DNA of 64,000 nt from Ramlibacter henchirensis (GTDB lineage: Bacteria; Pseudomonadota; Gammaproteobacteria; Burkholderiales; Burkholderiaceae_C): contig NZ_SMLM01000004.1 in the NCBI RefSeq assembly GCF_004682015.1, forward strand, positions 62,001 to 126,000. The letters are read 5' to 3'. A program made the position numbers and the translations under genes. Positions within the stretch are counted from its first letter, which is position 1, and each line of letters starts with the position of its first letter. Shown here in pieces: positions 1 through 64,000 of the stretch. Below the pieces are notes generated by a model. The model was given only the letters and a program-made list of their open reading frames with translations, did not search any database and was not told the DNA's origin.

Positions 1-332
1 ATGCCCATGCGCAGGCGCAGCGGGGCCGCGCTGTGCTGCAGCGCCATCGCCATGCGCACGCAATCGACGGCGTCGTCGAAGAACAGCGAAGCGCCGCCGG
101 AGGGCGCGAGGCGGTCGCGGATGCCGTGGTGCCGCGCGGCCAGCCACTCGAGCTGCATCTCCAGCTCCTCGTCCAGGACTTCCGTGCGCATTTCCACGGG
201 CAGGTGCTCGACGAACAGCAGCGTCAGCGTGCGGCGCTCCAGGGCCACCGGCGAGCTGCCGTCGGACTCACCCGCGGTCGCCTCGCCGGCCTGGGCCGCG
301 GGCTCGTCGAAAGGTCGTTCGTCCTTGCTCAT
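1..332 (-). CDS. N-terminal part of a protein with a class III cyclase-like fold (runs off the window)
   Basis: The reading frame starts at an ATG preceded by an AGGAAG ribosome site and continues past the left edge, so only about 110 residues are seen. After a polar, disordered-looking leader of about 30 residues comes a segment (LTLLFVEHLP, later SLFFDDAVDCVRMAMALQ) that follows the strand-helix-strand pattern of class III nucleotidyl cyclase domains, which often read LFxDxxxAVRAAL at this point. The metal-binding aspartate normally found in the first strand appears to be Glu, so if the match is right the domain may be catalytically degenerate. The remainder of the protein is outside the window. 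The coding call is good; the family assignment is tentative. Confidence 0.55.
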   Translation of the reverse strand, partial: MSKDERPFDEPAAQAGEATAGESDGSSPVALERRTLTLLFVEHLPVEMRTEVLDEELEMQLEWLAARHHGIRDRLAPSGGASLFFDDAVDCVRMAMALQHSAAPLRLRMG

Positions 333-476
333 CGGGTGGCTTCCTGCATTTGTTGCCATGGGTAACAACTATCGTCAGTGAGCCCATCCGTGACGCTAGG
401 CAAAAGGGGCGTGGCCCTTACGGAATTTGCTCACCGGACGCTGGTTCGCCAGGCCTCTGCGCGCCGCCAACGCGGC

Positions 477-854
477 CTAACGCGTATGCAGCGCCGCGGC
501 ATGCACGCCGACGCTGAAGGCGCCCGCTTCCTTGAGCAGCGCCGCCGCGCGGTCGGCCAGCCCGGAATCGGGCGTGCGCGCCACCAGCACGATGGCGCCC
601 CGCTCCACCGCCTCGGTCACCACGTCGACGTGGTGGTGGTCGACGTTGAGCTTCACCAGGTCGCCGAACACCCGTCCGAGCGCGCCGAGCACCGACGTGT
701 CCGCCTGCCGCCGGCGCACGCGGCTCACCGCCTTCAGGCGCTCCAGGTCGTGCTCGATGTGCAGGTCGTCGCGCGCGATGCCTTCGTGCGCCAGCCGGTG
801 CAGCGCCATCTGTGCGGCGTGGCGGTCATCGAAGGCGGCGAGGATGGTGCTCAT
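477..854 (-). CDS. Small general-stress-type protein
   Basis: This 125-residue protein begins MSTILAAFDDRHAAQMALHR and is preceded by a clear AAGGAG site. The start resembles the opening strand and helix of small stress proteins of the YflT/GS17M type, in which the protein looks for a paired residue (DDRHAAQMAL) and a following LAxxGI segment. There is no signal peptide or membrane segment, so it is probably cytoplasmic. The ORF can be extended upstream but the longer version overlaps the exonuclease gene and lacks a ribosome site, so the shorter start was chosen. The function is not established; the family resemblance is from pattern recognition only. Confidence 0.7.
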   Translation of the reverse strand: MSTILAAFDDRHAAQMALHRLAHEGIARDDLHIEHDLERLKAVSRVRRRQADTSVLGALGRVFGDLVKLNVDHHHVDVVTEAVERGAIVLVARTPDSGLADRAAALLKEAGAFSVGVHAAALHTR

Positions 855-882
855 GCGGTGCTCCTTGCAGGGACGTTGATTG

Positions 883-1698
883 TCAACTCGCGCGGCGGCG
901 CGTGGGCGTCGGCGGCTTGAGTCTTTGCAGGTCCAACGTGATCCACGTGGGCGCATGGTCGCTGGCATGGGGCTGCCCGCGCACCCAGGTGTCGACGCCG
1001 GCTTCCTTGAGGCAGGGCGCGAGCACCGGGTTGAGCAGCAGGTGGTCGATGCGCAAGCCCGCATTGCGCTGCCAGTGCTGGCGGAAGTAGTCCCAGAACG
1101 TGAAGATGGGCTCGTCCGGATGCAGGTGCCGCAGCGCATCGGTCCAGCCCTGCGCGAGCAGCCTCGCGTAGCACTCGCGGCTCTCGGGCTGCAGCAGCGC
1201 GTCCTTGAGCCAGGAGCGCGGGTTGTAGATGTCGAAGTCAGTGGGCACGACGTTGTAGTCGCCGGCGATCACGACGGGATGCGGCCCGTCGACCAGCCCG
1301 GCCGCATGCTCGATCAGCCGCTCGAACCAGGCCAGCTTGTAGTCGAACTTGGGACCCGGTTGCGGGTTTCCGTTGGGCAGGTAGAGGCAGCACACGACGA
1401 GCCCGTCGACCGCGGCTTCCAGGTATCGGCTGTGCGTGTCGTCCGGATCGCCCGGCAGTTCGCGCCGCGCCTCGACCGGCTCGCCGCCACGGCTGAGGAT
1501 CGCCACCCCATTCCACGAGCGCTGGCCCTTCCACAGCGAGTGGTAGCCTGCCTCGCGCAATTCGCGCACGGGGAACGCGCCGTCCAGTGCCTTCAGCTCC
1601 TGCAGGCAGGCCACGTCCGGCTGCTCCCGCTCGAGCCATTCCAGCAGGTTGGGCAGCCGCGTCTTGATGCCGTTCACGTTGAAGGTGGCGATCTTCAT
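883..1698 (-). CDS. xth: Exodeoxyribonuclease III
   Basis: This 271-residue protein is an EEP-fold nuclease that removes nucleotides from 3' ends and cleaves DNA at abasic sites in base excision repair. The family landmarks are all visible: the N-terminal MKIATFNVNGI, the metal ligand Glu34 in CLQELK, GDYNVVP with Asp147 and Asn149, RIDHLLL near 216-222, and the terminal catalytic pair Asp247-His248 in SDHAP. Its length matches the E. coli enzyme of 268 residues. It lies 28 bases upstream (in transcription order) of the small stress-type gene on the same strand and may be co-transcribed with it. The assignment is secure. Confidence 0.96.
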   Translation of the reverse strand: MKIATFNVNGIKTRLPNLLEWLEREQPDVACLQELKALDGAFPVRELREAGYHSLWKGQRSWNGVAILSRGGEPVEARRELPGDPDDTHSRYLEAAVDGLVVCCLYLPNGNPQPGPKFDYKLAWFERLIEHAAGLVDGPHPVVIAGDYNVVPTDFDIYNPRSWLKDALLQPESRECYARLLAQGWTDALRHLHPDEPIFTFWDYFRQHWQRNAGLRIDHLLLNPVLAPCLKEAGVDTWVRGQPHASDHAPTWITLDLQRLKPPTPTRRRAS

Positions 1699-1826
1699 CG
1701 GCGCTGCCGATCATGGCTCCGCCGCCAGAGCGCTGCCGTAGGACCGCGCCTTGAGGGACGGCGGCGTCCTACGGTGCCGCCCTCCTCGCCCGACTAGATT
1801 GGGCCGGACTCTTTCAGGAGCACACC

Positions 1827-2081
1827 ATGGCTGAGAAAAAGCAGCAGGGCGCCCCCGGCACGCCCGTGGCGCAGGACGACTTGCTCGGTGAAGCGGCGCG
1901 CGCGACCGGACCGGTGGAAGGCCTGGACGCGCAGGTGGGCGGCGACGGCACGCCGCGCGACCGCGGGCAGGCGGAAGGCGAGTCGCGGGAGCGCAGCCAG
2001 GCCGATGGCGAGGCATGTCCGGGGAAGGATGAGAACCAGGCTGGGTTCGTGAAGGACCGGGAGAAGCCGGACCGGCCGTAG
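1827..2081 (+). CDS. Small hydrophilic hypothetical protein
   Basis: This 84-residue ORF starts 7 bases after a good AGGAG site (ttcaggagcacacc). It is very rich in Gly, Glu, Asp, Lys, Gln and Arg with almost no hydrophobic residues, so it is predicted to be intrinsically disordered and soluble. A GGDGTPRDRGQAEGES segment is the most distinctive stretch. I do not recognise a family. It is flanked by xth on the opposite strand and tcuA downstream, 81 bases away. Composition of this type is common in small stress or desiccation-related proteins, but nothing here proves that. Confidence 0.6.
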   Translation: MAEKKQQGAPGTPVAQDDLLGEAARATGPVEGLDAQVGGDGTPRDRGQAEGESRERSQADGEACPGKDENQAGFVKDREKPDRP

Positions 2082-2162
2082 TCCGGTGGCTCCTGGCGTG
2101 CGCCGGCACCGGCGGCGTGCCTCGCCCTGTCCGGCAGAGCCGCGGCGCCCTACAGTGGCGGG

Positions 2163-3566
2163 ATGCATGATGTCCTCGTGGTCGGCGGCGGCAACGCCGC
2201 CCTGTGCGCCGCGCTGATGGCCCGCGAGGCCGGCGCCAGCGTCCTCGTCCTCGAAAGCTCCCCGCGCGAATGGCGCGGCGGCAATTCGCAGCACACGCGC
2301 AACCTGCGCTGCATGCACGACGAGCCGCAGGACGTGCTGGTCGACGCGTACCCGGAAGAAGAGTTCTGGCAGGACCTCCTCAAGGTCACCGGCGGCGCGA
2401 CCGACGAAAAACTCGCGCGCCTGGTGATCCGCGCGTCCTCCACCTGCCGGCCCTGGATGCGAAAGCACGGCGTGCGCTTCCAGCCTTCGCTCGCGGGCAC
2501 GCTGCACCTCTCGCGCACCAACGCCTTCTTCATGGGCGGCGGCAAGGCGCTGGTCAACGCGTACTACCGCAGCGCGGAGAACCTCTGCGTCGACGTGCGC
2601 TACGACTCGCCGGTCGACCGTCTGGAACTGGACGACAGGCGCTTCGTCGCCGCGTACTGCGGGGGCGAGCGCATCGAGGCGCGCGCCTGCGTGCTGGCCT
2701 GCGGCGGCTTCGAATCCAACCGCGAGTGGCTGCGCGAGGCGTGGGGGCAGAACGAGCGCGGCGAGTGGCCGGCCGACAACTTCCTGATCCGCGGCACGCG
2801 CTTCAACCAGGGCGTGCTGTTGCGTCACATGATGGACCAGGGCGCCGACATCATCGGCGACCCGACGCAGGCCCACTGCGTCGCCATCGACGCGCGCGCC
2901 CCTCTCTACGACGGCGGCATCGTGACGCGGGTGGACGCTGTTTCGCTGGGCATCATGGTCAACCGGGAGGCGAAGCGCTTCTACGACGAGGGCGAGGATT
3001 TCTGGCCCAAGCGCTACGCCATCTGGGGCCGGCTCGTTGCGCTGCAGCCGGGGCAGATCGCCTACTGCATCATCGACAGCCAGGCCATCGGCCGCTTCAT
3101 GCCGCCGGTGTTCCCGGGCGTGCGGGCGAACACGCCGGCGGAACTCTCGGGCGCGCTGGGCCTGGATGTCCCGACGTTCGTGCGCACGCTCGAGGACTAC
3201 AACGCGGCCTGCCGCGTGGGCAGCTTCGACCACACCGTGCTGGACGACTGCCACACCGAAGGCCTGTCGCCGCCCAAGACGCACTGGGCGCGCCCGATCG
3301 TGAAGCCGCCGTTCTACGGCTATGCGCTGCGGCCGGGCATCACGTTCACCTACCTGGGCCTGAAGACCGACGAGCACGCGCGCGTGCATTTCGGCGGCGC
3401 GCCCAGCGACAACCTGTTCGTGGCGGGAGAAATGATGGCCGGCAACGTGCTGGGCCAGGGCTACACGGCCGGCGTGGGCATGAGCATCGGCACGGCCTTC
3501 GGCCGCATCGCCGGAACGCGGGCGGCGGCCGCGGCATTGGAGAACGTGGCGCATGCAGCAGCTTGA
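2163..3566 (+). CDS. tcuA: FAD-dependent tricarballylate dehydrogenase TcuA
   Basis: TcuA oxidises tricarballylate to cis-aconitate, passing electrons to TcuB. The 467-residue protein opens with the FAD-binding strand and glycine loop [10 protein letters not shown] (residues 4-13) and has the fumarate reductase/succinate dehydrogenase flavoprotein layout, including [10 protein letters not shown] near the start, an internal CGGFESN segment around 180-190 and the C-terminal [18 protein letters not shown] flavin loop. The next gene is tcuB, which overlaps its end by 14 bases, and this gene pair is diagnostic of the tcu system. A tcuC transporter is not adjacent. The substrate is assigned by family and pairing. 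Confidence 0.92.
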
Positions 3567-4674
3567 ATCGCTCGTACGCGCCGCCGAGGCGGAAGTGTCG
3601 CGGCAGATGCAGATCTGCAATGCCTGCCGCTATTGCGAGTCCTTCTGCGCTGTCTTCCCCGCGATGACGCGGCGGCTGGACTTCGCCGCGGGCGACGCCC
3701 ACTACCTGGCCAACCTGTGCCACAACTGCGGCGCCTGCCTGCACGCCTGCCAGTACGCGCCGCCGCACGAGTTCGCGGTCAATGTGCCGCGCGCGATGGC
3801 GCAGGTGCGGCGCGAGACGTACGTCGAGCATGCCTGGCCGCGCGCGCTCGGCGCCCTCTATCGCCGCAATGGCATCACGGTCGCGCTCGCGACCGCCGGC
3901 GGACTGGCGCTGTTCCTGCTGCTGGTCCTCGCGCTGCGCGGGACGCTCTTGCACGAGCCGCTCGCGGGCAACTTCTACGCGGTGTTCCCGCACAACCTGA
4001 TGGTGGCCCTCTTCGGCGCCGCATTCGCATGGGCCGTGCTCGCGCTGTCGATCGGCACCGCGCGGTTCTGGCGTGGACAGTCGCCCGGCCCGGCCAGCGG
4101 CGCGTCCGCCGCCGAAGCTGCCCGGCACGCGCTCGCCCTCACCTACCTCGATGGCGGCCACGGCGACGGTTGCAACGAGCGGGACGACCGCTTCACCAGG
4201 CTGCGGCGGCGCTTCCACCACCTCACGTTCTACGGCTTCCTGCTGTGCTTCGCCTCGACCTGCGTCGCGACGCTCTACCACTACGCTCTCCGGTGGCCCG
4301 CGCCTTATCCGCTCACCAGCCTGCCCGTGGTGCTTGGCACCGCAGGGGGACTCGGGCTGCTCGCCGGACCGGCGGGCCTGCTGTGGCTGAACCTGCGGCG
4401 GCATCCGCTGCACGGCGACCCGCAACAGCGACCGATGGACCGGGCGTTCATCGTGCTGCTGTTCGCCACCAGCCTCACCGGCCTGGCGCTGCTCGCCTGC
4501 CGGGACACCGGCGCGATGGCGCTGCTGCTGGCGGTGCACCTCGGCACGGTGCTCGCGTTGTTCGTGACCCTGCCCTATGGCAAGTTCGCGCATGCCGTCT
4601 ACCGCACGGCGGCCCTGCTCAAATGGGCGATCGAACGGCGGCAGCCCAACCGGCTGCAACTGGGCGCGGACTGA
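3553..4674 (+). CDS. tcuB: Tricarballylate utilisation 4Fe-4S protein TcuB
   Basis: TcuB reoxidises the flavin of TcuA and delivers electrons to the membrane quinone pool. The 373-residue protein has two complete four-cysteine cluster motifs: Cys22, Cys25, Cys28, Cys32 and Cys56, Cys59, Cys62, Cys66. About six hydrophobic segments follow (for example around residues 112-134, 153-175 and 220-245), with histidines that could bind haem. Its start lies inside the 3' end of tcuA with a 14-base overlap, so translation is probably coupled. The fusion of a double-cluster head to a membrane tail is characteristic of the TcuB/CitB family. Confidence 0.93.
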
Positions 4675-4999
4675 AGAAGCCAAGCTGCGAATGAGCGATG
4701 GCGTCATGTGGATGCCTTCGCAGGGCGGCAAAACACAGCAGTGCTTCTGTTGTGCAGCAAGTTGAACCCGATTGCGAGCCGATGTAACCCGCATGCGGTT
4801 TTCCGCTCGATGAGCTCACGCTTTTCTGCCTCTACAGCTGAGCTAGCGGTGCGCACTTTCGTAAGCGAACGTGATGTTTCAAAGCGACCTTTAGAGCTAA
4901 GAAAAATTCCACCACAGTTGAGCCAGCGATTCGATGCACGGGTCGCCGCCCGAGTCCCGACGGGCTTCTTTGGGACCAGAGAGGAAAGGAAAACGACGG
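4675..4999. other. Intergenic region with a possible tRNA-like remnant
   Basis: No convincing gene is seen in these 325 bases. Base composition is lower in GC than the flanks. On the minus strand around 4830-4850 the sequence TAGCTCAGCTGTAGAGGCA looks like the D-arm of a tRNA. No matching acceptor stem, anticodon arm or T-arm can be placed at the right spacing, so it is at best a fragment. The right end carries the GAGGAAAGG ribosome site of the following membrane protein gene. Confidence 0.4.
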
Positions 5000-5617
5000 A
5001 TGAAATTTGATCTGTTGCGAATGGGGGTCGTGTACCTGCACCTGATCGCCTGTTGCATCGCGTTGGGCACGGTGTTCATGAGCGACCTGCGGCTGGTGCG
5101 CGGGCTGCTGCGAAGTGAAGGGGGAAAGGTGGAAGCCGACCACCTGGCCGGCTTGCACCACACGTTGGCGCGGTCGCTGCTTGCGCTGTGGGTGACGGGC
5201 TTCGCCGTCGTCTCGATGGACGTGTGGAAAAGCGGCGCCGACGTGATGCTCAATCCCAAGCTGCAGGCCAAGTTCTTCGTGGTGCTGCTCCTCACCCTCA
5301 ACGGCCTCGCGCTGGAGCGCTTCGTGCTGCCCGCGATGAAGAAGGCCGGCGCCCTCATGCGCTTGACCTTGACCAACCGCCTGCTCGCGGTGTTCGTCGG
5401 TGCGGTCTCGGCGGTGTCGTGGTTCTATGCCGCCGCGCTGGGCGTGGGCCGGCCGCTGAACTGGCAGTTCTCGCTGGCGCAGATCATGGCGGCCTGGCCC
5501 ATGCTGGTGTTCGGCGGCTTCTTCCTGATGGTCACGCTGACCGCCTGGGTCGAGTACGTGTCCCGCGGCGGCGCCGCCGCCCTGGAGCGCATGCCGCTGC
5601 GCGCTGTCGCCCGCTAG
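5000..5617 (+). CDS. Five-helix integral membrane protein of unknown function
   Basis: The 205-residue protein has five hydrophobic stretches, near residues 9-28, 60-77, 90-108, 127-147 and 163-185, and a short basic C-terminus, so it is an inner-membrane protein. The start at MKFDLLRMG is chosen because GAGGAAAGG lies upstream; a longer frame to 4934 has no ribosome site. The first helix contains His and Cys residues (YLHLIACCIALG) and a second histidine pair occurs at LHHTL near 52-56, so haem or metal binding is possible but unproven. It follows tcuAB on the same strand but after a long gap, so a separate transcript is likely. Confidence 0.75.
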   Translation: MKFDLLRMGVVYLHLIACCIALGTVFMSDLRLVRGLLRSEGGKVEADHLAGLHHTLARSLLALWVTGFAVVSMDVWKSGADVMLNPKLQAKFFVVLLLTLNGLALERFVLPAMKKAGALMRLTLTNRLLAVFVGAVSAVSWFYAAALGVGRPLNWQFSLAQIMAAWPMLVFGGFFLMVTLTAWVEYVSRGGAAALERMPLRAVAR

Positions 5618-5740
5618 TGCGCGGCCGCACACCCCGCGGTGCACTTGCCCGCGGGGTCGAACTCCATCCTGCGGTCCGACGGCGGAATGTGCACCGCCAC
5701 CTTCACCGCCTCCACGAAGTTGCTGATGCGTCGCAGGCGT
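5618..5740 (-). other. Spacer with a stop-ended coding-like fragment
   Basis: On the minus strand, directly after the PrpD-like gene but in another frame, an open stretch without a start codon reads ISNFVEAVKVAVHIPPSDRR and ends in KCTAGCAAAH and a stop near 5615. It looks protein-like and could be the C-terminal scrap of a lost gene, but it is under 50 codons and I do not recognise the family. It may equally be chance in GC-rich DNA. Confidence 0.2.
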
Positions 5741-7111
5741 TCAGGGCCGGCACAAGGCCGTCAGGGCGCGCACGTCGGGCTGCGAGGCCAGGCCCCAGCA
5801 GGCACGTGTGATGTCGCGCGCCTTGGCCGCACCCAGGAGCGGCTCGACCAGCGCGTGGAACTTGGCCTCGAGCTGCTGGTCCGACAGCGGGTTCTGCAGC
5901 GAGCCGATGGCGTGGTCGACGCCCACGTCGATGCGGCGGCCGTCCTTGAGCACCGCCGTCACCTGCACCGATTCCTCGTTGATCGAGTCGTCGACGGTGG
6001 CGTTCACCTTCCGGCGCGTTTCGACGACGAGCGGGTCGTTCACGACCGCATCGGAGAACTCGTCCTCCCCCGCGCGTCCGTGGATCAGGCCGACCGCGCA
6101 GCCGTGGTACACGCTGAACTTGCCCTGGAGGCCGTCCTTCGGCTCCTTCTTGCCGGTCAGTTCCAGCACCAGCGGATGAACGCGCAGCTCGATCCGCTCC
6201 AGCTGGTCCGGCGTGACGCCACGCGCCTTCAGCTGCACGCAGGCGTCGATGCTGGGATGGATGACGATGCCGCAGGCAAAGGGCTTGTAGGTGTTGAACG
6301 AGATCTCGAAGCGCTGACCGAGTTCATCGGTCGCTTCGTTCCAGGCCCGCTTGTCCGACGCCACCTGCACGAATCCGCGCGGGGCCTCCAGTGCGCGCGG
6401 GCTGGCGGTGAAGCCGCGACTGGCGAGCAGCGCTGACATCAGGCCCGCGCGGGCCGCGCCTCCGGGATGGAAGGGCTTGGTCATGGTGCCGAACTGCTCG
6501 CGCAGGCCGACCGGCTGCGACGCCGCGATGCCCAGCGCCATCGCCGTGCGCCACTCGTCCAGGCGCAGCAGGCGCGCGCAACCGGCAGCGGCGCCCAGCA
6601 TGCCGGTGGAGCCGGTGATGTGCCATCCGCGGTCGTAGTGGTCCGGGTACATCACGTTGCCGATGCGGCAGGCCACGTCGATCCCCAGCACCAGCGCATC
6701 GACCACGTCGCGGCCGCTGCTGCCGCTGTGCTCGGCCAGCGCGAGCACGGCCGAAGCGACCGGCCCGGCCGGGTGGATGATGGTCTTCAGGTGCGTGTCG
6801 TCGAAATCGAAGGTATGCGAGGTGATGCCGTTGACCAGCGCCGCGCTGGCCATGTCGACCTTTTCCGGGCGGCCCAGCACCGTGGCCTGCGGCGAGGGCT
6901 GCAGCAGCTGCACCGCGGACACGGCGGCCTCGGCGGCCTCATGGCGCGCCGCGCCGATGGCGCAGCCCAGCCAGTTGTAGAAGGTGCGGTGCGCCTCGTG
7001 TTCGACGGCGTCGCTCCAGCCCTTGGCGGGATGGGACGCCACGAAGCGCGCGAGGATCTGCGTGATCGCGGGGGCCGCCGTGTCGGCGGCGACTTGGGTG
7101 TTGCGTGCCAC
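5741..7111 (-). CDS. MmgE/PrpD family protein
   Basis: The 456-residue protein matches the MmgE/PrpD fold, which includes 2-methylcitrate dehydratase and cis-aconitate decarboxylase. Typical landmarks are the N-terminal helix segment FYNWLGCAIGA, FDFDDTH around residue 107, then HPAGPVASAVLALAE, and YKPFACGIVIHPSIDA in the second half. It starts at GTG with AGGAAG upstream. The gene follows a Bug-type tricarboxylate receptor gene with a 24-base gap on the same strand and probably forms an operon with it, so a citrate-like or other carboxylate substrate is likely. The exact substrate cannot be read from sequence; many such genes are mislabelled as prpD. Confidence 0.9.
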   Translation of the reverse strand: MARNTQVAADTAAPAITQILARFVASHPAKGWSDAVEHEAHRTFYNWLGCAIGAARHEAAEAAVSAVQLLQPSPQATVLGRPEKVDMASAALVNGITSHTFDFDDTHLKTIIHPAGPVASAVLALAEHSGSSGRDVVDALVLGIDVACRIGNVMYPDHYDRGWHITGSTGMLGAAAGCARLLRLDEWRTAMALGIAASQPVGLREQFGTMTKPFHPGGAARAGLMSALLASRGFTASPRALEAPRGFVQVASDKRAWNEATDELGQRFEISFNTYKPFACGIVIHPSIDACVQLKARGVTPDQLERIELRVHPLVLELTGKKEPKDGLQGKFSVYHGCAVGLIHGRAGEDEFSDAVVNDPLVVETRRKVNATVDDSINEESVQVTAVLKDGRRIDVGVDHAIGSLQNPLSDQQLEAKFHALVEPLLGAAKARDITRACWGLASQPDVRALTALCRP

Positions 7112-7135
7112 TGTCTTGCTTCCTGGAAACCGCCG

Positions 7136-8104
7136 CTATTCGTCGAGCTGGATCTTTCGCGCCTTGGCCAGCGCGGTCCAGCGCGCGATGTCGCTGCGCA
7201 TGTAGTCGCCGAACTGCTCCGGCGTCATCGGCCAGGGCTCCACGGCCTCGCCCGCCAGCTTCTCGGCGAGGTCTGGCGCCTTGAGCACCGAGACCTGCGT
7301 TTCGTTCAGGCGCCGCACGATGTCGGCGGGCAAGCCGGCCGGTCCCACCGTGCCGTACCACTGCATCGCGTCGAAGCCCTTGAAGCCGGCTTCCTCCATC
7401 GTGGGAACGTCCTTGAGTTGCGGGCTGCGCTCCTTGCCGGTGACCGCCAACGCGCGCATGCGGCCCGAGCGCAGGTGCGGCAGCGCCGCGGCCAGTCCCG
7501 GGAACATCGCCTGCGTCTGGCCGCCGAGCACGTCGTTGATCGCGGGTGCGATGCCGCGGTAGGGGATGTGCAGCATGAAGCCGCCCGTCTCCTGCTTGAA
7601 CAGCTCCATCGTCAGGTGAGTCAGCGACCCCGGCCCGGCCGAGCCGTAGTTCACCCTGCCCGGGTTGCGCCTGACGTAGTCGATGAATTCCTTGATGTCC
7701 CTGGCCGGCAACGTGGCGTTGATCGCCAGCACGTTGGGCGTCGCGCCGATCATCCCGATCGGGGTGAAGTCCTTCACCGCGTCGTAGGGCACCTTGCGCG
7801 TGGCGGGCGTCGTGCCGTGCGTGGCCACGTAGCCCTGCAGCAGCGTGTAGCCATCGGCCGGCGCGCGCGCCGCGGCCTGGCAGGCCACCACGCCGCCGCC
7901 GCCGCTCTGGTTGTCCACCACGAAGGTCTGTCCGAGCGCCTTGCCCCAGCGCTCCGTGACCACGCGCGCGATCATGTCGCTGCCCCCGCCGGCGGAAACG
8001 GGGACGATGTAGCGGATCGACTTGTTGGGATAGCCCTGCGCGAGGGCCAGCCGCGGCGCGGCGACGGCCGCCGCCGCGGCCTGAAGAAGATGGCGGCGCT
8101 GCAT
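7136..8104 (-). CDS. Bug-family (TctC) tripartite tricarboxylate receptor
   Basis: This is a periplasmic solute-binding protein of the Bug/TctC family, which is greatly expanded in Burkholderiales. The 322-residue protein begins MQRRHLLQAAAAAVAAPRLA, an export signal ending at ALAQG, followed by the typical YPNKSIRYIVPVSAGGGSD ligand-binding loop and DNQSGGGG near residue 68. The start is fixed by an AGGAGA site; the frame remains open upstream but lacks a signal. No TctA or TctB membrane subunits are adjacent, which is normal for orphan Bug receptors. The neighbouring PrpD-type enzyme gene suggests it captures a carboxylate processed by that enzyme. Confidence 0.93.
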   Translation of the reverse strand: MQRRHLLQAAAAAVAAPRLALAQGYPNKSIRYIVPVSAGGGSDMIARVVTERWGKALGQTFVVDNQSGGGGVVACQAAARAPADGYTLLQGYVATHGTTPATRKVPYDAVKDFTPIGMIGATPNVLAINATLPARDIKEFIDYVRRNPGRVNYGSAGPGSLTHLTMELFKQETGGFMLHIPYRGIAPAINDVLGGQTQAMFPGLAAALPHLRSGRMRALAVTGKERSPQLKDVPTMEEAGFKGFDAMQWYGTVGPAGLPADIVRRLNETQVSVLKAPDLAEKLAGEAVEPWPMTPEQFGDYMRSDIARWTALAKARKIQLDE

Positions 8105-8211
8105 GTCTTGTCTCCTGTCGTGCGGACGATGATGCGAGCCCCCTCCCCTGCTGTAAATAGCAACCTTTGGAAGGCTTGTTGCGTGCCGTGCATGAATGAA
8201 GGAGGCCCTGA

Positions 8212-8644
8212 ATGAAGCCTTGGCTGGCCGGACCCGCGGGCCTTCGTCACCGTGGGCCAATTGCAGAGCTTCGCGGCGGCCAAGGTGCTGCACCCCTCGC
8301 AGCCCGCGTTAGCGCGCCGCATCTCTTGCGCCGGCTCGCCATTTCCGGCACCGAACGCAACAAGGGCCTGCCGAACCTGCCCACGTTCCAGGAGCAGGGC
8401 TTCACGGGCTTTGGCCTGGCCGGCTGGATCGCGGCGTACGCGCCGGCGGCCACGCCCAAGGCGGTGGCCGCCAAGCTCGCGTCCACGTTTCGCGAGCCTG
8501 CAGCAGCCCGATGTGTCCTCCAAGCTCGACAGCCTGGGCTACGACGTCATCGGCAGCACGCCGGAGCAGCTGCGCACCTTCTACCAGGAGGAGTACAAGC
8601 GCTTCGCGGAGCTGGTGAAGAACGCCGGCATCACGCCGGAGTAG
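8212..8644 (+). pseudogene. Fused remnant of a LysR regulator and a Bug receptor
   Basis: Three pieces are readable. From about 8231 to 8325 one frame gives the helix-turn-helix start of a LysR regulator (RAFVTVGQLQSFAAAK, then LHPSQPALARRI). From 8335 to about 8505 another frame gives the C-terminal third of a Bug/TctC receptor (LPNLPTFQEQGFTGFGLAGW). From about 8508 to the stop at 8644 the frame changes back and gives the receptor end (STPEQLRTFYQEEYKRFAEL). An ATG at 8212 with AAGGAGG upstream sits at the LysR start but a base change in the first dozen codons throws it out of frame. This is best explained by a deletion joining two genes followed by frameshifts. Confidence 0.85.
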
Positions 8645-8668
8645 GCGCCAGGCGCGGCGCAGCGATCA

Positions 8669-8688
8669 GGCGCTGCTCTTGCAGCGCC
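8669..8688. terminator. Perfect 8-bp stem-loop between convergent genes
   Basis: GGCGCTGC and GCAGCGCC form a perfect 8-bp stem around a TCTT loop. It lies between the rightward pseudogene and the leftward DUF4334 gene. There is no uridine run on either side, so it is only a possible weak terminator. Confidence 0.4.
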
Positions 8689-8695
8689 CGTCCGT

Positions 8696-9229
8696 TCAGC
8701 GCGCCCGCCGCAAGACGAAGAAGAACGGCTGCTCCATGCCCTTGAGGTCCATCAAACCCAGCACGCTGTCGGCGTCGATGCGGCGGAACACGTCGAGGAT
8801 GGGAAGCTGGTCATAGACCAGCGTGGCCGTCGAGCGGCCCCGGTGCGTGGTCATTCGCAAGCGGGCGCGCGACTTGCGCGTGGCCAGCAGCGGAAGCGGC
8901 GCCTGGAAGAGGCGGCCGAACCATGCGGACCTGGCGAAGCGCGGCCAGCGCATCGCGAGCGGAATGCCCGCCGCCAACAGCACCGGGTTGACGTGCACCG
9001 TGCCTCCGGCGGACGTGCGGAACACCAGCGGATGGGCATGCTCCGGGCTGTCCAAGCGTTTGCCCTGCCAGTGGCAGGCTTCCAGCACGCCGTCCAGAGG
9101 ATGACCGGTCGGGAAGCCCTCGCCGGTCCACGTGCCCAGCATCGCCTCCACCTCGACCGGCTCCAGCGAATCGAAGAGTGCCAGCGCATCGGCGGTGCTG
9201 CGCACAACGGGCTGACGGAACGAACTCAT
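8696..9229 (-). CDS. GXWXG/DUF4334 domain protein
   Basis: This 177-residue protein has the N-terminal GXWXG motif (LGTWTGEGF around residues 31-39) and a C-terminal half ending DVFRRIDADSVLGLMDLKG and FFFVLRRAR, the pattern of the GXWXG plus DUF4334 two-domain family. The biochemical role of that family is not established. No signal peptide or membrane segment is seen. The start ATG has no strong ribosome site. It is a single gene, with the opposite-strand DUF4383 gene starting 153 bases away. Confidence 0.85.
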   Translation of the reverse strand: MSSFRQPVVRSTADALALFDSLEPVEVEAMLGTWTGEGFPTGHPLDGVLEACHWQGKRLDSPEHAHPLVFRTSAGGTVHVNPVLLAAGIPLAMRWPRFARSAWFGRLFQAPLPLLATRKSRARLRMTTHRGRSTATLVYDQLPILDVFRRIDADSVLGLMDLKGMEQPFFFVLRRAR

Positions 9230-9382
9230 GGGTGCGGCGTGCTGCCCCGGTCGCTTCCGCGGGCCCCGAGCAATCGGCTTTTGCCGCGGCCATTTGTCAG
9301 CGTCGGCCTACTTGATGCCAGCCCGGCAGGGTCCATATCTTCGATCCTCAAGTCACGTTCAACTTCATTCAAGGAGGTTCCC

Positions 9383-9817
9383 ATGTCCATCTTGCGTCGT
9401 TTCGCGCTGGTGTTCGGCATCGTGTTTCTTCTGGTCGGCGTGGCGGGTTTCATCCCGGGCATCACCGTGCCGCATGACCACCCGAACGTGATGCTCAAGT
9501 CCGGGCTCGGGTTGGTGCTGGGCCTGTTCCCCGTGAACGTGCTGCACAACATCGCGCACCTGCTGTTCGGCGCGTGGGGTCTGGCCGCGTCGCGCACGGA
9601 CGCTGCATCGCGCACCTACGGGCAGGGCGTGGCGATCGCCTATGCAGTCCTCACGGTGATGGGGCTCGTCACGGCAGGCAACCTGCACACGCTGTTCGGG
9701 TTCGTGCCGCTGTATGGCCATGACATCTGGCTGCATGCGGTGCTGGCCGCGGTCGGCGCTTATTTCGGCTTCATGCACCGGCAGGAACACCGGCTCGAGC
9801 GGGCCGAGCGGGCCTGA
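9383..9817 (+). CDS. DUF4383 membrane protein
   Basis: The 144-residue protein has four hydrophobic segments, near 8-28, 46-66, 78-98 and 105-125, and the DUF4383 signature of a conserved NxxHNxxHLLFGxWGL region (here NVLHNIAHLLFGAWGL). It starts 5 bases after a strong AAGGAGG site. Members are small membrane proteins of unknown function. The end is rich in Arg, Glu and His. It converges on phoX, 33 bases beyond its stop. Confidence 0.88.
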   Translation: MSILRRFALVFGIVFLLVGVAGFIPGITVPHDHPNVMLKSGLGLVLGLFPVNVLHNIAHLLFGAWGLAASRTDAASRTYGQGVAIAYAVLTVMGLVTAGNLHTLFGFVPLYGHDIWLHAVLAAVGAYFGFMHRQEHRLERAERA

Positions 9818-9850
9818 GTTCGCGCGTTGCCGATGCAGGGATGGCCCCCG

Positions 9851-11230
9851 TCAGGGCCGTCCCTTGCCCCAGGGCCCCTCGATGACAAGCGTCAGCCCGG
9901 GGGCCTGGATGTTCACGAACAGGAAGCGGCCGTCGGGAGAAAAGCAGCCGCCGCAGAACTCGCTCGCGTTGATCGCGTTGGTCGCGACGCGGAACAGCTC
10001 TCCCGATCGGTCGACGCCGAGGATGTTGTTGCCGCCACTGCCGTCTTCGAACATGTACAGCCGGCCGTCCGGCCCGACCGTGATGTTGTCCGGCGCATCG
10101 AGCACGGCACGGTTGGTCGACTCCACCACCAGCGTGAGCGTCTCGCGTACGGGATCGTGGGCCCAGATCTGCCCAGCGCCGAGATTGCCGCCGGTGGTGC
10201 AGCAGAAATAGGCCAGCCCGTCGCCCCACCAGGCGCCCTCGCCGCGGACGAACCTCGCCGCGCCCTGACCCTGGCCCTGCCCGCGCGTGCTGTTGGCGAA
10301 CAGGTCGTCGCGCGCGTCGGGCTCGGGGATGTCGACCCATTCGACGGGCATAGGCTGATTCAGCCTGTCCAGGAACCCCCGGCCGGTGCTGACGCCACCT
10401 CGGAATTCCCTCAGCTTCAAGGCCTGCAGCTTGCCGCCCTGGACCAGCGCCCCGCGCCGGTTCGGGACATACCGGTAGAACAGCCCGTCACCCGCATCCT
10501 CGGTCTGGTAGACGATGCCGGTGCGCGGATCGGCGGCGGTCGCCTCGTGGTTGAAGCGTCCCATGCCGCGCAGGGGCGTCGCGCGCGTGGGCCCGTCGGC
10601 GAGGGCGGGGACCTCGAAGACGTAGCCGTGCCGCTGCTGGTACGTCGAGAGCGACGCATCGGGCAGCGCGGTGCTTTCCTCGCAGGTGAGCCAGCTGCCC
10701 CACGGCGTGGGTCCGCCGGCGCAGTTGTTGTTGGTGCCGCCCAGCGAAGCGAAGTCGCGCAGCAGCTTGCCCTGCGCATCCAGCACGAGCGTCGTGGTGC
10801 CACCGGTGGCGTAGCGGTCGAACTTCAGGGCGTCGGGAACGTCGACGCCTCTCTCGTTGCCGAATTTCGGCTCGCGGTTGATGAGCTCGTGGTTGCGCAC
10901 CAGGATCGTCGTGCCCTGCGCGCCCTGGAAGGCGGCCATGCCGTCGTGGTCGCCGGGCACGAGGGTGCCGTCGCTCATCCACTGGCCGGTGCACGAGATC
11001 GCCCAGTAGCGGAATCCCGGCGGCAGCATCAGCAGCGGCTGGTTGCGGTAATCGAACACGCCCGGGACGACCATGTCCGCGGTGTTCAGGGGCAGGACCG
11101 ACGACAGGTCGCCGAAGCCGGGCCCGACGGTCCTCCCGTTCTGCGCCGCGCGGGAATACAGGGCGGCCAACGGTGAGATCGCGGCGCTCGTGCCCAGGAA
11201 CCGGATGAAGTTGCGGCGGGAAGAGGTCAA
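9851..11230 (-). CDS. PhoX-family phosphatase (Tat-exported)
   Basis: The 459-residue protein matches the PhoX/DUF839 family, a beta-propeller that in characterised members is a calcium- and iron-dependent phosphomonoesterase. It begins with a twin-arginine signal (SRRNFIRFLG), so it is exported folded. Family features include PGDHDGM near 92-98, VRNHE around 110, NNNCAGGPTPWGSWLTCEE with its conserved Cys and Glu residues around 165-185, NHEA around 225, and a late CGGCFSPDGRFLFVN. The start is TTG because the frame is bounded by the tRNA gene and no ATG lies before the signal. Substrate activity is assumed from family only. Confidence 0.88.
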   Translation of the reverse strand: MTSSRRNFIRFLGTSAAISPLAALYSRAAQNGRTVGPGFGDLSSVLPLNTADMVVPGVFDYRNQPLLMLPPGFRYWAISCTGQWMSDGTLVPGDHDGMAAFQGAQGTTILVRNHELINREPKFGNERGVDVPDALKFDRYATGGTTTLVLDAQGKLLRDFASLGGTNNNCAGGPTPWGSWLTCEESTALPDASLSTYQQRHGYVFEVPALADGPTRATPLRGMGRFNHEATAADPRTGIVYQTEDAGDGLFYRYVPNRRGALVQGGKLQALKLREFRGGVSTGRGFLDRLNQPMPVEWVDIPEPDARDDLFANSTRGQGQGQGAARFVRGEGAWWGDGLAYFCCTTGGNLGAGQIWAHDPVRETLTLVVESTNRAVLDAPDNITVGPDGRLYMFEDGSGGNNILGVDRSGELFRVATNAINASEFCGGCFSPDGRFLFVNIQAPGLTLVIEGPWGKGRP

Positions 11231-11242
11231 CTGCTCTCGAAA

Positions 11243-11319
<77 letters not shown>

Positions 11320-11328
11320 AACGCAGGC

Positions 11329-11334
11329 ATTCTA
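11329..11334 (-). promoter_or_regulatory. Probable -10 element of tRNA-Pro
   Basis: The minus strand carries TAGAAT 10 bases before the tRNA 5' end, as expected for a sigma-70 -10 box. A clear -35 element is not evident. Confidence 0.5.
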
Positions 11335-11366
11335 GCGGCCGGGCGCGCCGGCCAGGAGGCAAGGCG

Positions 11367-11759
11367 ATGGCGATCCGGATCGTGAGGCTGGGCACACCGC
11401 GGGCGGCGGGCGAAGGGCTGCGCATCGGCACGGTGCGGCGACCACCGCGCGGGGTGCCGAAGTCCCAGTTCGCCTCGGGCAACTGGTACGACGTGTGGTT
11501 CCCCAACCTGGCACCGAGCGCCGGGAACGTGCAGGCGGCGATGGCCGCGCAGACCGACAAGGAATGGGCCGCATTCGCGCGCAAGTACCGGGCCGAGATG
11601 GCCGAACCGGACGCCAGCCGAACGCTGGACCTGCTTGCGGCGCTGTCGCACCAGAGCAATTTTTCGATGGGCTGCTACTGCGAGAACGAGGCGCGCTGCC
11701 ATCGCTCGCTGCTGCGGGAGCTGCTGGCGCAGCACGGCGCCGAGATTGCCGCTGACTGA
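11367..11759 (+). CDS. DUF488 family protein
   Basis: The 130-residue protein is a DUF488 member, a family of small cytoplasmic proteins of unknown function. Signature segments are QFASGNWYDVWFPNLAPS near 37-54, FARKYRAEM, and a C-terminal cysteine cluster GCYCENEARCHRSLL (near 105-119), which resembles a metal or redox site and is highly conserved in the family. The start at MAIRIVRLG follows a GGAGG site; the frame stays open upstream but runs antisense through the tRNA and phoX. It diverges from tRNA-Pro and ends at a bidirectional terminator. Confidence 0.88.
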   Translation: MAIRIVRLGTPRAAGEGLRIGTVRRPPRGVPKSQFASGNWYDVWFPNLAPSAGNVQAAMAAQTDKEWAAFARKYRAEMAEPDASRTLDLLAALSHQSNFSMGCYCENEARCHRSLLRELLAQHGAEIAAD

Positions 11760-11761
11760 AT

Positions 11762-11790
11762 AAAAAAAGCCGGCGCGAGGCCGGCGTTTT
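11762..11790. terminator. Bidirectional rho-independent terminator
   Basis: GCCGGC (11769-11774) and GCCGGC (11780-11785) pair around a 5-base loop. The plus strand is followed by TTTT, and the minus strand by seven T residues, so it serves both the DUF488 gene and, more strongly, the convergent Ser/Thr/Gly-rich gene. Confidence 0.85.
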
Positions 11791-11811
11791 CGCTCCGGTG
11801 AGCGTGTGACG

Positions 11812-12369
11812 TCACTGCGCCTGCTGTTTCTTGGCCTGTCCCGGCGGCAGGCAGCCGTTGTCCTTTTTCTCCAGTCCCGGCGGGCAGTCGCGGTTTCCCA
11901 TCCTGGAGGAGTCGGAGTCCGCGCTGGTCGACGAGGTCGTGCCCGTGCTGCCCACATTCGACTGCGTGCCGGTCGAGGCGGACCCGGAAGTGCCGCTGGC
12001 GCCCAGCGTGCCGGTCGTGCCGGTGCCGCTGCTGCCCGAAAGCGTCGTTCCGCTACCCGTGGTGCTGCCCGTCGTGCCCGTCCCCGCTGTCGTGCCGGCG
12101 CTGCCGCTCGGTTGTGTGGTGCTCGTTCCCGGCGCCGTGCCGGTCGTGGCTGCGGTCGAGCCAGGCTGCACGATGGCGCCGCCGCTCGCGCCCAGCGTGC
12201 CTGTGGTGGTGGCGCCCTGCCCTTGCACGTTGGTGTCGCTCGACTGGCTGGTGCTGCCACTGGCCGACGTGCCGGCGGAGGGCGTGGTGGTCGAGCTGCT
12301 CGTGCTGGTCTGCGCGATGGCGCCGCCCGCGACCAGCGAGGCGACCAGAAGGCTAAGAAGTCTGCTCAT
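11812..12369 (-). CDS. Secreted Ser/Thr/Gly-rich low-complexity protein
   Basis: The 185-residue protein starts MSRLLSLLVASLVAGGAIAQ, a clear Sec signal peptide with cleavage near AIA-Q, then has about 130 residues made almost only of Ser, Thr, Gly and Ala with repeated TGTLGASG blocks (near 57-64 and 119-126). The last 30 residues change character to CPPGLEKKDNGCLPPGQAKK, a two-cysteine, PPGxAKK tail seen at the end of various secreted Burkholderiales proteins. It is preceded by GGAG 8 bases from the ATG. It is probably periplasmic or outer-surface; function unknown. Confidence 0.8.
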   Translation of the reverse strand: MSRLLSLLVASLVAGGAIAQTSTSSSTTTPSAGTSASGSTSQSSDTNVQGQGATTTGTLGASGGAIVQPGSTAATTGTAPGTSTTQPSGSAGTTAGTGTTGSTTGSGTTLSGSSGTGTTGTLGASGTSGSASTGTQSNVGSTGTTSSTSADSDSSRMGNRDCPPGLEKKDNGCLPPGQAKKQQAQ

Positions 12370-12520
12370 GCATTCATCTCCATGGGGTGAGGCCCCTGGC
12401 GGATTGCGTCGGGGTATGGGATGAGCATGGGCCGCGGCCGGGCTGCGGCCGGTCGGACATGGGAAAGCATCACAGTGCGGCCAGTCCGACCGCGGGTAGG
12501 AGATGCCTCGCGCTGAGGCA

Positions 12521-13009
12521 TCAGCGATTCTTCGCGGCTTTCCGGGTTGCGCTGCGCGGAGGCCGGATGGCGCCCTTTGATGCCACGGCCTTCTGCGGAT
12601 CGGAGGCCGTTCCGGCGGGAGCTTTCTTGCCCGGTGCCACTTGCTGCGCGGCGCGCACCGCCTTGCCTGCGGCCGTTCCCATGCCGCGCCACGGCTGGTA
12701 GTTCCTGAGCACAGCCCGCTCGCCACTTGCGGAGACGACCGCCAGCTCCAGGCGCAAGCCGAGGCTCGTGACGTAGCGGTGCAGGGTAGAGAGCTGCAGG
12801 TCGTCGCGCTTCTCGAGCTGCGAGACCGCGTTCTGGCCGATCCCCATCAGCCGCGCGACCTCGCTCTGGTTGCGGTCCGCCGCCTTGCGGATCTGGTCAA
12901 GACGTTCCGCGTCTTCCATGGCGCGGATGTGCAGGCGGGCCCGCTGCCGGACGTCGCGGCGATCCTCGGCCGAGAGCTCGGCCATCAGGTCTTTCAGTTT
13001 TTTCGCCAT
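12521..13009 (-). CDS. HigA-like antitoxin with a basic C-terminal tail
   Basis: The 162-residue protein has a helix-turn-helix domain around residues 45-70 (NQSEVARLMGIGQNAVSQLE) of the type found in HigA-like antitoxins, with LSTLHRYVTSLGLRLEL following. From residue 105 on it carries an Ala/Lys/Arg/Pro-rich tail (KKAPAGTASDPQKAVASKGA) like those of histone H1-like proteins, which is unusual in an antitoxin. The partner toxin gene lies immediately upstream in the same orientation and overlaps its start. It would bind the toxin and repress the shared promoter. The HTH and pairing are seen; the role of the tail is unknown. Confidence 0.85.
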   Translation of the reverse strand: MAKKLKDLMAELSAEDRRDVRQRARLHIRAMEDAERLDQIRKAADRNQSEVARLMGIGQNAVSQLEKRDDLQLSTLHRYVTSLGLRLELAVVSASGERAVLRNYQPWRGMGTAAGKAVRAAQQVAPGKKAPAGTASDPQKAVASKGAIRPPRSATRKAAKNR

Positions 13010-13433
13010 TCCTCTGCTCCTGATCGCTTGCGAAATTTCCCAAGTGGCTGTCGAACCGCTTGTTCGCCTTCCTCAGAAGGTCCCTGTAGAACTGCTCCTC
13101 GGCGCCGCCCTGCTTCTCGCCCGCAACGAGCACGATCGCGTTGCGCTGCGGATCGAATGCGAACACCGCCCTCCAGACCTGCGTCTTGCCATGGGCGTCG
13201 TACCGCAGCTCCTTCATGTTCGGATGCCTGCCGTTCCTGAGCGTGCCCACCAAGGGTCTTCCAGCCGCGGGGCCTCTTGCCTCCAGCGCCGTGACCGCGG
13301 CGAGCAACGCCTTCTTCTGTTCGGTGTCCATCGCCTTGTATTCCGGCACGAACTCCTCGTGGAACTCAACTTCCCAGTGCCCGGATTGCTCCTGTTGCGG
13401 GCGCGCGGGTTGATCACTTTTGAATGATATCAC
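12897..13433 (-). CDS. HigB/RelE-like toxin with an extended C-terminus
   Basis: Residues 20-125 match the Gp49/HigB-like RelE toxin family, which cleaves mRNA on ribosomes: WEVEFHEEFVPEY, LEARGPAAGRPLVGTLRNGRHPNMKELRY, WRAVFAFDPQRNAIVLVAGEK, and FYRDLLRKANKRFDSHL. Family members usually stop soon after that last segment, but here the frame runs on for about 50 residues of Arg/Pro/Gly-rich sequence and overlaps the antitoxin gene by 113 bases. It starts at GTG with no clear ribosome site. The extended tail could be genuine or the product of a lost stop codon or small indel. Confidence 0.75.
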   Translation of the reverse strand: MISFKSDQPARPQQEQSGHWEVEFHEEFVPEYKAMDTEQKKALLAAVTALEARGPAAGRPLVGTLRNGRHPNMKELRYDAHGKTQVWRAVFAFDPQRNAIVLVAGEKQGGAEEQFYRDLLRKANKRFDSHLGNFASDQEQRNGEKTERPDGRALGRGSPRRPAAGPPAHPRHGRRGTS

Positions 13434-13441
13434 TTAATGAT
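13429..13441. promoter_or_regulatory. Possible operator of the toxin-antitoxin pair
   Basis: ATCACTTAATGAT is an imperfect palindrome (ATCA and TGAT arms) in an AT-rich patch that overlaps the toxin start codon. Antitoxin helix-turn-helix proteins usually bind such palindromes to repress their own operon. Confidence 0.4.
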
Positions 13442-13551
13442 GATGTGGCCATGGGATGAGCCGAAGGCCAGTCTCGTTCCGCAGCTTTCGACGCCACCAA
13501 CCCTTTCGTCTCCGCAGGGTTGCGGAGGGATTCCGCTCGCTGGAAGCCGCC

Positions 13552-13581
13552 AAAAAAAAGCCGGCCCAAGGGCCGGCTTTT
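13552..13581 (-). terminator. Rho-independent terminator after boxB
   Basis: GCCGGCCC (13560-13567) pairs with GGGCCGGC (13570-13577). On the minus strand the stem is followed by eight T residues, placing it 24 bases after the boxB stop. The plus strand has TTTT after the stem, so weak action in the other direction is possible. Confidence 0.9.
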
Positions 13582-13604
13582 GAACTGCACCGCGCAGAGA
13601 CGCG

Positions 13605-15029
<1,425 letters not shown>

Positions 15030-15049
15030 GATGTTTCCTTGCTATGGAC

Positions 15050-15158
15050 TCCGGTACGCAGAAAAGACGGAAACCACGCAGAGGACGCAGAAAAAATCTG
15101 AGTCATGTCTTCAGCGTTTTCTGCGCGATTCCGCGATTTCCGCGTACGGCTGTCCGCT
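15050..15158. repeat. GCAGAAA inverted-repeat element, copy 1
   Basis: The boxB-boxC spacer contains two arms of a degenerate motif family. The left arm reads ACGCAGAAAAGACGG, ACGCAGAGGACGCAGAAA; the right arm is its approximate reverse complement (GCGTTTTCTGCGCGATT, TTCCGCGTACGG). The arms could form a long imperfect hairpin. A second element of the same family lies at about 24700-24790. Confidence 0.75.
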
Positions 15159-15165
15159 TTCATCC

Positions 15166-16857
<1,692 letters not shown>

Positions 16858-16934
16858 CAGGCGGGCTCCTTAACTTCAGGTCTGAACTTCACATCGGGGC
16901 GGTCGCCCGCCACCGCCTCATTCCGCGGGTCGAT

Positions 16935-16950
16935 CCCCAGCAAGCTGGGG
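16935..16950. other. Short perfect palindrome between boxR and boxC
   Basis: CCCCAGC and GCTGGGG are separated by two bases in the 102-base gap after boxR. It lacks a T-run, so it is not a normal terminator. It could stabilise or process the boxR-boxC transcript. Confidence 0.35.
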
Positions 16951-16959
16951 CCCCTCGCC

Positions 16960-17889
16960 CTACGCTTCATGAGTCGGCTCCTTGGTCGTTCGGGGCGCAA
17001 GGGCCGGAACGGCGCGTTCCAGGTCCTTGAGGGATTGCTTCACCGTGCGCGCGGCGGTGTCCACCACCGCATCGGCACGGGCGTAGAGCGGTTCGCGGCT
17101 GACGAGGATCCGGCGCAGGTCCTCCATCGCCTCGTTGGTCGCACCGCGCGTGGTGTCGAAAGGCCGCATGTCGCCCTGGGCGACCACGCGGCTCATATGC
17201 TCCTGCGGGCTGGCCTTCAGCCAGACGCAGTAGAAGCGGCTCTGCAGCAGGTCGAACGTTTCGCGCTCGCTCACGATACTCCCGCCGGTGGTCATCACCA
17301 CGCCATCCTCGTGGTCCTCGGCGATGCGGAAGAGCGCGCGGCGCTCGTAGCGGCGGTAGCCGGCCTGGCCGTGCAGCAGCAGGATCTCGTTCATGCTGGT
17401 GCCGGCCTCGCGCTCGATCTCCCGGTCGAGCTCGACGAAGGGCACGCCGCGCTGCGCGGCGAGCTGCGCGCCCAGCGTCGACTTGCCGGCGCCACGCAGG
17501 CCGATCAGCGCGATGCGGCGCTCGCGGCCTTGTGCATCGCCGAGCCCGAAGGCGCCGGCCAGGAGTGAATAGGCCTGGTCGAGCTGCGTCTCGTCCAGGC
17601 GGCCGAGCAGGTGGTGCAACCGGGCCAGCGCGGGGCGCGGCGCGTCCTGCAGCAGCTCCAGGATGGTGATGTTGAGCGCGCGCGCCGTGGCTTCCAGCGA
17701 GTTGATCGAGACGTTGCCCTTGCCGCTTTCCACATCCGCCAGGAAACGCTCGGACAGCCCCGAGTCGCGGGCCAGCTGCTTGCGGGTCATGCCGCGGCGG
17801 GCGCGCCAGGCGCGCACACGCGCGCCCAGCTCGGCCAGGGTGGCCTTTGCGTCGGTATCGGTGTCGTTGATGAGCTGCGGGGTGGGCAT
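16960..17889 (-). CDS. boxR: Benzoyl-CoA-responsive regulator BoxR
   Basis: BoxR (BzdR-like) represses benzoyl-CoA genes until it binds benzoyl-CoA. The protein has an XRE helix-turn-helix near residues 20-75 (RKQLARDSGLSERFLADVES), a linker, and a shikimate-kinase-like domain with Walker A GLRGAGKST at 130-138 that serves as the CoA-ester sensor. I chose the ATG at 17889, giving 309 residues. A TTG at 17919 would lie at the expected transcription start of the promoter found upstream, so the ATG is more likely. Its gene heads the leftward box set. Confidence 0.95.
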   Translation of the reverse strand: MPTPQLINDTDTDAKATLAELGARVRAWRARRGMTRKQLARDSGLSERFLADVESGKGNVSINSLEATARALNITILELLQDAPRPALARLHHLLGRLDETQLDQAYSLLAGAFGLGDAQGRERRIALIGLRGAGKSTLGAQLAAQRGVPFVELDREIEREAGTSMNEILLLHGQAGYRRYERRALFRIAEDHEDGVVMTTGGSIVSERETFDLLQSRFYCVWLKASPQEHMSRVVAQGDMRPFDTTRGATNEAMEDLRRILVSREPLYARADAVVDTAARTVKQSLKDLERAVPALAPRTTKEPTHEA

Positions 17890-17905
17890 CTTTTTTCGAT
17901 CCGGT

Positions 17906-17966
17906 TTGACGTGGATCAAGATTGCAGTATACTTCCGCCCAACGACATGTCAAGCAGTTTAGTGCA
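17906..17966. promoter_or_regulatory. Overlapping divergent box promoters with BoxR-type operators
   Basis: The plus strand has TTGACG (17906-17911), a 16-base spacer and TATACT (17928-17933). The minus strand has TTGACA (17948-17953), a 16-base spacer and TATACT (17926-17931). The two -10 boxes share the palindrome AGTATACT. TGCA-type half sites occur at 17923-17926 and as AGCA-N6-TGCA at 17953-17966. BzdR/BoxR regulators are known to recognise TGCA repeats. A repressor here would shut both directions. Confidence 0.75.
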
Positions 17967-17984
17967 TGTCGGTCAACAGGACGC

Positions 17985-18461
17985 ATGACCATGAAGCTCA
18001 AGATCCTCGTCGGCACCATGACCAGTACCGCCGACTATGTCGCGCAGGCCATCCAGATGGATTGCGCCGATCTGGTGGATGACATCGAAGTCGTCCTGAT
18101 GGACGGCCTCGACATCTCCGTGTTCGACGAAGATGCACTTTATCTCATCTGCACCTCGACCTACGGGTCCGGCGACGTGCCGGACAACGCGCGGGCGCTC
18201 TACGACTCGCTCGAGGAGTCGCCCAAGTACCTCGGACACGTGCGGTACGGCGTGATCGCCCTGGGAGACCGCACCTACCTGCAGACCTTCTGCTTCGGCG
18301 GCAAGAAGTTCGATGAGCGCATGCAGAACCTGGGCGCGCGCCGAATCGGCGAAGTCTGGTGCCACGACGCCAGCGCCGGGACCATGCCCGAGGAAGAAGG
18401 CACGGCCTGGTGCCGCCAGTGGCTGACGCAGGCCCTGGCGGACGAAGAAGCGGCGGCCTGA
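17985..18461 (+). CDS. MioC-like flavodoxin
   Basis: The 158-residue protein has the flavodoxin fold: the phosphate loop GTMTSTADYVAQA (near 11-23), STYGSGDVPDNARAL around 59-73 for the flavin ring, and ALGDRTYLQTFCFGGKKFDE around 94-113. This resembles the MioC and CysJ-type FMN domains. It probably carries electrons, bound to FMN. It is the first gene of the rightward box operon, just downstream of the divergent promoter. A second ATG two codons in is possible. A role in feeding BoxB is inferred, because no boxA is present in this locus. Confidence 0.88.
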   Translation: MTMKLKILVGTMTSTADYVAQAIQMDCADLVDDIEVVLMDGLDISVFDEDALYLICTSTYGSGDVPDNARALYDSLEESPKYLGHVRYGVIALGDRTYLQTFCFGGKKFDERMQNLGARRIGEVWCHDASAGTMPEEEGTAWCRQWLTQALADEEAAA

Positions 18462-18515
18462 CGGCCAGCGGGCAGGACCCGCGAACACCAAGGCGACCAC
18501 AACACGAGGAGACCC

Positions 18516-20093
<1,578 letters not shown>

Positions 20094-20188
20094 GCGGCAG
20101 CCGCGCCTTACGGGTTATTCATGTGGCGGCGCGGCAGTGACATCAGGTACAAATGCTTCAAGCCTAAACAAATGAAAAGGAGCGCTCC

Positions 20189-21376
20189 ATGACCACCCGC
20201 CGTCTCGTCCTCACCCGCGGTGCCGCCGCCGTCGGCGCCGCCTCGGTCGGCCTGCTGCTGCCGCAGATCGTGCGCGCGCAATCCAACCGCGTGCGCGTGG
20301 GCTTCATGCTTCCGTACACCGGCACGTTCGCGCAGCTGGGCGTGAACATCGAGAACGGCGTGCGCATGGCCATCGACGAGCGCGGCGGCAAGCTGGGCGG
20401 CCGCGACATCGAGTGGTTCAAGGTGGACGACGAGTCCGAGCCGTCCAAGGGCGTGGAGAACGCGCAGCGCCTGGTCCAGCGCGACAAGGTCGACGTGCTG
20501 ATCGGCACCGTGCACTCGGGCGTGCAGATGGGCATCCAGCGTGTCGCGCGCGACTCCGGCGTGCTGAACCTGATCCCCAACGCCGGCGTGCACGCCGCCA
20601 CCCGCGCCCTGTGCGCGCCCAACGTCTTCCGCACCTCGTTCACCAACAGCCAGCCCACGCTGGCGCTGGGCAAGCCCATGATGGACAAGGGCCTCAAGCG
20701 CGCGGTCTGGATCACGTGGAAGTACGCCGCGGGCGACGAGGCGTTCGAAGGCTTCAAGGACAGCTACACCAAGGCCGGCGGCACCATCGTCAAGGAGCTG
20801 GGCCTGCCCTTCCCCAACGTGGAGTTCCAGGCGCTGCTCACCGAGATCGCGTCGCTCAAGCCGGACGCCGTGGCCTGCTTCTTCGCCGGCGGCGGCGCGG
20901 CCAAGTTCATCCGCGACTACGCGGCCGCGGGGCTGAAGGACCGCATCCCGCTGTGGGGCTCGGGCTTCCTGACCGAAGGCGTGCTCGACGCCGCGGGCCC
21001 GGCCGCCGAGGGCATCATGACCACGATGCACTACGCGGATTCGCTCGACACGCCCCGCAACCAGAAATTCCGCGGCGACTTCGCCCGAACCTTCAAGCTG
21101 CAGCCCGACGTGTACGCCGTGCAGGGCTACGACACCGGCCTGCTGCTGTCGCAGGGCATGGGCGCCGTCAAGGGCGACATCGGCAACAAGCAGGCGCTCT
21201 ACAAGGCGCTGGAGACGCAGACCATCGACAGCCCGCGCGGCAAGTGGTCGATGAGCAAGGCGCACAACCCGATCCAGGACATCTACCTGCGCCGCGTGGA
21301 GAACAAGGACAACAAGGTGGTCGGCATCGCCGCCAAGGCGCTGGCCGATTCGGGCGCCGGCTGCAAGCTGGGCTGA
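20189..21376 (+). CDS. Branched-chain-type ABC transporter substrate-binding protein (benzoate uptake)
   Basis: The 395-residue protein is a periplasmic type 1 binding protein of the Leu/Ile/Val family. It begins MTTRRLVLTRGAAAVGAA with a twin-arginine signal cleaved near RAQS, followed by VRVGFMLPYTGTFAQLG. The gene follows the ligase after a 95-base gap with an AAAGGAG site and precedes permease and ATPase genes, so it belongs to one importer. Location in the box locus argues for benzoate or a related aromatic acid as ligand. A terminator-like hairpin follows it, which may raise its level over the later genes. Confidence 0.93.
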   Translation: MTTRRLVLTRGAAAVGAASVGLLLPQIVRAQSNRVRVGFMLPYTGTFAQLGVNIENGVRMAIDERGGKLGGRDIEWFKVDDESEPSKGVENAQRLVQRDKVDVLIGTVHSGVQMGIQRVARDSGVLNLIPNAGVHAATRALCAPNVFRTSFTNSQPTLALGKPMMDKGLKRAVWITWKYAAGDEAFEGFKDSYTKAGGTIVKELGLPFPNVEFQALLTEIASLKPDAVACFFAGGGAAKFIRDYAAAGLKDRIPLWGSGFLTEGVLDAAGPAAEGIMTTMHYADSLDTPRNQKFRGDFARTFKLQPDVYAVQGYDTGLLLSQGMGAVKGDIGNKQALYKALETQTIDSPRGKWSMSKAHNPIQDIYLRRVENKDNKVVGIAAKALADSGAGCKLG

Positions 21377-21394
21377 GGGGTTCTGTTCCGCTGA

Positions 21395-21417
21395 GGGAGG
21401 CCGTGGCCTCCCTTTTT
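21395..21417 (+). terminator. Rho-independent hairpin after the binding-protein gene
   Basis: GGGAGGCC (21395-21402) pairs with GGCCTCCC (21405-21412) around GT, then TTTTT. It lies within the transporter operon between the binding-protein gene and the LysE gene. It may partly terminate transcription so that the binding protein is made in excess of the membrane subunits. Confidence 0.85.
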
Positions 21418-21437
21418 CTTGCCCGATACTCCGCCGG

Positions 21438-22055
21438 ATGACCCTGTCCACCTACCTCCTGTACGTCGCCGCGGTCAGCGTCCTGATCGTCACGCCGGGG
21501 CCGACCCTGCTGATGACGCTGTCCAACGCCGTGAACCACGGACCGGGCCGCGCGCTCGTGTCCGCGGGCGGCGCGCTGACCGCCAGTCTCGGCGTGATGG
21601 CGCTGTCGGCGCTCGGCCTGGGCGCCGTGCTCGCCGCGTCCGAGGCGGCGTTCACCGCGCTCAAGGTGCTGGGCGCCGCGTACCTGGTCTGGCTGGGCGT
21701 CAGGACGTTCCGCGCGGGAGACCGGCTCGGGCTCACGCCCGCCGCGCCGCCGCACCGCTCGCTGTTCATGCAAGGGCTGCTGGTGGGCGCGAGCAACCCG
21801 AAGGCGCTGCTCTTCTTCGCCGCGTTCTTCCCGCAGTTCATCGACCCGGCCTCGCCCATGTTGCCGCAGTTCGCGATCCTGTCCCTCACGTTCGTGTCCG
21901 GCGACTTCCTGATGCTGGTGGCCTGCGCGTTCGGCGTGGGCCGCCTCGCGGGCTGGCTGCAACGGACGGGCGTGGTGCGCTGGATCAATCGCGTCTGCGG
22001 CGGGCTGTTCACGCTGATGGCCGGCCTGCTGCTGCTCTCGCGGCGCAACGCCTGA
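21438..22055 (+). CDS. LysE/RhtB-family exporter
   Basis: The 205-residue protein is a six-helix LysE/RhtB family member, usually amino acid or small metabolite exporters. It begins with a hydrophobic helix containing VTPGPTLLMTLSNAVNHG, the family signature (residues 17-34), and has the mid-section GASNPKALLFFAAFFPQF around 113-130. It lies between the binding-protein gene and the permease genes of the ABC importer on the same strand, an uncommon place for an exporter. The ABC permease follows 9 bases later. It might export an excess or toxic aromatic; substrate unknown. Confidence 0.9.
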   Translation: MTLSTYLLYVAAVSVLIVTPGPTLLMTLSNAVNHGPGRALVSAGGALTASLGVMALSALGLGAVLAASEAAFTALKVLGAAYLVWLGVRTFRAGDRLGLTPAAPPHRSLFMQGLLVGASNPKALLFFAAFFPQFIDPASPMLPQFAILSLTFVSGDFLMLVACAFGVGRLAGWLQRTGVVRWINRVCGGLFTLMAGLLLLSRRNA

Positions 22056-22064
22056 GGACGTCCC

Positions 22065-22928
22065 ATGGACTTCTCGCTTTTCCTGCTCCAGCTGCTCAAC
22101 AGCGTCCAGTACGGGCTGCTGCTGTTCATGCTGGCGGCCGGCCTGACGCTGATCTTCGGGATCATGGGCGTCGTCAACCTCGCGCACGGCAGCTTCTACA
22201 TGCTGGGCGCGTACGTGGCGTGGTCGCTGTCCAGCCGCCTGGGCAGCCTGACGGTGGCCATCCTGCTGGGCGCCGTGCTGGCCGTGGCCTTCGGGCTGCT
22301 GCTCGAGCGCCTCTTGTTCCGCCACTTCTATCACCGCGACCACCTCGACCAGGTGCTGCTCACGTTCGGCCTGATCTACGTGTTCGAGGAGATGCGCTCC
22401 ATCCTGTGGGGCGACGATGTGCACGGCGTCAACATTCCCGCGACGCTGGGCGCCTCGATCCCGCTCACCGAGAACCTGTCCTACCCGGTGTACCGGCTGT
22501 TCATGTCGGGCGTGTGCATCGCACTCGCACTGGCCTTGTACTTCCTGATCTCGAAGACCCGGCTGGGCATGAAGATCCGGGCCGGCGCCTTCAACCACGA
22601 CATGACGGAGGCGCTGGGCGTCAACATCAAGCGCATCCACGCCATCGTGTTCGCCATCGGCGTGGGGCTGGCCACCATCGCCGGCATGATCGCCGCGCCG
22701 ATCTCCAGCGTCTACCCCAACATGGGCTCGCAGGTCCTCATCATGTGCTTCGTGGTGGTGGTGATCGGCGGCATCGGGTCGGTGCGCGGCGCGCTCATCT
22801 CCGCGCTGCTGGTGGGCACCGTCGACACCTTCGGCAAGGTGCTGCTGCCGCAGATCGCCGGCATGCTGGTCTACATGCTGATGGCGGCCGTGCTGCTGTG
22901 GAAACCGGAAGGCTTGTTCAAGCAATGA
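22065..22928 (+). CDS. Branched-chain-type ABC permease (LivH-like)
   Basis: The 287-residue membrane protein is a LivH-type permease with about eight helices. The signature TLIFGIMGVVNLAHGSFYMLGAY is split across residues 28-50 and includes the family's NLAHG motif. The cytoplasmic EAA-like loop ends ALGVNIKRIHAIVFAIG (near 184-200). It overlaps the next permease by ATGA. It forms the channel with the next gene product and is driven by the ATPases that follow. Placement in the box locus suggests aromatic acid uptake. Confidence 0.94.
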   Translation: MDFSLFLLQLLNSVQYGLLLFMLAAGLTLIFGIMGVVNLAHGSFYMLGAYVAWSLSSRLGSLTVAILLGAVLAVAFGLLLERLLFRHFYHRDHLDQVLLTFGLIYVFEEMRSILWGDDVHGVNIPATLGASIPLTENLSYPVYRLFMSGVCIALALALYFLISKTRLGMKIRAGAFNHDMTEALGVNIKRIHAIVFAIGVGLATIAGMIAAPISSVYPNMGSQVLIMCFVVVVIGGIGSVRGALISALLVGTVDTFGKVLLPQIAGMLVYMLMAAVLLWKPEGLFKQ

Positions 22929-23950
22929 GCGTCGCCAAGTCCCACCTCGAAGTCCTGCCGCGCAGCCTGCAGCTGCTGCTGGTGCTGGGCCTGATCGCCC
23001 TGGCGGCGTTTCCCTTCGTCAGCACCGACTTCTACGCGGCCATGATGGCCCGCATGATGATCCTGGCCATCTTCGCGATGAGCCTGGACCTGCTGCAGGG
23101 CGTCACCGGCCTGGTGTCGCTTGGGCACGCGGCCTTCTTCGGCATCGGCGGCTATTTCCTTTCGCTGGTGTCCACGGACAGCGGCACGGTGAGCCTGTGG
23201 TGGACGTTGCCGGGTGCAGTGCTTGCGTCGGCGCTGTTCGCCCTGGTGATCGGCTTCTTCGTGGTCCGCACCCACGGCATCTACTTCATCATGGTCACGA
23301 TGGCATTCGCGCAGATGCTGTTCTACCTGGTGTTCGACAACAAGGAAGTCAGCCTCCTGGGCCTGCCGCTGCGCCTGGGCGGCTCGGACGGCGTCTACAT
23401 CAACCTCAAGCCCGACGCCGCATTGTTCGACCTGGAGAACCGCAAGGTCTTCTACTTCTTCACCCTCGCGTGCCTGGTGCTGGTCTACCTGTTCCTGCGG
23501 CGGGTGCTGTGGAGTCCCTTCGGCCGCGTGCTGGCCGGGATCCGCGTGAACGAGCACCGCATGCGCGCGCTGGGCTACGGCACCTTCGGCTACAAGCTCG
23601 CCGCGTTCACGCTCGCGGGCGGCCTGGCAGGGCTGGCCGGCTATCTGTGGGGTGCGCAGACCGGCTTCGTGAACCCCGAGCTGATGGGATTCCACATGAG
23701 CGCGCACGCGATCATGATGGTCATCCTCGGCGGCATGGGCAACTTCGCCGGCGCGATCGTCGGCGCCTTTGCCTTCGAGTACCTGCTGCACCTGTTCAAG
23801 GACGCGCCCGACATCGGCGGCTTTCGCGCGGGCAAGCACTGGCAGCTTTGGATGGGCCTCTTCATCGTGCTCGTGGTGGCCTTCGCGCCGCGTGGCCTGC
23901 TCGGCCTGGCAGAGCGCGTGCTGCGGAGCAAGGGAGAGCACCGTGGCTGA
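22925..23950 (+). CDS. Branched-chain-type ABC permease (LivM-like)
   Basis: The 341-residue protein is a LivM-type permease. It carries SLDLLQGVTGLVSLGHAAFFGIGGY around 54-78, the paired permease signature of this family, and the loop GIRVNEHRMRALGYGTFGYK (near 200-220) that meets the ATPases. The first gene of the pair ends 4 bases inside its start (ATGA), so translation is coupled. The end overlaps the LivG-like gene by 8 bases. Confidence 0.94.
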   Translation: MSVAKSHLEVLPRSLQLLLVLGLIALAAFPFVSTDFYAAMMARMMILAIFAMSLDLLQGVTGLVSLGHAAFFGIGGYFLSLVSTDSGTVSLWWTLPGAVLASALFALVIGFFVVRTHGIYFIMVTMAFAQMLFYLVFDNKEVSLLGLPLRLGGSDGVYINLKPDAALFDLENRKVFYFFTLACLVLVYLFLRRVLWSPFGRVLAGIRVNEHRMRALGYGTFGYKLAAFTLAGGLAGLAGYLWGAQTGFVNPELMGFHMSAHAIMMVILGGMGNFAGAIVGAFAFEYLLHLFKDAPDIGGFRAGKHWQLWMGLFIVLVVAFAPRGLLGLAERVLRSKGEHRG

Positions 23951-24695
23951 CGAAGTGCTGCTCTCCGCGAAGAACCTCGTCAAGCGCTTCGGCGGCCTCG
24001 CGGCGGTGAACGGCGTCTCCGTCGACCTCTGGCGCGGCCGCATCCATGCCGTCATCGGACCGAATGGCGCGGGCAAGTCGACGCTGACCAACCTGCTCTC
24101 GGGCGACCTGCCGCCGACCACCGGGACCATCCACCTGGGCGGCGCGGAAACAACGGGGCGCTCGCCCGAGAAGATCTCGCGCGCGGGCCTGGGCCGCAGC
24201 TACCAGAAGACCAACATCTTCCTGCCGTTCACCGTGTGGGAGAACGTGCGGCTGGCCTCGCAATCGCGCGCGCAGCGTGCGGCGAGCTGGTTGAGCAGCG
24301 CCACCTCGCACTCGGTCACCAACGAGCGGGCCGAGAAGGCGATGGTCCTGGCGGGCCTGGAGCACCGACGCGAAGCCATCGCGGGCACCATCAGCCACGG
24401 CGAGCAGCGGCAGCTGGAGATCGCGATGACGCTGGCCACCGAGCCGCAGGTGCTGCTGCTGGATGAACCGCTCGCCGGCATGGGCACGGTGGAGGCCGAG
24501 CGCATGGTGGCGCTGCTGCAGCGCCTCAAGCAGGCCCACGCGATCATGCTGGTGGAGCACGACATGGACGCGGTGTTCGCGCTGGCCGACCGGCTCACGG
24601 TGATGGTCAATGGCCAGGTGATCGCCAGCGGCACGCCGGAGCAGATCCGCGCCGACGCCGGCGTGCGCGCGGCCTATTTGGGGGAAGAGCATTGA
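23943..24695 (+). CDS. ABC transporter ATP-binding protein (LivG-like)
   Basis: The 250-residue ATPase has Walker A GPNGAGKST near residues 37-45, the signature ISHGEQRQLEIAMTLA around 150-165, Walker B QVLLLDEPLAGMG and the H-loop VEHDMDAV. The sequence is of the LivG type with the long helical insert before the signature. Start is GTG after GGGAGA, with an 8-base overlap with the preceding permease gene. It works with LivF-like protein encoded after the repeat element. Confidence 0.95.
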   Translation: MADEVLLSAKNLVKRFGGLAAVNGVSVDLWRGRIHAVIGPNGAGKSTLTNLLSGDLPPTTGTIHLGGAETTGRSPEKISRAGLGRSYQKTNIFLPFTVWENVRLASQSRAQRAASWLSSATSHSVTNERAEKAMVLAGLEHRREAIAGTISHGEQRQLEIAMTLATEPQVLLLDEPLAGMGTVEAERMVALLQRLKQAHAIMLVEHDMDAVFALADRLTVMVNGQVIASGTPEQIRADAGVRAAYLGEEH

Positions 24696-24699
24696 ACAG

Positions 24700-24790
24700 C
24701 CGAACGCAGAAAGCGCAGAAATGAGCTTGAACGGCGTCTCGAATCACTCTGCGCTTTTCGCGTTTTCTGCGGTTTCTGCGTTCCGCATTT
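24700..24790. repeat. GCAGAAA inverted-repeat element, copy 2
   Basis: The gap between the two ATPase genes has a left arm (AACGCAGAAAGCGCAGAAA) and a right arm reading GCGCTTTTCGCGTTTTCTGC then GGTTTCTGCGTTCCGC, the approximate reverse complement. It is of the same family as the element in the boxB-boxC spacer. Confidence 0.75.
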
Positions 24791-24797
24791 CAGCAAC

Positions 24798-25517
24798 ATG
24801 AGCACCACCGAACTCCTCATCGACGCCCGCGGCCTGCAGACCTACTACGGCCAGAGCCACATCCTGCGCGGCGTCGATTTCCAGGTCGCCCGCGGCGAGA
24901 CCATCGGCCTCATGGGACGAAACGGCATGGGCAAGACCACGCTGCTCAAGACGCTCATGGGCCTCGTCAAGCCGCGCGGCGGCACGGTGCACGTCAAGGG
25001 CCGCGACATGACCGGCTGCGCCCCCTACGAGATCGCCAAATGCGGCGTCGCCTACGTGCCCGAGGGCCGCGGCATCTTCGGCAACCTGAGCGTGGTCGAG
25101 AACCTGAAGATGGCCGCCAGGCCCGGTACGAACGGGCAGCGGGACTGGACGTTCGAGCGGGTCCTCCAGACCTTTCCGCGGCTGGCGGAACGGCTGTCGC
25201 ATGGCGGGCAGCAGCTGTCGGGCGGCGAGCAGCAGATGCTCACGATCGGGCGCGCGCTGATGACGAATCCGGACGTGCTGATCCTCGATGAAGCGACGGA
25301 AGGCCTGGCGCCGCTGATCGCGCGGGAGATCTGGCGGATCTGCGGGTTGATCCGGGAGTCCGGCATCTCGACGGTGATCGTCGACAAGAACTGGAAGCAC
25401 GTCACCCGGCTGACCAATCGCAACCTGATCCTGGTCAAGGGCGAGGTCGTGTTCAGCGGGACATCCGACGAGTTGAGGTCCCGGCCTGAAGTGTTGACGC
25501 AGCACTTGGGCGTTTAG
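24798..25517 (+). CDS. ABC transporter ATP-binding protein (LivF-like)
   Basis: The 239-residue ATPase has Walker A GRNGMGKTT near 43-51, the Q-loop region VPEGRGIFGNLSVVENLK, signature LSGGEQQMLTIGRAL and Walker B VLILDEATEGLAP. It ends with a D-loop and VDKNWKHVTRL in place of the usual histidine-loop EQN, reflecting a VDKN variant common in this subfamily. It completes the five-component importer with the preceding permeases and binding protein. Confidence 0.95.
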   Translation: MSTTELLIDARGLQTYYGQSHILRGVDFQVARGETIGLMGRNGMGKTTLLKTLMGLVKPRGGTVHVKGRDMTGCAPYEIAKCGVAYVPEGRGIFGNLSVVENLKMAARPGTNGQRDWTFERVLQTFPRLAERLSHGGQQLSGGEQQMLTIGRALMTNPDVLILDEATEGLAPLIAREIWRICGLIRESGISTVIVDKNWKHVTRLTNRNLILVKGEVVFSGTSDELRSRPEVLTQHLGV

Positions 25518-25799
25518 CTTTGTCGAACCGCTTAGGCAAATGACTGCCTGCTTGCGGCTTGTGCAGCGATGCACCACAGCCGCGCGCGCCACCAAGCCCA
25601 GCCATACGCAGCCCGTGTCGGCAAACACGCCGCACACGTGCGCCGTTTTGGCTCGCCGCTCAGCTACATCCCGTCCCGCCTGATCGTCGGCGAAGTCGAC
25701 ACGCGTCTGTAGGTGTCTGCCTACGGCAATTCGCCGGCGCTTCCTTCATCCTCACCGGGCCACGGACAACCACAATTTTTCTCACACAACTTACGAGAC
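25518..25799. other. Intergenic region upstream of glgB
   Basis: No gene is supported in these 282 bases. It probably contains the promoter of the glycogen operon. A GTAGGTGTCTGCCTAC inverted repeat lies at 25711-25726. An AT-rich stretch (CACAATTTTTCTCACACAAC) precedes the start codon. I do not see a well-matched sigma-70 pair. Confidence 0.4.
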
Positions 25800-27731
25800 A
25801 TGACGCCTTCCCAGCTTCACCCCGGCGCCGTGACCTCGACCGCAGTAACCCATCGACCGGGGCCACGGCCGAGCCACCATTTCCGCCAGTTCGACGTCAT
25901 GGGCGCACACCCGGACGGCAACGGCACGCGCTTCACCGTCTGGGCGCCCAACGCTCGCAGCGTCGGCGTCACCGGCTCCTTCAACGGCTGGCATTGCGAA
26001 CCCCTGCAGCGCATCGAAGACGGCAGCGGCCTCTGGCATGGCCGCATCGAAGGCGCGCGGGCCGGCGACTACTACAAGTTCCGCATCGAGGGCGCGCACG
26101 GCGGATGGATGGAAAAGGCCGACCCGTATGCCTTCCGCTGCGAGCATCCGCCCGGCACCGCGTCCCAGATATGGCCGCTGGAGGGACACACCTGGGGCGA
26201 CCGCGAGTGGATGTCGCAGCGTGGCGAGCGCCAGTCGCACCGGCAACCGATGTCGATCTACGAGGTGCACCTGGGCTCCTGGCAACGCGAGGAGGACGGC
26301 CGAGTCCTGAACTACCGCGACCTCGCAGTGCGCCTGGCCTCGCACTGCCGCACGATGGGCTTCACGCACGTGGAGCTGATGCCCGTGGCCGAGCATCCGT
26401 TCTACGGCTCGTGGGGCTACCAGACCACCGGCTACTTCGCGCCGACGGCGCGCTACGGAACGCCGCAGGACCTGATGACGATGGTGGACACGCTGCACCA
26501 GCACGGCATCGGCGTGATCCTCGACTGGGTGGGATCGCACTTTCCTTCCGACTGGCACGCGCTGGCCCAGTTCGACGGCACGGAGCTGTACGAGCACGCC
26601 GATCCGCGCCTGGGATACCACCCGCAGTGGAACAGCCTGATCTTCAACTACGGTCGCTACGAGGTGCGCGACTTCCTGATCAGCAACGCGCTGTTCTGGC
26701 TGGAGAAGTACCACTTCGACGGCCTGCGCGTGGACGCGGTGGCGTCGATGCTGTACCTGGACTTCGCGCGCGAGCCGGGCCAGTGGATCCCCAACCAGTA
26801 CGGCGGCAACCAGAACCTGGAAGCGGTGCGCTTCCTGCAGGACCTGAACAGCGCGGTGTACGCGGCCTTCCCCGACGTCCACATGATCGCGGAGGAGTCC
26901 ACCGCCTGGGCCGGCGTCTCCAGGCCCGTGCACCACGGCGGCCTGGGCTTCGGCATGAAGTGGAACATGGGCTGGATGAACGACACGCTGCGCTACATGC
27001 AGCGGCCGCATTTCTTCCGCCGCTGGCACGGAGACGACATCCGCTTTTCCACGGTCTACGCGTTCAACGAGAACTTCGTCCTGCCGCTCTCGCACGACGA
27101 GGTCGTGTACGGCAAGGGCAGCCTGCTCGGCCGCCAGCCGGGCGACGAGTGGCAGCGCTTCGCCGGCCTGCGCGCGCTGTACGGCTACATGTGGACGCAC
27201 CCGGGCAAGAAGCTGCTCTTCATGGGCGGCGAGTTCGGGCAGCTGCAGGAATGGCACCACGAGCGCACGCTCGACTGGCACCTGTGGGCGCGTCCGCTGC
27301 ATGCCGGCATCGCGCGCTGGGTGTGCGACCTGAATGCGGCGTACCGGCGGCTGCCGGCGCTGCACGCCAACGATTTCCATGGCGAAGGTTTCGCCTGGGT
27401 GCCGGTGGAGACGCCGGAGCCGCAGACCGTGCTGGCATTCGTGCGGCGCGGCAACCCCGGCGACGCGACCGCGGTCGCCGTCATCAACATGACGGCCGAG
27501 CCGCGCGTCGGGCTGCGCCTGGCCATGCCGCACGCCGGCGAGTGGCAGGAGCTGCTCAACAGCGACGCCACCTACTACGGCGGCAGCGGAATGGGCAACC
27601 TCGGCCGCGTGGTCGCGGACGACACGCCGCTGCACGGCCTGCCGGCCAGCGCCTCGATCACCCTGCCGCCGCTGGCAACGCTTTTGCTTGTCGACGAGAA
27701 CGACACAACCTCAGGAGGAGTTCGCCCATGA
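25800..27731 (+). CDS. glgB: 1,4-alpha-glucan branching enzyme GlgB
   Basis: GlgB makes alpha-1,6 branches in glycogen. The 643-residue protein has an N-terminal CBM48 domain with [20 protein letters not shown] (near 42-61) and a GH13 barrel whose catalytic triad is placed at Asp312, Glu365 and Asp433, with the same spacing as in the E. coli enzyme. The ATG at 25800 gives the short-type GlgB of this family; an upstream extension to 25713 is unlikely. It overlaps glgC by ATGA. Confidence 0.96.
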
Positions 27732-29011
27732 CCGCTCATCGAAACGTGCTGGCCTTCGTCATGGCCGGCGGAGAGGGCTCGCGCCTGCATCCGCTGACGG
27801 CCGACCGCTGCAAGCCCGCGGTTCCCTTCAACGGCAAGCACTGCATCGTGGACTTCGTGCTGTCGAACCTGGTGAATTCGGAGATCTACTCGGTCTACCT
27901 GCTGGTGCAGTACAAGTCGCAGTCGCTGATCGAGCACGTGCGCCAGACCTGGACCATGGCGCGCTTCATGCCGCAGCACTTCATCACCTGCGTGCCGCCG
28001 CAGATGCGCAACGGGCCCGAGTGGTTCCAGGGCACGGCCGACGCCGTGTACCAGAACATCCACCTGATCGAGAGCGTGAAGCCGGACCTGGTGGCCGTCT
28101 TCGGCGCCGACCACATCTACCGCATGGACGTGCGGCAGATGATCGACTTCCACCTCCAGAGCGATGCCCACGCCAGCGTGGCCACGCTGCCGGTGCGGCT
28201 CTCGCAGAGCGACCAGTTCGGCATCGTGGAGATCGACGACAGCAACCGCATCGTCGACTTCATGGAAAAGCCCAAGGCCTGCAAGCCGATGCCGGGCAGC
28301 ACATCGCACGCGCTGGGCTCGATGGGCAACTACATCTTCAACGCCGACGTGCTGCTGGAGCAACTGCGCAAGATGCACGAGAACGGCACCAGCGACTTCG
28401 GCAAGCACCTGCTGCCGTCCATGGTGAAGACGCACAAGCTGGTGGCCTACGACTTCGACACCAACCACATCCCCGGCACCGAGCCGTACGAGGAGCACGG
28501 CTACTGGCGCGACGTGGGCACCATCGACGCCTACTTCGAGGCCCACTTCGACACGCTCGGCGCCGCGCCCAAGTTCCGCATGACCAACGTGCGCTGGCCG
28601 ATCTACGCCAGCCCCGACCAGGCCGAATCGGCCCAGATCGAGAACGGCGTCCTCAATCGCTCGGTGGTGGGCTCGGGCTGCATCATCGACGGCGCGGCGC
28701 TGGACCACGCGATGCTGCGCCGATCGGTGGTGGTGGAGCGCGGCGCGCGTCTGGAGCATTGCATCGTGATGGAGCGCTCGCGCATCGGCCGCGGCGCGCA
28801 GGTGCACCGCGCCATCATCGACCAGGACAACGAGGTGCCCGCCGGCGAGCGCATCGGCTTCGACCTGGAGCAGGACCGCCGCCGCTTCCACGTCACGGAA
28901 AGCGGCATCGTGGTGGTGCCGGCCGGCTACTTCCGGCCCGGCGCGCGCCATTTCGCCACGACGCGCGGCACCGTGCGCGCCGGCAAAGGGCGACTGGAGG
29001 TGGTTGCATGA
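27728..29011 (+). CDS. glgC: Glucose-1-phosphate adenylyltransferase GlgC
   Basis: GlgC makes ADP-glucose, the rate-limiting step of glycogen synthesis. The 427-residue protein has the nucleotide loop [13 protein letters not shown] (12-24), [19 protein letters not shown] with the essential lysine, the DHIYRMD catalytic region near 135, and a C-terminal left-handed beta-helix around 310-390. The first gene product is coupled by ATGA. The N-terminal RLHPLT is the allosteric-activator region of this family. Confidence 0.96.
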
Positions 29012-31173
29012 CGGCAGCGGCCGTCGCCGCCGCCCACACGCATCCGATCCCGGCCGAAGCGCAGCTGCCGGACCACTGCGAGCCCGGCAGCCCCTTTCCC
29101 CTGGGCGCCACGCTCACCGAGCACGGCGTCAACTTCGCCGTGTACTCCAGCGTGGCGGAGAAGGTGGAGCTGTGCCTGTTCGACCGCACCGGCACGCGCG
29201 AGGTGCGCCGCCTGGCCCTGCCCTGCCGCAGCGACGACATCTGGCACGGCTTCGTGCCCAGCCTGCCCGCGGGCACGCGTTACGGCCTGCGGGTCCACGG
29301 CCCCTACGAGCCGGCGGAGGGCATGCGCTGCAACCCGCACAAGCTGCTGCTGGACCCCTACGCCAAGGCCCTGGACCGGCCGCTGCGCGGCGGCGCCTGG
29401 CAATACGCCTACACCCTGGGCGGGCCAGCGCGCGACCTCGCGCTCGACACGGTGGACAACGCGGCCGGCGCGGCCAAATGCGTGGTGATGGACAGCGCCT
29501 TCGACTGGGGCGACGACCGCCGGCCGGCGGTGCCGATGGAGGACACGGTCTTCTACGAAGTGCACGTGCGCGGCTTCACGAAGCTGCTGGAAGAGGTGCC
29601 GCACGGCCTGCGCGGCACCTTCGCCGGCCTGGCCAGCGAATCGGCGATCGCGCACCTCAAGCGGGTGGGCGTCACGTCTGTGGAACTGCTGCCGGTGCAT
29701 GCCTTCAACGACGAACGCCGCCTGATCGACCTGGGCCTGGCCAACTACTGGGGCTACAACACGGTGGCGTTCTTCGCGCCGGAGCCGCGCTACTGCGCGG
29801 GGAACGACCCCAACGACTTCAAGCGCATGGTGAAGGCGCTGCACGCGGCGGGGCTCGAAGTCATCCTGGACGTGGTCTACAACCACAGCTGCGAAGGCAA
29901 CCACCTGGGCCCGACGCTGTTCCTCAAGGGGATCGACAACCCCTCGTACTACCGGCTCTCCGAGGACCGCCGCTACTACCAGGACGTCACCGGCACCGGG
30001 AACACGCTGGACATCAGCCATCCCGCCACGCTGCGCCTCGTCATGGACAGCCTGCGCTACTGGGTCGAGGAGATGCACGTCGACGGCTTCCGCTTCGACC
30101 TGGCGCCCGCGGTCGCCCGTAATGGCAACTACGACTTCGACCACCGTTCGCCCTTCCTCGCCGCGGTGTCGCAGGACCCGGTGCTGCGGCAGGTGAAGCT
30201 GATCGCCGAGCCCTGGGACATCGGCGACAACGGCTACCAGGTCGGCGGTTTTCCCCCGGGCTGGTCGGAATGGAACGGCCGCTACCGCGATTCGGTGCGC
30301 GACTTCTGGCGCGGCGAGGACGGCGCGGTGCAGGAGTTCGCCGCGCGGCTGGCCGGGTCGGCCGACATCTACTCGCCCTCGCGGCGCCGCCCCAGCGCCA
30401 GCATCAACCTGATCACGGTGCACGACGGCTTCACGCTCAACGACCTGGTCAGCTACAACGAAAAGCACAACGAGGCCAACTTCGAGGACAACCGCGACGG
30501 CGAGGGCCACAACCGCAGCTGGAACTGCGGGGTCGAAGGGGAGACCGCCGACGAGGACGTTCTGGTCCTGCGCGAGCGGCAGAAGCGCAACTTCATCGCC
30601 ACGCTGTTCTGCTCGCGCGGCGTGCCGCTGCTGCTGGGCGGGGACGAGATGAGCCGCACCCAGGGCGGCAACAACAACGCCTATTGCCAGGACAACCCGG
30701 TCAGCTGGTTCGACTGGAGCCAGGAGCGGCGCAGCGATGCGCTGATCGAGTTCACCGCGCAGCTGATCGCGCTGCGGCGCGAGCTGCCGGTCCTGCGCGA
30801 CAACGGCTGGCCGACCGGGGAACCCGACGAGGAAGGCCGCGCGGAGCTGGCGTGGTTCAGCGTGTGGGGCCTGCCGATGACCGAGGAGGAATGGACCAAT
30901 CCCTCGGTGCGCTGCATCGCCGCGCTGTTCGACGGCAAGTTCACCCCGGTCAACGGGCATCCCAGCGCCAGCGTGCTGCTGCTGTTCAACGCCTCCGACG
31001 AGGAGGTGATCTTCACGCTGCCCGAGGTGCCCGGCATCGAGGAGTGGCGCGTTCGCGTCGACACCGGCCAGGGCCATTTCACCCACGACGAGGCCGAGCG
31101 CGTGCAGCCGCAGGCCAAGATCGAACTGGAGTCGCACGCCATGGCGGTGCTGGTGGAGGGGCGCTCCGGATGA
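29008..31173 (+). CDS. glgX: Glycogen debranching enzyme GlgX
   Basis: GlgX hydrolyses alpha-1,6 bonds of short branches of glycogen. The 721-residue protein has an N-terminal CBM48-like domain ([19 protein letters not shown] near 31-49) and a GH13 barrel with nucleophile Asp364 ([11 protein letters not shown]) and acid Glu401 (LIAEPWDIG). The [16 protein letters not shown] segment is typical. Together with TreZ and TreY the released maltodextrins would be turned into trehalose. It overlaps neighbours on both sides by ATGA. Confidence 0.95.
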
Positions 31174-33074
31174 AGCACGCGCATGCGATGCGGTTCGGGG
31201 CGTCGCTGCGGCGCCAGGGCGGCGTCGAGTTCCGCCTGTGGGCGCCGGCCGCGCGCCGGGCCGAGCTGGCGGTCTATCCCACCCTGTTCGGGCTGAGTGC
31301 GAAGCCCTCGCCCAGCCCTTCTCCCGCCGCGCAGCGGCCGGAGTACATGCTCCACGCCGCCACGCGCAATGCCGAGGGCTGGTGGGAAGCCCATGTCCCC
31401 GACGCCGCCGCCGGCACGCTGTACCACTGGCGCATCGACGAGGAGCTGATGGTCCCCGACCCGGCCTCGCGCCACAACCCGCACGGCGTGCATGAGCCCA
31501 GCGCGGTCGTGGACCCGCTCGCCTTCGAGTGGGACGAGGACTGGAGGGGGCGCCCCTGGCACGAAGTGGTGCTGTACGAGATGCACGTGGGCGCGTTCAC
31601 GCCCGAGGGCACCTTCGCCGCCGCGGCGAAGCGCCTGCCGGAGCTGGCGCACCTGGGCATCACGGCCATCGAAGTCATGCCGCTGGCCGATTTCCCGGGC
31701 CGCTTCGGCTGGGGCTACGACGGCGTGCTGCCGTTCGCCCCGCACTCCGCCTACGGCACGCCCAACGAACTCAAGGCGCTGATCCAGGCTGCGCATCGCC
31801 TGGGCCTGATGGTGTTCCTCGACGTCGTCTACAACCACTTCGGGCCGGAGGGCAACTACCTGCACCGCTATGCGCCGGGCTTCTTCTCGACGACGCGCAG
31901 CAGCCCCTGGGGCGCGGCCATCAACTTCGACGGCCCCCACTGCCGGCCGGTGCGCGAGTTCTTCGTCGAGAACGCCGTCTACTGGACCACCGAGTACCGG
32001 TTCGACGGCCTGCGGCTGGACGCCGTGCATGCGATCAGCGACGACAGCTCGCCTCACATCCTGGAAGAGATCTCCCAACGCGTGCGCGAGGCGACGGCGG
32101 GCCGCCACGTCCACCTGGTTCTGGAGAACGAGAACAACCACCACGAGCGGCTGTCGACCACGCCGGAGCCCGGCGGCTACGACGGCCAGTGGAACGACGA
32201 TTTCCACCATGCGCTGCATGTCGCGCTGACCCGCGAGGCGGGCGGCTACTACCACGACTACGGCCACGCGCCCGGCGAAACGCCGATGGACCTGCTGGCC
32301 CGCTCGCTGACGCACGGCATGCTGTTCGAGGACAGCCCGCGCAAGGCCGGCGGCGGCCGCGAGGACCCGCGGCCCGCGCCCACGGTGCCGCTGTCCGCCC
32401 TCGTGAACTTCGCGCACAACCACGACCAGGTGGGCAACCGCGCCTTCGGGGAACGGCTGGCCGCGCTGGTCGGCCCCGATGCCGCGCCGCTCACCACCTT
32501 GCTGGCGCTGCTCACGCCGGCCGTGCCCATGCTGTTTCTCGGCGAGGAGTTCGGCAGCACGCGGCCCTGGCTCTATTTCGCCGACTGGGAAGGCGACCTG
32601 AAGAAGGCCGTGCAGGAGGGGCGCAAGCGCGAGTTCGGCCATGTCGCGCGCCTCGTGAACGGCAAGCCGGTCCCGCTGCCCGACCCGTGCAGCGCCGAGA
32701 CATTCGAGGCGAGTCGCCCCACGCAGGAAGAGCGCGACAGCGAACAGGGCCGCGCCTGGTCCGCGATGGTGCGTGATGCGCTCGCGGCGCGCCGCAGCTG
32801 GATCGTGCCGAGGCAAGGCCAGCTGCTCACCGGCCAGCACACCTCGCAGCGCGTGGGCGAGACAGGCATTGCCGTGCAGTGGCGCTACGACGATGGCCAG
32901 GTGCTCGAGCTCGACATCAACCTCGGGCCGCAGCCGCTGCAGGTTTCTCCGCGACGCATGGGCCCGGTCGAGACGCAGGACGTGTTCCGCCACCGCTGGC
33001 CGGCCGAAACCCCCGAAGACACCTGGCCCGCGTGGGCCGCCCGCTGGCGCCTGGGCCCCGAGATCACCCTATGA
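31170..33074 (+). CDS. treZ: Malto-oligosyltrehalose trehalohydrolase TreZ
   Basis: TreZ cleaves trehalose from the end of the maltooligosyl-trehalose made by TreY. The 634-residue protein has an N-terminal beta domain, FRLWAPAARRAELAVYP, then a GH13 barrel with nucleophile Asp284 in GLRLDAVHAI, Glu319 in LENENN, and the NHDQVGNRA aspartate around residue 415. The LFLGEEFGSTRPWLYF segment is characteristic. It is coupled by ATGA to glgX and to the MalQ-TreY gene. Confidence 0.95.
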   Translation: MKHAHAMRFGASLRRQGGVEFRLWAPAARRAELAVYPTLFGLSAKPSPSPSPAAQRPEYMLHAATRNAEGWWEAHVPDAAAGTLYHWRIDEELMVPDPASRHNPHGVHEPSAVVDPLAFEWDEDWRGRPWHEVVLYEMHVGAFTPEGTFAAAAKRLPELAHLGITAIEVMPLADFPGRFGWGYDGVLPFAPHSAYGTPNELKALIQAAHRLGLMVFLDVVYNHFGPEGNYLHRYAPGFFSTTRSSPWGAAINFDGPHCRPVREFFVENAVYWTTEYRFDGLRLDAVHAISDDSSPHILEEISQRVREATAGRHVHLVLENENNHHERLSTTPEPGGYDGQWNDDFHHALHVALTREAGGYYHDYGHAPGETPMDLLARSLTHGMLFEDSPRKAGGGREDPRPAPTVPLSALVNFAHNHDQVGNRAFGERLAALVGPDAAPLTTLLALLTPAVPMLFLGEEFGSTRPWLYFADWEGDLKKAVQEGRKREFGHVARLVNGKPVPLPDPCSAETFEASRPTQEERDSEQGRAWSAMVRDALAARRSWIVPRQGQLLTGQHTSQRVGETGIAVQWRYDDGQVLELDINLGPQPLQVSPRRMGPVETQDVFRHRWPAETPEDTWPAWAARWRLGPEITL

Positions 33075-36000
33075 GCCTCGAAGGCGAGATGCACGACCTG
33101 GCAGGTCAGGCCGAGCGGCACGGCGTGGCCCTGCGCTACCACTCCTTCTGGGGCGAGGACCTCGAAGTCAAGCCCGAGGTGCTGGCCCAGGCGCTCGACG
33201 TCATGGGCCTGCGGCATGGACCGCCGCCCGCTGAACAGGGCCTGCCGCCGGTGCAAGTCGTGCTCGAAGGCGAAACGGTCCGCATCGCGTTCGCGGGCGG
33301 ACCGGAAGCCGGCCGCTGGCAGCTCACGCCCGAGGGAGGGGCCAACGCATTGCAGGGTGAACTCCGGCGCGAAGGCGAGCTGTCGGTCATCGAACTGCCC
33401 TCCCCGCCCGCGATCGGCTACTGGCGGCTGGTCCTGGAAGCGGACCCGCAGCGCCATTGCCTGCTGGTGGTTGCGCCGCGCCGCTGCTGGGCGCCGCAGG
33501 CGCTGGTCGAAGGCGAGCGCTGGTGGGGCTGCACCATCCAGCTGTACGCGCTGCGCTCCTCACGCAACTGGGGCATCGGCGACTTCGGCGACCTGCGCCG
33601 GCTGGTGGACACGGCCGCGCGCCAGGGCGCGTCGTTCATCGGGCTTTCGCCGCTGCATGCGCTCTTCCCGCACCGGCCTGAGGTGGCCAGCCCGTACAGC
33701 CCGTCGAGCCGCACGGCGCTGAACCCGATCTACCTGGACGTGCAGGCGCTGGCCGAGCTCTCCGGCTGCGCGGAAGCGCTGCGCAAGCTCCACGGCGAGG
33801 AGTTCCAGGACCGCCTGCGCCGGCTGCGCGAAGCGGAGCTGGTCGACTATCCCGCCGTGGCGGCCGCCAAGGAGGAGATGCTGGCCATCCTGTGGCGGCA
33901 TTTCGAGCAGAACGAGATGCATCCGGGTAGCTCGCGCGGCGCGCACTTCACGCGGTACATGCAGGAGCGCGAGGCCACGCTCGGCCCGCACGCATTGTTC
34001 GAGGCCGTGCAGGCCCACCTGTACGCCACCGACCCCAGCGTCTGGGGCTGGCCGGCCTGGCCCGAAGCCTGGCGGTACCCGCAGGGCGAAGCGATACAGG
34101 CCTTCCGCCAGAGCCACGGCTCGGCGATCCGCTACCGCTTCTGGCTGCAGTGGTTGTCCGAGGTGCAGCTCGAGTCGGTGCAGCGTTACGCGCGAACCCG
34201 CGGCATGGGCCTGGGCCTGTACTGCGACCTGGCCGTGGGCGTGAACGAAGGCGGGGCCGAGACCTGGGTGCAGCCTTCGCTCTATGCGCTGGGCATGCAC
34301 GTCGGCGCACCGCCGGATCCGCTGAATGCGCTCGGCCAGAACTGGGGCCTGCCACCGCTCAACCCGGTGCAGCTGCGCGCCGCGCGCTACGCCCCCTTCG
34401 TCGAGACGCTGCGCGCCAACATGCGGCATTGCGGCGCGCTGCGCATGGACCACGTGATGGCGCTGATGCGCCTGTTCTGGATCGGCGGCCAGGGCGGCAC
34501 CTACGTCACCTACCCGCTGCAGGACCTGCTGGGCATCCTCGCGCTGGAGAGCCATCGGCACCAATGCCTGGTCATCGGCGAGGACCTCGGCAACGTGGCG
34601 CCGGCGATGCGCGAGGCGATGCGCGAGCGCAGCCTGCTGTCGTACCGGCCGCTGCTCTTCGAACGCAACGCCGACGGCGGCTTCCGACTGCCGGCGGAAT
34701 GGCAGCCGCAGGCGCTCGCGGTGGTCAGCACGCACGACCTGCCCACGCTGCGCGGCTTCTGGCTGGGCGAGGACCTGGAACTGCTCGCCAGGCTGGGGCT
34801 GTTCCCGGACGAAGGCGCACGCGAGCGCTCCGTCATCGACCGCGCACAGGACCGGGCGCGGCTTCTGCTGGCCTTGCAGCACGAGAACCTGCTGCCGCCC
34901 GATGCGAATGCGCAGCCCACTTCCGTGCCGGACGCGACGCCGGCCTTCGTCGCCAGCGTCTATGGTTTCCTTGCGCGCACCCCGAGCTGGCTTGTCGGCG
35001 TGCAGCTCGAAGACGTGACCGGCCAGCTGCTGCAGGTGAACGTGCCCGGCACGACCGAGGACCGGTTCCCGAACTGGCGCCGCAAGCTCTCGGTGCAGGT
35101 GGAGGACCTCGCGAGCGACGAGCGCTTCGCCGCCGTGGCGGCCGTGCTGCGCGCCGAGCGCAGCGGCCCGGCGCCCGACAGCGCCCCGGCGGAGCTGCCC
35201 GCGCTGGACACCGCGCGCATCCCGCTCTCCACCTACCGCGTGCAGTTCCACGAGGGAAACCGCTTTGCGGACGTGACCGAGGCGGTGCCCTACATGCACG
35301 CTCTGGGCATCAGCCACCTGTACAGCAGCCCTTTCCTGCGCGCGCGGCCCGGCAGCACGCACGGCTACGACATCGTGGACCATGGCGCGCTCAATCCCGA
35401 GGTCGGCGACGAGCAGGAGTTCGAGCGCATGTGCCGCGCGCTTCGCCGGCACGGCATGGGCCAGATGCTGGACCTGGTGCCGAACCACATGGGCGTGCTG
35501 GAGGCCGACAACGCCTGGTGGCTGGAAGTGCTGGAGCATGGCCAGGCCTCGGCCCATGCCAACACCTTCGACATCGAATGGTCTCCCGCCGCGCCCGAGA
35601 TGGCCGGCCGCGTGCTGCTGCCGGTGCTGGGCGACCACTACGGCCGGGTGCTGGAATCCGGCGAGCTGCAGCTGCACTTCTCGCCCGACAGCGGCGAATT
35701 CGGCCTGCGCTACTGGAACCACCGCTTCCCGATCGACCCCGCCACCTACCCCGACATCCTGTCCGTGTTGCCCGCGCCGCCCGCGCAGGACGAGGCGGAG
35801 AGCGACAGCCATGCGGTGGTGGAATCGATGCTGGCTTCGTTCCAGCGCCTGCCGCCGCGCGACAGCACCGAAGACGAACAGCGCCGGGCCCGTGTGCGGG
35901 ATGTGTCCATCTACAAGCGCAACCTGGCGCGGCTGGTCGCGCGCAACGAATGGCTGGCGCACTGGATCGACAGCTGCGTGCAGCGCCTGAACGGCAACCC

Positions 36001-38125
36001 GGCCGACCCGGCCAGCTTCGACGCCCTGGACCGCCTGCTCTCGCGGCAGGCCTACCGCCTGGCCGACTGGCACACGGCCAGCGACGACGTCAACTACCGG
36101 CGCTTCTTCGATGTCAACACCCTCGCCGCCCTGCGGATGGAGCGGCAGGAGGTGTTCGAGGCCACGCACGCGCGCGTCCTGCAATGGCTGCAGGACGGCC
36201 ACCTGGACGCGCTGCGCATCGATCACCCGGACGGCCTGTCGGACCCCCAGCAATACTTCCAGCGGCTGCAGGCCCGCTACGCCCGGCAGGCCGAAGTGGC
36301 CGGCCGCGAACCGCGCGCGCTGTACCTGGTGATCGAGAAGATCCTGGCCGAGCACGAGCCGCTGTCGCACCAGTGGCCGGTGCACGGCGACACCGGCTAC
36401 CGCTTCGCCAGCCTGGTCAACGGCCTGTTCGTCGACAACGCCCGGGGCGCCGAGATGGAAAGCGCGTACCGCGACTTCACCGGCGAGCGCGAGGACTTCG
36501 CGGAGATCGTCTACCAGTGCAAGCGGCTGATCATCGAGACGTCGCTGTTCTCCGAGCTGAACTGGCTGGTGGAATCGATGTACCGCATCACTCGAGCCAA
36601 CCGCCGCCGTTGCGACTTCACACGCAACCGGCTGCGGCAGGCGCTGGCGGAGATCGCGGCGGGCTTTCCGGTGTACCGCACCTACCTTCGTGCCGGCGAC
36701 ACGCCGAGCGCCGCGGACCGGCGCCACATCGACTGGGCCGTGGCCGCGGCGCGGCGGCGCCTGGGGGGCTCCGAGACCGGCGTGCTGGACCACGTGCGGG
36801 AGGTGCTTCTGGGCGAAGGCGAAGCCGCCACGGTGCCACCCGAGCAGCGCGGGCGGTTCCTGGCGCGCTGGCAGCAGTTCACCGCGCCGGTGATGGCCAA
36901 GGCGGTGGAGGACACGGCGTTCTACCGCTACCTGCGGCTCACGTCGCTGAACGAAGTGGGCGGCGAACCGGCCAGCTACGGCCTGTCGGTGTCGGCGTTC
37001 CACGGTGCGAACCAGGCGCGGGAGCGGCATCGCCCGCACTGCCTGCTGGCCACGTCGACCCACGACAGCAAGCGCGGCGAAGACCTGCGCGCGCGCATCG
37101 ACGTGCTCTCCGAGATGCCGCAGCTGTGGGCCGAGACGGTGCAGCGCTGGGCCGGCTGGGCCGAGATGTACCTCACCGAAACCGAGGCCGGCCTCGCGCC
37201 GGCGCGCAACGACATCTGGCTGCTGTTCCAGACGCTCGCGGGGCTTTGGCCCGCCGAGGTGCCGCATGCCCAGGAACGCGAGTCGCTGCGCCAGCGCGTG
37301 CAGGAGTACGTGCGCAAGGCGGTGCGCGAGGCCAAGGAGCACACCAGCTGGGTCTGCCCCGAGCAGCCGTACGAGGACGCGCTGGCCCGCTATGTCGAAG
37401 CGGTGCTGCGGCCCGGACACGCCAACCCGTTCGTCGACGAGCTGCAGAAGTTCACCGCTCGCATCGCATCCTGGGGGTTCCGCAACAGCCTGGCGCAGGT
37501 GGCGCTCAAGTACACGGTGCCGGGCGTGCCGGACCTGTACCAGGGCTGCGAGCAGTGGAACTTCAGCCTGGTCGATCCGGACAACCGGCGCCCGGTGGAC
37601 TTCGGCCGCCTGCAGCGCTCGCTGGCGGAGTTGCAGGGGCAGTGCCGCGGCGGCATCCCGCCGTTGTTGCTGTGGCGGCAGCTGCACTCATCGATGGCCG
37701 ATGGACGGATCAAGCAGCTGGTCACCTGGCGGCTGCTGCAGCTGCGGCAGGAGTTGCGCGACCTGTTCTGCCGCGGCGCCTATCTGCCGCTCGCCGTCGA
37801 CGGCCCGGCGGCCGACCATGCGATCGCCTTCGTGCGCACGAAGGACGACCAGGCGGTGGTCGTGGTCGCCGCGCGCCTGGCCTTCACGCTCTGCGGCGGC
37901 GACGAGTCCCGTTGGGGCCCGGCCCTCTGGCGCGGCACGAGGGTACGCGCTGCCGACGCAGCGGCGCTGCAGAAGTGGCCGCGCTGGCGCAACTGGCTCA
38001 CGGGCGACGAGGCGGGCGGCACCGCAGCCGATGGCGCACTGTCGCTGGAGCAGGTGTTCGCCGGCGCCGCCGGCCTGCCCTTCGCCGTGCTGGTGGCGCA
38101 GGGCCCGCGCGAGGGCGGCGCATGA
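33071..38125 (+). CDS. MalQ-TreY fusion: 4-alpha-glucanotransferase and malto-oligosyltrehalose synthase
   Basis: One 1684-residue protein has two GH13/GH77-type catalytic modules. Residues about 1-700 are a MalQ-type 4-alpha-glucanotransferase with Asp460 (LRMDHVMAL), Glu504 (IGEDLGNV) and Asp556 (STHDLPT). From residue about 715 (IPLSTYRVQFHEGNRFADV) the rest is TreY, with Asp1051 (LRIDHPDGL), Glu1089 (VIEKIL) and Asp1332 (TSTHDSKRGED), which converts the reducing-end linkage of maltodextrin to an alpha,alpha-1,1 bond. The gene is flanked by treZ and glgA with ATGA overlaps. A frame check shows no internal stop, so the fusion is real. MalQ and TreY are usually separate proteins. Confidence 0.93.
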   Translation: MSLEGEMHDLAGQAERHGVALRYHSFWGEDLEVKPEVLAQALDVMGLRHGPPPAEQGLPPVQVVLEGETVRIAFAGGPEAGRWQLTPEGGANALQGELRREGELSVIELPSPPAIGYWRLVLEADPQRHCLLVVAPRRCWAPQALVEGERWWGCTIQLYALRSSRNWGIGDFGDLRRLVDTAARQGASFIGLSPLHALFPHRPEVASPYSPSSRTALNPIYLDVQALAELSGCAEALRKLHGEEFQDRLRRLREAELVDYPAVAAAKEEMLAILWRHFEQNEMHPGSSRGAHFTRYMQEREATLGPHALFEAVQAHLYATDPSVWGWPAWPEAWRYPQGEAIQAFRQSHGSAIRYRFWLQWLSEVQLESVQRYARTRGMGLGLYCDLAVGVNEGGAETWVQPSLYALGMHVGAPPDPLNALGQNWGLPPLNPVQLRAARYAPFVETLRANMRHCGALRMDHVMALMRLFWIGGQGGTYVTYPLQDLLGILALESHRHQCLVIGEDLGNVAPAMREAMRERSLLSYRPLLFERNADGGFRLPAEWQPQALAVVSTHDLPTLRGFWLGEDLELLARLGLFPDEGARERSVIDRAQDRARLLLALQHENLLPPDANAQPTSVPDATPAFVASVYGFLARTPSWLVGVQLEDVTGQLLQVNVPGTTEDRFPNWRRKLSVQVEDLASDERFAAVAAVLRAERSGPAPDSAPAELPALDTARIPLSTYRVQFHEGNRFADVTEAVPYMHALGISHLYSSPFLRARPGSTHGYDIVDHGALNPEVGDEQEFERMCRALRRHGMGQMLDLVPNHMGVLEADNAWWLEVLEHGQASAHANTFDIEWSPAAPEMAGRVLLPVLGDHYGRVLESGELQLHFSPDSGEFGLRYWNHRFPIDPATYPDILSVLPAPPAQDEAESDSHAVVESMLASFQRLPPRDSTEDEQRRARVRDVSIYKRNLARLVARNEWLAHWIDSCVQRLNGNPADPASFDALDRLLSRQAYRLADWHTASDDVNYRRFFDVNTLAALRMERQEVFEATHARVLQWLQDGHLDALRIDHPDGLSDPQQYFQRLQARYARQAEVAGREPRALYLVIEKILAEHEPLSHQWPVHGDTGYRFASLVNGLFVDNARGAEMESAYRDFTGEREDFAEIVYQCKRLIIETSLFSELNWLVESMYRITRANRRRCDFTRNRLRQALAEIAAGFPVYRTYLRAGDTPSAADRRHIDWAVAAARRRLGGSETGVLDHVREVLLGEGEAATVPPEQRGRFLARWQQFTAPVMAKAVEDTAFYRYLRLTSLNEVGGEPASYGLSVSAFHGANQARERHRPHCLLATSTHDSKRGEDLRARIDVLSEMPQLWAETVQRWAGWAEMYLTETEAGLAPARNDIWLLFQTLAGLWPAEVPHAQERESLRQRVQEYVRKAVREAKEHTSWVCPEQPYEDALARYVEAVLRPGHANPFVDELQKFTARIASWGFRNSLAQVALKYTVPGVPDLYQGCEQWNFSLVDPDNRRPVDFGRLQRSLAELQGQCRGGIPPLLLWRQLHSSMADGRIKQLVTWRLLQLRQELRDLFCRGAYLPLAVDGPAADHAIAFVRTKDDQAVVVVAARLAFTLCGGDESRWGPALWRGTRVRAADAAALQKWPRWRNWLTGDEAGGTAADGALSLEQVFAGAAGLPFAVLVAQGPREGGA

Positions 38126-39603
38126 AGATCCTGTTCGCCACGCCCGAGTGCGCCCCCTACGTCAAGACCGGCGGGCTGGGCGACGTGAGCGGCGCGTTGC
38201 CCGCCGCGCTGGCGGCGCTCGGCCACGATGTGTGCGTGCTGCTGCCCGCCTATCGCGGCATGAAGGTCAGTGGCGAGGTGGGCGACAGCGTCGACCTTCC
38301 CGCCACCGGGCCATGGCCTGCGGCGCAATTGCTGCCGGTGCGCGCGGACAACGGCGTCACCCTGCTCCTGCTCGCCTGCCCGGCGCTCTACCAGCGCCCC
38401 GGCGGGCCGTACGTGGACCAGACCGGCCACGACTACCCCGACAACGTGCGGCGCTTCGGCTTCCTGAGCCGCGTGGCCGCGATGCTCGGTACGACGAGCT
38501 CGCCCCTCGAAAGGTGGCAGGCGGACGTGGTGCACGCGAACGACTGGCCCTGTTCGCTCGCGCCGCTGTACCTGGCCGCGGCACGCGAGCTGAATGCGCA
38601 CGACCCGGTCGCGGCCGGCGTGGTGACGATCCACAACATGGCATTCCAGGGCGTGTTCCCGATGGAACACGCCGACCTGCTGGGCATTCCCTACCACTGG
38701 CGCGGCATCGACGGCGTGGAGTTCTGGGGGCAGCTGTCGATGCTCAAGGGCGGGCTGCAGTTCGCCGATGCGATCACCACCGTGAGCCCCACCTACGCAC
38801 GCGAGATCCAGACGCCGGAGTTCGGCGTGGGGCTGGACGGAGTGCTGCGCTCGCGCGCCGAGCGGCTGACCGGCATCCTCAACGGCATCGACGCGCAGGT
38901 CTGGAATCCCGCCACCGATCCGCTGCTGCCGCACCGCTTCGGCCCGGGCGATTTCGCGGGCAAGGCGCGCAACAAGGCGGCGCTGCAGGCGCAGTGCGGA
39001 CTGCAACCCGACCCCGGCGCGCTGCTGTTCGGAATGGTCAGCCGGCTCACTTCGCAGAAAGGCATCGACCTGGTGCTCGGCCAGCTGGAGGTGCTGCTGC
39101 GCGACGGCGGCCAGCTCGTGATGCTCGGCACCGGCGATCCCGGGCTGCAGCAGGCACTGGCCGAAGCCGCGGCTCGCTCGAACAAGGCCATGAGCGTGAC
39201 GGTGGGTTTCAGCGAGTCGCTGGCGCACCTGATCGAGGCCGGCGCCGACACCTTCCTCATGCCCTCGCGGTTCGAGCCCTGCGGCCTGAACCAGATGTAC
39301 AGCCAGGCCTACGGCACGCCGCCGCTGGTGGGCGGCACCGGCGGGCTGGTCGACTCGGTGGTGGATGCGACGGACGATCCGGCCAACGGCACCGGCTTCG
39401 TCATGCGTTCACCCGACGCCGAAGGATTCGCCGACGCGGTAACGCGCCTTCGCGCTGCGTGGCGGAACCCGAAGGCATGGCGACGCCTGCAGGTCAACGG
39501 CATGGCGCGTTCGTTCGGCTGGGAAGCCAGCGCGCGGCGGTACGTCGAGGTCTACGAGCAGGCCATCGAGCGCGCGCGGCCGCGGTTCTTCACGACCGCG
39601 TAG
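38122..39603 (+). CDS. glgA: Glycogen synthase GlgA
   Basis: GlgA extends glucan chains from ADP-glucose. The 493-residue GT5 enzyme has the ADP-glucose motif KTGGLGDV at 15-22, the mid-chain VVHANDWPCSLAP region near 137-150, the VTIHNMAFQG histidine region around 170, the FGMVSRLTSQKGIDL start of the second domain near 308-322, and the catalytic EPCGLNQMYSQAYGTPPLVGGTGGLVDSV region (391-420). It is the last gene of the six-gene operon and overlaps the MalQ-TreY gene by ATGA. Length is typical. Confidence 0.96.
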   Translation: MKILFATPECAPYVKTGGLGDVSGALPAALAALGHDVCVLLPAYRGMKVSGEVGDSVDLPATGPWPAAQLLPVRADNGVTLLLLACPALYQRPGGPYVDQTGHDYPDNVRRFGFLSRVAAMLGTTSSPLERWQADVVHANDWPCSLAPLYLAAARELNAHDPVAAGVVTIHNMAFQGVFPMEHADLLGIPYHWRGIDGVEFWGQLSMLKGGLQFADAITTVSPTYAREIQTPEFGVGLDGVLRSRAERLTGILNGIDAQVWNPATDPLLPHRFGPGDFAGKARNKAALQAQCGLQPDPGALLFGMVSRLTSQKGIDLVLGQLEVLLRDGGQLVMLGTGDPGLQQALAEAAARSNKAMSVTVGFSESLAHLIEAGADTFLMPSRFEPCGLNQMYSQAYGTPPLVGGTGGLVDSVVDATDDPANGTGFVMRSPDAEGFADAVTRLRAAWRNPKAWRRLQVNGMARSFGWEASARRYVEVYEQAIERARPRFFTTA

Positions 39604-39613
39604 CGGGATCGCG

Positions 39614-40177
39614 CTACATCTTCGCGTGCTGCCGCACCCAGGCGGCGTACTTGTCCATCCAGCCCTGCACGAACTTGCGACTGCTCTCGTTGCCGATGCC
39701 TCCGTCGGCGCCGAAGAAGCCTTCCTTGTTCTGCAGGAACACCTCGGGCTGGCCGAGGGTGGGCATGTCCAGGTAGCCCAGGATGCCGCGCAGGTGCTGC
39801 TGCGCGATCGCAGTGCCGATGGCGCCCACGGAGATGCCGATGATCCCCGCCGGCTTGCCCGCGAACGCGCTCTGGCCGTAGGGCCGCGATGCGTTGTCGA
39901 TGGCGTTCTTCAGCATGCCGGGGATGGACCGGTTGTACTCGGGCGTGACGAAGATGACGCCCTGGGCATTGCTGATCTCCGACTTGAGCCGCCGCACCGG
40001 CTCGGCCTGGTTGGCGTCGTCGTCCTGGTTGTAGAGCGGCAGGTCGTTCAGCGCGCACTGCTGCAGGCTGAAGTCCGGCGGCGCCAGCTTCGCCAGCGCG
40101 TTCGCGAGCTGCTTGTTGAAGGAGTCCCGCCGGAGGCTGCCGACGAGGACGGCAATGCGGTAGGTGTTCGTGGGCAT
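39614..40177 (-). CDS. NADPH-dependent FMN reductase family protein
   Basis: The 187-residue protein is a flavodoxin-like quinone/FMN/chromate reductase family member. It shows VLVGSLRRDSFNKQLANAL (residues 10-28) for the FMN phosphate loop and FVTPEYNRSIPGMLKNAID (near 75-93), the signature of this family. The C-terminal half GIIGISVGAIGTAIAQQHLR is typical. It probably reduces quinones or flavins with NAD(P)H in the cytoplasm. It is a single convergent gene next to glgA (10 bases between the stops). Confidence 0.93.
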   Translation of the reverse strand: MPTNTYRIAVLVGSLRRDSFNKQLANALAKLAPPDFSLQQCALNDLPLYNQDDDANQAEPVRRLKSEISNAQGVIFVTPEYNRSIPGMLKNAIDNASRPYGQSAFAGKPAGIIGISVGAIGTAIAQQHLRGILGYLDMPTLGQPEVFLQNKEGFFGADGGIGNESSRKFVQGWMDKYAAWVRQHAKM

Positions 40178-40434
40178 GGGGAGCTCCGATCTGTCGAGGG
40201 GGAATCGGACATTCTCGGCAGCTTGCTACGCCGGCGTACTGGACGGGAAACGAATGGAGATGGATGTCGCATGACCGTTGGGCAGGCGGCTGAACGTCTT
40301 CTTGCCCCTGCACCATCTCGCGCGTCAGCCAAGACCGACGCAATCCTCTCCGCCCCTCCGATAGCGCACAATCCGCGCCGCCCCCAGACTCGGCCCGCAT
40401 TCACAAAAGACCCGACTCAGGGACAACGAAAAAG

Positions 40435-40638
40435 ATGGATCACGTCGAACAACTCCAGCGCTGGGGCGCCGCCCACGGCGCCGCGCGAGAAGCCGAACGC
40501 GCAGCCGCCCAGGAAAACGGGCCCACTCGCCAGCAACTGCAACAGGACGCGCGCCTCCTGCGCGAACGAGCCGACCGGCTGCACGCGGAGGTCTACCGCC
40601 AGCTCGGTCGCAGCCGCGGCCGTCCCGCTGCCCACTGA
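40435..40638 (+). CDS. Small Gln/Arg/Ala-rich hypothetical protein
   Basis: This 67-residue reading frame starts MDHVEQLQRWG. It is highly charged and helix-forming, with possible coiled coil between residues 15 and 55 (REAERAAAQENGPTRQQLQQ). The ribosome site is weak. It converges on the serine acetyltransferase gene, 4 bases away. I do not recognise a family. Confidence 0.5.
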   Translation: MDHVEQLQRWGAAHGAAREAERAAAQENGPTRQQLQQDARLLRERADRLHAEVYRQLGRSRGRPAAH

Positions 40639-40642
40639 GGCG

Positions 40643-41551
40643 TCAGCTGACCCCGCGGCCTTCGTCGTTGCGGGCCTGCGCCACGCTGCCGCCCGCCGGC
40701 ACGTCGTGCGTCACCCACACGTTGCCGCCGATCACCGCGCCCTTGCCGATCGTCACGCGGCCCAGCACCGTCGCACCGGCATAGATCACGGCGTCGTCTT
40801 CCACGATCGGATGGCGCGGAAGGCCCTTGGCGAGGTGGCCGTCCTCGGCCATCGGGAAGCGCTTCGCGCCCAGCGTGACGTTCTGGTAGAGGCGCACGCG
40901 CTCGCCGATCACAGCCGTCTCGCCGATCACGACACCCGTGCCGTGGTCGATGAAGAAGCCCTTGCCGATGGTCGCACCCGGGTGGATGTCGATGCCCGTG
41001 CGGCTGTGCGCGATCTCGGCCACGATGCGCGCCAGCAGCGGCAGGCCGAGGCGGTACAGACGGTGCGCCAGCCGGTGATGGATCATGGCCAGCACGCCGG
41101 GATAGCACAGCAGCACCTCGTCGACGCTGCGCGCGGCCGGATCGCCCTGCCAGGCGGCGAGCACGTCGGTGTCGAGCAGCCGCCTGATATCCGGCAACGA
41201 CTGCGCGAACTCGCGCACCAGCGCCGACGCGCGAGCGGGCGTGCCGTCCGCGCCGTTTTCGGAATGGCGCGCCGCGTGGCGCACCTCCAGGCACACCTGC
41301 GCATGCAGCGCCCGCAGCGCGGCGTCGAGCGTGTGGCCGACGTAGAAGTCCTCGGTCTCGTTGCGCAGGTCGGGCGGGCCCAGGCGCATGGGGAACAGCG
41401 CGCCCTTGAGCTGGTCGACGATGCGCTCCAGCGCCTGCGGCGACGGCAGTTCGCGCCCGCCGTTCTCGCGCGAGCGGCCCTGCGAATCGCGCCATTCGCC
41501 GCGCGCGGTGCGCAGGCCCTGCACGAGTTCGGCGATGTCGAAGCTGGTCAT
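40643..41551 (-). CDS. Serine O-acetyltransferase (EpsC/CysE type)
   Basis: The enzyme acetylates serine, the first step of cysteine synthesis. The 302-residue protein has a helical N-terminal part and a left-handed beta-helix with hexapeptide repeats. The active-site segments are GIDIHPGATIGKGFFIDHGTG (split near 187-207) with its catalytic Asp-His, then VVIGETAVIGERVRLYQNVTLGA. It belongs to the longer EpsC-like type. The start at MTSFDIAEL is chosen over an upstream methionine because it matches the family, although no strong ribosome site is visible. Sulfur genes surround it. Confidence 0.9.
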   Translation of the reverse strand: MTSFDIAELVQGLRTARGEWRDSQGRSRENGGRELPSPQALERIVDQLKGALFPMRLGPPDLRNETEDFYVGHTLDAALRALHAQVCLEVRHAARHSENGADGTPARASALVREFAQSLPDIRRLLDTDVLAAWQGDPAARSVDEVLLCYPGVLAMIHHRLAHRLYRLGLPLLARIVAEIAHSRTGIDIHPGATIGKGFFIDHGTGVVIGETAVIGERVRLYQNVTLGAKRFPMAEDGHLAKGLPRHPIVEDDAVIYAGATVLGRVTIGKGAVIGGNVWVTHDVPAGGSVAQARNDEGRGVS

Positions 41552-41671
41552 GGTGCGGGAATCCGTTGAGGTCGGGATGCCGCGAAGATACCGGAGAAGC
41601 AGCGCACCCACCGGCGGTACGGGCAAGCGCTAGAGTCGCGGAATGTCGAGCTGCCCGCGCCCGCCCCGCTG

Positions 41672-42394
41672 ATGGACTACGTGCTGGTGCTGGCCTTCGG
41701 CCTTCTGGGCGGAACGCTGGGCGGCATCGTCGGCACCGGCTCGTCGATCGTGCTGATGCCCGTGCTGGTGCTGGCCTGGGGCCCGGTGGAAGCGGTGCCG
41801 GTGATGGCCATCGCCGCCTTCCTGGGCAACCTGGGCCGGGTGGTGGCCTGGCGGCGGGAGGTGGACTGGCGCGCGGCGGGCGCCTTCTGCATCGCCGCCC
41901 TGCCGGCCGCGGCGCTCGGCGTGCGCACGCTGCTGGCGATCCCGGAAGGCGTGGCTGAAACCGCCCTGGGCGTCTTCTTCCTCGCGATGGTGCCGGCGCG
42001 GCATCACCTTAGGCAACGCGGCTGGCGGTTGTCGATCCTGCAGCTGGCGGTGCTGGCCGCGCCCTTGGGATTCCTCACCGGCATCGTGGTCTCCACCGGG
42101 CCGCTGCAGGTGCCGCTGTTCACCGCCTACGGTCTCGAACGCGGCGGCCTGCTGGGTACGGAGGCGCTGGCCTCGCTGGCCGTGTACGCGGCCAAGATCG
42201 CCACCTTCGCGGCCTCCGCCGCGCTGCCGGGCAAGGTGGTGCTCGAAGGCCTGGTGGCCGGCTCCTCGCTGATGGCCGGCAGCTTCATCGGGCGGCACGT
42301 GGTGCTGCGCCTCTCGCAGGACACCTTCCGGCTGCTGATCGACGGCCTGCTCGTGTTTTCAGGCCTGGCGATGCTCGTGGCGGCCCTGCGCTGA
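41672..42394 (+). CDS. TSUP-family (TauE/SafE) membrane transporter
   Basis: The 240-residue protein has about seven hydrophobic helices and the TSUP opening [25 protein letters not shown] (near 10-34), the glycine-rich helix shared by sulfite/organosulfonate exporters. The second half has a repeat-like [18 protein letters not shown]. It diverges from the serine acetyltransferase gene and converges with the sulfate-binding protein gene 71 bases away. This location suggests a sulfur compound as substrate, but the family also carries other anions. Confidence 0.85.
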
Positions 42395-42465
42395 GCAGGG
42401 GCCAGCCCCCAGGCAGCGGCCGTCACTCCCAGGACCCGCAACGCGTCGGCTCGCACGCGAGCCGC

Positions 42466-43482
42466 CTACTTGCGCGTGTAGATCTGGTCGAACGACCCGC
42501 CGTCGGCGAAGTGCTCGCGGCCGGCCTTGTCCCAGCCGCCGAAGGCCTGGTCGATGGTGAACAGGTTCAGTCTCGGGAACTGGTCGGCGTACTTGGCCTG
42601 CGCCTTCTGCGAAACGGCCGGCCGGTAGAAGTGCTTGCCGGCGATGTCCTGTCCTTCCTCGGAGTACAGGTACTGCAGGTAGGCCTCGGCGACGGCCCGC
42701 GTGCCCTTCCTGTCGACGTTGCGGTCGACCACGGCCACCGCGGGCTCGGCCAGGATGGACAGCGAGGGCGCGATCACGTCGAACCTGGTGCCGAACTCCT
42801 TTTCCAGCAGCCAGGCCTCGTTCTCCCACGCGATCAGCACATCGCCCTGGTTGCGCTGCGCGAACGTGATGGTCGAGCCACGCGCGCCCGTGTCCAGCAC
42901 CGGCACGTTGCCGTACACGCGGGCGACGAACTCGCGCGCCTTGGCGTCGCCGCCGTACTTGCGCTTCGCGTACTCCCAGGCCGCCAGGTAGTTCCAGCGC
43001 GCGCCGCCCGAGGTCTTCGGGTTCGGCGTGATCACGCTGACGCCCGGCCGGGCCAGGTCGTCCCAGTCCCTGATGCCCTTGGGATTGCCCGCGCGCACGA
43101 CCAGCACGATGGTCGACGTGTAGGGCGAGGAGTTGTGCGGCAGGCGCTTCTGCCAGCCTTCCTGGATCCAGCCGCCGTTCTTCACGACCGCATCGGTGTC
43201 ACCCGCCAGCGCGAGCGTGGCGACGTCGGCGTCGAGGCCGTCGATGATGGACCGCGCCTGCTTGCCCGAGCCGCCGTGCGACTGCTTGATGGTGACGTCC
43301 TGGCCGGTGCGCGCCTTCCAGTGCTTCTGGAAAGCCTGGTTGAACTCGACGTACAGCTCCCGCGTCGGGTCGTACGACACGTTCAGAAGCGTCACCGCCG
43401 CGGGCTTCTGCGCGATCGCGGGCAGCGCCGCAACGAGGGCGCCGGCCAGGGGAATCTTGATAAAGTCGCGGCGAAGGCTCAT
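42466..43482 (-). CDS. Sulfate/thiosulfate ABC transporter substrate-binding protein
   Basis: The 338-residue protein is a Sbp/CysP-type periplasmic binding protein for sulfate or thiosulfate. It begins with an export signal [22 protein letters not shown], then [22 protein letters not shown], the conserved family start. Other landmarks are [21 protein letters not shown] (near 66-86), [20 protein letters not shown] and [16 protein letters not shown], which bind the sulfate oxygens. No permease or ATPase gene is adjacent. A palindromic motif 90 bases upstream resembles that before cysI. Confidence 0.95.
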
Positions 43483-43569
43483 GGAAGGTCGCTCCTGTTT
43501 TTCCAGTTCAATGGATGGGGCGCATTCTTCGGGGCCCGCAGCGAGAAGGGAACGACCGAGTTCTCACTT

Positions 43570-43587
43570 GCATATCCGCATAAGCTC
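43570..43587. promoter_or_regulatory. Sulfur-regulon operator motif, copy 1
   Basis: GCATATCCGCATAAG lies between the sulfate-binding protein gene and yggX. It matches the motif before cysI in 14 of 15 positions. LysR-type CysB-like regulators bind related AT-rich dyads near their targets, so this may be a sulfur-regulon site, but no regulator gene is seen here. Confidence 0.6.
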
Positions 43588-43605
43588 ATACGACGAAAGC
43601 AAGCC

Positions 43606-43878
43606 GTGGCGCGTACCGTCAACTGCATCAAGCTCGGCCGCGAAGCCGAAGGCCTGGACTTCCCGCCCTATCCGGGCGAACTCGGCAAGCGCATCTACGA
43701 GAACGTGAGCAAGGAGGCCTGGCAGGCCTGGCTGAAGCACCAGACCATGCTGGTGAACGAGAACCGCCTGAACCTGGCCGACCAGCGCGCACGCGAGTAC
43801 CTCAAGCGCCAGATGGAGGCGCACTTCTTCGGCGGCGGCGCCGACGTGGCGCAGGGGTACGTGCCGCCCAGCGCCTGA
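43606..43878 (+). CDS. yggX: YggX-like oxidative damage protection protein
   Basis: The 90-residue protein is a YggX/Fe(II)-trafficking family member, associated with protecting iron-sulfur clusters. It starts at GTG and reads [26 protein letters not shown], split here: the family start (M/V)xRTVxCxKL and the GLDFPPYPG stretch at 16-24, then [18 protein letters not shown] in the middle. Cys7 is conserved. It lies 10 bases from mnmC and may share its transcript. Confidence 0.93.
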
Positions 43879-43888
43879 CGCGCGTCCC

Positions 43889-45697
43889 GTGGCCGAGCGG
43901 GTCGACTGGTCGCCGGACGGCACGCCACGCAGCCCGCGGTTCGGCGACGTCTACCACGGCGCCGGCGGGGCGCTCGACCAGGCCCGGCATGTCTTCCTCG
44001 CCGGGTGCGATCTCCCTGCCGCGTGGGCCGGCCGCGAACGCTGGCACATCCTCGAGACCGGCTTCGGCCTGGGCCTGAACTTCCTGGCCGCCTGGCGCGC
44101 CTGGAAGGACGACCCGCAGCGGCCCCGGGTCCTGCATTTCGTCTCGATGGAGGCCTGGCCGGTCGCGGCCGAGGACATCCTGCGCGCATCCGCGCAGGCG
44201 CCCGAGGTGCAGGACCTCGCGCGTGAACTCGCCACGCGCTGGTGGGGCCTGGTGCCGGGCTGGCATCGCCTGCAGTTCGACGGCGGCCGCGTGCTGCTCA
44301 CGCTGTGCGTGGGCGACGCGAAGCGCATGCTGGACGAGCAGTCGTTCGCGGCCGATTCGGTGTTCCTGGACGGCTTCGATCCGCAGTGCAATCCGGCGAT
44401 GTGGGAGCTGGCCACGCTGAAGTCGGTGGCGCGATGCTGCCGGCGGGGCACGATGGCGGCGACGTGGACCGTCGCGGGCCAGGTGCGGCGCGACCTGCAG
44501 CAATGCGGCTTCCGGCTTGAGAGGGTGCCGGGGCTGCCACCCAAGCGCGAGCGCCTGCGGGCGACCTTCGATCCCGAGTGGGCCTTGCGGCGTCCCGCGC
44601 GTTCCCGGCGCGAGGCACCCGGGACTGCGCTCGTCGTCGGCGGTGGGCTGGCCGGAGCGGCTGCAGCGGCCAGCCTGGCGAGGCGCGGCTGGCGCGTGCA
44701 GGTGCTCGATAGTGCGAACGAACCCGCTTCGGGCGCGTCCGGACTTCCCGCGGGTTTGCTCGCGCCGCACACCTCGCCCGACGACAACCTGCTCTCGCGC
44801 CTCTCGCGCGCCGGCATTCGCATGACGCTGCAGGAGGCCGGGCAGAGGCTGGTCGACGGCCGGGATTGGGAGCGAACTGGCGTGCTGGAACGGCGCGAAG
44901 CGGATGCGCGGGTGCCGGCTCGGTTGGGGTCGTGGGAAGGAGACTGGCAGCACCTCCTCGAAGGCGGTTCGCTCTGGCATGCGGCTGCGGCCTGGGTGCG
45001 GCCCGGCGCGCTGGTGCGCGCGTGGCTCTCGGAACCGGGCGTCGAGTGGCGGGGCGGGGTCCGCGTCAACGCGTTTTTGCAGCGGGAAGGCCGCTGGTGC
45101 GCGCTGGACGATGCCGGCGAGGCACTGGCTTGCGCCGATCTCGCCGTCGTCGCCGCCGCTCTCGGTTCGGCCGAACTGCTCGACCAGCGTCTCACGTTGA
45201 ATCCCGTCCGAGGCCAGGTGAGCTGGAACCTGCACGACGGGGCTTCGGCTCCCCACGAGCCGCCCCGCAACGGCCACGGCCATTTCCTCCCCGACGTCCC
45301 GCTGCCCGAAGGCCGCGCCTGGCTCACCGGGTCGACTTACGGACGGGGCGAGCTGTCACTGGAGCCGCGTGCCGAGGACCAGCTGGCGAACCTGGAGCGG
45401 CTGCAGGTCCTGGCCCCGGAAGCCGCCGCCCGGATCGAACCGCAGTTCCGCGGCGGCGCCGTCCGCGCCTGGGTGGGCGTGCGATGCGCCTCGGCCGACC
45501 GCCGGCCGCTGGTCGGCGAACTGGCGGCGGGCCTGTGGGTCAGCACGGCGATGGGATCGCGGGGGTTGACGTTCACGGCGCTCTGCGCGGAGTTGCTGGC
45601 TGCACGCCTGCACGGCGAGCCGCTGCCCCTGCCGGTGCGGCTGGCCGCTGCGCTGGCCGCCCAGCGGGCAGCTAGAGGCTCTGCAGGAGCGCGGTGA
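43889..45697 (+). CDS. mnmC: tRNA modification enzyme MnmC
   Basis: MnmC completes mnm5s2U34 in tRNAs: the C-terminal FAD domain removes the carboxymethyl group and the N-terminal domain adds the methyl. The 602-residue protein has the methyltransferase half with FGDVYHGAGGALDQARHVFL and ETGFGLGLNFLAAWRAW near 55-75, then SVFLDGFDPQCNPAMWE (around 155-171). The oxidase half starts near residue 245 with VVGGGLAGAAAAASLARRGW, and its C-terminal GVRCASADRRPLVGEL is typical of glycine oxidase-fold enzymes. It starts at GTG. It is shorter than the E. coli enzyme (668) but has both domains. Confidence 0.94.
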   Translation: MAERVDWSPDGTPRSPRFGDVYHGAGGALDQARHVFLAGCDLPAAWAGRERWHILETGFGLGLNFLAAWRAWKDDPQRPRVLHFVSMEAWPVAAEDILRASAQAPEVQDLARELATRWWGLVPGWHRLQFDGGRVLLTLCVGDAKRMLDEQSFAADSVFLDGFDPQCNPAMWELATLKSVARCCRRGTMAATWTVAGQVRRDLQQCGFRLERVPGLPPKRERLRATFDPEWALRRPARSRREAPGTALVVGGGLAGAAAAASLARRGWRVQVLDSANEPASGASGLPAGLLAPHTSPDDNLLSRLSRAGIRMTLQEAGQRLVDGRDWERTGVLERREADARVPARLGSWEGDWQHLLEGGSLWHAAAAWVRPGALVRAWLSEPGVEWRGGVRVNAFLQREGRWCALDDAGEALACADLAVVAAALGSAELLDQRLTLNPVRGQVSWNLHDGASAPHEPPRNGHGHFLPDVPLPEGRAWLTGSTYGRGELSLEPRAEDQLANLERLQVLAPEAAARIEPQFRGGAVRAWVGVRCASADRRPLVGELAAGLWVSTAMGSRGLTFTALCAELLAARLHGEPLPLPVRLAAALAAQRAARGSAGAR

Positions 45698-46421
45698 GCC
45701 TGACGGGATCGACCGGTTTTTCCAGCAGGATGGGCTGGCGGCCCAGCAGCGAGCGCGCCTTCTCGGCCGCGGACAGGCGCGGCTTGGTGACGATCAGGCA
45801 GGGGATGCGCCGGTCGATCTGGGCCAGCTGGCGCAGCAGTTCACGCCCGCCCGACTTCCCGGGCAGGGCATGGTCGATGACCGCGACGTCGTAGCGGTGC
45901 TTGCGGGCGAGTTCGAGGGCATCGCCCGCGGTCTCGGCCTCGTCCGCGAGCGTCAGGTCAGCCAGGGACATCCGCGCGCGGATGTAGAGCCGCTCGGCGC
46001 GATCGGCATTGGCGATCAGAGCCCGGCGCACGCCCGGCTCGGTCGGGGCTTGCGAGGGCGGGACCGAGAAGTCGAAATCAAGGTCCAGGCTCAGTTCCAG
46101 GTCCGGCGGCGGCATGGACAGCTGGTCCATGGCCGCGATCACGGCCGGCCAGTCGATCGGCCGCTGGAAGCTGCGCCAGGCGCGGGCGGGCGGCCTGTCA
46201 CCGACCCACACCATCCGCACGCCTTCGTTGCTGGGCAATTCGAACTCGACCAGCGCCTCGTGCGAGTCGCTGTCGATCAGCGCCACGTCGGGGGTCGCGC
46301 CGCAGTCGGGGGTCCAGAGGGCGTAGCGCGTCTGGCGCTCTTCGGACAGGCGAAACAGCGTGTTGAGCGCATGCCGCTCGACATCGCTGAACCCGACCAC
46401 CTTGACGAACAACTGCTCCAT
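45672..46421 (-). CDS. Response-regulator-like protein
   Basis: The 249-residue protein has two receiver-like halves. The C-terminal half is a good match: RRALIANADRAERLYIRARM, VAVIDHALPGKSGGRELL with a phosphorylatable Asp, PCLIVTKPR and ILLEKPVD with the conserved Lys. The N-terminal half (FVKVVGFSDVERHALNTLFR ... DVALIDSDS) looks like a degenerate receiver. No DNA-binding output domain follows. The ATG at 46421 is favoured by AGGAG just upstream; one at 46445 is the alternative. Its 3' end overlaps mnmC by 26 bases on the other strand. It lies beside the cys operon but a role there is unproven. Confidence 0.7.
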   Translation of the reverse strand: MEQLFVKVVGFSDVERHALNTLFRLSEERQTRYALWTPDCGATPDVALIDSDSHEALVEFELPSNEGVRMVWVGDRPPARAWRSFQRPIDWPAVIAAMDQLSMPPPDLELSLDLDFDFSVPPSQAPTEPGVRRALIANADRAERLYIRARMSLADLTLADEAETAGDALELARKHRYDVAVIDHALPGKSGGRELLRQLAQIDRRIPCLIVTKPRLSAAEKARSLLGRQPILLEKPVDPVRLTALLQSL

Positions 46422-46532
46422 CCGCTCCTCGACCTGTCCAGCCATTATCAGCGCGTACCGTCGAGCTGAAAAGCGGCTTATCCGAACTTTCACGTCCAAC
46501 GCGCGGAAAGCCGCGCCAGGCCTCGCGCATAT

Positions 46533-46550
46533 GCATATCCGGATAAGGCG
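46533..46550. promoter_or_regulatory. Sulfur-regulon operator motif, copy 2
   Basis: GCATATCCGGATAAGGCG lies 53 bases before the cysI start, and contains the dyad ATATCCGGAT. It matches the copy upstream of the sulfate-binding protein gene. A further half site, CTTATCCG, occurs at 46477-46484. Confidence 0.65.
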
Positions 46551-46602
46551 CGAAGAAAAAAATAGTTTGGATCCATAAGGGCCCTCCGTAGAGTCGCGGC
46601 CC

Positions 46603-48432
46603 ATGTATCAATACACCGAGTTCGACAGGGAGTTCGTTCGCGCGCGTGCGGCCCAGTTCCGGGACCAGCTGGAGCGCTGGCAGGCGGGCACGCTCACGGA
46701 CGAGGAGCTGCGGCCGCTGCGACTGCAGAACGGCTGGTACATCCAGCGTTACGCGCCGATGGCGCGCATCTCCGTGCCTTACGGCGAGCTGTCCAGCGCC
46801 CAGCTGCGGGTGCTGGCCAAGGTGGCGCGCGAATACGACGTGCCGGAACCGGCCCTGCTTCAGGACGCGCAGGAAAAGCAGCTGTCGCTCGGGCCCGTGC
46901 CGATCCCCGGCACCAGCCGCGAGGTCGTGTCCAAGCTGAAGTACGGCTACGGCCACTTCACGACCCGCACCAACGTCCAGTTCAACTGGATCCCGATCGC
47001 GAAGGCCGCCGACGTCATGGAGCTGCTGGCGAGCGTGAACATGCACGGCATCCAGACCAGCGGCAATGCGATCCGCAACATCACCACCGAGGCGCTGGCC
47101 GGCATCGCGGTGGACGAGATCGCCGACCCGCGTCCCTTCGCGGAGATCATCCGCCAGTGGGCCGCGCTGCACCCGGAATTCGTCTTCCTGCCGCGCAAGT
47201 TCAAGATCGCCCTGAACGGCGCCCGGGAAGACCGCGCGGCGCTGGGCTGGTACGACATCAGCCTGCAGGCGCTCAGGAACGAGGCCGGCGAACTGGGCTT
47301 CAAGGTGCTGGTGGGCGGCGGCATGGGCCGCACCCCGGTGATCGCCACCGTCGTGCGCGAGTTCGTGCCGTGGCAGCACGTCCTGAGCTACCTCGAGGCC
47401 TGCATCCGCGTCTACAACCAGTACGGCCGGCGCGACAACATCTGGAAGGCGCGCATCAAGATCCTCGTGAAGTCCGAGGGCCAGCGCTACATCGACAAAG
47501 TCGAAGAGGAATTCCGCCAGATCCTGGAGATCGACGGCGCGCCGCACACGATCACCCAGGCCGAGTACGACCGCGTCGCTGCGCAGTTCGTCGCGCCGGA
47601 AATCAGGCGCGAGCCCCGCGCCGCCGCCGCCGAGCGGGTGCACGAGATCATCCGCGCCGACGCCGAGGCCGACCCGCAGTACGACCGCTGGCTGCAGCGC
47701 AATGTGCTGCCCCACCGCAACCCGCAGCTGCGCGCCGTGGTCCTGTCCTTCAAGCGCCTGGGCCAGAACCCCGGCGATTGCACGGCCGAACAGTTCGAAG
47801 CCTGCGCGGACCTGGCCGATCGCTTTTCCGCCGGCGAGGCGCGCGTCACGCACGAACAGAACCTGCTCCTGCCCTGGGTCCACCAGGACGACCTGCCGGA
47901 GCTGTGGGCCGCGGCCCGCAAGCTGGGGCTCGCGCGCCCGAACATCGGCCTGATCACGGACATGATCGCCTGCCCGGGCGGCGACTTCTGCTCGCTGGCC
48001 AACGCGCGGTCGCTGCCGATCGCCGAGGCGATCACCGAGCGCTTCCAGGACCTCGACGAGGAATGGGACATCGGCGAGATCGACATCAACTTCTCCGGCT
48101 GCATCAACTCCTGCGGCCACCACCACGCCGGCCACATCGGAATCCTCGGCGTCGACAAGGACGGCAAGGAGTGGTACCAGATCACGCTGGGCGGCGGCGA
48201 CGGCTCCCATGCCGGCGGCCCGGCCGCGCCCGGCAAGATCGTCGGCCCGTCCTTCGCCAAGGAGGAAGTGGCGGGCGTGATCGAGGCCCTGGTCGACACC
48301 TATCGCAAGCTGCGGCAGCCCGCCGGCGACGGCCGGTCGGAAACCTTCATCGCCACCTTGAGGCGCGTCGGCCATGACCCCTTCAAGGCCGCCGCCAACG
48401 CCGCCCGCTTCGTGGAAAAGGAAGTCGCGTGA
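46603..48432 (+). CDS. cysI: Sulfite reductase hemoprotein subunit CysI
   Basis: CysI reduces sulfite to sulfide with siroheme and a 4Fe-4S cluster. The 609-residue protein carries the cluster/siroheme cysteines Cys457, Cys463, Cys500 and Cys504 in CPGGDFC and GCINSC, followed by GHHHAGHIG. The repeated ferredoxin-reductase halves are seen in the TTRTNVQFNWIP and DCTAEQFEACADL regions. The usual E. coli partner CysJ is not adjacent; the next gene is DUF934, then cysH. It overlaps the DUF934 gene by GTGA. The electron donor is probably ferredoxin or another flavoprotein. Confidence 0.94.
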   Translation: MYQYTEFDREFVRARAAQFRDQLERWQAGTLTDEELRPLRLQNGWYIQRYAPMARISVPYGELSSAQLRVLAKVAREYDVPEPALLQDAQEKQLSLGPVPIPGTSREVVSKLKYGYGHFTTRTNVQFNWIPIAKAADVMELLASVNMHGIQTSGNAIRNITTEALAGIAVDEIADPRPFAEIIRQWAALHPEFVFLPRKFKIALNGAREDRAALGWYDISLQALRNEAGELGFKVLVGGGMGRTPVIATVVREFVPWQHVLSYLEACIRVYNQYGRRDNIWKARIKILVKSEGQRYIDKVEEEFRQILEIDGAPHTITQAEYDRVAAQFVAPEIRREPRAAAAERVHEIIRADAEADPQYDRWLQRNVLPHRNPQLRAVVLSFKRLGQNPGDCTAEQFEACADLADRFSAGEARVTHEQNLLLPWVHQDDLPELWAAARKLGLARPNIGLITDMIACPGGDFCSLANARSLPIAEAITERFQDLDEEWDIGEIDINFSGCINSCGHHHAGHIGILGVDKDGKEWYQITLGGGDGSHAGGPAAPGKIVGPSFAKEEVAGVIEALVDTYRKLRQPAGDGRSETFIATLRRVGHDPFKAAANAARFVEKEVA

Positions 48433-48818
48433 CCGATCGACTGATCAAGATCCTGCAGGCCGGCGAGGCGCAAACCGAACCCGGAGTGAACGTCCTGGCG
48501 GTCGCCAACGACGCCGACGTGACGGAACTGCCGCTCGAAGGCGTGGACCGGATCGAGCTGAGCTTCCCGAAGTTCAGCGACGGCCGGGCCTACAGCCAGG
48601 CCTACCTGCTGCGCCGCCGCCGCAAGTTCGCGGGCGACATCCGCGCCACCGGCGACGTGCTGATCGACCAGCTGGTGCAGATGCAGCGCACCGGCTTCTC
48701 CAGCGCGGTGCTGAAGGAAGGCAAGGACATCGGCGAGGCCCAGCGCCAGTTCGATCGCTACTCCGCCTTCTACCAGGGTGACCTGCAGCAGCCGCCGCAT
48801 TTCAGGGCCGCCGCCTGA
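48429..48818 (+). CDS. DUF934 domain protein of the cys operon
   Basis: The 129-residue protein is a DUF934 member, a family that occurs almost only between sulfite reductase and APS reductase genes. Conserved segments are ELSFPKFSDGRAYSQAYLLRRR (near 43-64) and GDIRATGDVLIDQLVQMQRTGF. The function has not been determined; a role in delivering electrons or cofactors to CysI has been suggested by context. The gene starts at GTG inside the cysI stop (GTGA) and shares one base with the cysH start (TGATG), so it is translated with both. Confidence 0.92.
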   Translation: MTDRLIKILQAGEAQTEPGVNVLAVANDADVTELPLEGVDRIELSFPKFSDGRAYSQAYLLRRRRKFAGDIRATGDVLIDQLVQMQRTGFSSAVLKEGKDIGEAQRQFDRYSAFYQGDLQQPPHFRAAA

Positions 48819-49543
48819 TGGGTGCGATCGAGTTGCACGCGCGGCCGTCCAGGGACTACACCGCGAAGCTGGAACAGACGCAGGCGCTGCTGATGCGCGC
48901 CGCGGCGTCGTTCTCGCCCCTCACTCAGGCGTCGAGCCTCGGCGCCGAGGACGTGGTGATCACGCACCTGATCAACCAGCTGGAGCTGGACATCCCGGTC
49001 TTCGTGCTGGACACCGGCATGCTGCATGCGCAGACGTTGGAGCTGCTGGATCGCCTCAAGGCGAGCTCGCGCGCGCCGGTGCGGGTCTACCGCCCGGTCC
49101 AGGAATCCGTGGTCCAGTTCGTGCGCCGCGAGGGCGCCGAGCCGATGTACCGCAGCATCGAACTGCGCAAGGCCTGCTGTCACATCCGCAAGGTCGAGCC
49201 GCTGCAACGCGCCCTGGAAGGCCAGCGCGCCTGGATCACCGGCCTGCGCCGCGAACAGTCCACTGCTCGCGCTGACGTGCCGCTGCAGGACTCGAGCGAA
49301 GCGCGGGCCAAGTTCAACCCGCTGGCCGAGTGGACCTGGGGCGACGTCTGGCACTACATCGCGACCAACGAGGTGGACTACCACCCGCTGCACGACGAGT
49401 TCTATCCCAGCATCGGCTGCGCGCCCTGCACGCGGGCGATCAGCCTGGGCGAGGACTTCCGGGCCGGGCGCTGGTGGTGGGAGGACGAGGCCGCGAAGGA
49501 GTGCGGATTGCACGTGAAGAACAAGGAAGGAGCGGCCGCATGA
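48818..49543 (+). CDS. cysH: Assimilatory APS reductase (CysH)
   Basis: The enzyme reduces adenylyl sulfate (APS) to sulfite. The 241-residue protein has the paired cysteines Cys120-Cys121 and Cys201, Cys204 that hold a 4Fe-4S cluster in the APS-reducing type of CysH, and the catalytic Cys229 in KECGLH. This cluster is absent from the PAPS-only E. coli enzyme, so APS is the likely substrate. SLGAEDVVITHLI and VFVLDTGMLHAQTL near 40-75 bind the nucleotide. It is coupled by ATGA to cysD. Confidence 0.95.
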   Translation: MGAIELHARPSRDYTAKLEQTQALLMRAAASFSPLTQASSLGAEDVVITHLINQLELDIPVFVLDTGMLHAQTLELLDRLKASSRAPVRVYRPVQESVVQFVRREGAEPMYRSIELRKACCHIRKVEPLQRALEGQRAWITGLRREQSTARADVPLQDSSEARAKFNPLAEWTWGDVWHYIATNEVDYHPLHDEFYPSIGCAPCTRAISLGEDFRAGRWWWEDEAAKECGLHVKNKEGAAA

Positions 49544-50493
49544 ACGCCCGCGTCGAACCGCAACTGCTCACCCGGCTGTCCAGCAGCCACCTGGACGCGC
49601 TCGAGGAAGAGGCCATCTTCGTGCTGCGCGAAGTGGCCGCTTTCGAGCGCCCCACCCTGCTGTTCTCCGGAGGCAAGGATTCGTTGGTGCTGCTCCGGTG
49701 CGCCGAGAAGGCCTTCGGAGTCAATGGAGATGGAACCTTCGGTTCCGGCCGCATCCCGTACCCGCTGCTGATGATCGACACGGGGCACAACTTCCCCGAG
49801 GTGACGGACTTCCGCGACCGGCGCGCGGCCGAACTCAAGGCCGACCTGATCGTGCGCAGCGTCGAGGACTCCATGCGCCGCGGCACCGTGCGCCTGGCCC
49901 ATCCGGGCGAGTCGCGCAACGTGCACCAGTCGGTGACGCTGCTGGAGGCGATCGAGGAATTCCGCTTCGACGCGCTGATCGGCGGCGCGCGGCGCGACGA
50001 GGAGAAGGCGCGCGCCAAGGAACGGGTGTTCTCGCACCGCGACAGCTTCGGCCAGTGGCAGCCCAAGGCGCAGCGGCCGGAACTCTGGACGCTGTTCAAC
50101 ACGCGCCTGCAGCCCGGCGAGCATTTCCGCGTGTTCCCGATCTCCAACTGGACCGAACTGGACGTGTGGCAGTACATCGAGCGCGAGAACATCGCCCTGC
50201 CCTCGATCTACTACGCGCACCAGCGCCAGGTGATCGAACGCAAGGGCCTGCTCGTGCCCGTGACCGAACTCACCCCGCCGCGCGAAGGCGAGCAGGTCGT
50301 CACCCGAACGGTGCGCTTTCGCACCGTCGGCGACATCACCTGCACCTGCCCGGTGGCCAGCCCGGCCGCCAACGCGAGTGAAGTGGTCGCCGAGACCATC
50401 GCCGCCGACGTGAGCGAGCGCGGCGCAACGCGCATGGACGACAAGACCTCGGATGCGTCGATGGAGAAGCGCAAGAAGGAAGGGTATTTCTGA
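49540..50493 (+). CDS. cysD: Sulfate adenylyltransferase subunit 2 CysD
   Basis: CysD is the catalytic subunit of ATP sulfurylase, which makes APS from sulfate and ATP with GTP hydrolysis by CysN. The 317-residue protein has the PP-loop LLFSGGKDSLVLL near 40-52, IDTGHNFPEVTDFRDRRA near 79-96, and ends DDKTSDASMEKRKKEGYF as in other CysD proteins. Cys residues in CTCPVASPAANAS near 287-299 are conserved in this subgroup. Its stop shares one base with the cysN start. Confidence 0.96.
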   Translation: MNARVEPQLLTRLSSSHLDALEEEAIFVLREVAAFERPTLLFSGGKDSLVLLRCAEKAFGVNGDGTFGSGRIPYPLLMIDTGHNFPEVTDFRDRRAAELKADLIVRSVEDSMRRGTVRLAHPGESRNVHQSVTLLEAIEEFRFDALIGGARRDEEKARAKERVFSHRDSFGQWQPKAQRPELWTLFNTRLQPGEHFRVFPISNWTELDVWQYIERENIALPSIYYAHQRQVIERKGLLVPVTELTPPREGEQVVTRTVRFRTVGDITCTCPVASPAANASEVVAETIAADVSERGATRMDDKTSDASMEKRKKEGYF

Positions 50494-51791
50494 TGGATGC
50501 GAGCACCCTCGCCCAGCCCGTACGCCAGCCCTCCGGCGACCACGACGCGGCCCTGCGCTTCATCACCTGCGGCTCCGTCGACGACGGCAAGAGCACGCTG
50601 ATCGGCCGCTTGCTCGTGGACAGCAAGGCCGTGCTGCAGGACCAGCTCGCGGGCGTGCAGCGCTCGGGCGAGACCGACCTGGCGCTGCTGACCGACGGCC
50701 TGACGGCCGAGCGCGAACAGGGCATCACCATCGACGTCGCCTACCGCTACTTCGCCACGCCGGCGCGCAAGTTCATCATCGGCGACGCGCCCGGCCACGA
50801 GCAGTACACGCGCAACATGGTCACGGCCGCCTCCAGCGCCGATGCGGCCGTGGTGCTGGTCGATGCCACCAAGCTGGCCTGGCAGGACGCGGACCTGAAG
50901 CTGCTGCCGCAGACGCATCGTCACTCGCTGCTGGCGCACCTGCTGCGCGTGCCTTCGATCGTGTTCGCGATCAACAAGCTCGACGCGGTGCAGGACCCCG
51001 CCCTGGCCTTCCGCCACATCTCGGCGGCGCTCGGCCGGTTTGCGCAGAGCGCGGGCATCGAGCCGCGTGCCGTCGTGCCGGTCTCCGCGCTGAAGGGCCA
51101 CAACGTGGTCGAGGCCGCGCCCGGCTGGTGCGGCTACGCGGGACCGTCGCTGCTGCAGCTGCTGGAGACCTTGCCGGTCACGCAGGCCGAGACCGCCGAG
51201 CCGTTCTCGTTCCCCGTGCAGTGGGTCGAGAAGTTCTCCGGCTCGTCGGACACGAGCCAGGGCCGCCGGGTGTTCTGGGGCCGCATCGCCACCGGGCAGG
51301 TGCGTCCCGGCCAGGCCGTGCGCGTCATGCCCTCGGGCCAGACCGCCACCGTGGCGCAGGTGCTGGACGCCGTGCGCCGCCCGCGCGACATCGGCGCCGG
51401 CCACAGCGCGGGCATCGTGCTCGACCGCGAGGTCGATGTCTCGCGCGGCGACTGGCTGCTGGCCACCGATGCGCCCGAAGCCGTGCGCGAAGTGTCGGGC
51501 ACCGTCGCCTGGCTAGACGACGAGCCGCTGCTGCCGGGCCGCGTCTACTGGGCGCTGCATGGCCACCGCTGGGTCAAGGCGCGCGTGCGGCGCATCGGGC
51601 ACCGGCTGGACATCCAGACGCTGGCGCAGCAGCAAGCGACGCAGCTCGAAGCCAATGCGATCGGCCAGGTCGAGATCACGCTGCAGGAGCCGCTGGCAAC
51701 CCGCCCCTTCGAGCGGGCGCGGCTGCCAGGATCGCTGGTGCTGGTGGACACCGCCACGCATCGCACCGCGGGAGCGCTGCTGGTGCGCTGA
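50493..51791 (+). CDS. cysN: Sulfate adenylyltransferase subunit 1 CysN
   Basis: CysN is the GTPase subunit of ATP sulfurylase. The 432-residue protein is EF-Tu-like, with P-loop GSVDDGKSTLIGR (27-39), the switch region EREQGITIDVAYRYF around 74-88, GDAPGHEQYTRNM and the NKLD guanine motif at 161-164. No fused APS kinase follows, which fits the APS-reducing CysH. It is the last gene of the operon, and no siroheme synthase gene is included. Confidence 0.95.
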   Translation: MDASTLAQPVRQPSGDHDAALRFITCGSVDDGKSTLIGRLLVDSKAVLQDQLAGVQRSGETDLALLTDGLTAEREQGITIDVAYRYFATPARKFIIGDAPGHEQYTRNMVTAASSADAAVVLVDATKLAWQDADLKLLPQTHRHSLLAHLLRVPSIVFAINKLDAVQDPALAFRHISAALGRFAQSAGIEPRAVVPVSALKGHNVVEAAPGWCGYAGPSLLQLLETLPVTQAETAEPFSFPVQWVEKFSGSSDTSQGRRVFWGRIATGQVRPGQAVRVMPSGQTATVAQVLDAVRRPRDIGAGHSAGIVLDREVDVSRGDWLLATDAPEAVREVSGTVAWLDDEPLLPGRVYWALHGHRWVKARVRRIGHRLDIQTLAQQQATQLEANAIGQVEITLQEPLATRPFERARLPGSLVLVDTATHRTAGALLVR

Positions 51792-51892
51792 GCCGGATAC
51801 CTGCCCCTTGAGGCTCATCTCCATAGCGTCCGGAGGGACCCGGGAGCAGCCGTAAAATTCGGGGTTTTCCCCAGCGCACACGCGAAGACAAC

Positions 51893-52222
51893 ATGACCCA
51901 CGTCGTCACCGAACAATGTATCCGCTGCAAGTACACCGATTGCGTGGACGTCTGCCCCGTGGACTGCTTCCGGGAAGGGCCGAACATGCTGGTGATCGAC
52001 CCGGATGAGTGCATCGACTGCGCCGTGTGCATCCCCGAGTGCCCCGTCAACGCCATCTATGCCGAAGAGGACGTGCCGGCCGACCAGATGCCGTTCATCA
52101 AGCTGAACGCCGAGCTGGCCCAGGCGACGGGCTGGAAAAGCATCACCAAGCGCAAGCCCGCGCTGCCGGATGCGGACGAATGGAAAGACAAGCCGGGCAA
52201 GATGTCCGAGCTTGTCCGCTGA
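51893..52222 (+). CDS. fdxA: Seven-iron ferredoxin FdxA
   Basis: The 109-residue protein is a 3Fe-4S/4Fe-4S ferredoxin with cysteines at 9, 12, 17, 21 and 25, then 40, 43, 46 and 50, in the arrangement of the FdxA family, and a charged C-terminal extension. A TAAAAT box at 51853-51858 lies 35 bases upstream and may be its -10. A ferredoxin-NADP reductase gene follows 7 bases later, so the pair could supply electrons to oxygenases or to the CysI protein encoded upstream. The electron-acceptor role is inferred. Confidence 0.95.
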
Positions 52223-52229
52223 AAAGAAT

Positions 52230-53333
52230 ATGGAACCGAGACTCAGCCAAGAAGTGATCAAGACTGCCGCCGAGCATGACGGCCCCATCGAAACCGACGC
52301 GGTGATCGTCGGGGCCGGGCCCGTCGGCCTCTTCCAGGTCTTCGAGCTGGGCCTGCTGGAGATCAAGGCGCACGTGATCGACTCGCTCGCCTATCCCGGC
52401 GGGCAGCCGATCGAGCTTTATCCCGACAAGCCCATCTACGACATCCCGGCGATCCCGGTGTGCACGGGCAAGGAGCTCACCGACGCGCTGCTCAAGCAGA
52501 TCGAGCCCTTCGGCGCCACCTTCCACCTGGGCCAGACCGTCTCGGTGCTGGAGCGGCAGGACGACGGCCGCTTCTTCGTGCAGACGTCCAAGGGCACGCA
52601 GTTCCTGACCAAGACCATCTTCATCGCCGCGGGCGTGGGCGCCTTCGAGCCGCGTACGCTGAAGGTCGACGGCCTGGACAAGTTCGAGGGCTCGCAGCTG
52701 TTCTACCGCGTTCGCAACCCGTCCGACTTCGCGGGCAAGAACCTGGTCATCGTCGGCGGCGGCGACTCGGCACTGGACTGGACGCTGAACTTCGCGGCCG
52801 AAGGCCCCAACAAGGCCGAGAGCGTGATCCTTATCCACCGCCGCGACGGCTTCAAGGCCGCGCCCGCATCGGTGGCCAGGATGAGGGAGTTGTGCGAGCA
52901 GTACGAAATGCAATTCATCGTCGGCCAGGTCACCGGCTACGAGGAAAAGGACGGCCGCCTCACCGGCGCCAAGGTCACGGGATCCGACGGCGTGACGCGC
53001 GTGGTGCCGCTGGACATGCTGCTGGTCTTCTTCGGCCTGTCGCCCAAGCTCGGACCGATCGCCGACTGGGGCCTGGACATCGAGCGCAAGCAGCTCGTGG
53101 TGGACACGGAAAAGTTCTCCACCAGCATCCCGGGCATCTTCGCGGTCGGCGACATCAACACCTATCCGGGCAAGAAGAAGCTGATCCTCTCCGGCTTCCA
53201 CGAGTGCGCCCTGGCCGCCTTCGGCGCCGCGCCGATCATCTTCCCCGAGAAGGGCAAGATCCACCTGCAGTACACGACCACCTCGCCGAAGCTGCACAAG
53301 GTGCTGGGGGTCGAGACACCCGTCTTTGATTGA
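52230..53333 (+). CDS. Ferredoxin-NADP+ reductase (thioredoxin-reductase-like type)
   Basis: This is a type-2 ferredoxin-NADP reductase of the thioredoxin reductase-like family. The 367-residue protein has an FAD-binding loop [11 protein letters not shown] (near 25-35), a central NADPH-binding loop [12 protein letters not shown] (near 172-183) and the GIFAVGDIN end motif. It lacks the CXXC redox pair of true thioredoxin reductases. It follows fdxA by 7 bases and ends at a strong terminator. Start at ATG 52230 follows a GAAAAGA stretch. Confidence 0.93.
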
Positions 53334-53349
53334 GGATCTGCACGCGATG

Positions 53350-53380
53350 AAAAAAGGGCGCCTCGGCGCCCTTTTCTTTT
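53350..53380 (+). terminator. Rho-independent terminator after the reductase gene
   Basis: GGGCGCC (53356-53362) pairs with GGCGCCC (53365-53371), followed by TTTTCTTTT, 17 bases after the stop codon. An A-run precedes the stem, so it could also work in the other direction. Confidence 0.92.
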
Positions 53381-53447
53381 CAGGGTCGATCACTCCGGGA
53401 TGCACCCAAGCCAGAGCCCGGAGCGCTACGCTCTGCCTGACTTTCGC

Positions 53448-53468
53448 TCTATCACAACGTGCTATAGA
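53448..53468. promoter_or_regulatory. Possible operator of the orphan antitoxin-like gene
   Basis: TCTAT and ATAGA arms flank an 11-base centre (TCTATCACAACGTGCTATAGA). It lies 43 bases before the HTH gene and could be its own binding site. Confidence 0.45.
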
Positions 53469-53511
53469 CCATCCAGACTGCTTGCCGCAGGAACGATCAA
53501 GGAGATCTGCA

Positions 53512-53847
53512 ATGAAGGATGCCAGCCAGAAGAAGGACCGGGTTCTCGGCGAGATGCTGGAGATGGCCGCCGAGCTGAGCCGGCACGGCCTGCTCTCCAA
53601 GGAGGACCTGCTGCAGGTGAGCGCGCTGTGTGAAACGCCTCCGGTCTACACCGCCGGCAAGGTGGCCGACATCCGGATCAACAAGGCGCGAATGAGCCAG
53701 GCGGTGTTCGCCGAGGTGCTCAACGTCAGCGTGTCCGCCGTGCAGAAGTGGGAGTCGCCCCAATCCGGAAAGCATCCGACCGGGGCGGCCGCCCGCCTGC
53801 TGCAGGTGATCGAGAAGAAGGGCGTTGAAGCCATCCTCGCGATCTGA
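53512..53847 (+). CDS. NadS-like HTH antitoxin, without a toxin partner
   Basis: The 111-residue protein has an N-terminal helical part and a C-terminal helix-turn-helix of the NadS/HigA-type antitoxin family (VADIRINKARMSQAVFAEVL then NVSVSAVQKWE, near residues 48-78), ending KHPTGAAARLLQVIEKKG. It starts after AAGGAG. The upstream frame is open but has no ribosome site. No toxin gene is found on either side: the left neighbour is a reductase gene and the right one is thiG on the opposite strand. It is probably an orphan regulator. Confidence 0.82.
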   Translation: MKDASQKKDRVLGEMLEMAAELSRHGLLSKEDLLQVSALCETPPVYTAGKVADIRINKARMSQAVFAEVLNVSVSAVQKWESPQSGKHPTGAAARLLQVIEKKGVEAILAI

Positions 53848-53868
53848 TCCGGGACGACCAAGTGCGTG

Positions 53869-54645
53869 TCAAAGCAGGAACGGCTTGCCCGTGACAGGCG
53901 TTGTCGCCACCGCCATCTCCTGCCTGGCCATCACCCCTGCTTCCCAGGCGATCCGGCCGGCCTCCACCGCGAGCTTGAAAGCGCGGGCCATGGCCACCGG
54001 GTCGTGCGCTTGGGACACCGCGGAATTCACCAGCACGGCGTCGTAGCCGAGTTCCATCGCCTGCACCGCATCGCGCGGCGAACCGATGCCGGCATCGACG
54101 ACGAGCGGCACGCCAGGCAGCCGCGCACGCAACGTCCGCAGCGCCGAAGGATTGAGCAGTCCCTGCCCCGAGCCGATCGGCGCGCCCCAGGGCATGAGGA
54201 TGCGGCAGCCGGCGTCGAGCAGGCGGTTGCAGGTGACCAGGTCGTCGGTGCAGTACGGGAAGACCTCGAAGCCGTCGCGCGCCAGTTCGCGTGCGGCCTC
54301 CACCAGCTCCCAAGGGTCGGGCTGAAGCGTGTACTCGTCGCCCACGACTTCCAGCTTGATCCAGTTCGTGTTGAACATCTCGCGCGCCATGCGGGCCAGG
54401 GTCACGGCCTCGCGTGCCGTCGTGCAGCCCGCGGTGTTGGGCAGCAGGTGCGCGCCGGTTTCCTGGATCAGACGATAGAAGTCGCCGGGCTCGCCGCCAC
54501 CGGACAGCTGGCGTCTCAGCGCGACGGTGATGACCTGGGTGCCGGAAGCGCGCACCGCCTCGCGCAGCACCTGCGGCGAGGGATAGCCGGCGGTGCCGAG
54601 GAAGAAGCGGCTCTCGAGGTCGCGGCCGCCGATGGAGAAAGCCAT
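53869..54645 (-). CDS. thiG: Thiazole synthase ThiG
   Basis: ThiG forms the thiazole phosphate ring from deoxyxylulose phosphate, dehydroglycine and ThiS thiocarboxylate. The 258-residue TIM-barrel protein has the conserved [18 protein letters not shown] (69-86), [10 protein letters not shown] with its active-site Lys (near 93-102), and the phosphate-binding [14 protein letters not shown] and [21 protein letters not shown] regions. It is the last gene of the thiamine operon and lies 4 bases after the thiS stop. Confidence 0.97.
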
Positions 54646-54649
54646 GGTG

Positions 54650-54853
54650 TCAGCCTCCGGTGATGGGTTCGAACGTCAGCACGATGTCGCCATCGCGCAA
54701 GGTGCGCTGCGCGCGGTGGTCGCGCGGCACGAAGTCGCCGTTGACCGCGGTGGCCAGCGATGCCGGCGGGCGGCCGAGCGATTCCAGCAGGCCGGCGAGG
54801 GTCTCGCCTTCGCGCAGCTGCAGCCGCTCCCTGTTCAGTTGGATCTCGATCAT
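54650..54853 (-). CDS. thiS: Sulfur carrier protein ThiS
   Basis: ThiS carries the sulfur for thiazole synthesis as a C-terminal thiocarboxylate. The 67-residue protein has a ubiquitin-like fold and ends with the required Gly-Gly (FEPITGG). The AVNGDFVPR stretch at 38-46 is conserved. Its start overlaps the stop of thiO by ATGA, and it is followed by thiG. It is shorter than any adjacent open frame but fits family length exactly. Confidence 0.95.
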
Positions 54854-55875
54854 GCAAGGCACTCCAGGGCCGACTCCACGAGGCCGGGCGCGATCAGCCA
54901 GCCGTGGCGGAACAGGCCATTGATGCGGACCAGCCCGGGGGCGTGTTCCAGCAGCGGTTGATTGTCCGGCAGCGCCGGACGCAGGTTGCTTTCGGTGTGG
55001 ACGATGCGCGCCTCGGCCAGCGGCGGCAGGATGCTGCACGCCGCCGCGAGCAGTTCCACCGTGCTGCGCACCGACACGGGCGAGCGGTCCTCACCCTCGA
55101 TCTCGCTGGCGCCCACCACCACGATGTCGGGCTCGCGCGGCACAAGGTACACGCGATGGCGCGCATGCAGCAGCCGCACCGGCCGGCGCAGGCCCAGGCC
55201 GGGGGCCTGCAGCCAGAAGATCTCGCCGCGCACGCCGCGCACCGGAAGCTGCGGCCGCGCGCCGAGGCCGCGCACGTCGAAGACCCAGTCGTAGCGCTCG
55301 TCGCCGGTCGCCGTCCTCAGGCATCGCGGCAGCACTTCCGAAACGGAGCTGCTCCAGTGCCACGTGGTGTCGAGCGCGCCGGCCTGCAAGGCCTGCATGG
55401 CCTGCACGGTGTGGATCTGCCCTTCGCCGGGCAGCAGCCAGGCATGCAGCCCGGCCTTCAACGAAGGTTCGAGCTGCGCGAGTTCCTTCGGCGCGAGGTC
55501 CTGCGCCTGGTGCCCGGCCGGCGCCTTGCGGGCCAGCAGGTCCACGACACGCCGCGCGGCGCCGAGGTCCTCGCGATGCGCGACCAGCAGGCTGCCATCG
55601 CAGCGGAATTCCACGGGCTGCGGCAGGCGGCGCAGGATCCCGGGCCAGAGCTCGATCGAGCGCTGCCCCCAGCGGAACACGCGCTCGTCGGCGGTTTCGA
55701 GTTCGGCCAGGGGGCTCAGCATGCCGGCCGCGGTCCATCCCGTTGCGCCGCGCTCCTGCGGCCCGGAGGCCGGATCGTGCACATGCACCTCGTGCCCCGA
55801 CGCGCCGAGCTGCACGGCGAGCACGCGGCCAAGCAGGCCTGCGCCCGCGACGCCGATGCGCAGGCGCGACGTCAT
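54850..55875 (-). CDS. thiO: Glycine oxidase ThiO
   Basis: ThiO oxidises glycine to dehydroglycine for thiazole synthesis. The 341-residue FAD protein begins with the binding loop IGVAGAGLLGRVLAVQLGASG (near 6-26), has GATGWTAAGMLSPLAELE around 43-60, and ends NGLFRHGWLIAPGLVESAL, all characteristic of the glycine oxidase/MnmC-type fold. It overlaps both thiE and thiS by ATGA and is the fourth gene from the 3' end of the operon. Confidence 0.93.
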   Translation of the reverse strand: MTSRLRIGVAGAGLLGRVLAVQLGASGHEVHVHDPASGPQERGATGWTAAGMLSPLAELETADERVFRWGQRSIELWPGILRRLPQPVEFRCDGSLLVAHREDLGAARRVVDLLARKAPAGHQAQDLAPKELAQLEPSLKAGLHAWLLPGEGQIHTVQAMQALQAGALDTTWHWSSSVSEVLPRCLRTATGDERYDWVFDVRGLGARPQLPVRGVRGEIFWLQAPGLGLRRPVRLLHARHRVYLVPREPDIVVVGASEIEGEDRSPVSVRSTVELLAAACSILPPLAEARIVHTESNLRPALPDNQPLLEHAPGLVRINGLFRHGWLIAPGLVESALECLA

Positions 55876-56942
55876 GCGTCGGCCTCCAGCGAGGGATGCG
55901 GCAGGCGCGGCGCGGCTCGCGGATCGTGTTCGGCGCGCCCTTGCGCGAAGGCCTCCTGCAACGCCGGCACGGTCCGCCGCGGATCGTCGCCCAGACCGCG
56001 CAGCACGCAGACCGCGGATGCGCCGGCGCGCGCGGTTTCGCGCACCTGCCGCGCATCGAGGATGCCGCCGATCGCCACCACGGGGCAGCCGGCCTCTCGC
56101 GTCCACCAACCGAGGTTGTCCAGTCCCTGCGGACGCCAGGGCATGTCCTTGGTCGTCGTCGGCCACACCGGGCCGCAGGCCACGTACGCCGGCGCGAGCG
56201 AACGGGCGCGGCACAGCTCCCACACGGCATGCGAACTCACGCCCAGGGCGAGCCCGGTGGCGGCGAATTCGCGCAGGCCGCGCTCGCCCAGGGCGCCGAG
56301 ATCCTCCTGGCCCAGGTGAACCGTGCTCGCGCCGAGTTCGGCCGCGAGGCGCCAGTGGTCGTTGATCCAGAGGGTGGCGCCGGCATCGCGGGCCGCGGCG
56401 AGTCCGTCGCGCAGCGACTGCCGCAGTCGAGCGTCCCAGGCTGCGTCGGCATCGGCCGGCCGCTTGATGCGCAGCTGGGCCATGGCGATGCCCGCGTCGA
56501 GCACGCCACGGAGCAGATCGAGCGAACCGACGATGGCATAGATGCCGTCGACCGGCGCTCGCGCACCGAGCGGTTCGGGCACTGCGTCGCCCCAGCCCAG
56601 GGTCGGCAAGCGCGCGTCGTCCCGCCGCAGCGCCAGCAACGCGGCATCGGCCGCGACGAAGCCGTCGGCCAGGAAGCGGGACCAACGTAGTGCGACATCG
56701 TGTGAACCGACTGAGCCCCCGCGGACTTCGCCGCGCGCATGCGGCGCGTCGAGCCACGCGGATTCGCCTTGCAGCAGCAGCACCGCACGCGCGCCCGCAT
56801 CCCGCAATGACGCGGCGAGCGCAGGCTTCGCAACCCCTGCACTCGCGCCGGCGCGTGCCCGCGCTTCATCGACCGTGAGCTGCTCGATCGGAGCGCCTGG
56901 TCCGCGTGCAAGCAGCAGGCAAGTGCGATCAGGCACCGTCAT
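55872..56942 (-). CDS. thiE: Thiamine-phosphate synthase ThiE with an N-terminal extension
   Basis: ThiE couples HMP-PP with thiazole phosphate to give thiamine phosphate. Residues from about 132 (GIYAIVGSLDLLRGVLDAGI) match ThiE, with AQLRIKR, WINDHWRLAAELGASTVHLGQE with its diphosphate-binding residues, and CGPVWPTTTKD near 265. The 130 residues before that have no clear family and are rich in Ala and Arg (RARAGASAGVAKPALAASL). The whole protein is 356 residues compared with about 210 for the usual enzyme. The ATG at 56942 is coupled to the SDR gene stop (ATGA). Confidence 0.9.
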   Translation of the reverse strand: MTVPDRTCLLLARGPGAPIEQLTVDEARARAGASAGVAKPALAASLRDAGARAVLLLQGESAWLDAPHARGEVRGGSVGSHDVALRWSRFLADGFVAADAALLALRRDDARLPTLGWGDAVPEPLGARAPVDGIYAIVGSLDLLRGVLDAGIAMAQLRIKRPADADAAWDARLRQSLRDGLAAARDAGATLWINDHWRLAAELGASTVHLGQEDLGALGERGLREFAATGLALGVSSHAVWELCRARSLAPAYVACGPVWPTTTKDMPWRPQGLDNLGWWTREAGCPVVAIGGILDARQVRETARAGASAVCVLRGLGDDPRRTVPALQEAFAQGRAEHDPRAAPRLPHPSLEADA

Positions 56943-57706
56943 CGCATCACCCTCCCGCCATCGACGATCAGCACCTGGCCGGTGATGAAGCCGCTCGCCG
57001 GTGACGCCAGGAAGACCACCGGTCCTGCCACGTCCCCGGGTCTCGCCAGCCGGCGCAATGGCGTCGCCGCCATGATCGCTTCGCGGAACGACGCGCGGGT
57101 CGCTTCGCTGCCCGCCGTCGGATGCACGAGGCCGGGCGCGACGCAGTTGACGCGCACGCCCTGCGGCCCAACCTCGGCCGCGAGCTGGCGCGAGAAGCCC
57201 ACCAGCGCCGACTTCGCGGTGCCGTAGTCGTGGTACGGCACGACCGGGTCCTCCACCAGGTCGCTCACGAGGTTCACGATGGCGCCCTGCGCGCGCAGGC
57301 GCAGGTGCGGCAGCGCGGCCTGGCAGACGTGGAACGCGGCGCCGACCGAGCCTTCGAACTGCCGCAGGTAGTCGGGCCAGCCGAGGTCGGCGAAGGTCGC
57401 GCGCCGCTCCGGGTCGAACGCGTACGGCGCGAAGGCGTTGTTGACCACCGCATCGAGTCGGCCGAACTCCTGCACCGTGCGCTCCACCAGCGAGCGGGCC
57501 TGCTCCGGGACGGTCGCGTCCGCCTGCAGCGCGAGCGCGTCGCCGCCGGCTTCGCGGCAGGCCTGCACCACGGCCTGCGCTGCATCCGCCTGGCGCAGGT
57601 AGTTCACGGCGACCGCCGCGCCTTGTGCGGCGAATGCCCGGGCGATGGCCGCGCCGATGCCGCGCGATGCGCCCGTGACCAGCACCACCCTGCCCTTCAT
57701 GTCCAT
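56939..57706 (-). CDS. Short-chain dehydrogenase/reductase in the thiamine operon
   Basis: The 255-residue protein is a classical SDR: cofactor loop TGASRGIG at 11-18, NNAFAP around 95 for the NNAG region, a catalytic Tyr-Lys pair in YGTAK near 157-161, and the C-terminal ITGQVLIVDGG. Arg15 next to the glycine loop suggests NADPH. The start has AAGGA 7 bases upstream. It lies between the binding-protein gene and thiE with ATGA coupling to thiE. Its substrate is unknown; an aldehyde from the LuxC-like enzyme is an attractive possibility. Confidence 0.92.
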   Translation of the reverse strand: MDMKGRVVLVTGASRGIGAAIARAFAAQGAAVAVNYLRQADAAQAVVQACREAGGDALALQADATVPEQARSLVERTVQEFGRLDAVVNNAFAPYAFDPERRATFADLGWPDYLRQFEGSVGAAFHVCQAALPHLRLRAQGAIVNLVSDLVEDPVVPYHDYGTAKSALVGFSRQLAAEVGPQGVRVNCVAPGLVHPTAGSEATRASFREAIMAATPLRRLARPGDVAGPVVFLASPASGFITGQVLIVDGGRVMR

Positions 57707-57717
57707 GCCTTGGTCCT

Positions 57718-58710
57718 TCAATGTCCGGGCAGCAGGTCGGTCGCGACCACCTGCGCCATGTCGAGCCGCTGCTTGACGAGGCCGAGCTGGCGGTACACGT
57801 CTGCCGCCCTCTGCAGCGACGCGACATCCATCGCGCCGAGGCCCTGCCGTTTCGTCAGGTCCGAGACGCTCGCGGCATTGCGCAGCCGGATCACCTCGAG
57901 GTTGAGTGCAGGATCGCTGCCGTCGATGGCGCGCCGCGCGGCCACGGTCGCGGCCTCCTGCGGCTGCGCCAGCATCCATGCCGCCGCATCGCGGTACGCG
58001 CGCACGAAGCGGCGCAGCACGTCCTTGCGGGCGCGCAGAGTTTCCTCTCGTACCACGAACAGGTCGCTCGAGACGTTGAGGAACTGGCCGACTTCGATGA
58101 CCTCCACCTCGCCCAGCCCGCGGCGGCGGCCGACCAGCAGGCCGGTGTCGGTGGCCGCGGTCGCATCGACCTGGCCCTGCAGCAGCGGCGCGAAGTTCAG
58201 CAGGCCAGTGACGACGATGGTGACGTCGGATTCCGTCAGCCCCACCTGGTGCAGCAGCAGTTGCAGGTTCTGCCGCGTCCCGCTCGCGAGGCTGTAGACC
58301 CCGATGCGCTTGCCCTTGAGGTCCGCCGGGCCGCGAATGCCGCTCTTCTTGAGCGACACCACGTTGAACACGTTCTGCGGATAGATGTCGTAGATGGCCC
58401 GCAGCTTCTCGCCCTTGTCCAGCGCCGCGAACAGCGAGCCGGGATCGGTGAACGCGACATCGGCCTGGCCGCTCAGGATGTTTCGGATCGCGTCGCCTCC
58501 GCCCGCTCCGGGCACGTACTCCAGCGCCACACCCTGCGAGCGGTAGAAGCCCTTTTCCTCGTCCACCAGCAGCGGCGTAACTTCCGTAATGGGCTTGCTC
58601 CAGCCGGCCACGACGAGCCGGTCGCGTTGCTGCGCGATTGCGGCGGCGGGCAGCAGGCCGAGGGCGGCGAGCGCGAGGAGGTGTCGGCGCGAAGTCATCA
58701 TCGTTCTCAT
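57718..58710 (-). CDS. ThiY/NMT1-like ABC transporter substrate-binding protein
   Basis: The 330-residue periplasmic protein belongs to the NMT1/THI5-like (SsuA/ThiY) family that binds pyrimidine thiamine precursors or similar compounds. It has a signal peptide ([20 protein letters not shown]) followed by RLVVAGWSKPITEVTPLLVDEE near 28-50, GAGGGDAIRNILSGQADVAF near 70-90 and a GVYSLASGTRQNLQLLL turn. ATG 58710 overlaps the permease stop by ATGA. It forms one importer with the two genes before it. Confidence 0.92.
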   Translation of the reverse strand: MRTMMTSRRHLLALAALGLLPAAAIAQQRDRLVVAGWSKPITEVTPLLVDEEKGFYRSQGVALEYVPGAGGGDAIRNILSGQADVAFTDPGSLFAALDKGEKLRAIYDIYPQNVFNVVSLKKSGIRGPADLKGKRIGVYSLASGTRQNLQLLLHQVGLTESDVTIVVTGLLNFAPLLQGQVDATAATDTGLLVGRRRGLGEVEVIEVGQFLNVSSDLFVVREETLRARKDVLRRFVRAYRDAAAWMLAQPQEAATVAARRAIDGSDPALNLEVIRLRNAASVSDLTKRQGLGAMDVASLQRAADVYRQLGLVKQRLDMAQVVATDLLPGH

Positions 58711-59450
58711 GGTTGGTAGGGACGCAGCAGGCGTCGTTCGAGCAGCAGGGTGGCCTGGTAGGCCGCGAGGCCGAGCAGGGAGACGAGGACCAGCACCGCG
58801 AACATCAGCGGCGTGTCCATGCTCCCTTGCGCGGCGATGATCAACGCGCCCAGCCCCTGGCTCGCGCCGATGAATTCGCCGACAACGGCGCCCACGAGCG
58901 CCAGCACGACAGCGATGCGCAGGCCCGCCAGGATGGAAGGCAGCCCGGTGGGCAGCTTCAGGCGCAGGAGCGTCTGGCGCCGGCTCGCGCCCAGCAGCCG
59001 GAACAGCTCCAATCGCTCCGGCGGCACCTGCGCCAGGCCGGTGAGCGTGTTCTCCATCAGCGGGAAGAAGCAGATGAGCGCCGTGATGACGACCGTGGAG
59101 GTCAGGCCGAACCCGAACCAGACGACGAACAGCGGCATGAGCGCGAGCTTCGGGACCACCTGGCTCACGACGACATAGGGCATGAGGATGCGGCGCAACG
59201 CGGGAAGCTCGGCCAGAAGCACGCCGGCGCCGAATCCGAACCCGCAGCCCACGGCCAGTCCGAGCAGCAGCTCGACGCCGGTGGCACGCAGGTGCGGCCA
59301 GAAGTAGCCGCTGGCCAGGCCCTTCCACAAGGATGCGACGACGGCGCTGGGCGGCGGCAGCACCAGCGCCGACAGCGCGAAGGCGCGCGCGCCCGCTTCC
59401 CAGAGCGCGAGCAGCACGACCAGCAGCAACAGCCCGGCGGCGCGTTTCAT
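58707..59450 (-). CDS. ABC transporter permease (ThiX-like)
   Basis: The 247-residue inner-membrane protein has about six helices and the EAA loop LELFRLLGASRRQTLLRLKLP (split near 148-168), the ATPase contact. It is of the SsuC/ThiX type. It overlaps the ATPase gene before it and the binding-protein gene after it by ATGA. It is the channel of the thiamine-operon importer; the transported compound is probably a thiamine-pyrimidine fragment, inferred from context. Confidence 0.92.
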   Translation of the reverse strand: MKRAAGLLLLVVLLALWEAGARAFALSALVLPPPSAVVASLWKGLASGYFWPHLRATGVELLLGLAVGCGFGFGAGVLLAELPALRRILMPYVVVSQVVPKLALMPLFVVWFGFGLTSTVVITALICFFPLMENTLTGLAQVPPERLELFRLLGASRRQTLLRLKLPTGLPSILAGLRIAVVLALVGAVVGEFIGASQGLGALIIAAQGSMDTPLMFAVLVLVSLLGLAAYQATLLLERRLLRPYQP

Positions 59451-60184
59451 GCGGGCACCTCTTGCATGCCGAGCGCCTCGCGCACACGCGCGCACGCCGC
59501 GCCGAAGGCACCGCTGTCTCGTACGCGGGCATCGCCCTCGATCGCGAATGTGCGCACAAGGCAGCCGCCCGCCAACACGGACACTCGATCCCCGAGGAAC
59601 ACCGCCTCTCCGATGTCGTGCGTTACGAAGAGCACCGTGGTTCCGCGGGAACGCGCCAGGCGCAGCAGGTCGCGTTGGAGCTCCTCCCGCGTGATCGCGT
59701 CCAGCGACGCGAAGGGTTCGTCGAGCAGCAGCAAGTGCGGCTGCAGCAGCAGCGCCCGCGCGAGCGCGGTCCGACTTTGCTGGCCGCCCGAGAGCTGGCG
59801 CGGATAGCGGTCCGCGTATGCGGTGAGGCCGAGCTGCGACAGCAGCGCGGCGCACGCAGCGCGGTCCTGCGCGCCCGGGCGCCGCTGCAGGGACGCGGGC
59901 AGCAGCACGTTGTCGTTCACGCTCAGCCAGTCCAGCAGCGTCGGCGCCTGGAACACGAATCCCAGAGGCGTTCCGCCCGGCGAAGGCACGCCTTCCAGGA
60001 GCACGCGGCCCTGCGTCGGCGCAAGCAGGCCCGCCGCCAGTTTGAGCAGGCTGGTCTTGCCGCAGCCGCTGCGGCCCACGAGGCAATGCACTTCGCCCGT
60101 CGCCAGCGACAGATCGACGCCCTGCACCACGGGCCCATGGCCGGGGTAGGCAAAACCGACGCTCTCGAATCGGAGGAAGCTCAT
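59447..60184 (-). CDS. ABC transporter ATP-binding protein (ThiZ-like)
   Basis: The 245-residue ATPase has Walker A GRSGCGKTS near 37-45, the Q-loop GFVFQAPTLLDWLSVNDNV near 74-92, signature LSGGQQSRTALARAL near 130-144, Walker B LLLLDEPFASLD and H-loop VTHDIGEAV. The SsuB/TauB/ThiZ subfamily fits best. The start overlaps the LuxC-like gene stop by ATGA. Confidence 0.93.
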   Translation of the reverse strand: MSFLRFESVGFAYPGHGPVVQGVDLSLATGEVHCLVGRSGCGKTSLLKLAAGLLAPTQGRVLLEGVPSPGGTPLGFVFQAPTLLDWLSVNDNVLLPASLQRRPGAQDRAACAALLSQLGLTAYADRYPRQLSGGQQSRTALARALLLQPHLLLLDEPFASLDAITREELQRDLLRLARSRGTTVLFVTHDIGEAVFLGDRVSVLAGGCLVRTFAIEGDARVRDSGAFGAACARVREALGMQEVPA

Positions 60185-61653
60185 GGACGACCCTCCTGCC
60201 AACTCGGCTCCAGGCGGTCGGCCGCGGCCTCGGCGGACTGCTCGATCTCCACCATGCGCACCAGGTCCGCCAGGTTGAAGCGGCCGTCGTGGTGCCACCC
60301 GGCCTCGGGCTGCGCCATGCCGCCGATCGGCGCGATGCGCGTGACGCCGGCTTGCCCGAGCAAGTGGCCGAGCCGGAACAGCTCCTCGGACGTGGTGGCG
60401 AGGCCCGCCGTCTGCAGGAAGGCCCCATGCGGCTCGAGCTGCGCAACCACTTCGTCGAGTGAATCGACGGCGCTGACCGCCAGCGAGCGATGGCCCGCCG
60501 TCGGCGCGAGCGGCTGCGGGGTGTCGCGGAACACCACGGACCAGCCGGAGCCCTCTCCACCCAGCAGCTCGCCGCCTGGTGCACCGAGCGCCTGCCATTC
60601 GGCGGCCTGCCGCCAGTCGGCCAGCGCCGCCGCCTCTTCCAGCGAAAGCGCACGAGGCGGATGGCGGTGCGACAGGTTGGCCAGTTCCGCCGCGAGATAC
60701 TGCGCGAACTCTCGCGGCTGCACCGCGCCGCCGCGTTCGACGTAAAGCACGTGGGGCGAGTAGCAGCCCTGCTGCTCGTATCGCACCATGTCCAAGGCGG
60801 CGAGGCGCGCTGTGGCCGGGCCACGCTGACGGTCGAGCGCCGCGCGGCCGACCATCGCCAAGCCGATCTTGTGGCCGTAGGCTAGGAAGCGCGTCGTCAC
60901 CGGCAGCTCGTCGCGCACTGCGCGCAGGGCGGCGTTGCCACCGTAAGCCAGCACCGTGTCGGCTTCGCCGTACAGCGCCTTCGCGGGACCGGCCTGCCCG
61001 CCCTTCCACCAGACCATCGCCAGGCAGTCGGCCAGCGGCGGATGCACTTCGGCCAGCACGCGCGCTGCCACGCTGGCGAAGACCGGCTCCGCGCTCGGCA
61101 GCTTGCCGACGTTACCCGCTTTCACGAGCAGGCCGCAGACCAGGCTCCACAGCGGCAGGCCCGGGACGTTGCCCGCCCACAGGTGCGCGAGCAGCGCCGG
61201 CCCGAACGCGCGAACCGAGCCGCCCTTCGTCGCCGGCTGGAAGCCGTCCAGAACCTTGGGATTGGGGAAGTCCTGCGCGAGGAAGCGGCGCAGCTGCGGC
61301 GCGCGGAAGGTGTGCAGGTAGCTGGTCAGGCCGAGCCGAACCATCTCGGCATCGCAGCCGGTGACGATGGGCAGCAGCTCGTCGAGCTCGCGGCGCGCCG
61401 GATCCTGCGGATCGAGCAGACGGGCCACGGCGCGCGCGACGATGTCGATGATCTGGTCGACGTACAACGGCTGCAGCCTGTCGCGCGCAGCCTGACGCAC
61501 GCGGCGGGACAGCGCTGTCAGCGCAGCTTCGTCCAGCAGCGGCACCTCGATCGCAACGCGCCGGCCGTGCGCCTCGAACGGCAGCACGTGCCAGTCCACC
61601 TGGCCCGCATCGAGGCCCGGCAGGTGGCCGGCGCGCCAGCGCTGCTCGTTCAT
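60181..61653 (-). CDS. LuxC-family acyl-(CoA/protein) reductase
   Basis: LuxC-type enzymes use NADPH to reduce an acyl thioester to an aldehyde. The 490-residue protein has the aldehyde-dehydrogenase-like core with LWAGNVPGLPLWSLVCGLLVKAGN (near 158-182), VLAYGGNAAL near 235-245 and the probable catalytic Cys297 in YEQQGCYSPH, where LuxC enzymes have a QxC(Y/F)SP motif. It is coupled by ATGA to the LuxE-like gene before it and the ATPase gene after it. Placement in a TPP-riboswitch operon is unusual and suggests a thiamine-related acid as the substrate. Confidence 0.88.
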   Translation of the reverse strand: MNEQRWRAGHLPGLDAGQVDWHVLPFEAHGRRVAIEVPLLDEAALTALSRRVRQAARDRLQPLYVDQIIDIVARAVARLLDPQDPARRELDELLPIVTGCDAEMVRLGLTSYLHTFRAPQLRRFLAQDFPNPKVLDGFQPATKGGSVRAFGPALLAHLWAGNVPGLPLWSLVCGLLVKAGNVGKLPSAEPVFASVAARVLAEVHPPLADCLAMVWWKGGQAGPAKALYGEADTVLAYGGNAALRAVRDELPVTTRFLAYGHKIGLAMVGRAALDRQRGPATARLAALDMVRYEQQGCYSPHVLYVERGGAVQPREFAQYLAAELANLSHRHPPRALSLEEAAALADWRQAAEWQALGAPGGELLGGEGSGWSVVFRDTPQPLAPTAGHRSLAVSAVDSLDEVVAQLEPHGAFLQTAGLATTSEELFRLGHLLGQAGVTRIAPIGGMAQPEAGWHHDGRFNLADLVRMVEIEQSAEAAADRLEPSWQEGRP

Positions 61654-62750
61654 GGCCGCGCCGCCTCCAGGAATTCCTGCACCGCGAGCGAACAGCCCTT
61701 GGCCTCGGCGCCCTCGACGCGGCCCAGCAGCAGGAACCCACCATCCACCGCGACACCCATGTCCTCGGTGAGGATCGCCACGGCCGAATTGAAGTTGGCC
61801 AGGTCGCAGTGGGCGAGAACGCCCCGTTCGCCAGGAGGGCGTTCGCGGCCGGTGAGCGGATCCAGCACGCGGGTGCGGATCCAGTGCGGCCCCGACTTGA
61901 CCGACGGCACCACGGCATTGCCCGCGTCGTAGAACTGCGAGCTGAGCTCGGTCATGCCGTACATGTTGATGCACAGGTTGCGTGGCACGCCGAAGGCACG
62001 CGCGAGAGCGTCGTAGAAATCGTCCGGAGGCAGCTCGCGCGCCTGGCCCTTGTAGCCGCCGGTGTCGAGCAGGCGGCTGCCGGGCGGGAGCTGGAAGGCA
62101 AGCCCGCGCGAAGCCATTGCATCGAGCAGGTGCACGAAGCTAAAGGTGGCGCCGAGCACCGCCACCGATTCGCCACGCTCCACGGCTTGCTTGAGCGCGT
62201 CGCAGAACCCATCGACAACGAGGCCGTGCTTCGCGCTCACCCACGAGCGGCTGCCTTGCGTGCCGAACGTGCGAGCGGCGAGGGAGAGATAGCGCGCGAG
62301 CGAGGAGTTCGGAAGTTCCTTCTCATCCGGGAACAGTGTCAGCATCGGCGTGCGCTCCCGCGTGTGCATGAAGCGTTGCGCGAAGTTGCGGCGCATCGAC
62401 AAGTCCCACAGCTCGATGGTCGGATGGTGGTTGCGGCCCTTGACGTCGGCGCGCGTCGTGCCGCTCGTCATGAATACGCGCTCGCATTCGGCGGGCGACA
62501 TGCAGCTGAGCGTGGTCTCCTTGAAGCCGCTGATCGGCACGGCCGGTATGTCGCGCCACCCGCTCACGCGCCGCGGTGTGACACCGCGCCGCTGGCAGAA
62601 GCGGCGGAACGTCTCGCCATGCTCGTACTGGAAGGCGAACACCTCGGCCGCCATGGCGTCGAACTCCGCATCGGTGCAGCCCTCCTGGCCAACGAAGACG
62701 AGCAGCCGCTCCACGAGCCGCTGCATGGGCTCGGGCAGGTGCCGGCTCAT
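61650..62750 (-). CDS. LuxE-family acyl-protein synthetase
   Basis: LuxE-type proteins activate a carboxylic acid with ATP and hold it as a thioester on a C-terminal cysteine for LuxC. The 366-residue protein has the AMP loop FMTSGTTRADVKGRNHH with Ser96-Gly-Thr-Thr, the MYGMTELSSQFYD A5-like region around 234-246, and Cys353 in KGCSLAVQEFL 14 residues from the end, like the acyl-carrying Cys of LuxE. The gene is coupled by ATGA to thiD and to the LuxC-like gene. The natural acid is unknown; see the findings. Confidence 0.88.
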   Translation of the reverse strand: MSRHLPEPMQRLVERLLVFVGQEGCTDAEFDAMAAEVFAFQYEHGETFRRFCQRRGVTPRRVSGWRDIPAVPISGFKETTLSCMSPAECERVFMTSGTTRADVKGRNHHPTIELWDLSMRRNFAQRFMHTRERTPMLTLFPDEKELPNSSLARYLSLAARTFGTQGSRSWVSAKHGLVVDGFCDALKQAVERGESVAVLGATFSFVHLLDAMASRGLAFQLPPGSRLLDTGGYKGQARELPPDDFYDALARAFGVPRNLCINMYGMTELSSQFYDAGNAVVPSVKSGPHWIRTRVLDPLTGRERPPGERGVLAHCDLANFNSAVAILTEDMGVAVDGGFLLLGRVEGAEAKGCSLAVQEFLEAARP

Positions 62751-63592
62751 GGCAGCGGCCTCAGTTGCATCGGCACCGGTGCATGGGCGTGGTTGAGCGG
62801 GCCGCTGCCTGCGCCGGTGCGCACTTTCGCGCCCGCCTCGAGCGCGGCCCGAACATAGGCGCGGGCGCGGGCCACGGCGTCCTCCAGACCGGCCCCGAGC
62901 GCGATCCACGCTGCGATCGCGCTGGACAGCGTGCATCCGGTTCCGTGGGTGTTGCGCGTGGGAATGCGCGGGTCGCGGAACCAGCGGGGCGGAGCGCCTT
63001 GCACGAGCAGCAGGTCGCTGACCATCTCCCCTTCCAGGTGGCCGCCCTTGAGCAGGACCGCGCGCGCGCCCATCCCAAGCAGCTGCTGCGCAGCGGCCTC
63101 CATGTCGGATTCATTGCGAAGCGGCCGGTCGACCAGCATGGCGGCCTCGTCGAGGTTGGGCGTGACGAGCAGGGCGCGCGGGAAAAGTTCGCGCACCAGC
63201 GAAGCCACGGCTTGCCGATCGATCAGCACCGCGCCGCTGGTGGCCACCATCACGGGATCGAGCACCACCTGGCGCAGCCCGTGCCGGTCCAGCGCCGCGG
63301 CCACGGTCTGCACGGTGGGCGCCGAGTGCAGCATGCCGATCTTCACGGCGTCGATGCCGATGTCCTGCGCCACCGCGTCGATCTGGTCGGACAGGATGTC
63401 GAGCGGCACGGCGTGGATCGAGCGCACGCCCAGCGTGTTCTGCGCCGTCAACGCGGTGATCGCGCTCATGCCGTAGCAGCCCAGCGCCGAGAAGGTTTTC
63501 AGGTCGGCCTGGATGCCGGCGCCGCCGCCCGAGTCCGAGCCGGCGATCGTCAGCACGCGCGGATAGCGCATGGTCGTCGCGACGCCGTTCAT
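62747..63592 (-). CDS. thiD: HMP kinase / HMP-phosphate kinase ThiD
   Basis: ThiD phosphorylates hydroxymethylpyrimidine twice to HMP-PP. The 281-residue ribokinase-fold protein has VLTIAGSDSGGGAGIQADLKT (13-33), the DPVMVATSG stretch near 110-118, TPNLDEA around 143 and the terminal NTHGTGCTLSSAIA with the catalytic Asp replaced region GTGC near 215-222. The first gene of the operon, it starts 3 bases into the stop of a 12-codon leader. The LuxE-like gene overlaps its end by ATGA. Confidence 0.96.
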   Translation of the reverse strand: MNGVATTMRYPRVLTIAGSDSGGGAGIQADLKTFSALGCYGMSAITALTAQNTLGVRSIHAVPLDILSDQIDAVAQDIGIDAVKIGMLHSAPTVQTVAAALDRHGLRQVVLDPVMVATSGAVLIDRQAVASLVRELFPRALLVTPNLDEAAMLVDRPLRNESDMEAAAQQLLGMGARAVLLKGGHLEGEMVSDLLLVQGAPPRWFRDPRIPTRNTHGTGCTLSSAIAAWIALGAGLEDAVARARAYVRAALEAGAKVRTGAGSGPLNHAHAPVPMQLRPLP

Positions 63593-63627
63593 GGACGGCT
63601 CCGCGGAGATGAGGCAGGCGGGGACAT
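63589..63627 (-). CDS. 12-codon leader ORF upstream of thiD
   Basis: An ATG at 63627 follows a near-perfect ribosome site (AAGGAGG, 4 bases away). It reads MSPPASSPRSRP and stops at TGA, which overlaps the thiD ATG as ATGA. It lies between the TPP riboswitch and thiD. It may be translated and coupled to thiD. The riboswitch could control access to this strong site. The peptide itself probably has no function. Confidence 0.55.
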   Translation of the reverse strand: MSPPASSPRSRP

Positions 63628-63699
63628 CGGACCTCCTTCGGTGGCTGCTGGCCGCTGCTCCGAAGGACGGTCGCCCCCGGCTGTGGAGCCGCGGGCTGG

Positions 63700-63778
63700 T
63701 GCTCTTCTTACGCCGGTCTGAACCGGTTCAAGTTCACGGGTCTGGATCTCAGCACGCTGGCGCGTACACCCCGGAGCG
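63700..63778 (-). ncRNA. TPP riboswitch (THI element)
   Basis: The minus strand carries the conserved THI elements in order: CTCCGGGGTG at the 5' end, then GCTGAGA, ACCCGTGAACTTGAACCGG, CAGACCGGCGTAAGAAG, and GAGC that pairs with the 5' GCTC in P1. The layout closely matches the E. coli thiM aptamer. It lies about 105 bases before thiD on the same strand, so TPP controls the whole operon. Confidence 0.96.
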
Positions 63779-63915
63779 AAGAGGATTGTGACACGGACCC
63801 GTGGCAGGCGCTCCGCGCGCAGCCACTGCCGCACGGCACAGCCTCACGAACGCGCGTTGAGCACGTGCTTCTTCCCTTGCCGACTCGGCTGCGGAGAAGG
63901 CCTGGAAGATGACGC

Positions 63916-63921
63916 TATAAT
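63916..63921 (+). promoter_or_regulatory. -10 element of tRNA-Asn
   Basis: TATAAT, an exact consensus -10 box, lies 12 bases before the tRNA 5' end. A -35 match is not obvious. Confidence 0.75.
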
Positions 63922-63932
63922 CTTGGGCTTGT

Positions 63933-64000
63933 TCCCCGATAGCTCAGTCGGTAGAGCGCCGGACTGTTAATCCGTAGGTCCCTGGTTCGAGCCCAGGTCG
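63933..64000 (+). tRNA. tRNA-Asn (anticodon GUU), cut by the window edge
   Basis: The sequence folds as tRNA: acceptor strand TCCCCGA, D-arm with AGCTCAGTCGGTAGAGC, anticodon arm CGGACTGTTAATCCG giving anticodon GTT, and the T-arm CCTGGTTCGAGCCCAGG. Only the 3' acceptor strand and CCA lie outside the window. Confidence 0.96.

Follow-up and report, generated by a model that had tools for sequence, protein, structure and literature searches.

A TPP riboswitch-controlled LuxE-LuxC-SDR cassette in Ramlibacter henchirensis as a probable salvage route for the thiamine pyrimidine

Results and Discussion

In Ramlibacter henchirensis, a thiamine operon contains a cassette of LuxE-type and LuxC-type genes, an importer and an SDR, which under the control of a TPP riboswitch probably salvages the thiamine pyrimidine in place of ThiC, with a carboxylated pyrimidine as its presumed substrate. 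What is observed directly is the gene content and order, the riboswitch, the conserved cysteines, the absence of ThiC and the co-occurrence of the cassette with this absence.

Organization of the operon

In the window, i.e., the whole 64,000-nucleotide stretch analyzed here, the minus strand carries TPP riboswitch-thiD-luxE-luxC-ABC importer (three genes)-SDR-thiE-thiO-thiS-thiG (Table 1). The genes and the leftward order from thiD to thiG proposed in the initial annotation were thus all recovered. Its statement that the genes are coupled by ATGA holds for eight of the ten gene junctions, which show four-base overlaps, and fails at the binding protein/SDR and thiS/thiG junctions. The assignment of thiS is accompanied by a match of profile PF02597 to the copy of a relative. 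ThiE possesses about 130 additional residues at its N terminus; the idea that this extension is a remnant of ThiD was dropped (E 0.47).

Table 1. Features of the thiamine operon in the window.
Feature	Coordinates	Strand	Evidence
TPP riboswitch aptamer, operon leader	63688..63783	-	cmscan RF00059, 52.3 bits, E 2.2e-9
Putative expression platform: 63667-63660 paired with 63641-63634 (8-bp stem), covering the Shine-Dalgarno	63634..63667	-	exact complement; minimum-energy fold
thiD, HMP/HMP-P kinase	62747..63592	-	PF08543 1.2e-94; TIGR00097 322.6 bits (cut-off 204.95)
LuxE-type acyl-protein synthetase, 366 aa, C353	61650..62750	-	PF04443 3.9e-22; 7xc6_E 1.6e-18
LuxC-type acyl reductase, 490 aa, C297	60181..61653	-	PF05893 1.7e-84; 7xc6_A 8.1e-13
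ABC transporter ATPase	59447..60184	-	PF00005
ABC transporter permease	58707..59450	-	PF00528
Periplasmic binding protein, NMT1/THI5-like	57718..58710	-	PF09084 2.1e-48
SDR, proposed aldehyde reductase	56939..57706	-	PF13561 3.5e-59
thiE, thiamine phosphate synthase	55872..56942	-	PF02581 1.8e-35, residues 141-316
thiO, FAD-dependent oxidase	54850..55875	-	PF01266 6e-37
thiS, sulfur carrier, 67 aa	54650..54853	-	translation and position; best blastp match of same-place genes in relatives
thiG, thiazole synthase	53869..54645	-	PF05690 5.4e-104

Both acyl-transfer proteins score well above the cut-offs of their families (LuxC: PF05893, 284.5 bits against 21; LuxE: PF04443, 79.1 bits against 24.9). 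In alignments with the solved LuxC-LuxE complex 7xc6, C297 falls on the cysteine of the LuxC motif QQaCfS and C353 on that of the LuxE motif kGCSL. These are the two positions for which active-site cysteines had been claimed from the sequence, and both residues are invariant among the relatives (103/103 distinct LuxC and 102/102 distinct LuxE sequences, window included). Of 97 SDR sequences, at least 97% retain the residues of the TGxxxGIG and YxxxK motifs. The bioluminescence equivalogue models NF052251 and NF052244 were missed by far (64.5 of 750 and 66.5 of 550 bits), and a family scan, with thiS assigned by position, found none of LuxA, LuxB and LuxD among the operon genes.

The importer had been described as ThiXYZ-like, a label that applies only as far as membership in the NMT1/THI5 family. 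The binding protein, whose N terminus resembles a signal peptide by eye, is weakly related to THI5 (4h6d) and to the FAMP-binding protein 3ix1, the latter being only a weak profile match (E 4.1e-6).

The TPP riboswitch

The riboswitch assumed to head the operon was found by RF00059 in a 601-base scan. Its score lies slightly below the Rfam gathering score of 54.3, and it is therefore missing from the default scan of the window. It is the sole TPP match in the genome at E ≤ 0.001. Of 78 leaders searched by script, 35 gave a Shine-Dalgarno-type stem of at least 6 bp and 41 gave none; the putative stem is therefore proposed for the window only.

Of 80 related loci, which were chosen via LuxC, 77 are preceded by a TPP aptamer on the same strand; the remaining three are truncated by contig ends, so that the aptamer is present at every locus with enough upstream sequence (77/77). 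Six of the related loci were checked with the Rfam model itself, and five came up to the cut-off. In plasmid loci, hosted by Azospirillum, Pantoea, Pseudomonas, Priestia, Niallia and Lactiplantibacillus, the aptamer precedes the unit in seven of the eight fetched, the eighth representing a distant LuxC, and the Rfam model attains its cut-off in six of these eight and 49.0 bits in a seventh. At three distant LuxC loci (27-31% identity) no aptamer was found within the examined stretch. The two of them in Ramlibacter also showed no neighboring thi gene.

Distribution of the cassette

Of 33 further Ramlibacter loci, 30 show the complete seven-gene order from thiD to the SDR, and the contigs of the remaining three end inside the block; this recurrence argues against a chance arrangement. 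Occurrence of the LuxE-LuxC pair in a single strain would have spoken against its link to thiamine. Instead, the same association of the pair with a TPP riboswitch was found in Beta-, Alpha- and Gammaproteobacteria as well as in Bacillota. In the gene maps, the cassette and the thi genes alone were seen to recur across lineages, identities being available for the labelled and a minority of the unlabelled neighbors. In two of the three alphaproteobacterial copies, the ones in which this was looked at, a luciferase-like monooxygenase adjoins the cassette.

LuxE, LuxC and the SDR form the constant core of these loci, and the importers change around this trio: an ABC transporter, a nucleobase-family permease (L216, L217) or none seen. 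At L165, L174, L175, L213 (Pantoea) and L218, no importer was seen on the contig, and riboswitch and trio are still there. In Niallia, the trio is adjoined by the precursor transporter ThiW, which is predicted to serve the thiazole side.

Absence of ThiC and other pyrimidine salvage genes

ThiC is the usual source of the thiamine pyrimidine (HMP). In the R. henchirensis genome (G000; 99.88% complete), ThiG is kept and ThiC was not found. The same combination occurs in 28 of 59 Ramlibacter genomes, 26 of which carry LuxC; in the other two, one contig ends straight after riboswitch-thiD, and one genome has a riboswitch-controlled CytX homolog. Conversely, ThiG is present in 26 of the 28 ThiC-less Ramlibacter genomes with the cassette, the other two being 69% and 75% complete. 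Among 300 genomes of the family, LuxC was detected in 9 of 14 with ThiG and without ThiC, in 22 of 210 with both and in none of 76 without ThiG (Fisher p 7.5e-6, uncorrected for phylogeny). Eight of these nine lie outside Ramlibacter, in six genera, and the other five of the 14 possess a CytX homolog. As all 14 genomes contain this LuxC or a CytX homolog and LuxC was not detected in the 76 without ThiG, the cassette most likely supplies HMP. Together with the missing ThiC, this pattern, like the latter no part of the initial annotation, supports the function class originally suggested, salvage of a thiamine precursor. A quick tree with long outgroup branches, of which the change count and not the root was used, requires at least 12 changes of the ThiC state over 95 rows.

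ThiC also accompanies the cassette in 6 of 34 Ramlibacter carriers, in 22 of 31 carriers of the family and in 42 of 50 named cassette genomes, and in such carriers the cassette is therefore regarded as a supplement. The last count covers 50 of the 80 named loci; left out were 23 on contigs matching genomes of the genus survey and seven others (L104, L116, L150, L154, L163, L171, L173).

CytX and TenA were searched for in 36 chosen genomes: 23 ThiC-less carriers (the 15 with a completeness of 95% or more among the 26 ThiG-bearing Ramlibacter carriers, plus eight from the family), five genomes with ThiG and lacking both ThiC and LuxC, five with ThiC and without a close LuxC, and three without all three. 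A TenA-family match was obtained in seven of the 23 ThiC-less carriers (one of them weak), R. henchirensis included, and none was found in the other 16. CytX homologs, every one scoring below the curated cut-off, were detected in three of the 23 and also in two of the five ThiC-bearing genomes without the cassette. In the ThiC-less carriers with such matches, another way of pyrimidine salvage is therefore possible. In genome G109, the order is riboswitch-cytX-thiO-thiS-thiG-thiE, the CytX homolog occupying the place of the cassette. In bacteria, CytX is, by prediction only, an HMP transporter of organisms lacking ThiC (PMC5874261).

Proposed pathway and alternative explanations

The chemistry of LuxE and LuxC suggests a carboxylated substrate, e.g., 4-amino-2-methylpyrimidine-5-carboxylate. 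The exact compound, the direction from acid via aldehyde to HMP and each reaction step are deduced from the enzyme families. The importer would take up the carboxylated pyrimidine, most likely the compound just named, and LuxE would activate its carboxylate at the expense of ATP, the acyl group being loaded on Cys353. LuxC would receive this group on Cys297 and reduce it with NADPH to the aldehyde, which the SDR may convert to HMP. ThiD would then form HMP-PP, to be joined by ThiE to the thiazole that ThiO, ThiS and ThiG would still make de novo. 4-Amino-2-methylpyrimidine-5-carboxylate is a recorded breakdown product of thiamine (Neal and Pearson, 1964, as cited in PMC7780320).

Several alternatives have to be weighed against this pathway. 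The importer might carry HMP, FAMP or aminomethylpyrimidine in the manner of ThiXYZ/TenA, with LuxE, LuxC and the SDR doing a side job. The NMT1/THI5 family of the binding protein, its weak kinship to 3ix1 and the TenA-family protein of R. henchirensis fit this explanation; it appears unlikely nonetheless, given that TenA was not found in most of the ThiC-less carriers searched and that riboswitch and trio persist at the five LuxC-picked loci without a visible importer. These latter loci would suit a different proposal, in which a non-thiamine acid would be turned into the pyrimidine by the trio; this would constitute a new route, de novo or semi-de novo, to which the importer would be accessory. 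However, reductive enzymes alone would presumably be incapable of building the ring, and it is the cassette and the thi genes alone that recur among the labelled neighbors across lineages, which leaves this proposal with a small probability, lower than that of any HMP or FAMP import.

Carboxylate-to-alcohol chemistry would be equally fitting for salvage of the thiazole half or of whole oxidized thiamine, with thiazole-acetic acid or thiamine acetic acid, an oxidation product, being converted to the alcohol. Such a function predicts the opposite of what was observed for ThiG, which is retained in nearly all ThiC-less cassette Ramlibacter and in whose absence LuxC was not detected in the family genomes surveyed; it would also leave the loss of ThiC unexplained, and the location of ThiW, with its predicted thiazole role, next to the trio in Niallia counts against it as well. 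We regard it as improbable, if slightly less so than the non-thiamine acid. Least probable by far is that chance has brought a pair of ordinary fatty-acyl reductases, LuxE and LuxC, under a TPP riboswitch: membership in the Pfam families would allow it, but the aptamer occurs across phyla at all loci reaching far enough upstream and was not seen in the stretch at the three distant LuxC loci, and the scores are far below the bioluminescence models. A fatty-aldehyde function, salvage of thiazole or whole thiamine and a chance neighborhood were accordingly rejected on the evidence of aptamer, ThiG and model scores.

Returning to salvage of a carboxylated pyrimidine, a broader version is on balance just favored: a mobile, cross-phylum LuxE-LuxC-SDR unit would reduce 4-amino-2-methylpyrimidine-5-carboxylate to HMP and would have enabled repeated loss of ThiC, the LuxC-LuxE of luminescence being one specialized user.

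Relation to known systems and implications

With the LuxC-LuxE complex of luminous bacteria (7xc6), the cassette shares both families and both acyl-cysteine sites; it differs in being under a TPP riboswitch, in its partners, an SDR and an importer, and in the lack of LuxA, LuxB and LuxD in the operon. ThiXYZ, YlmB and TenA perform the hydrolytic salvage of FAMP and aminomethylpyrimidine. That system likewise combines an ABC importer containing an NMT1-type binding protein with pyrimidine salvage into ThiD, whereas the steps proposed for the cassette are reductions driven by ATP and NADPH. CytX takes the same place in some thi operons, lies by a TPP aptamer in eight of ten cases and is connected to the absence of ThiC by the same inference, but it is predicted to import finished HMP, while the cassette adds three enzymes. 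The phosphomethylpyrimidine synthase ThiC, finally, feeds the same product branch, in its case by de novo radical synthesis.

Salvage of thiamine precursors is known, and a LuxE-LuxC route within it appears not to have been described: among the matches listed from the open-access literature, judged by title, start of abstract and term counts, none tied LuxE/LuxC to thiamine salvage. A coastal survey lists three vitamers, HMP, AmMP and FAMP, from which the pyrimidine moiety is salvaged (PMC10881298). Genomes lacking ThiC are currently scored as pyrimidine auxotrophs that require one of these three compounds. If a carboxylated pyrimidine is usable, this list of vitamers would be incomplete and some of the "auxotrophs" would be mis-scored. 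Should the proposed route be true, oxidized thiamine would be no dead end, LuxC-LuxE would gain a function beyond light production, and 4-amino-2-methylpyrimidine-5-carboxylate would be a B1 precursor outside the usual ones.

Operon and Riboswitch in Ramlibacter henchirensis

Downstream of the TPP aptamer, the leftward operon of the window comprises thiD, luxE, luxC, genes for an ABC ATPase, a permease, an NMT1-type binding protein and an SDR, and thiE, thiO, thiS and thiG, with ATGA overlaps at eight of the ten gene junctions. A predicted 8-bp stem between aptamer and thiD masks the Shine-Dalgarno sequence, which is what translational control would need. The operon's aptamer is the only TPP match in this genome (99.88% complete), and a ThiC search that was positive in 13 of 14 control genomes yielded no match there. 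By eye, the 12-codon frame ahead of thiD (see table) is also present in the nearest relative (L036), unlike in loci L041 and L052, where thiD seems to be started directly.

Coordinates of features in the window, in the same genome (G000) and in fetched loci (L)
Feature	Position	Remark
TPP aptamer	window 63783-63688	leftward-reading operon leader; 52.3 bits vs. gathering score 54.3
12-codon open frame	window 63627-63589 (-)	after strong Shine-Dalgarno; ATGA end at thiD start
ThiE N-terminal ~130-140 residues	window 56942-56523 (-)	outside TMP-TENI domain; no Pfam match
TenA-family gene	G000:C1:313997-314635	distant from the genome's only TPP aptamer
TonB-dependent receptor genes	L086:2907-4994, L088-L094, L076:6456-8549	at TPP riboswitches; eight Ramlibacter genomes lacking ThiG, ThiC and LuxC, plus G057; Pfam run on two
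Luciferase-like monooxygenase gene	L165:2066-3256 (-), L175:7473-8576 (-)	divergent, adjoining riboswitch-luxE-luxC-sdr; two alphaproteobacterial MAGs
luxE-luxC-sdr, Pseudomonas silvicola plasmid	L215:6937-10215	matches in several pieces, suggestive of broken frames; decay or sequencing errors possible
Tandem TPP aptamers, Niallia megaplasmid	L217:4579-4875	ahead of thiW-permease-luxE-luxC-sdr

Distribution of the Cassette in Ramlibacter and Its Family

LuxC matches were found in 36 of 59 Ramlibacter genomes, 34 of them close (at least 53% identity) and two distant (29 and 31%). The full, ordered block from thiD to the SDR gene was present at 30 of the 33 other close loci, and in the remaining three a contig end falls inside it. 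ThiC was present in 14 of the 59 genomes and a strong ThiG match in 41 (weak hits dropped). Taken together, 26 genomes contained ThiG and LuxC without ThiC, six all three proteins, seven ThiG and ThiC, two ThiG alone, one ThiC alone (an incomplete match where a contig ends), two LuxC alone (genomes 69% and 75% complete) and 15 none of the three. In one of the two genomes with ThiG alone (G056), the contig ends immediately after riboswitch and thiD; the other (G057) contains thiD-thiE-thiO-thiS-thiG without the cassette and a riboswitch-controlled CytX homologue elsewhere. Every one of the 59 genomes contains a TPP match (E ≤ 0.001), which in a single genome is weak. Eight genomes lacking all three proteins, each at least 99% complete, were sampled at one riboswitch locus each, and every locus carried a relative of TonB-dependent receptors, which fits uptake of thiamine or a precursor.

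Across 300 family genomes (each at least 95% complete, five from Ramlibacter), LuxC of the cassette type (>580 bits) was found in 31; seven weaker, distant matches, all in ThiG-positive genomes, were dropped from this count. Among genomes with ThiG, LuxC occurred in 9 of the 14 lacking ThiC (eight of these outside Ramlibacter, in six genera) and in 22 of the 210 possessing it (Fisher p = 7.5e-6, a descriptive value as the genomes are related). Neither the 70 genomes without ThiG and ThiC nor the six with ThiC but no ThiG contained any LuxC.

The Cassette Beyond the Family

Named genomes, MAGs included, were scanned with a LuxC alignment, and the best 80 of 360 relatives were kept, so that loci were selected by LuxC. 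They include Variovorax, Achromobacter, Bordetella, Acidovorax, Comamonas, Thauera, Polaromonas, Bosea and alphaproteobacterial MAGs. By tblastn, luxE lies immediately ahead of luxC in all 80 loci; 46 show luxE-luxC-ATPase-permease-binding protein-SDR, a further 25 the same order with thiD in front, three (the alphaproteobacterial MAGs L165, L174 and L175) luxE-luxC-SDR only, and six are incomplete (short or contig-end blocks). The initial annotation had described a LuxE-LuxC pair behind a TPP riboswitch, and this arrangement does recur: a covariance model built from 21 Ramlibacter aptamers placed a same-strand aptamer upstream of the pair in 77 of these best 80 loci; the remaining three (L104, L116, L128) are truncated at contig ends. 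Rfam's own TPP model scored over gathering in five of six loci checked. The first gene after the aptamer is luxE in 51 and thiD in 26 of the 77 loci, at a median gap of about 60 bases. ThiC was present in 42 of the 50 cassette genomes searched (out of the 80); therefore, most carriers outside Ramlibacter have the cassette as a supplement to ThiC and not as its replacement. The LuxC tree requires at least 12 changes of ThiC state. In this tree, LuxC from a record named Pantoea sp. 18069 (L151) groups beside an Acidovorax sequence, possibly reflecting a mislabelled or mixed assembly.

LuxC matches were also obtained from 28 plasmid records (27 to 59% identity), with hosts including Azospirillum, Pantoea, Pseudomonas silvicola, Priestia megaterium, Niallia taxi, Lactiplantibacillus plantarum, Levilactobacillus brevis and Sphingobium. 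Seven of the eight plasmid loci fetched (L212-L219; Levilactobacillus brevis not among these) encode LuxE, LuxC and the SDR behind a TPP aptamer, six scoring over gathering and that of Priestia 49.0 bits. The aptamer is absent from the eighth, with a distant Sphingobium LuxC, and from the two distant Ramlibacter LuxC loci. The Azospirillum and Priestia loci include an ABC importer and the two Pantoea loci consist of luxE-luxC-sdr alone, while permeases of the Xan_ur (nucleobase) family are encoded in L. plantarum (riboswitch-permease-luxE-luxC-sdr) and in Niallia, behind two riboswitches and thiW. The substrate of ThiW is itself a prediction. Since importers vary among loci and the trio stays, LuxE-LuxC-SDR is the constant core of the cassette. 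The exchange of the ABC importer for a nucleobase-type permease suggests that the substrate is a small heterocycle. The cassette of locus L108 is carried by a plasmid, pVarWS11_2, in Variovorax sp. WS11. The plasmid copies in Variovorax, Bacillota, Azospirillum and Pantoea suggest horizontal spread.

Other Possible Routes of Pyrimidine Salvage and the Proposed Function

A CytX search in 36 genomes gave ten matches, every one under the curated cut-off. Homologues were found in all five ThiG-positive, ThiC-negative family genomes lacking LuxC, in 3 of 23 ThiC-less LuxC carriers, in two of five ThiC-bearing genomes without close LuxC and in none of three genomes without ThiG, ThiC and LuxC. Eight of the ten have an upstream TPP aptamer. 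CytX occupies the cassette's position in the thi operons of genomes G109 (riboswitch-cytX-thiO-thiS-thiG-thiE) and G261 (cytX-thiG-thiE; aptamer not found there). CytX, whose substrate is likewise a prediction, has been called an HMP transporter from its presence in ThiC-less genomes (PMC5874261), the same argument as used here for the cassette.

HMP, AmMP and FAMP are listed as pyrimidine vitamers (PMC10881298). As a TenA-family protein is encoded in R. henchirensis and in 6 of 22 other ThiC-less carriers tested (one weak), salvage of FAMP or an aminopyrimidine is possible in these genomes. Among the matches listed for the open-access literature, no link of LuxE or LuxC to thiamine was apparent; term look-ups found no "LuxE" in the main text of a riboswitch-regulon survey (PMC3766115) and neither luxE nor luxC in PMC12442306.

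The acyl cysteine is kept in all 102 LuxE and all 103 LuxC distinct full-length sequences, and in 9 and 11 more, respectively, and thioester chemistry on a carboxylate is therefore expected from sequence. Since ThiG stays where ThiC is lost and CytX is able to substitute, the product of the cassette is most likely HMP. Its substrate would probably be a pyrimidine bearing a carboxyl group where HMP has the hydroxymethyl group; LuxE and LuxC would act in the direction of reduction, and the SDR may contribute a further step toward HMP.
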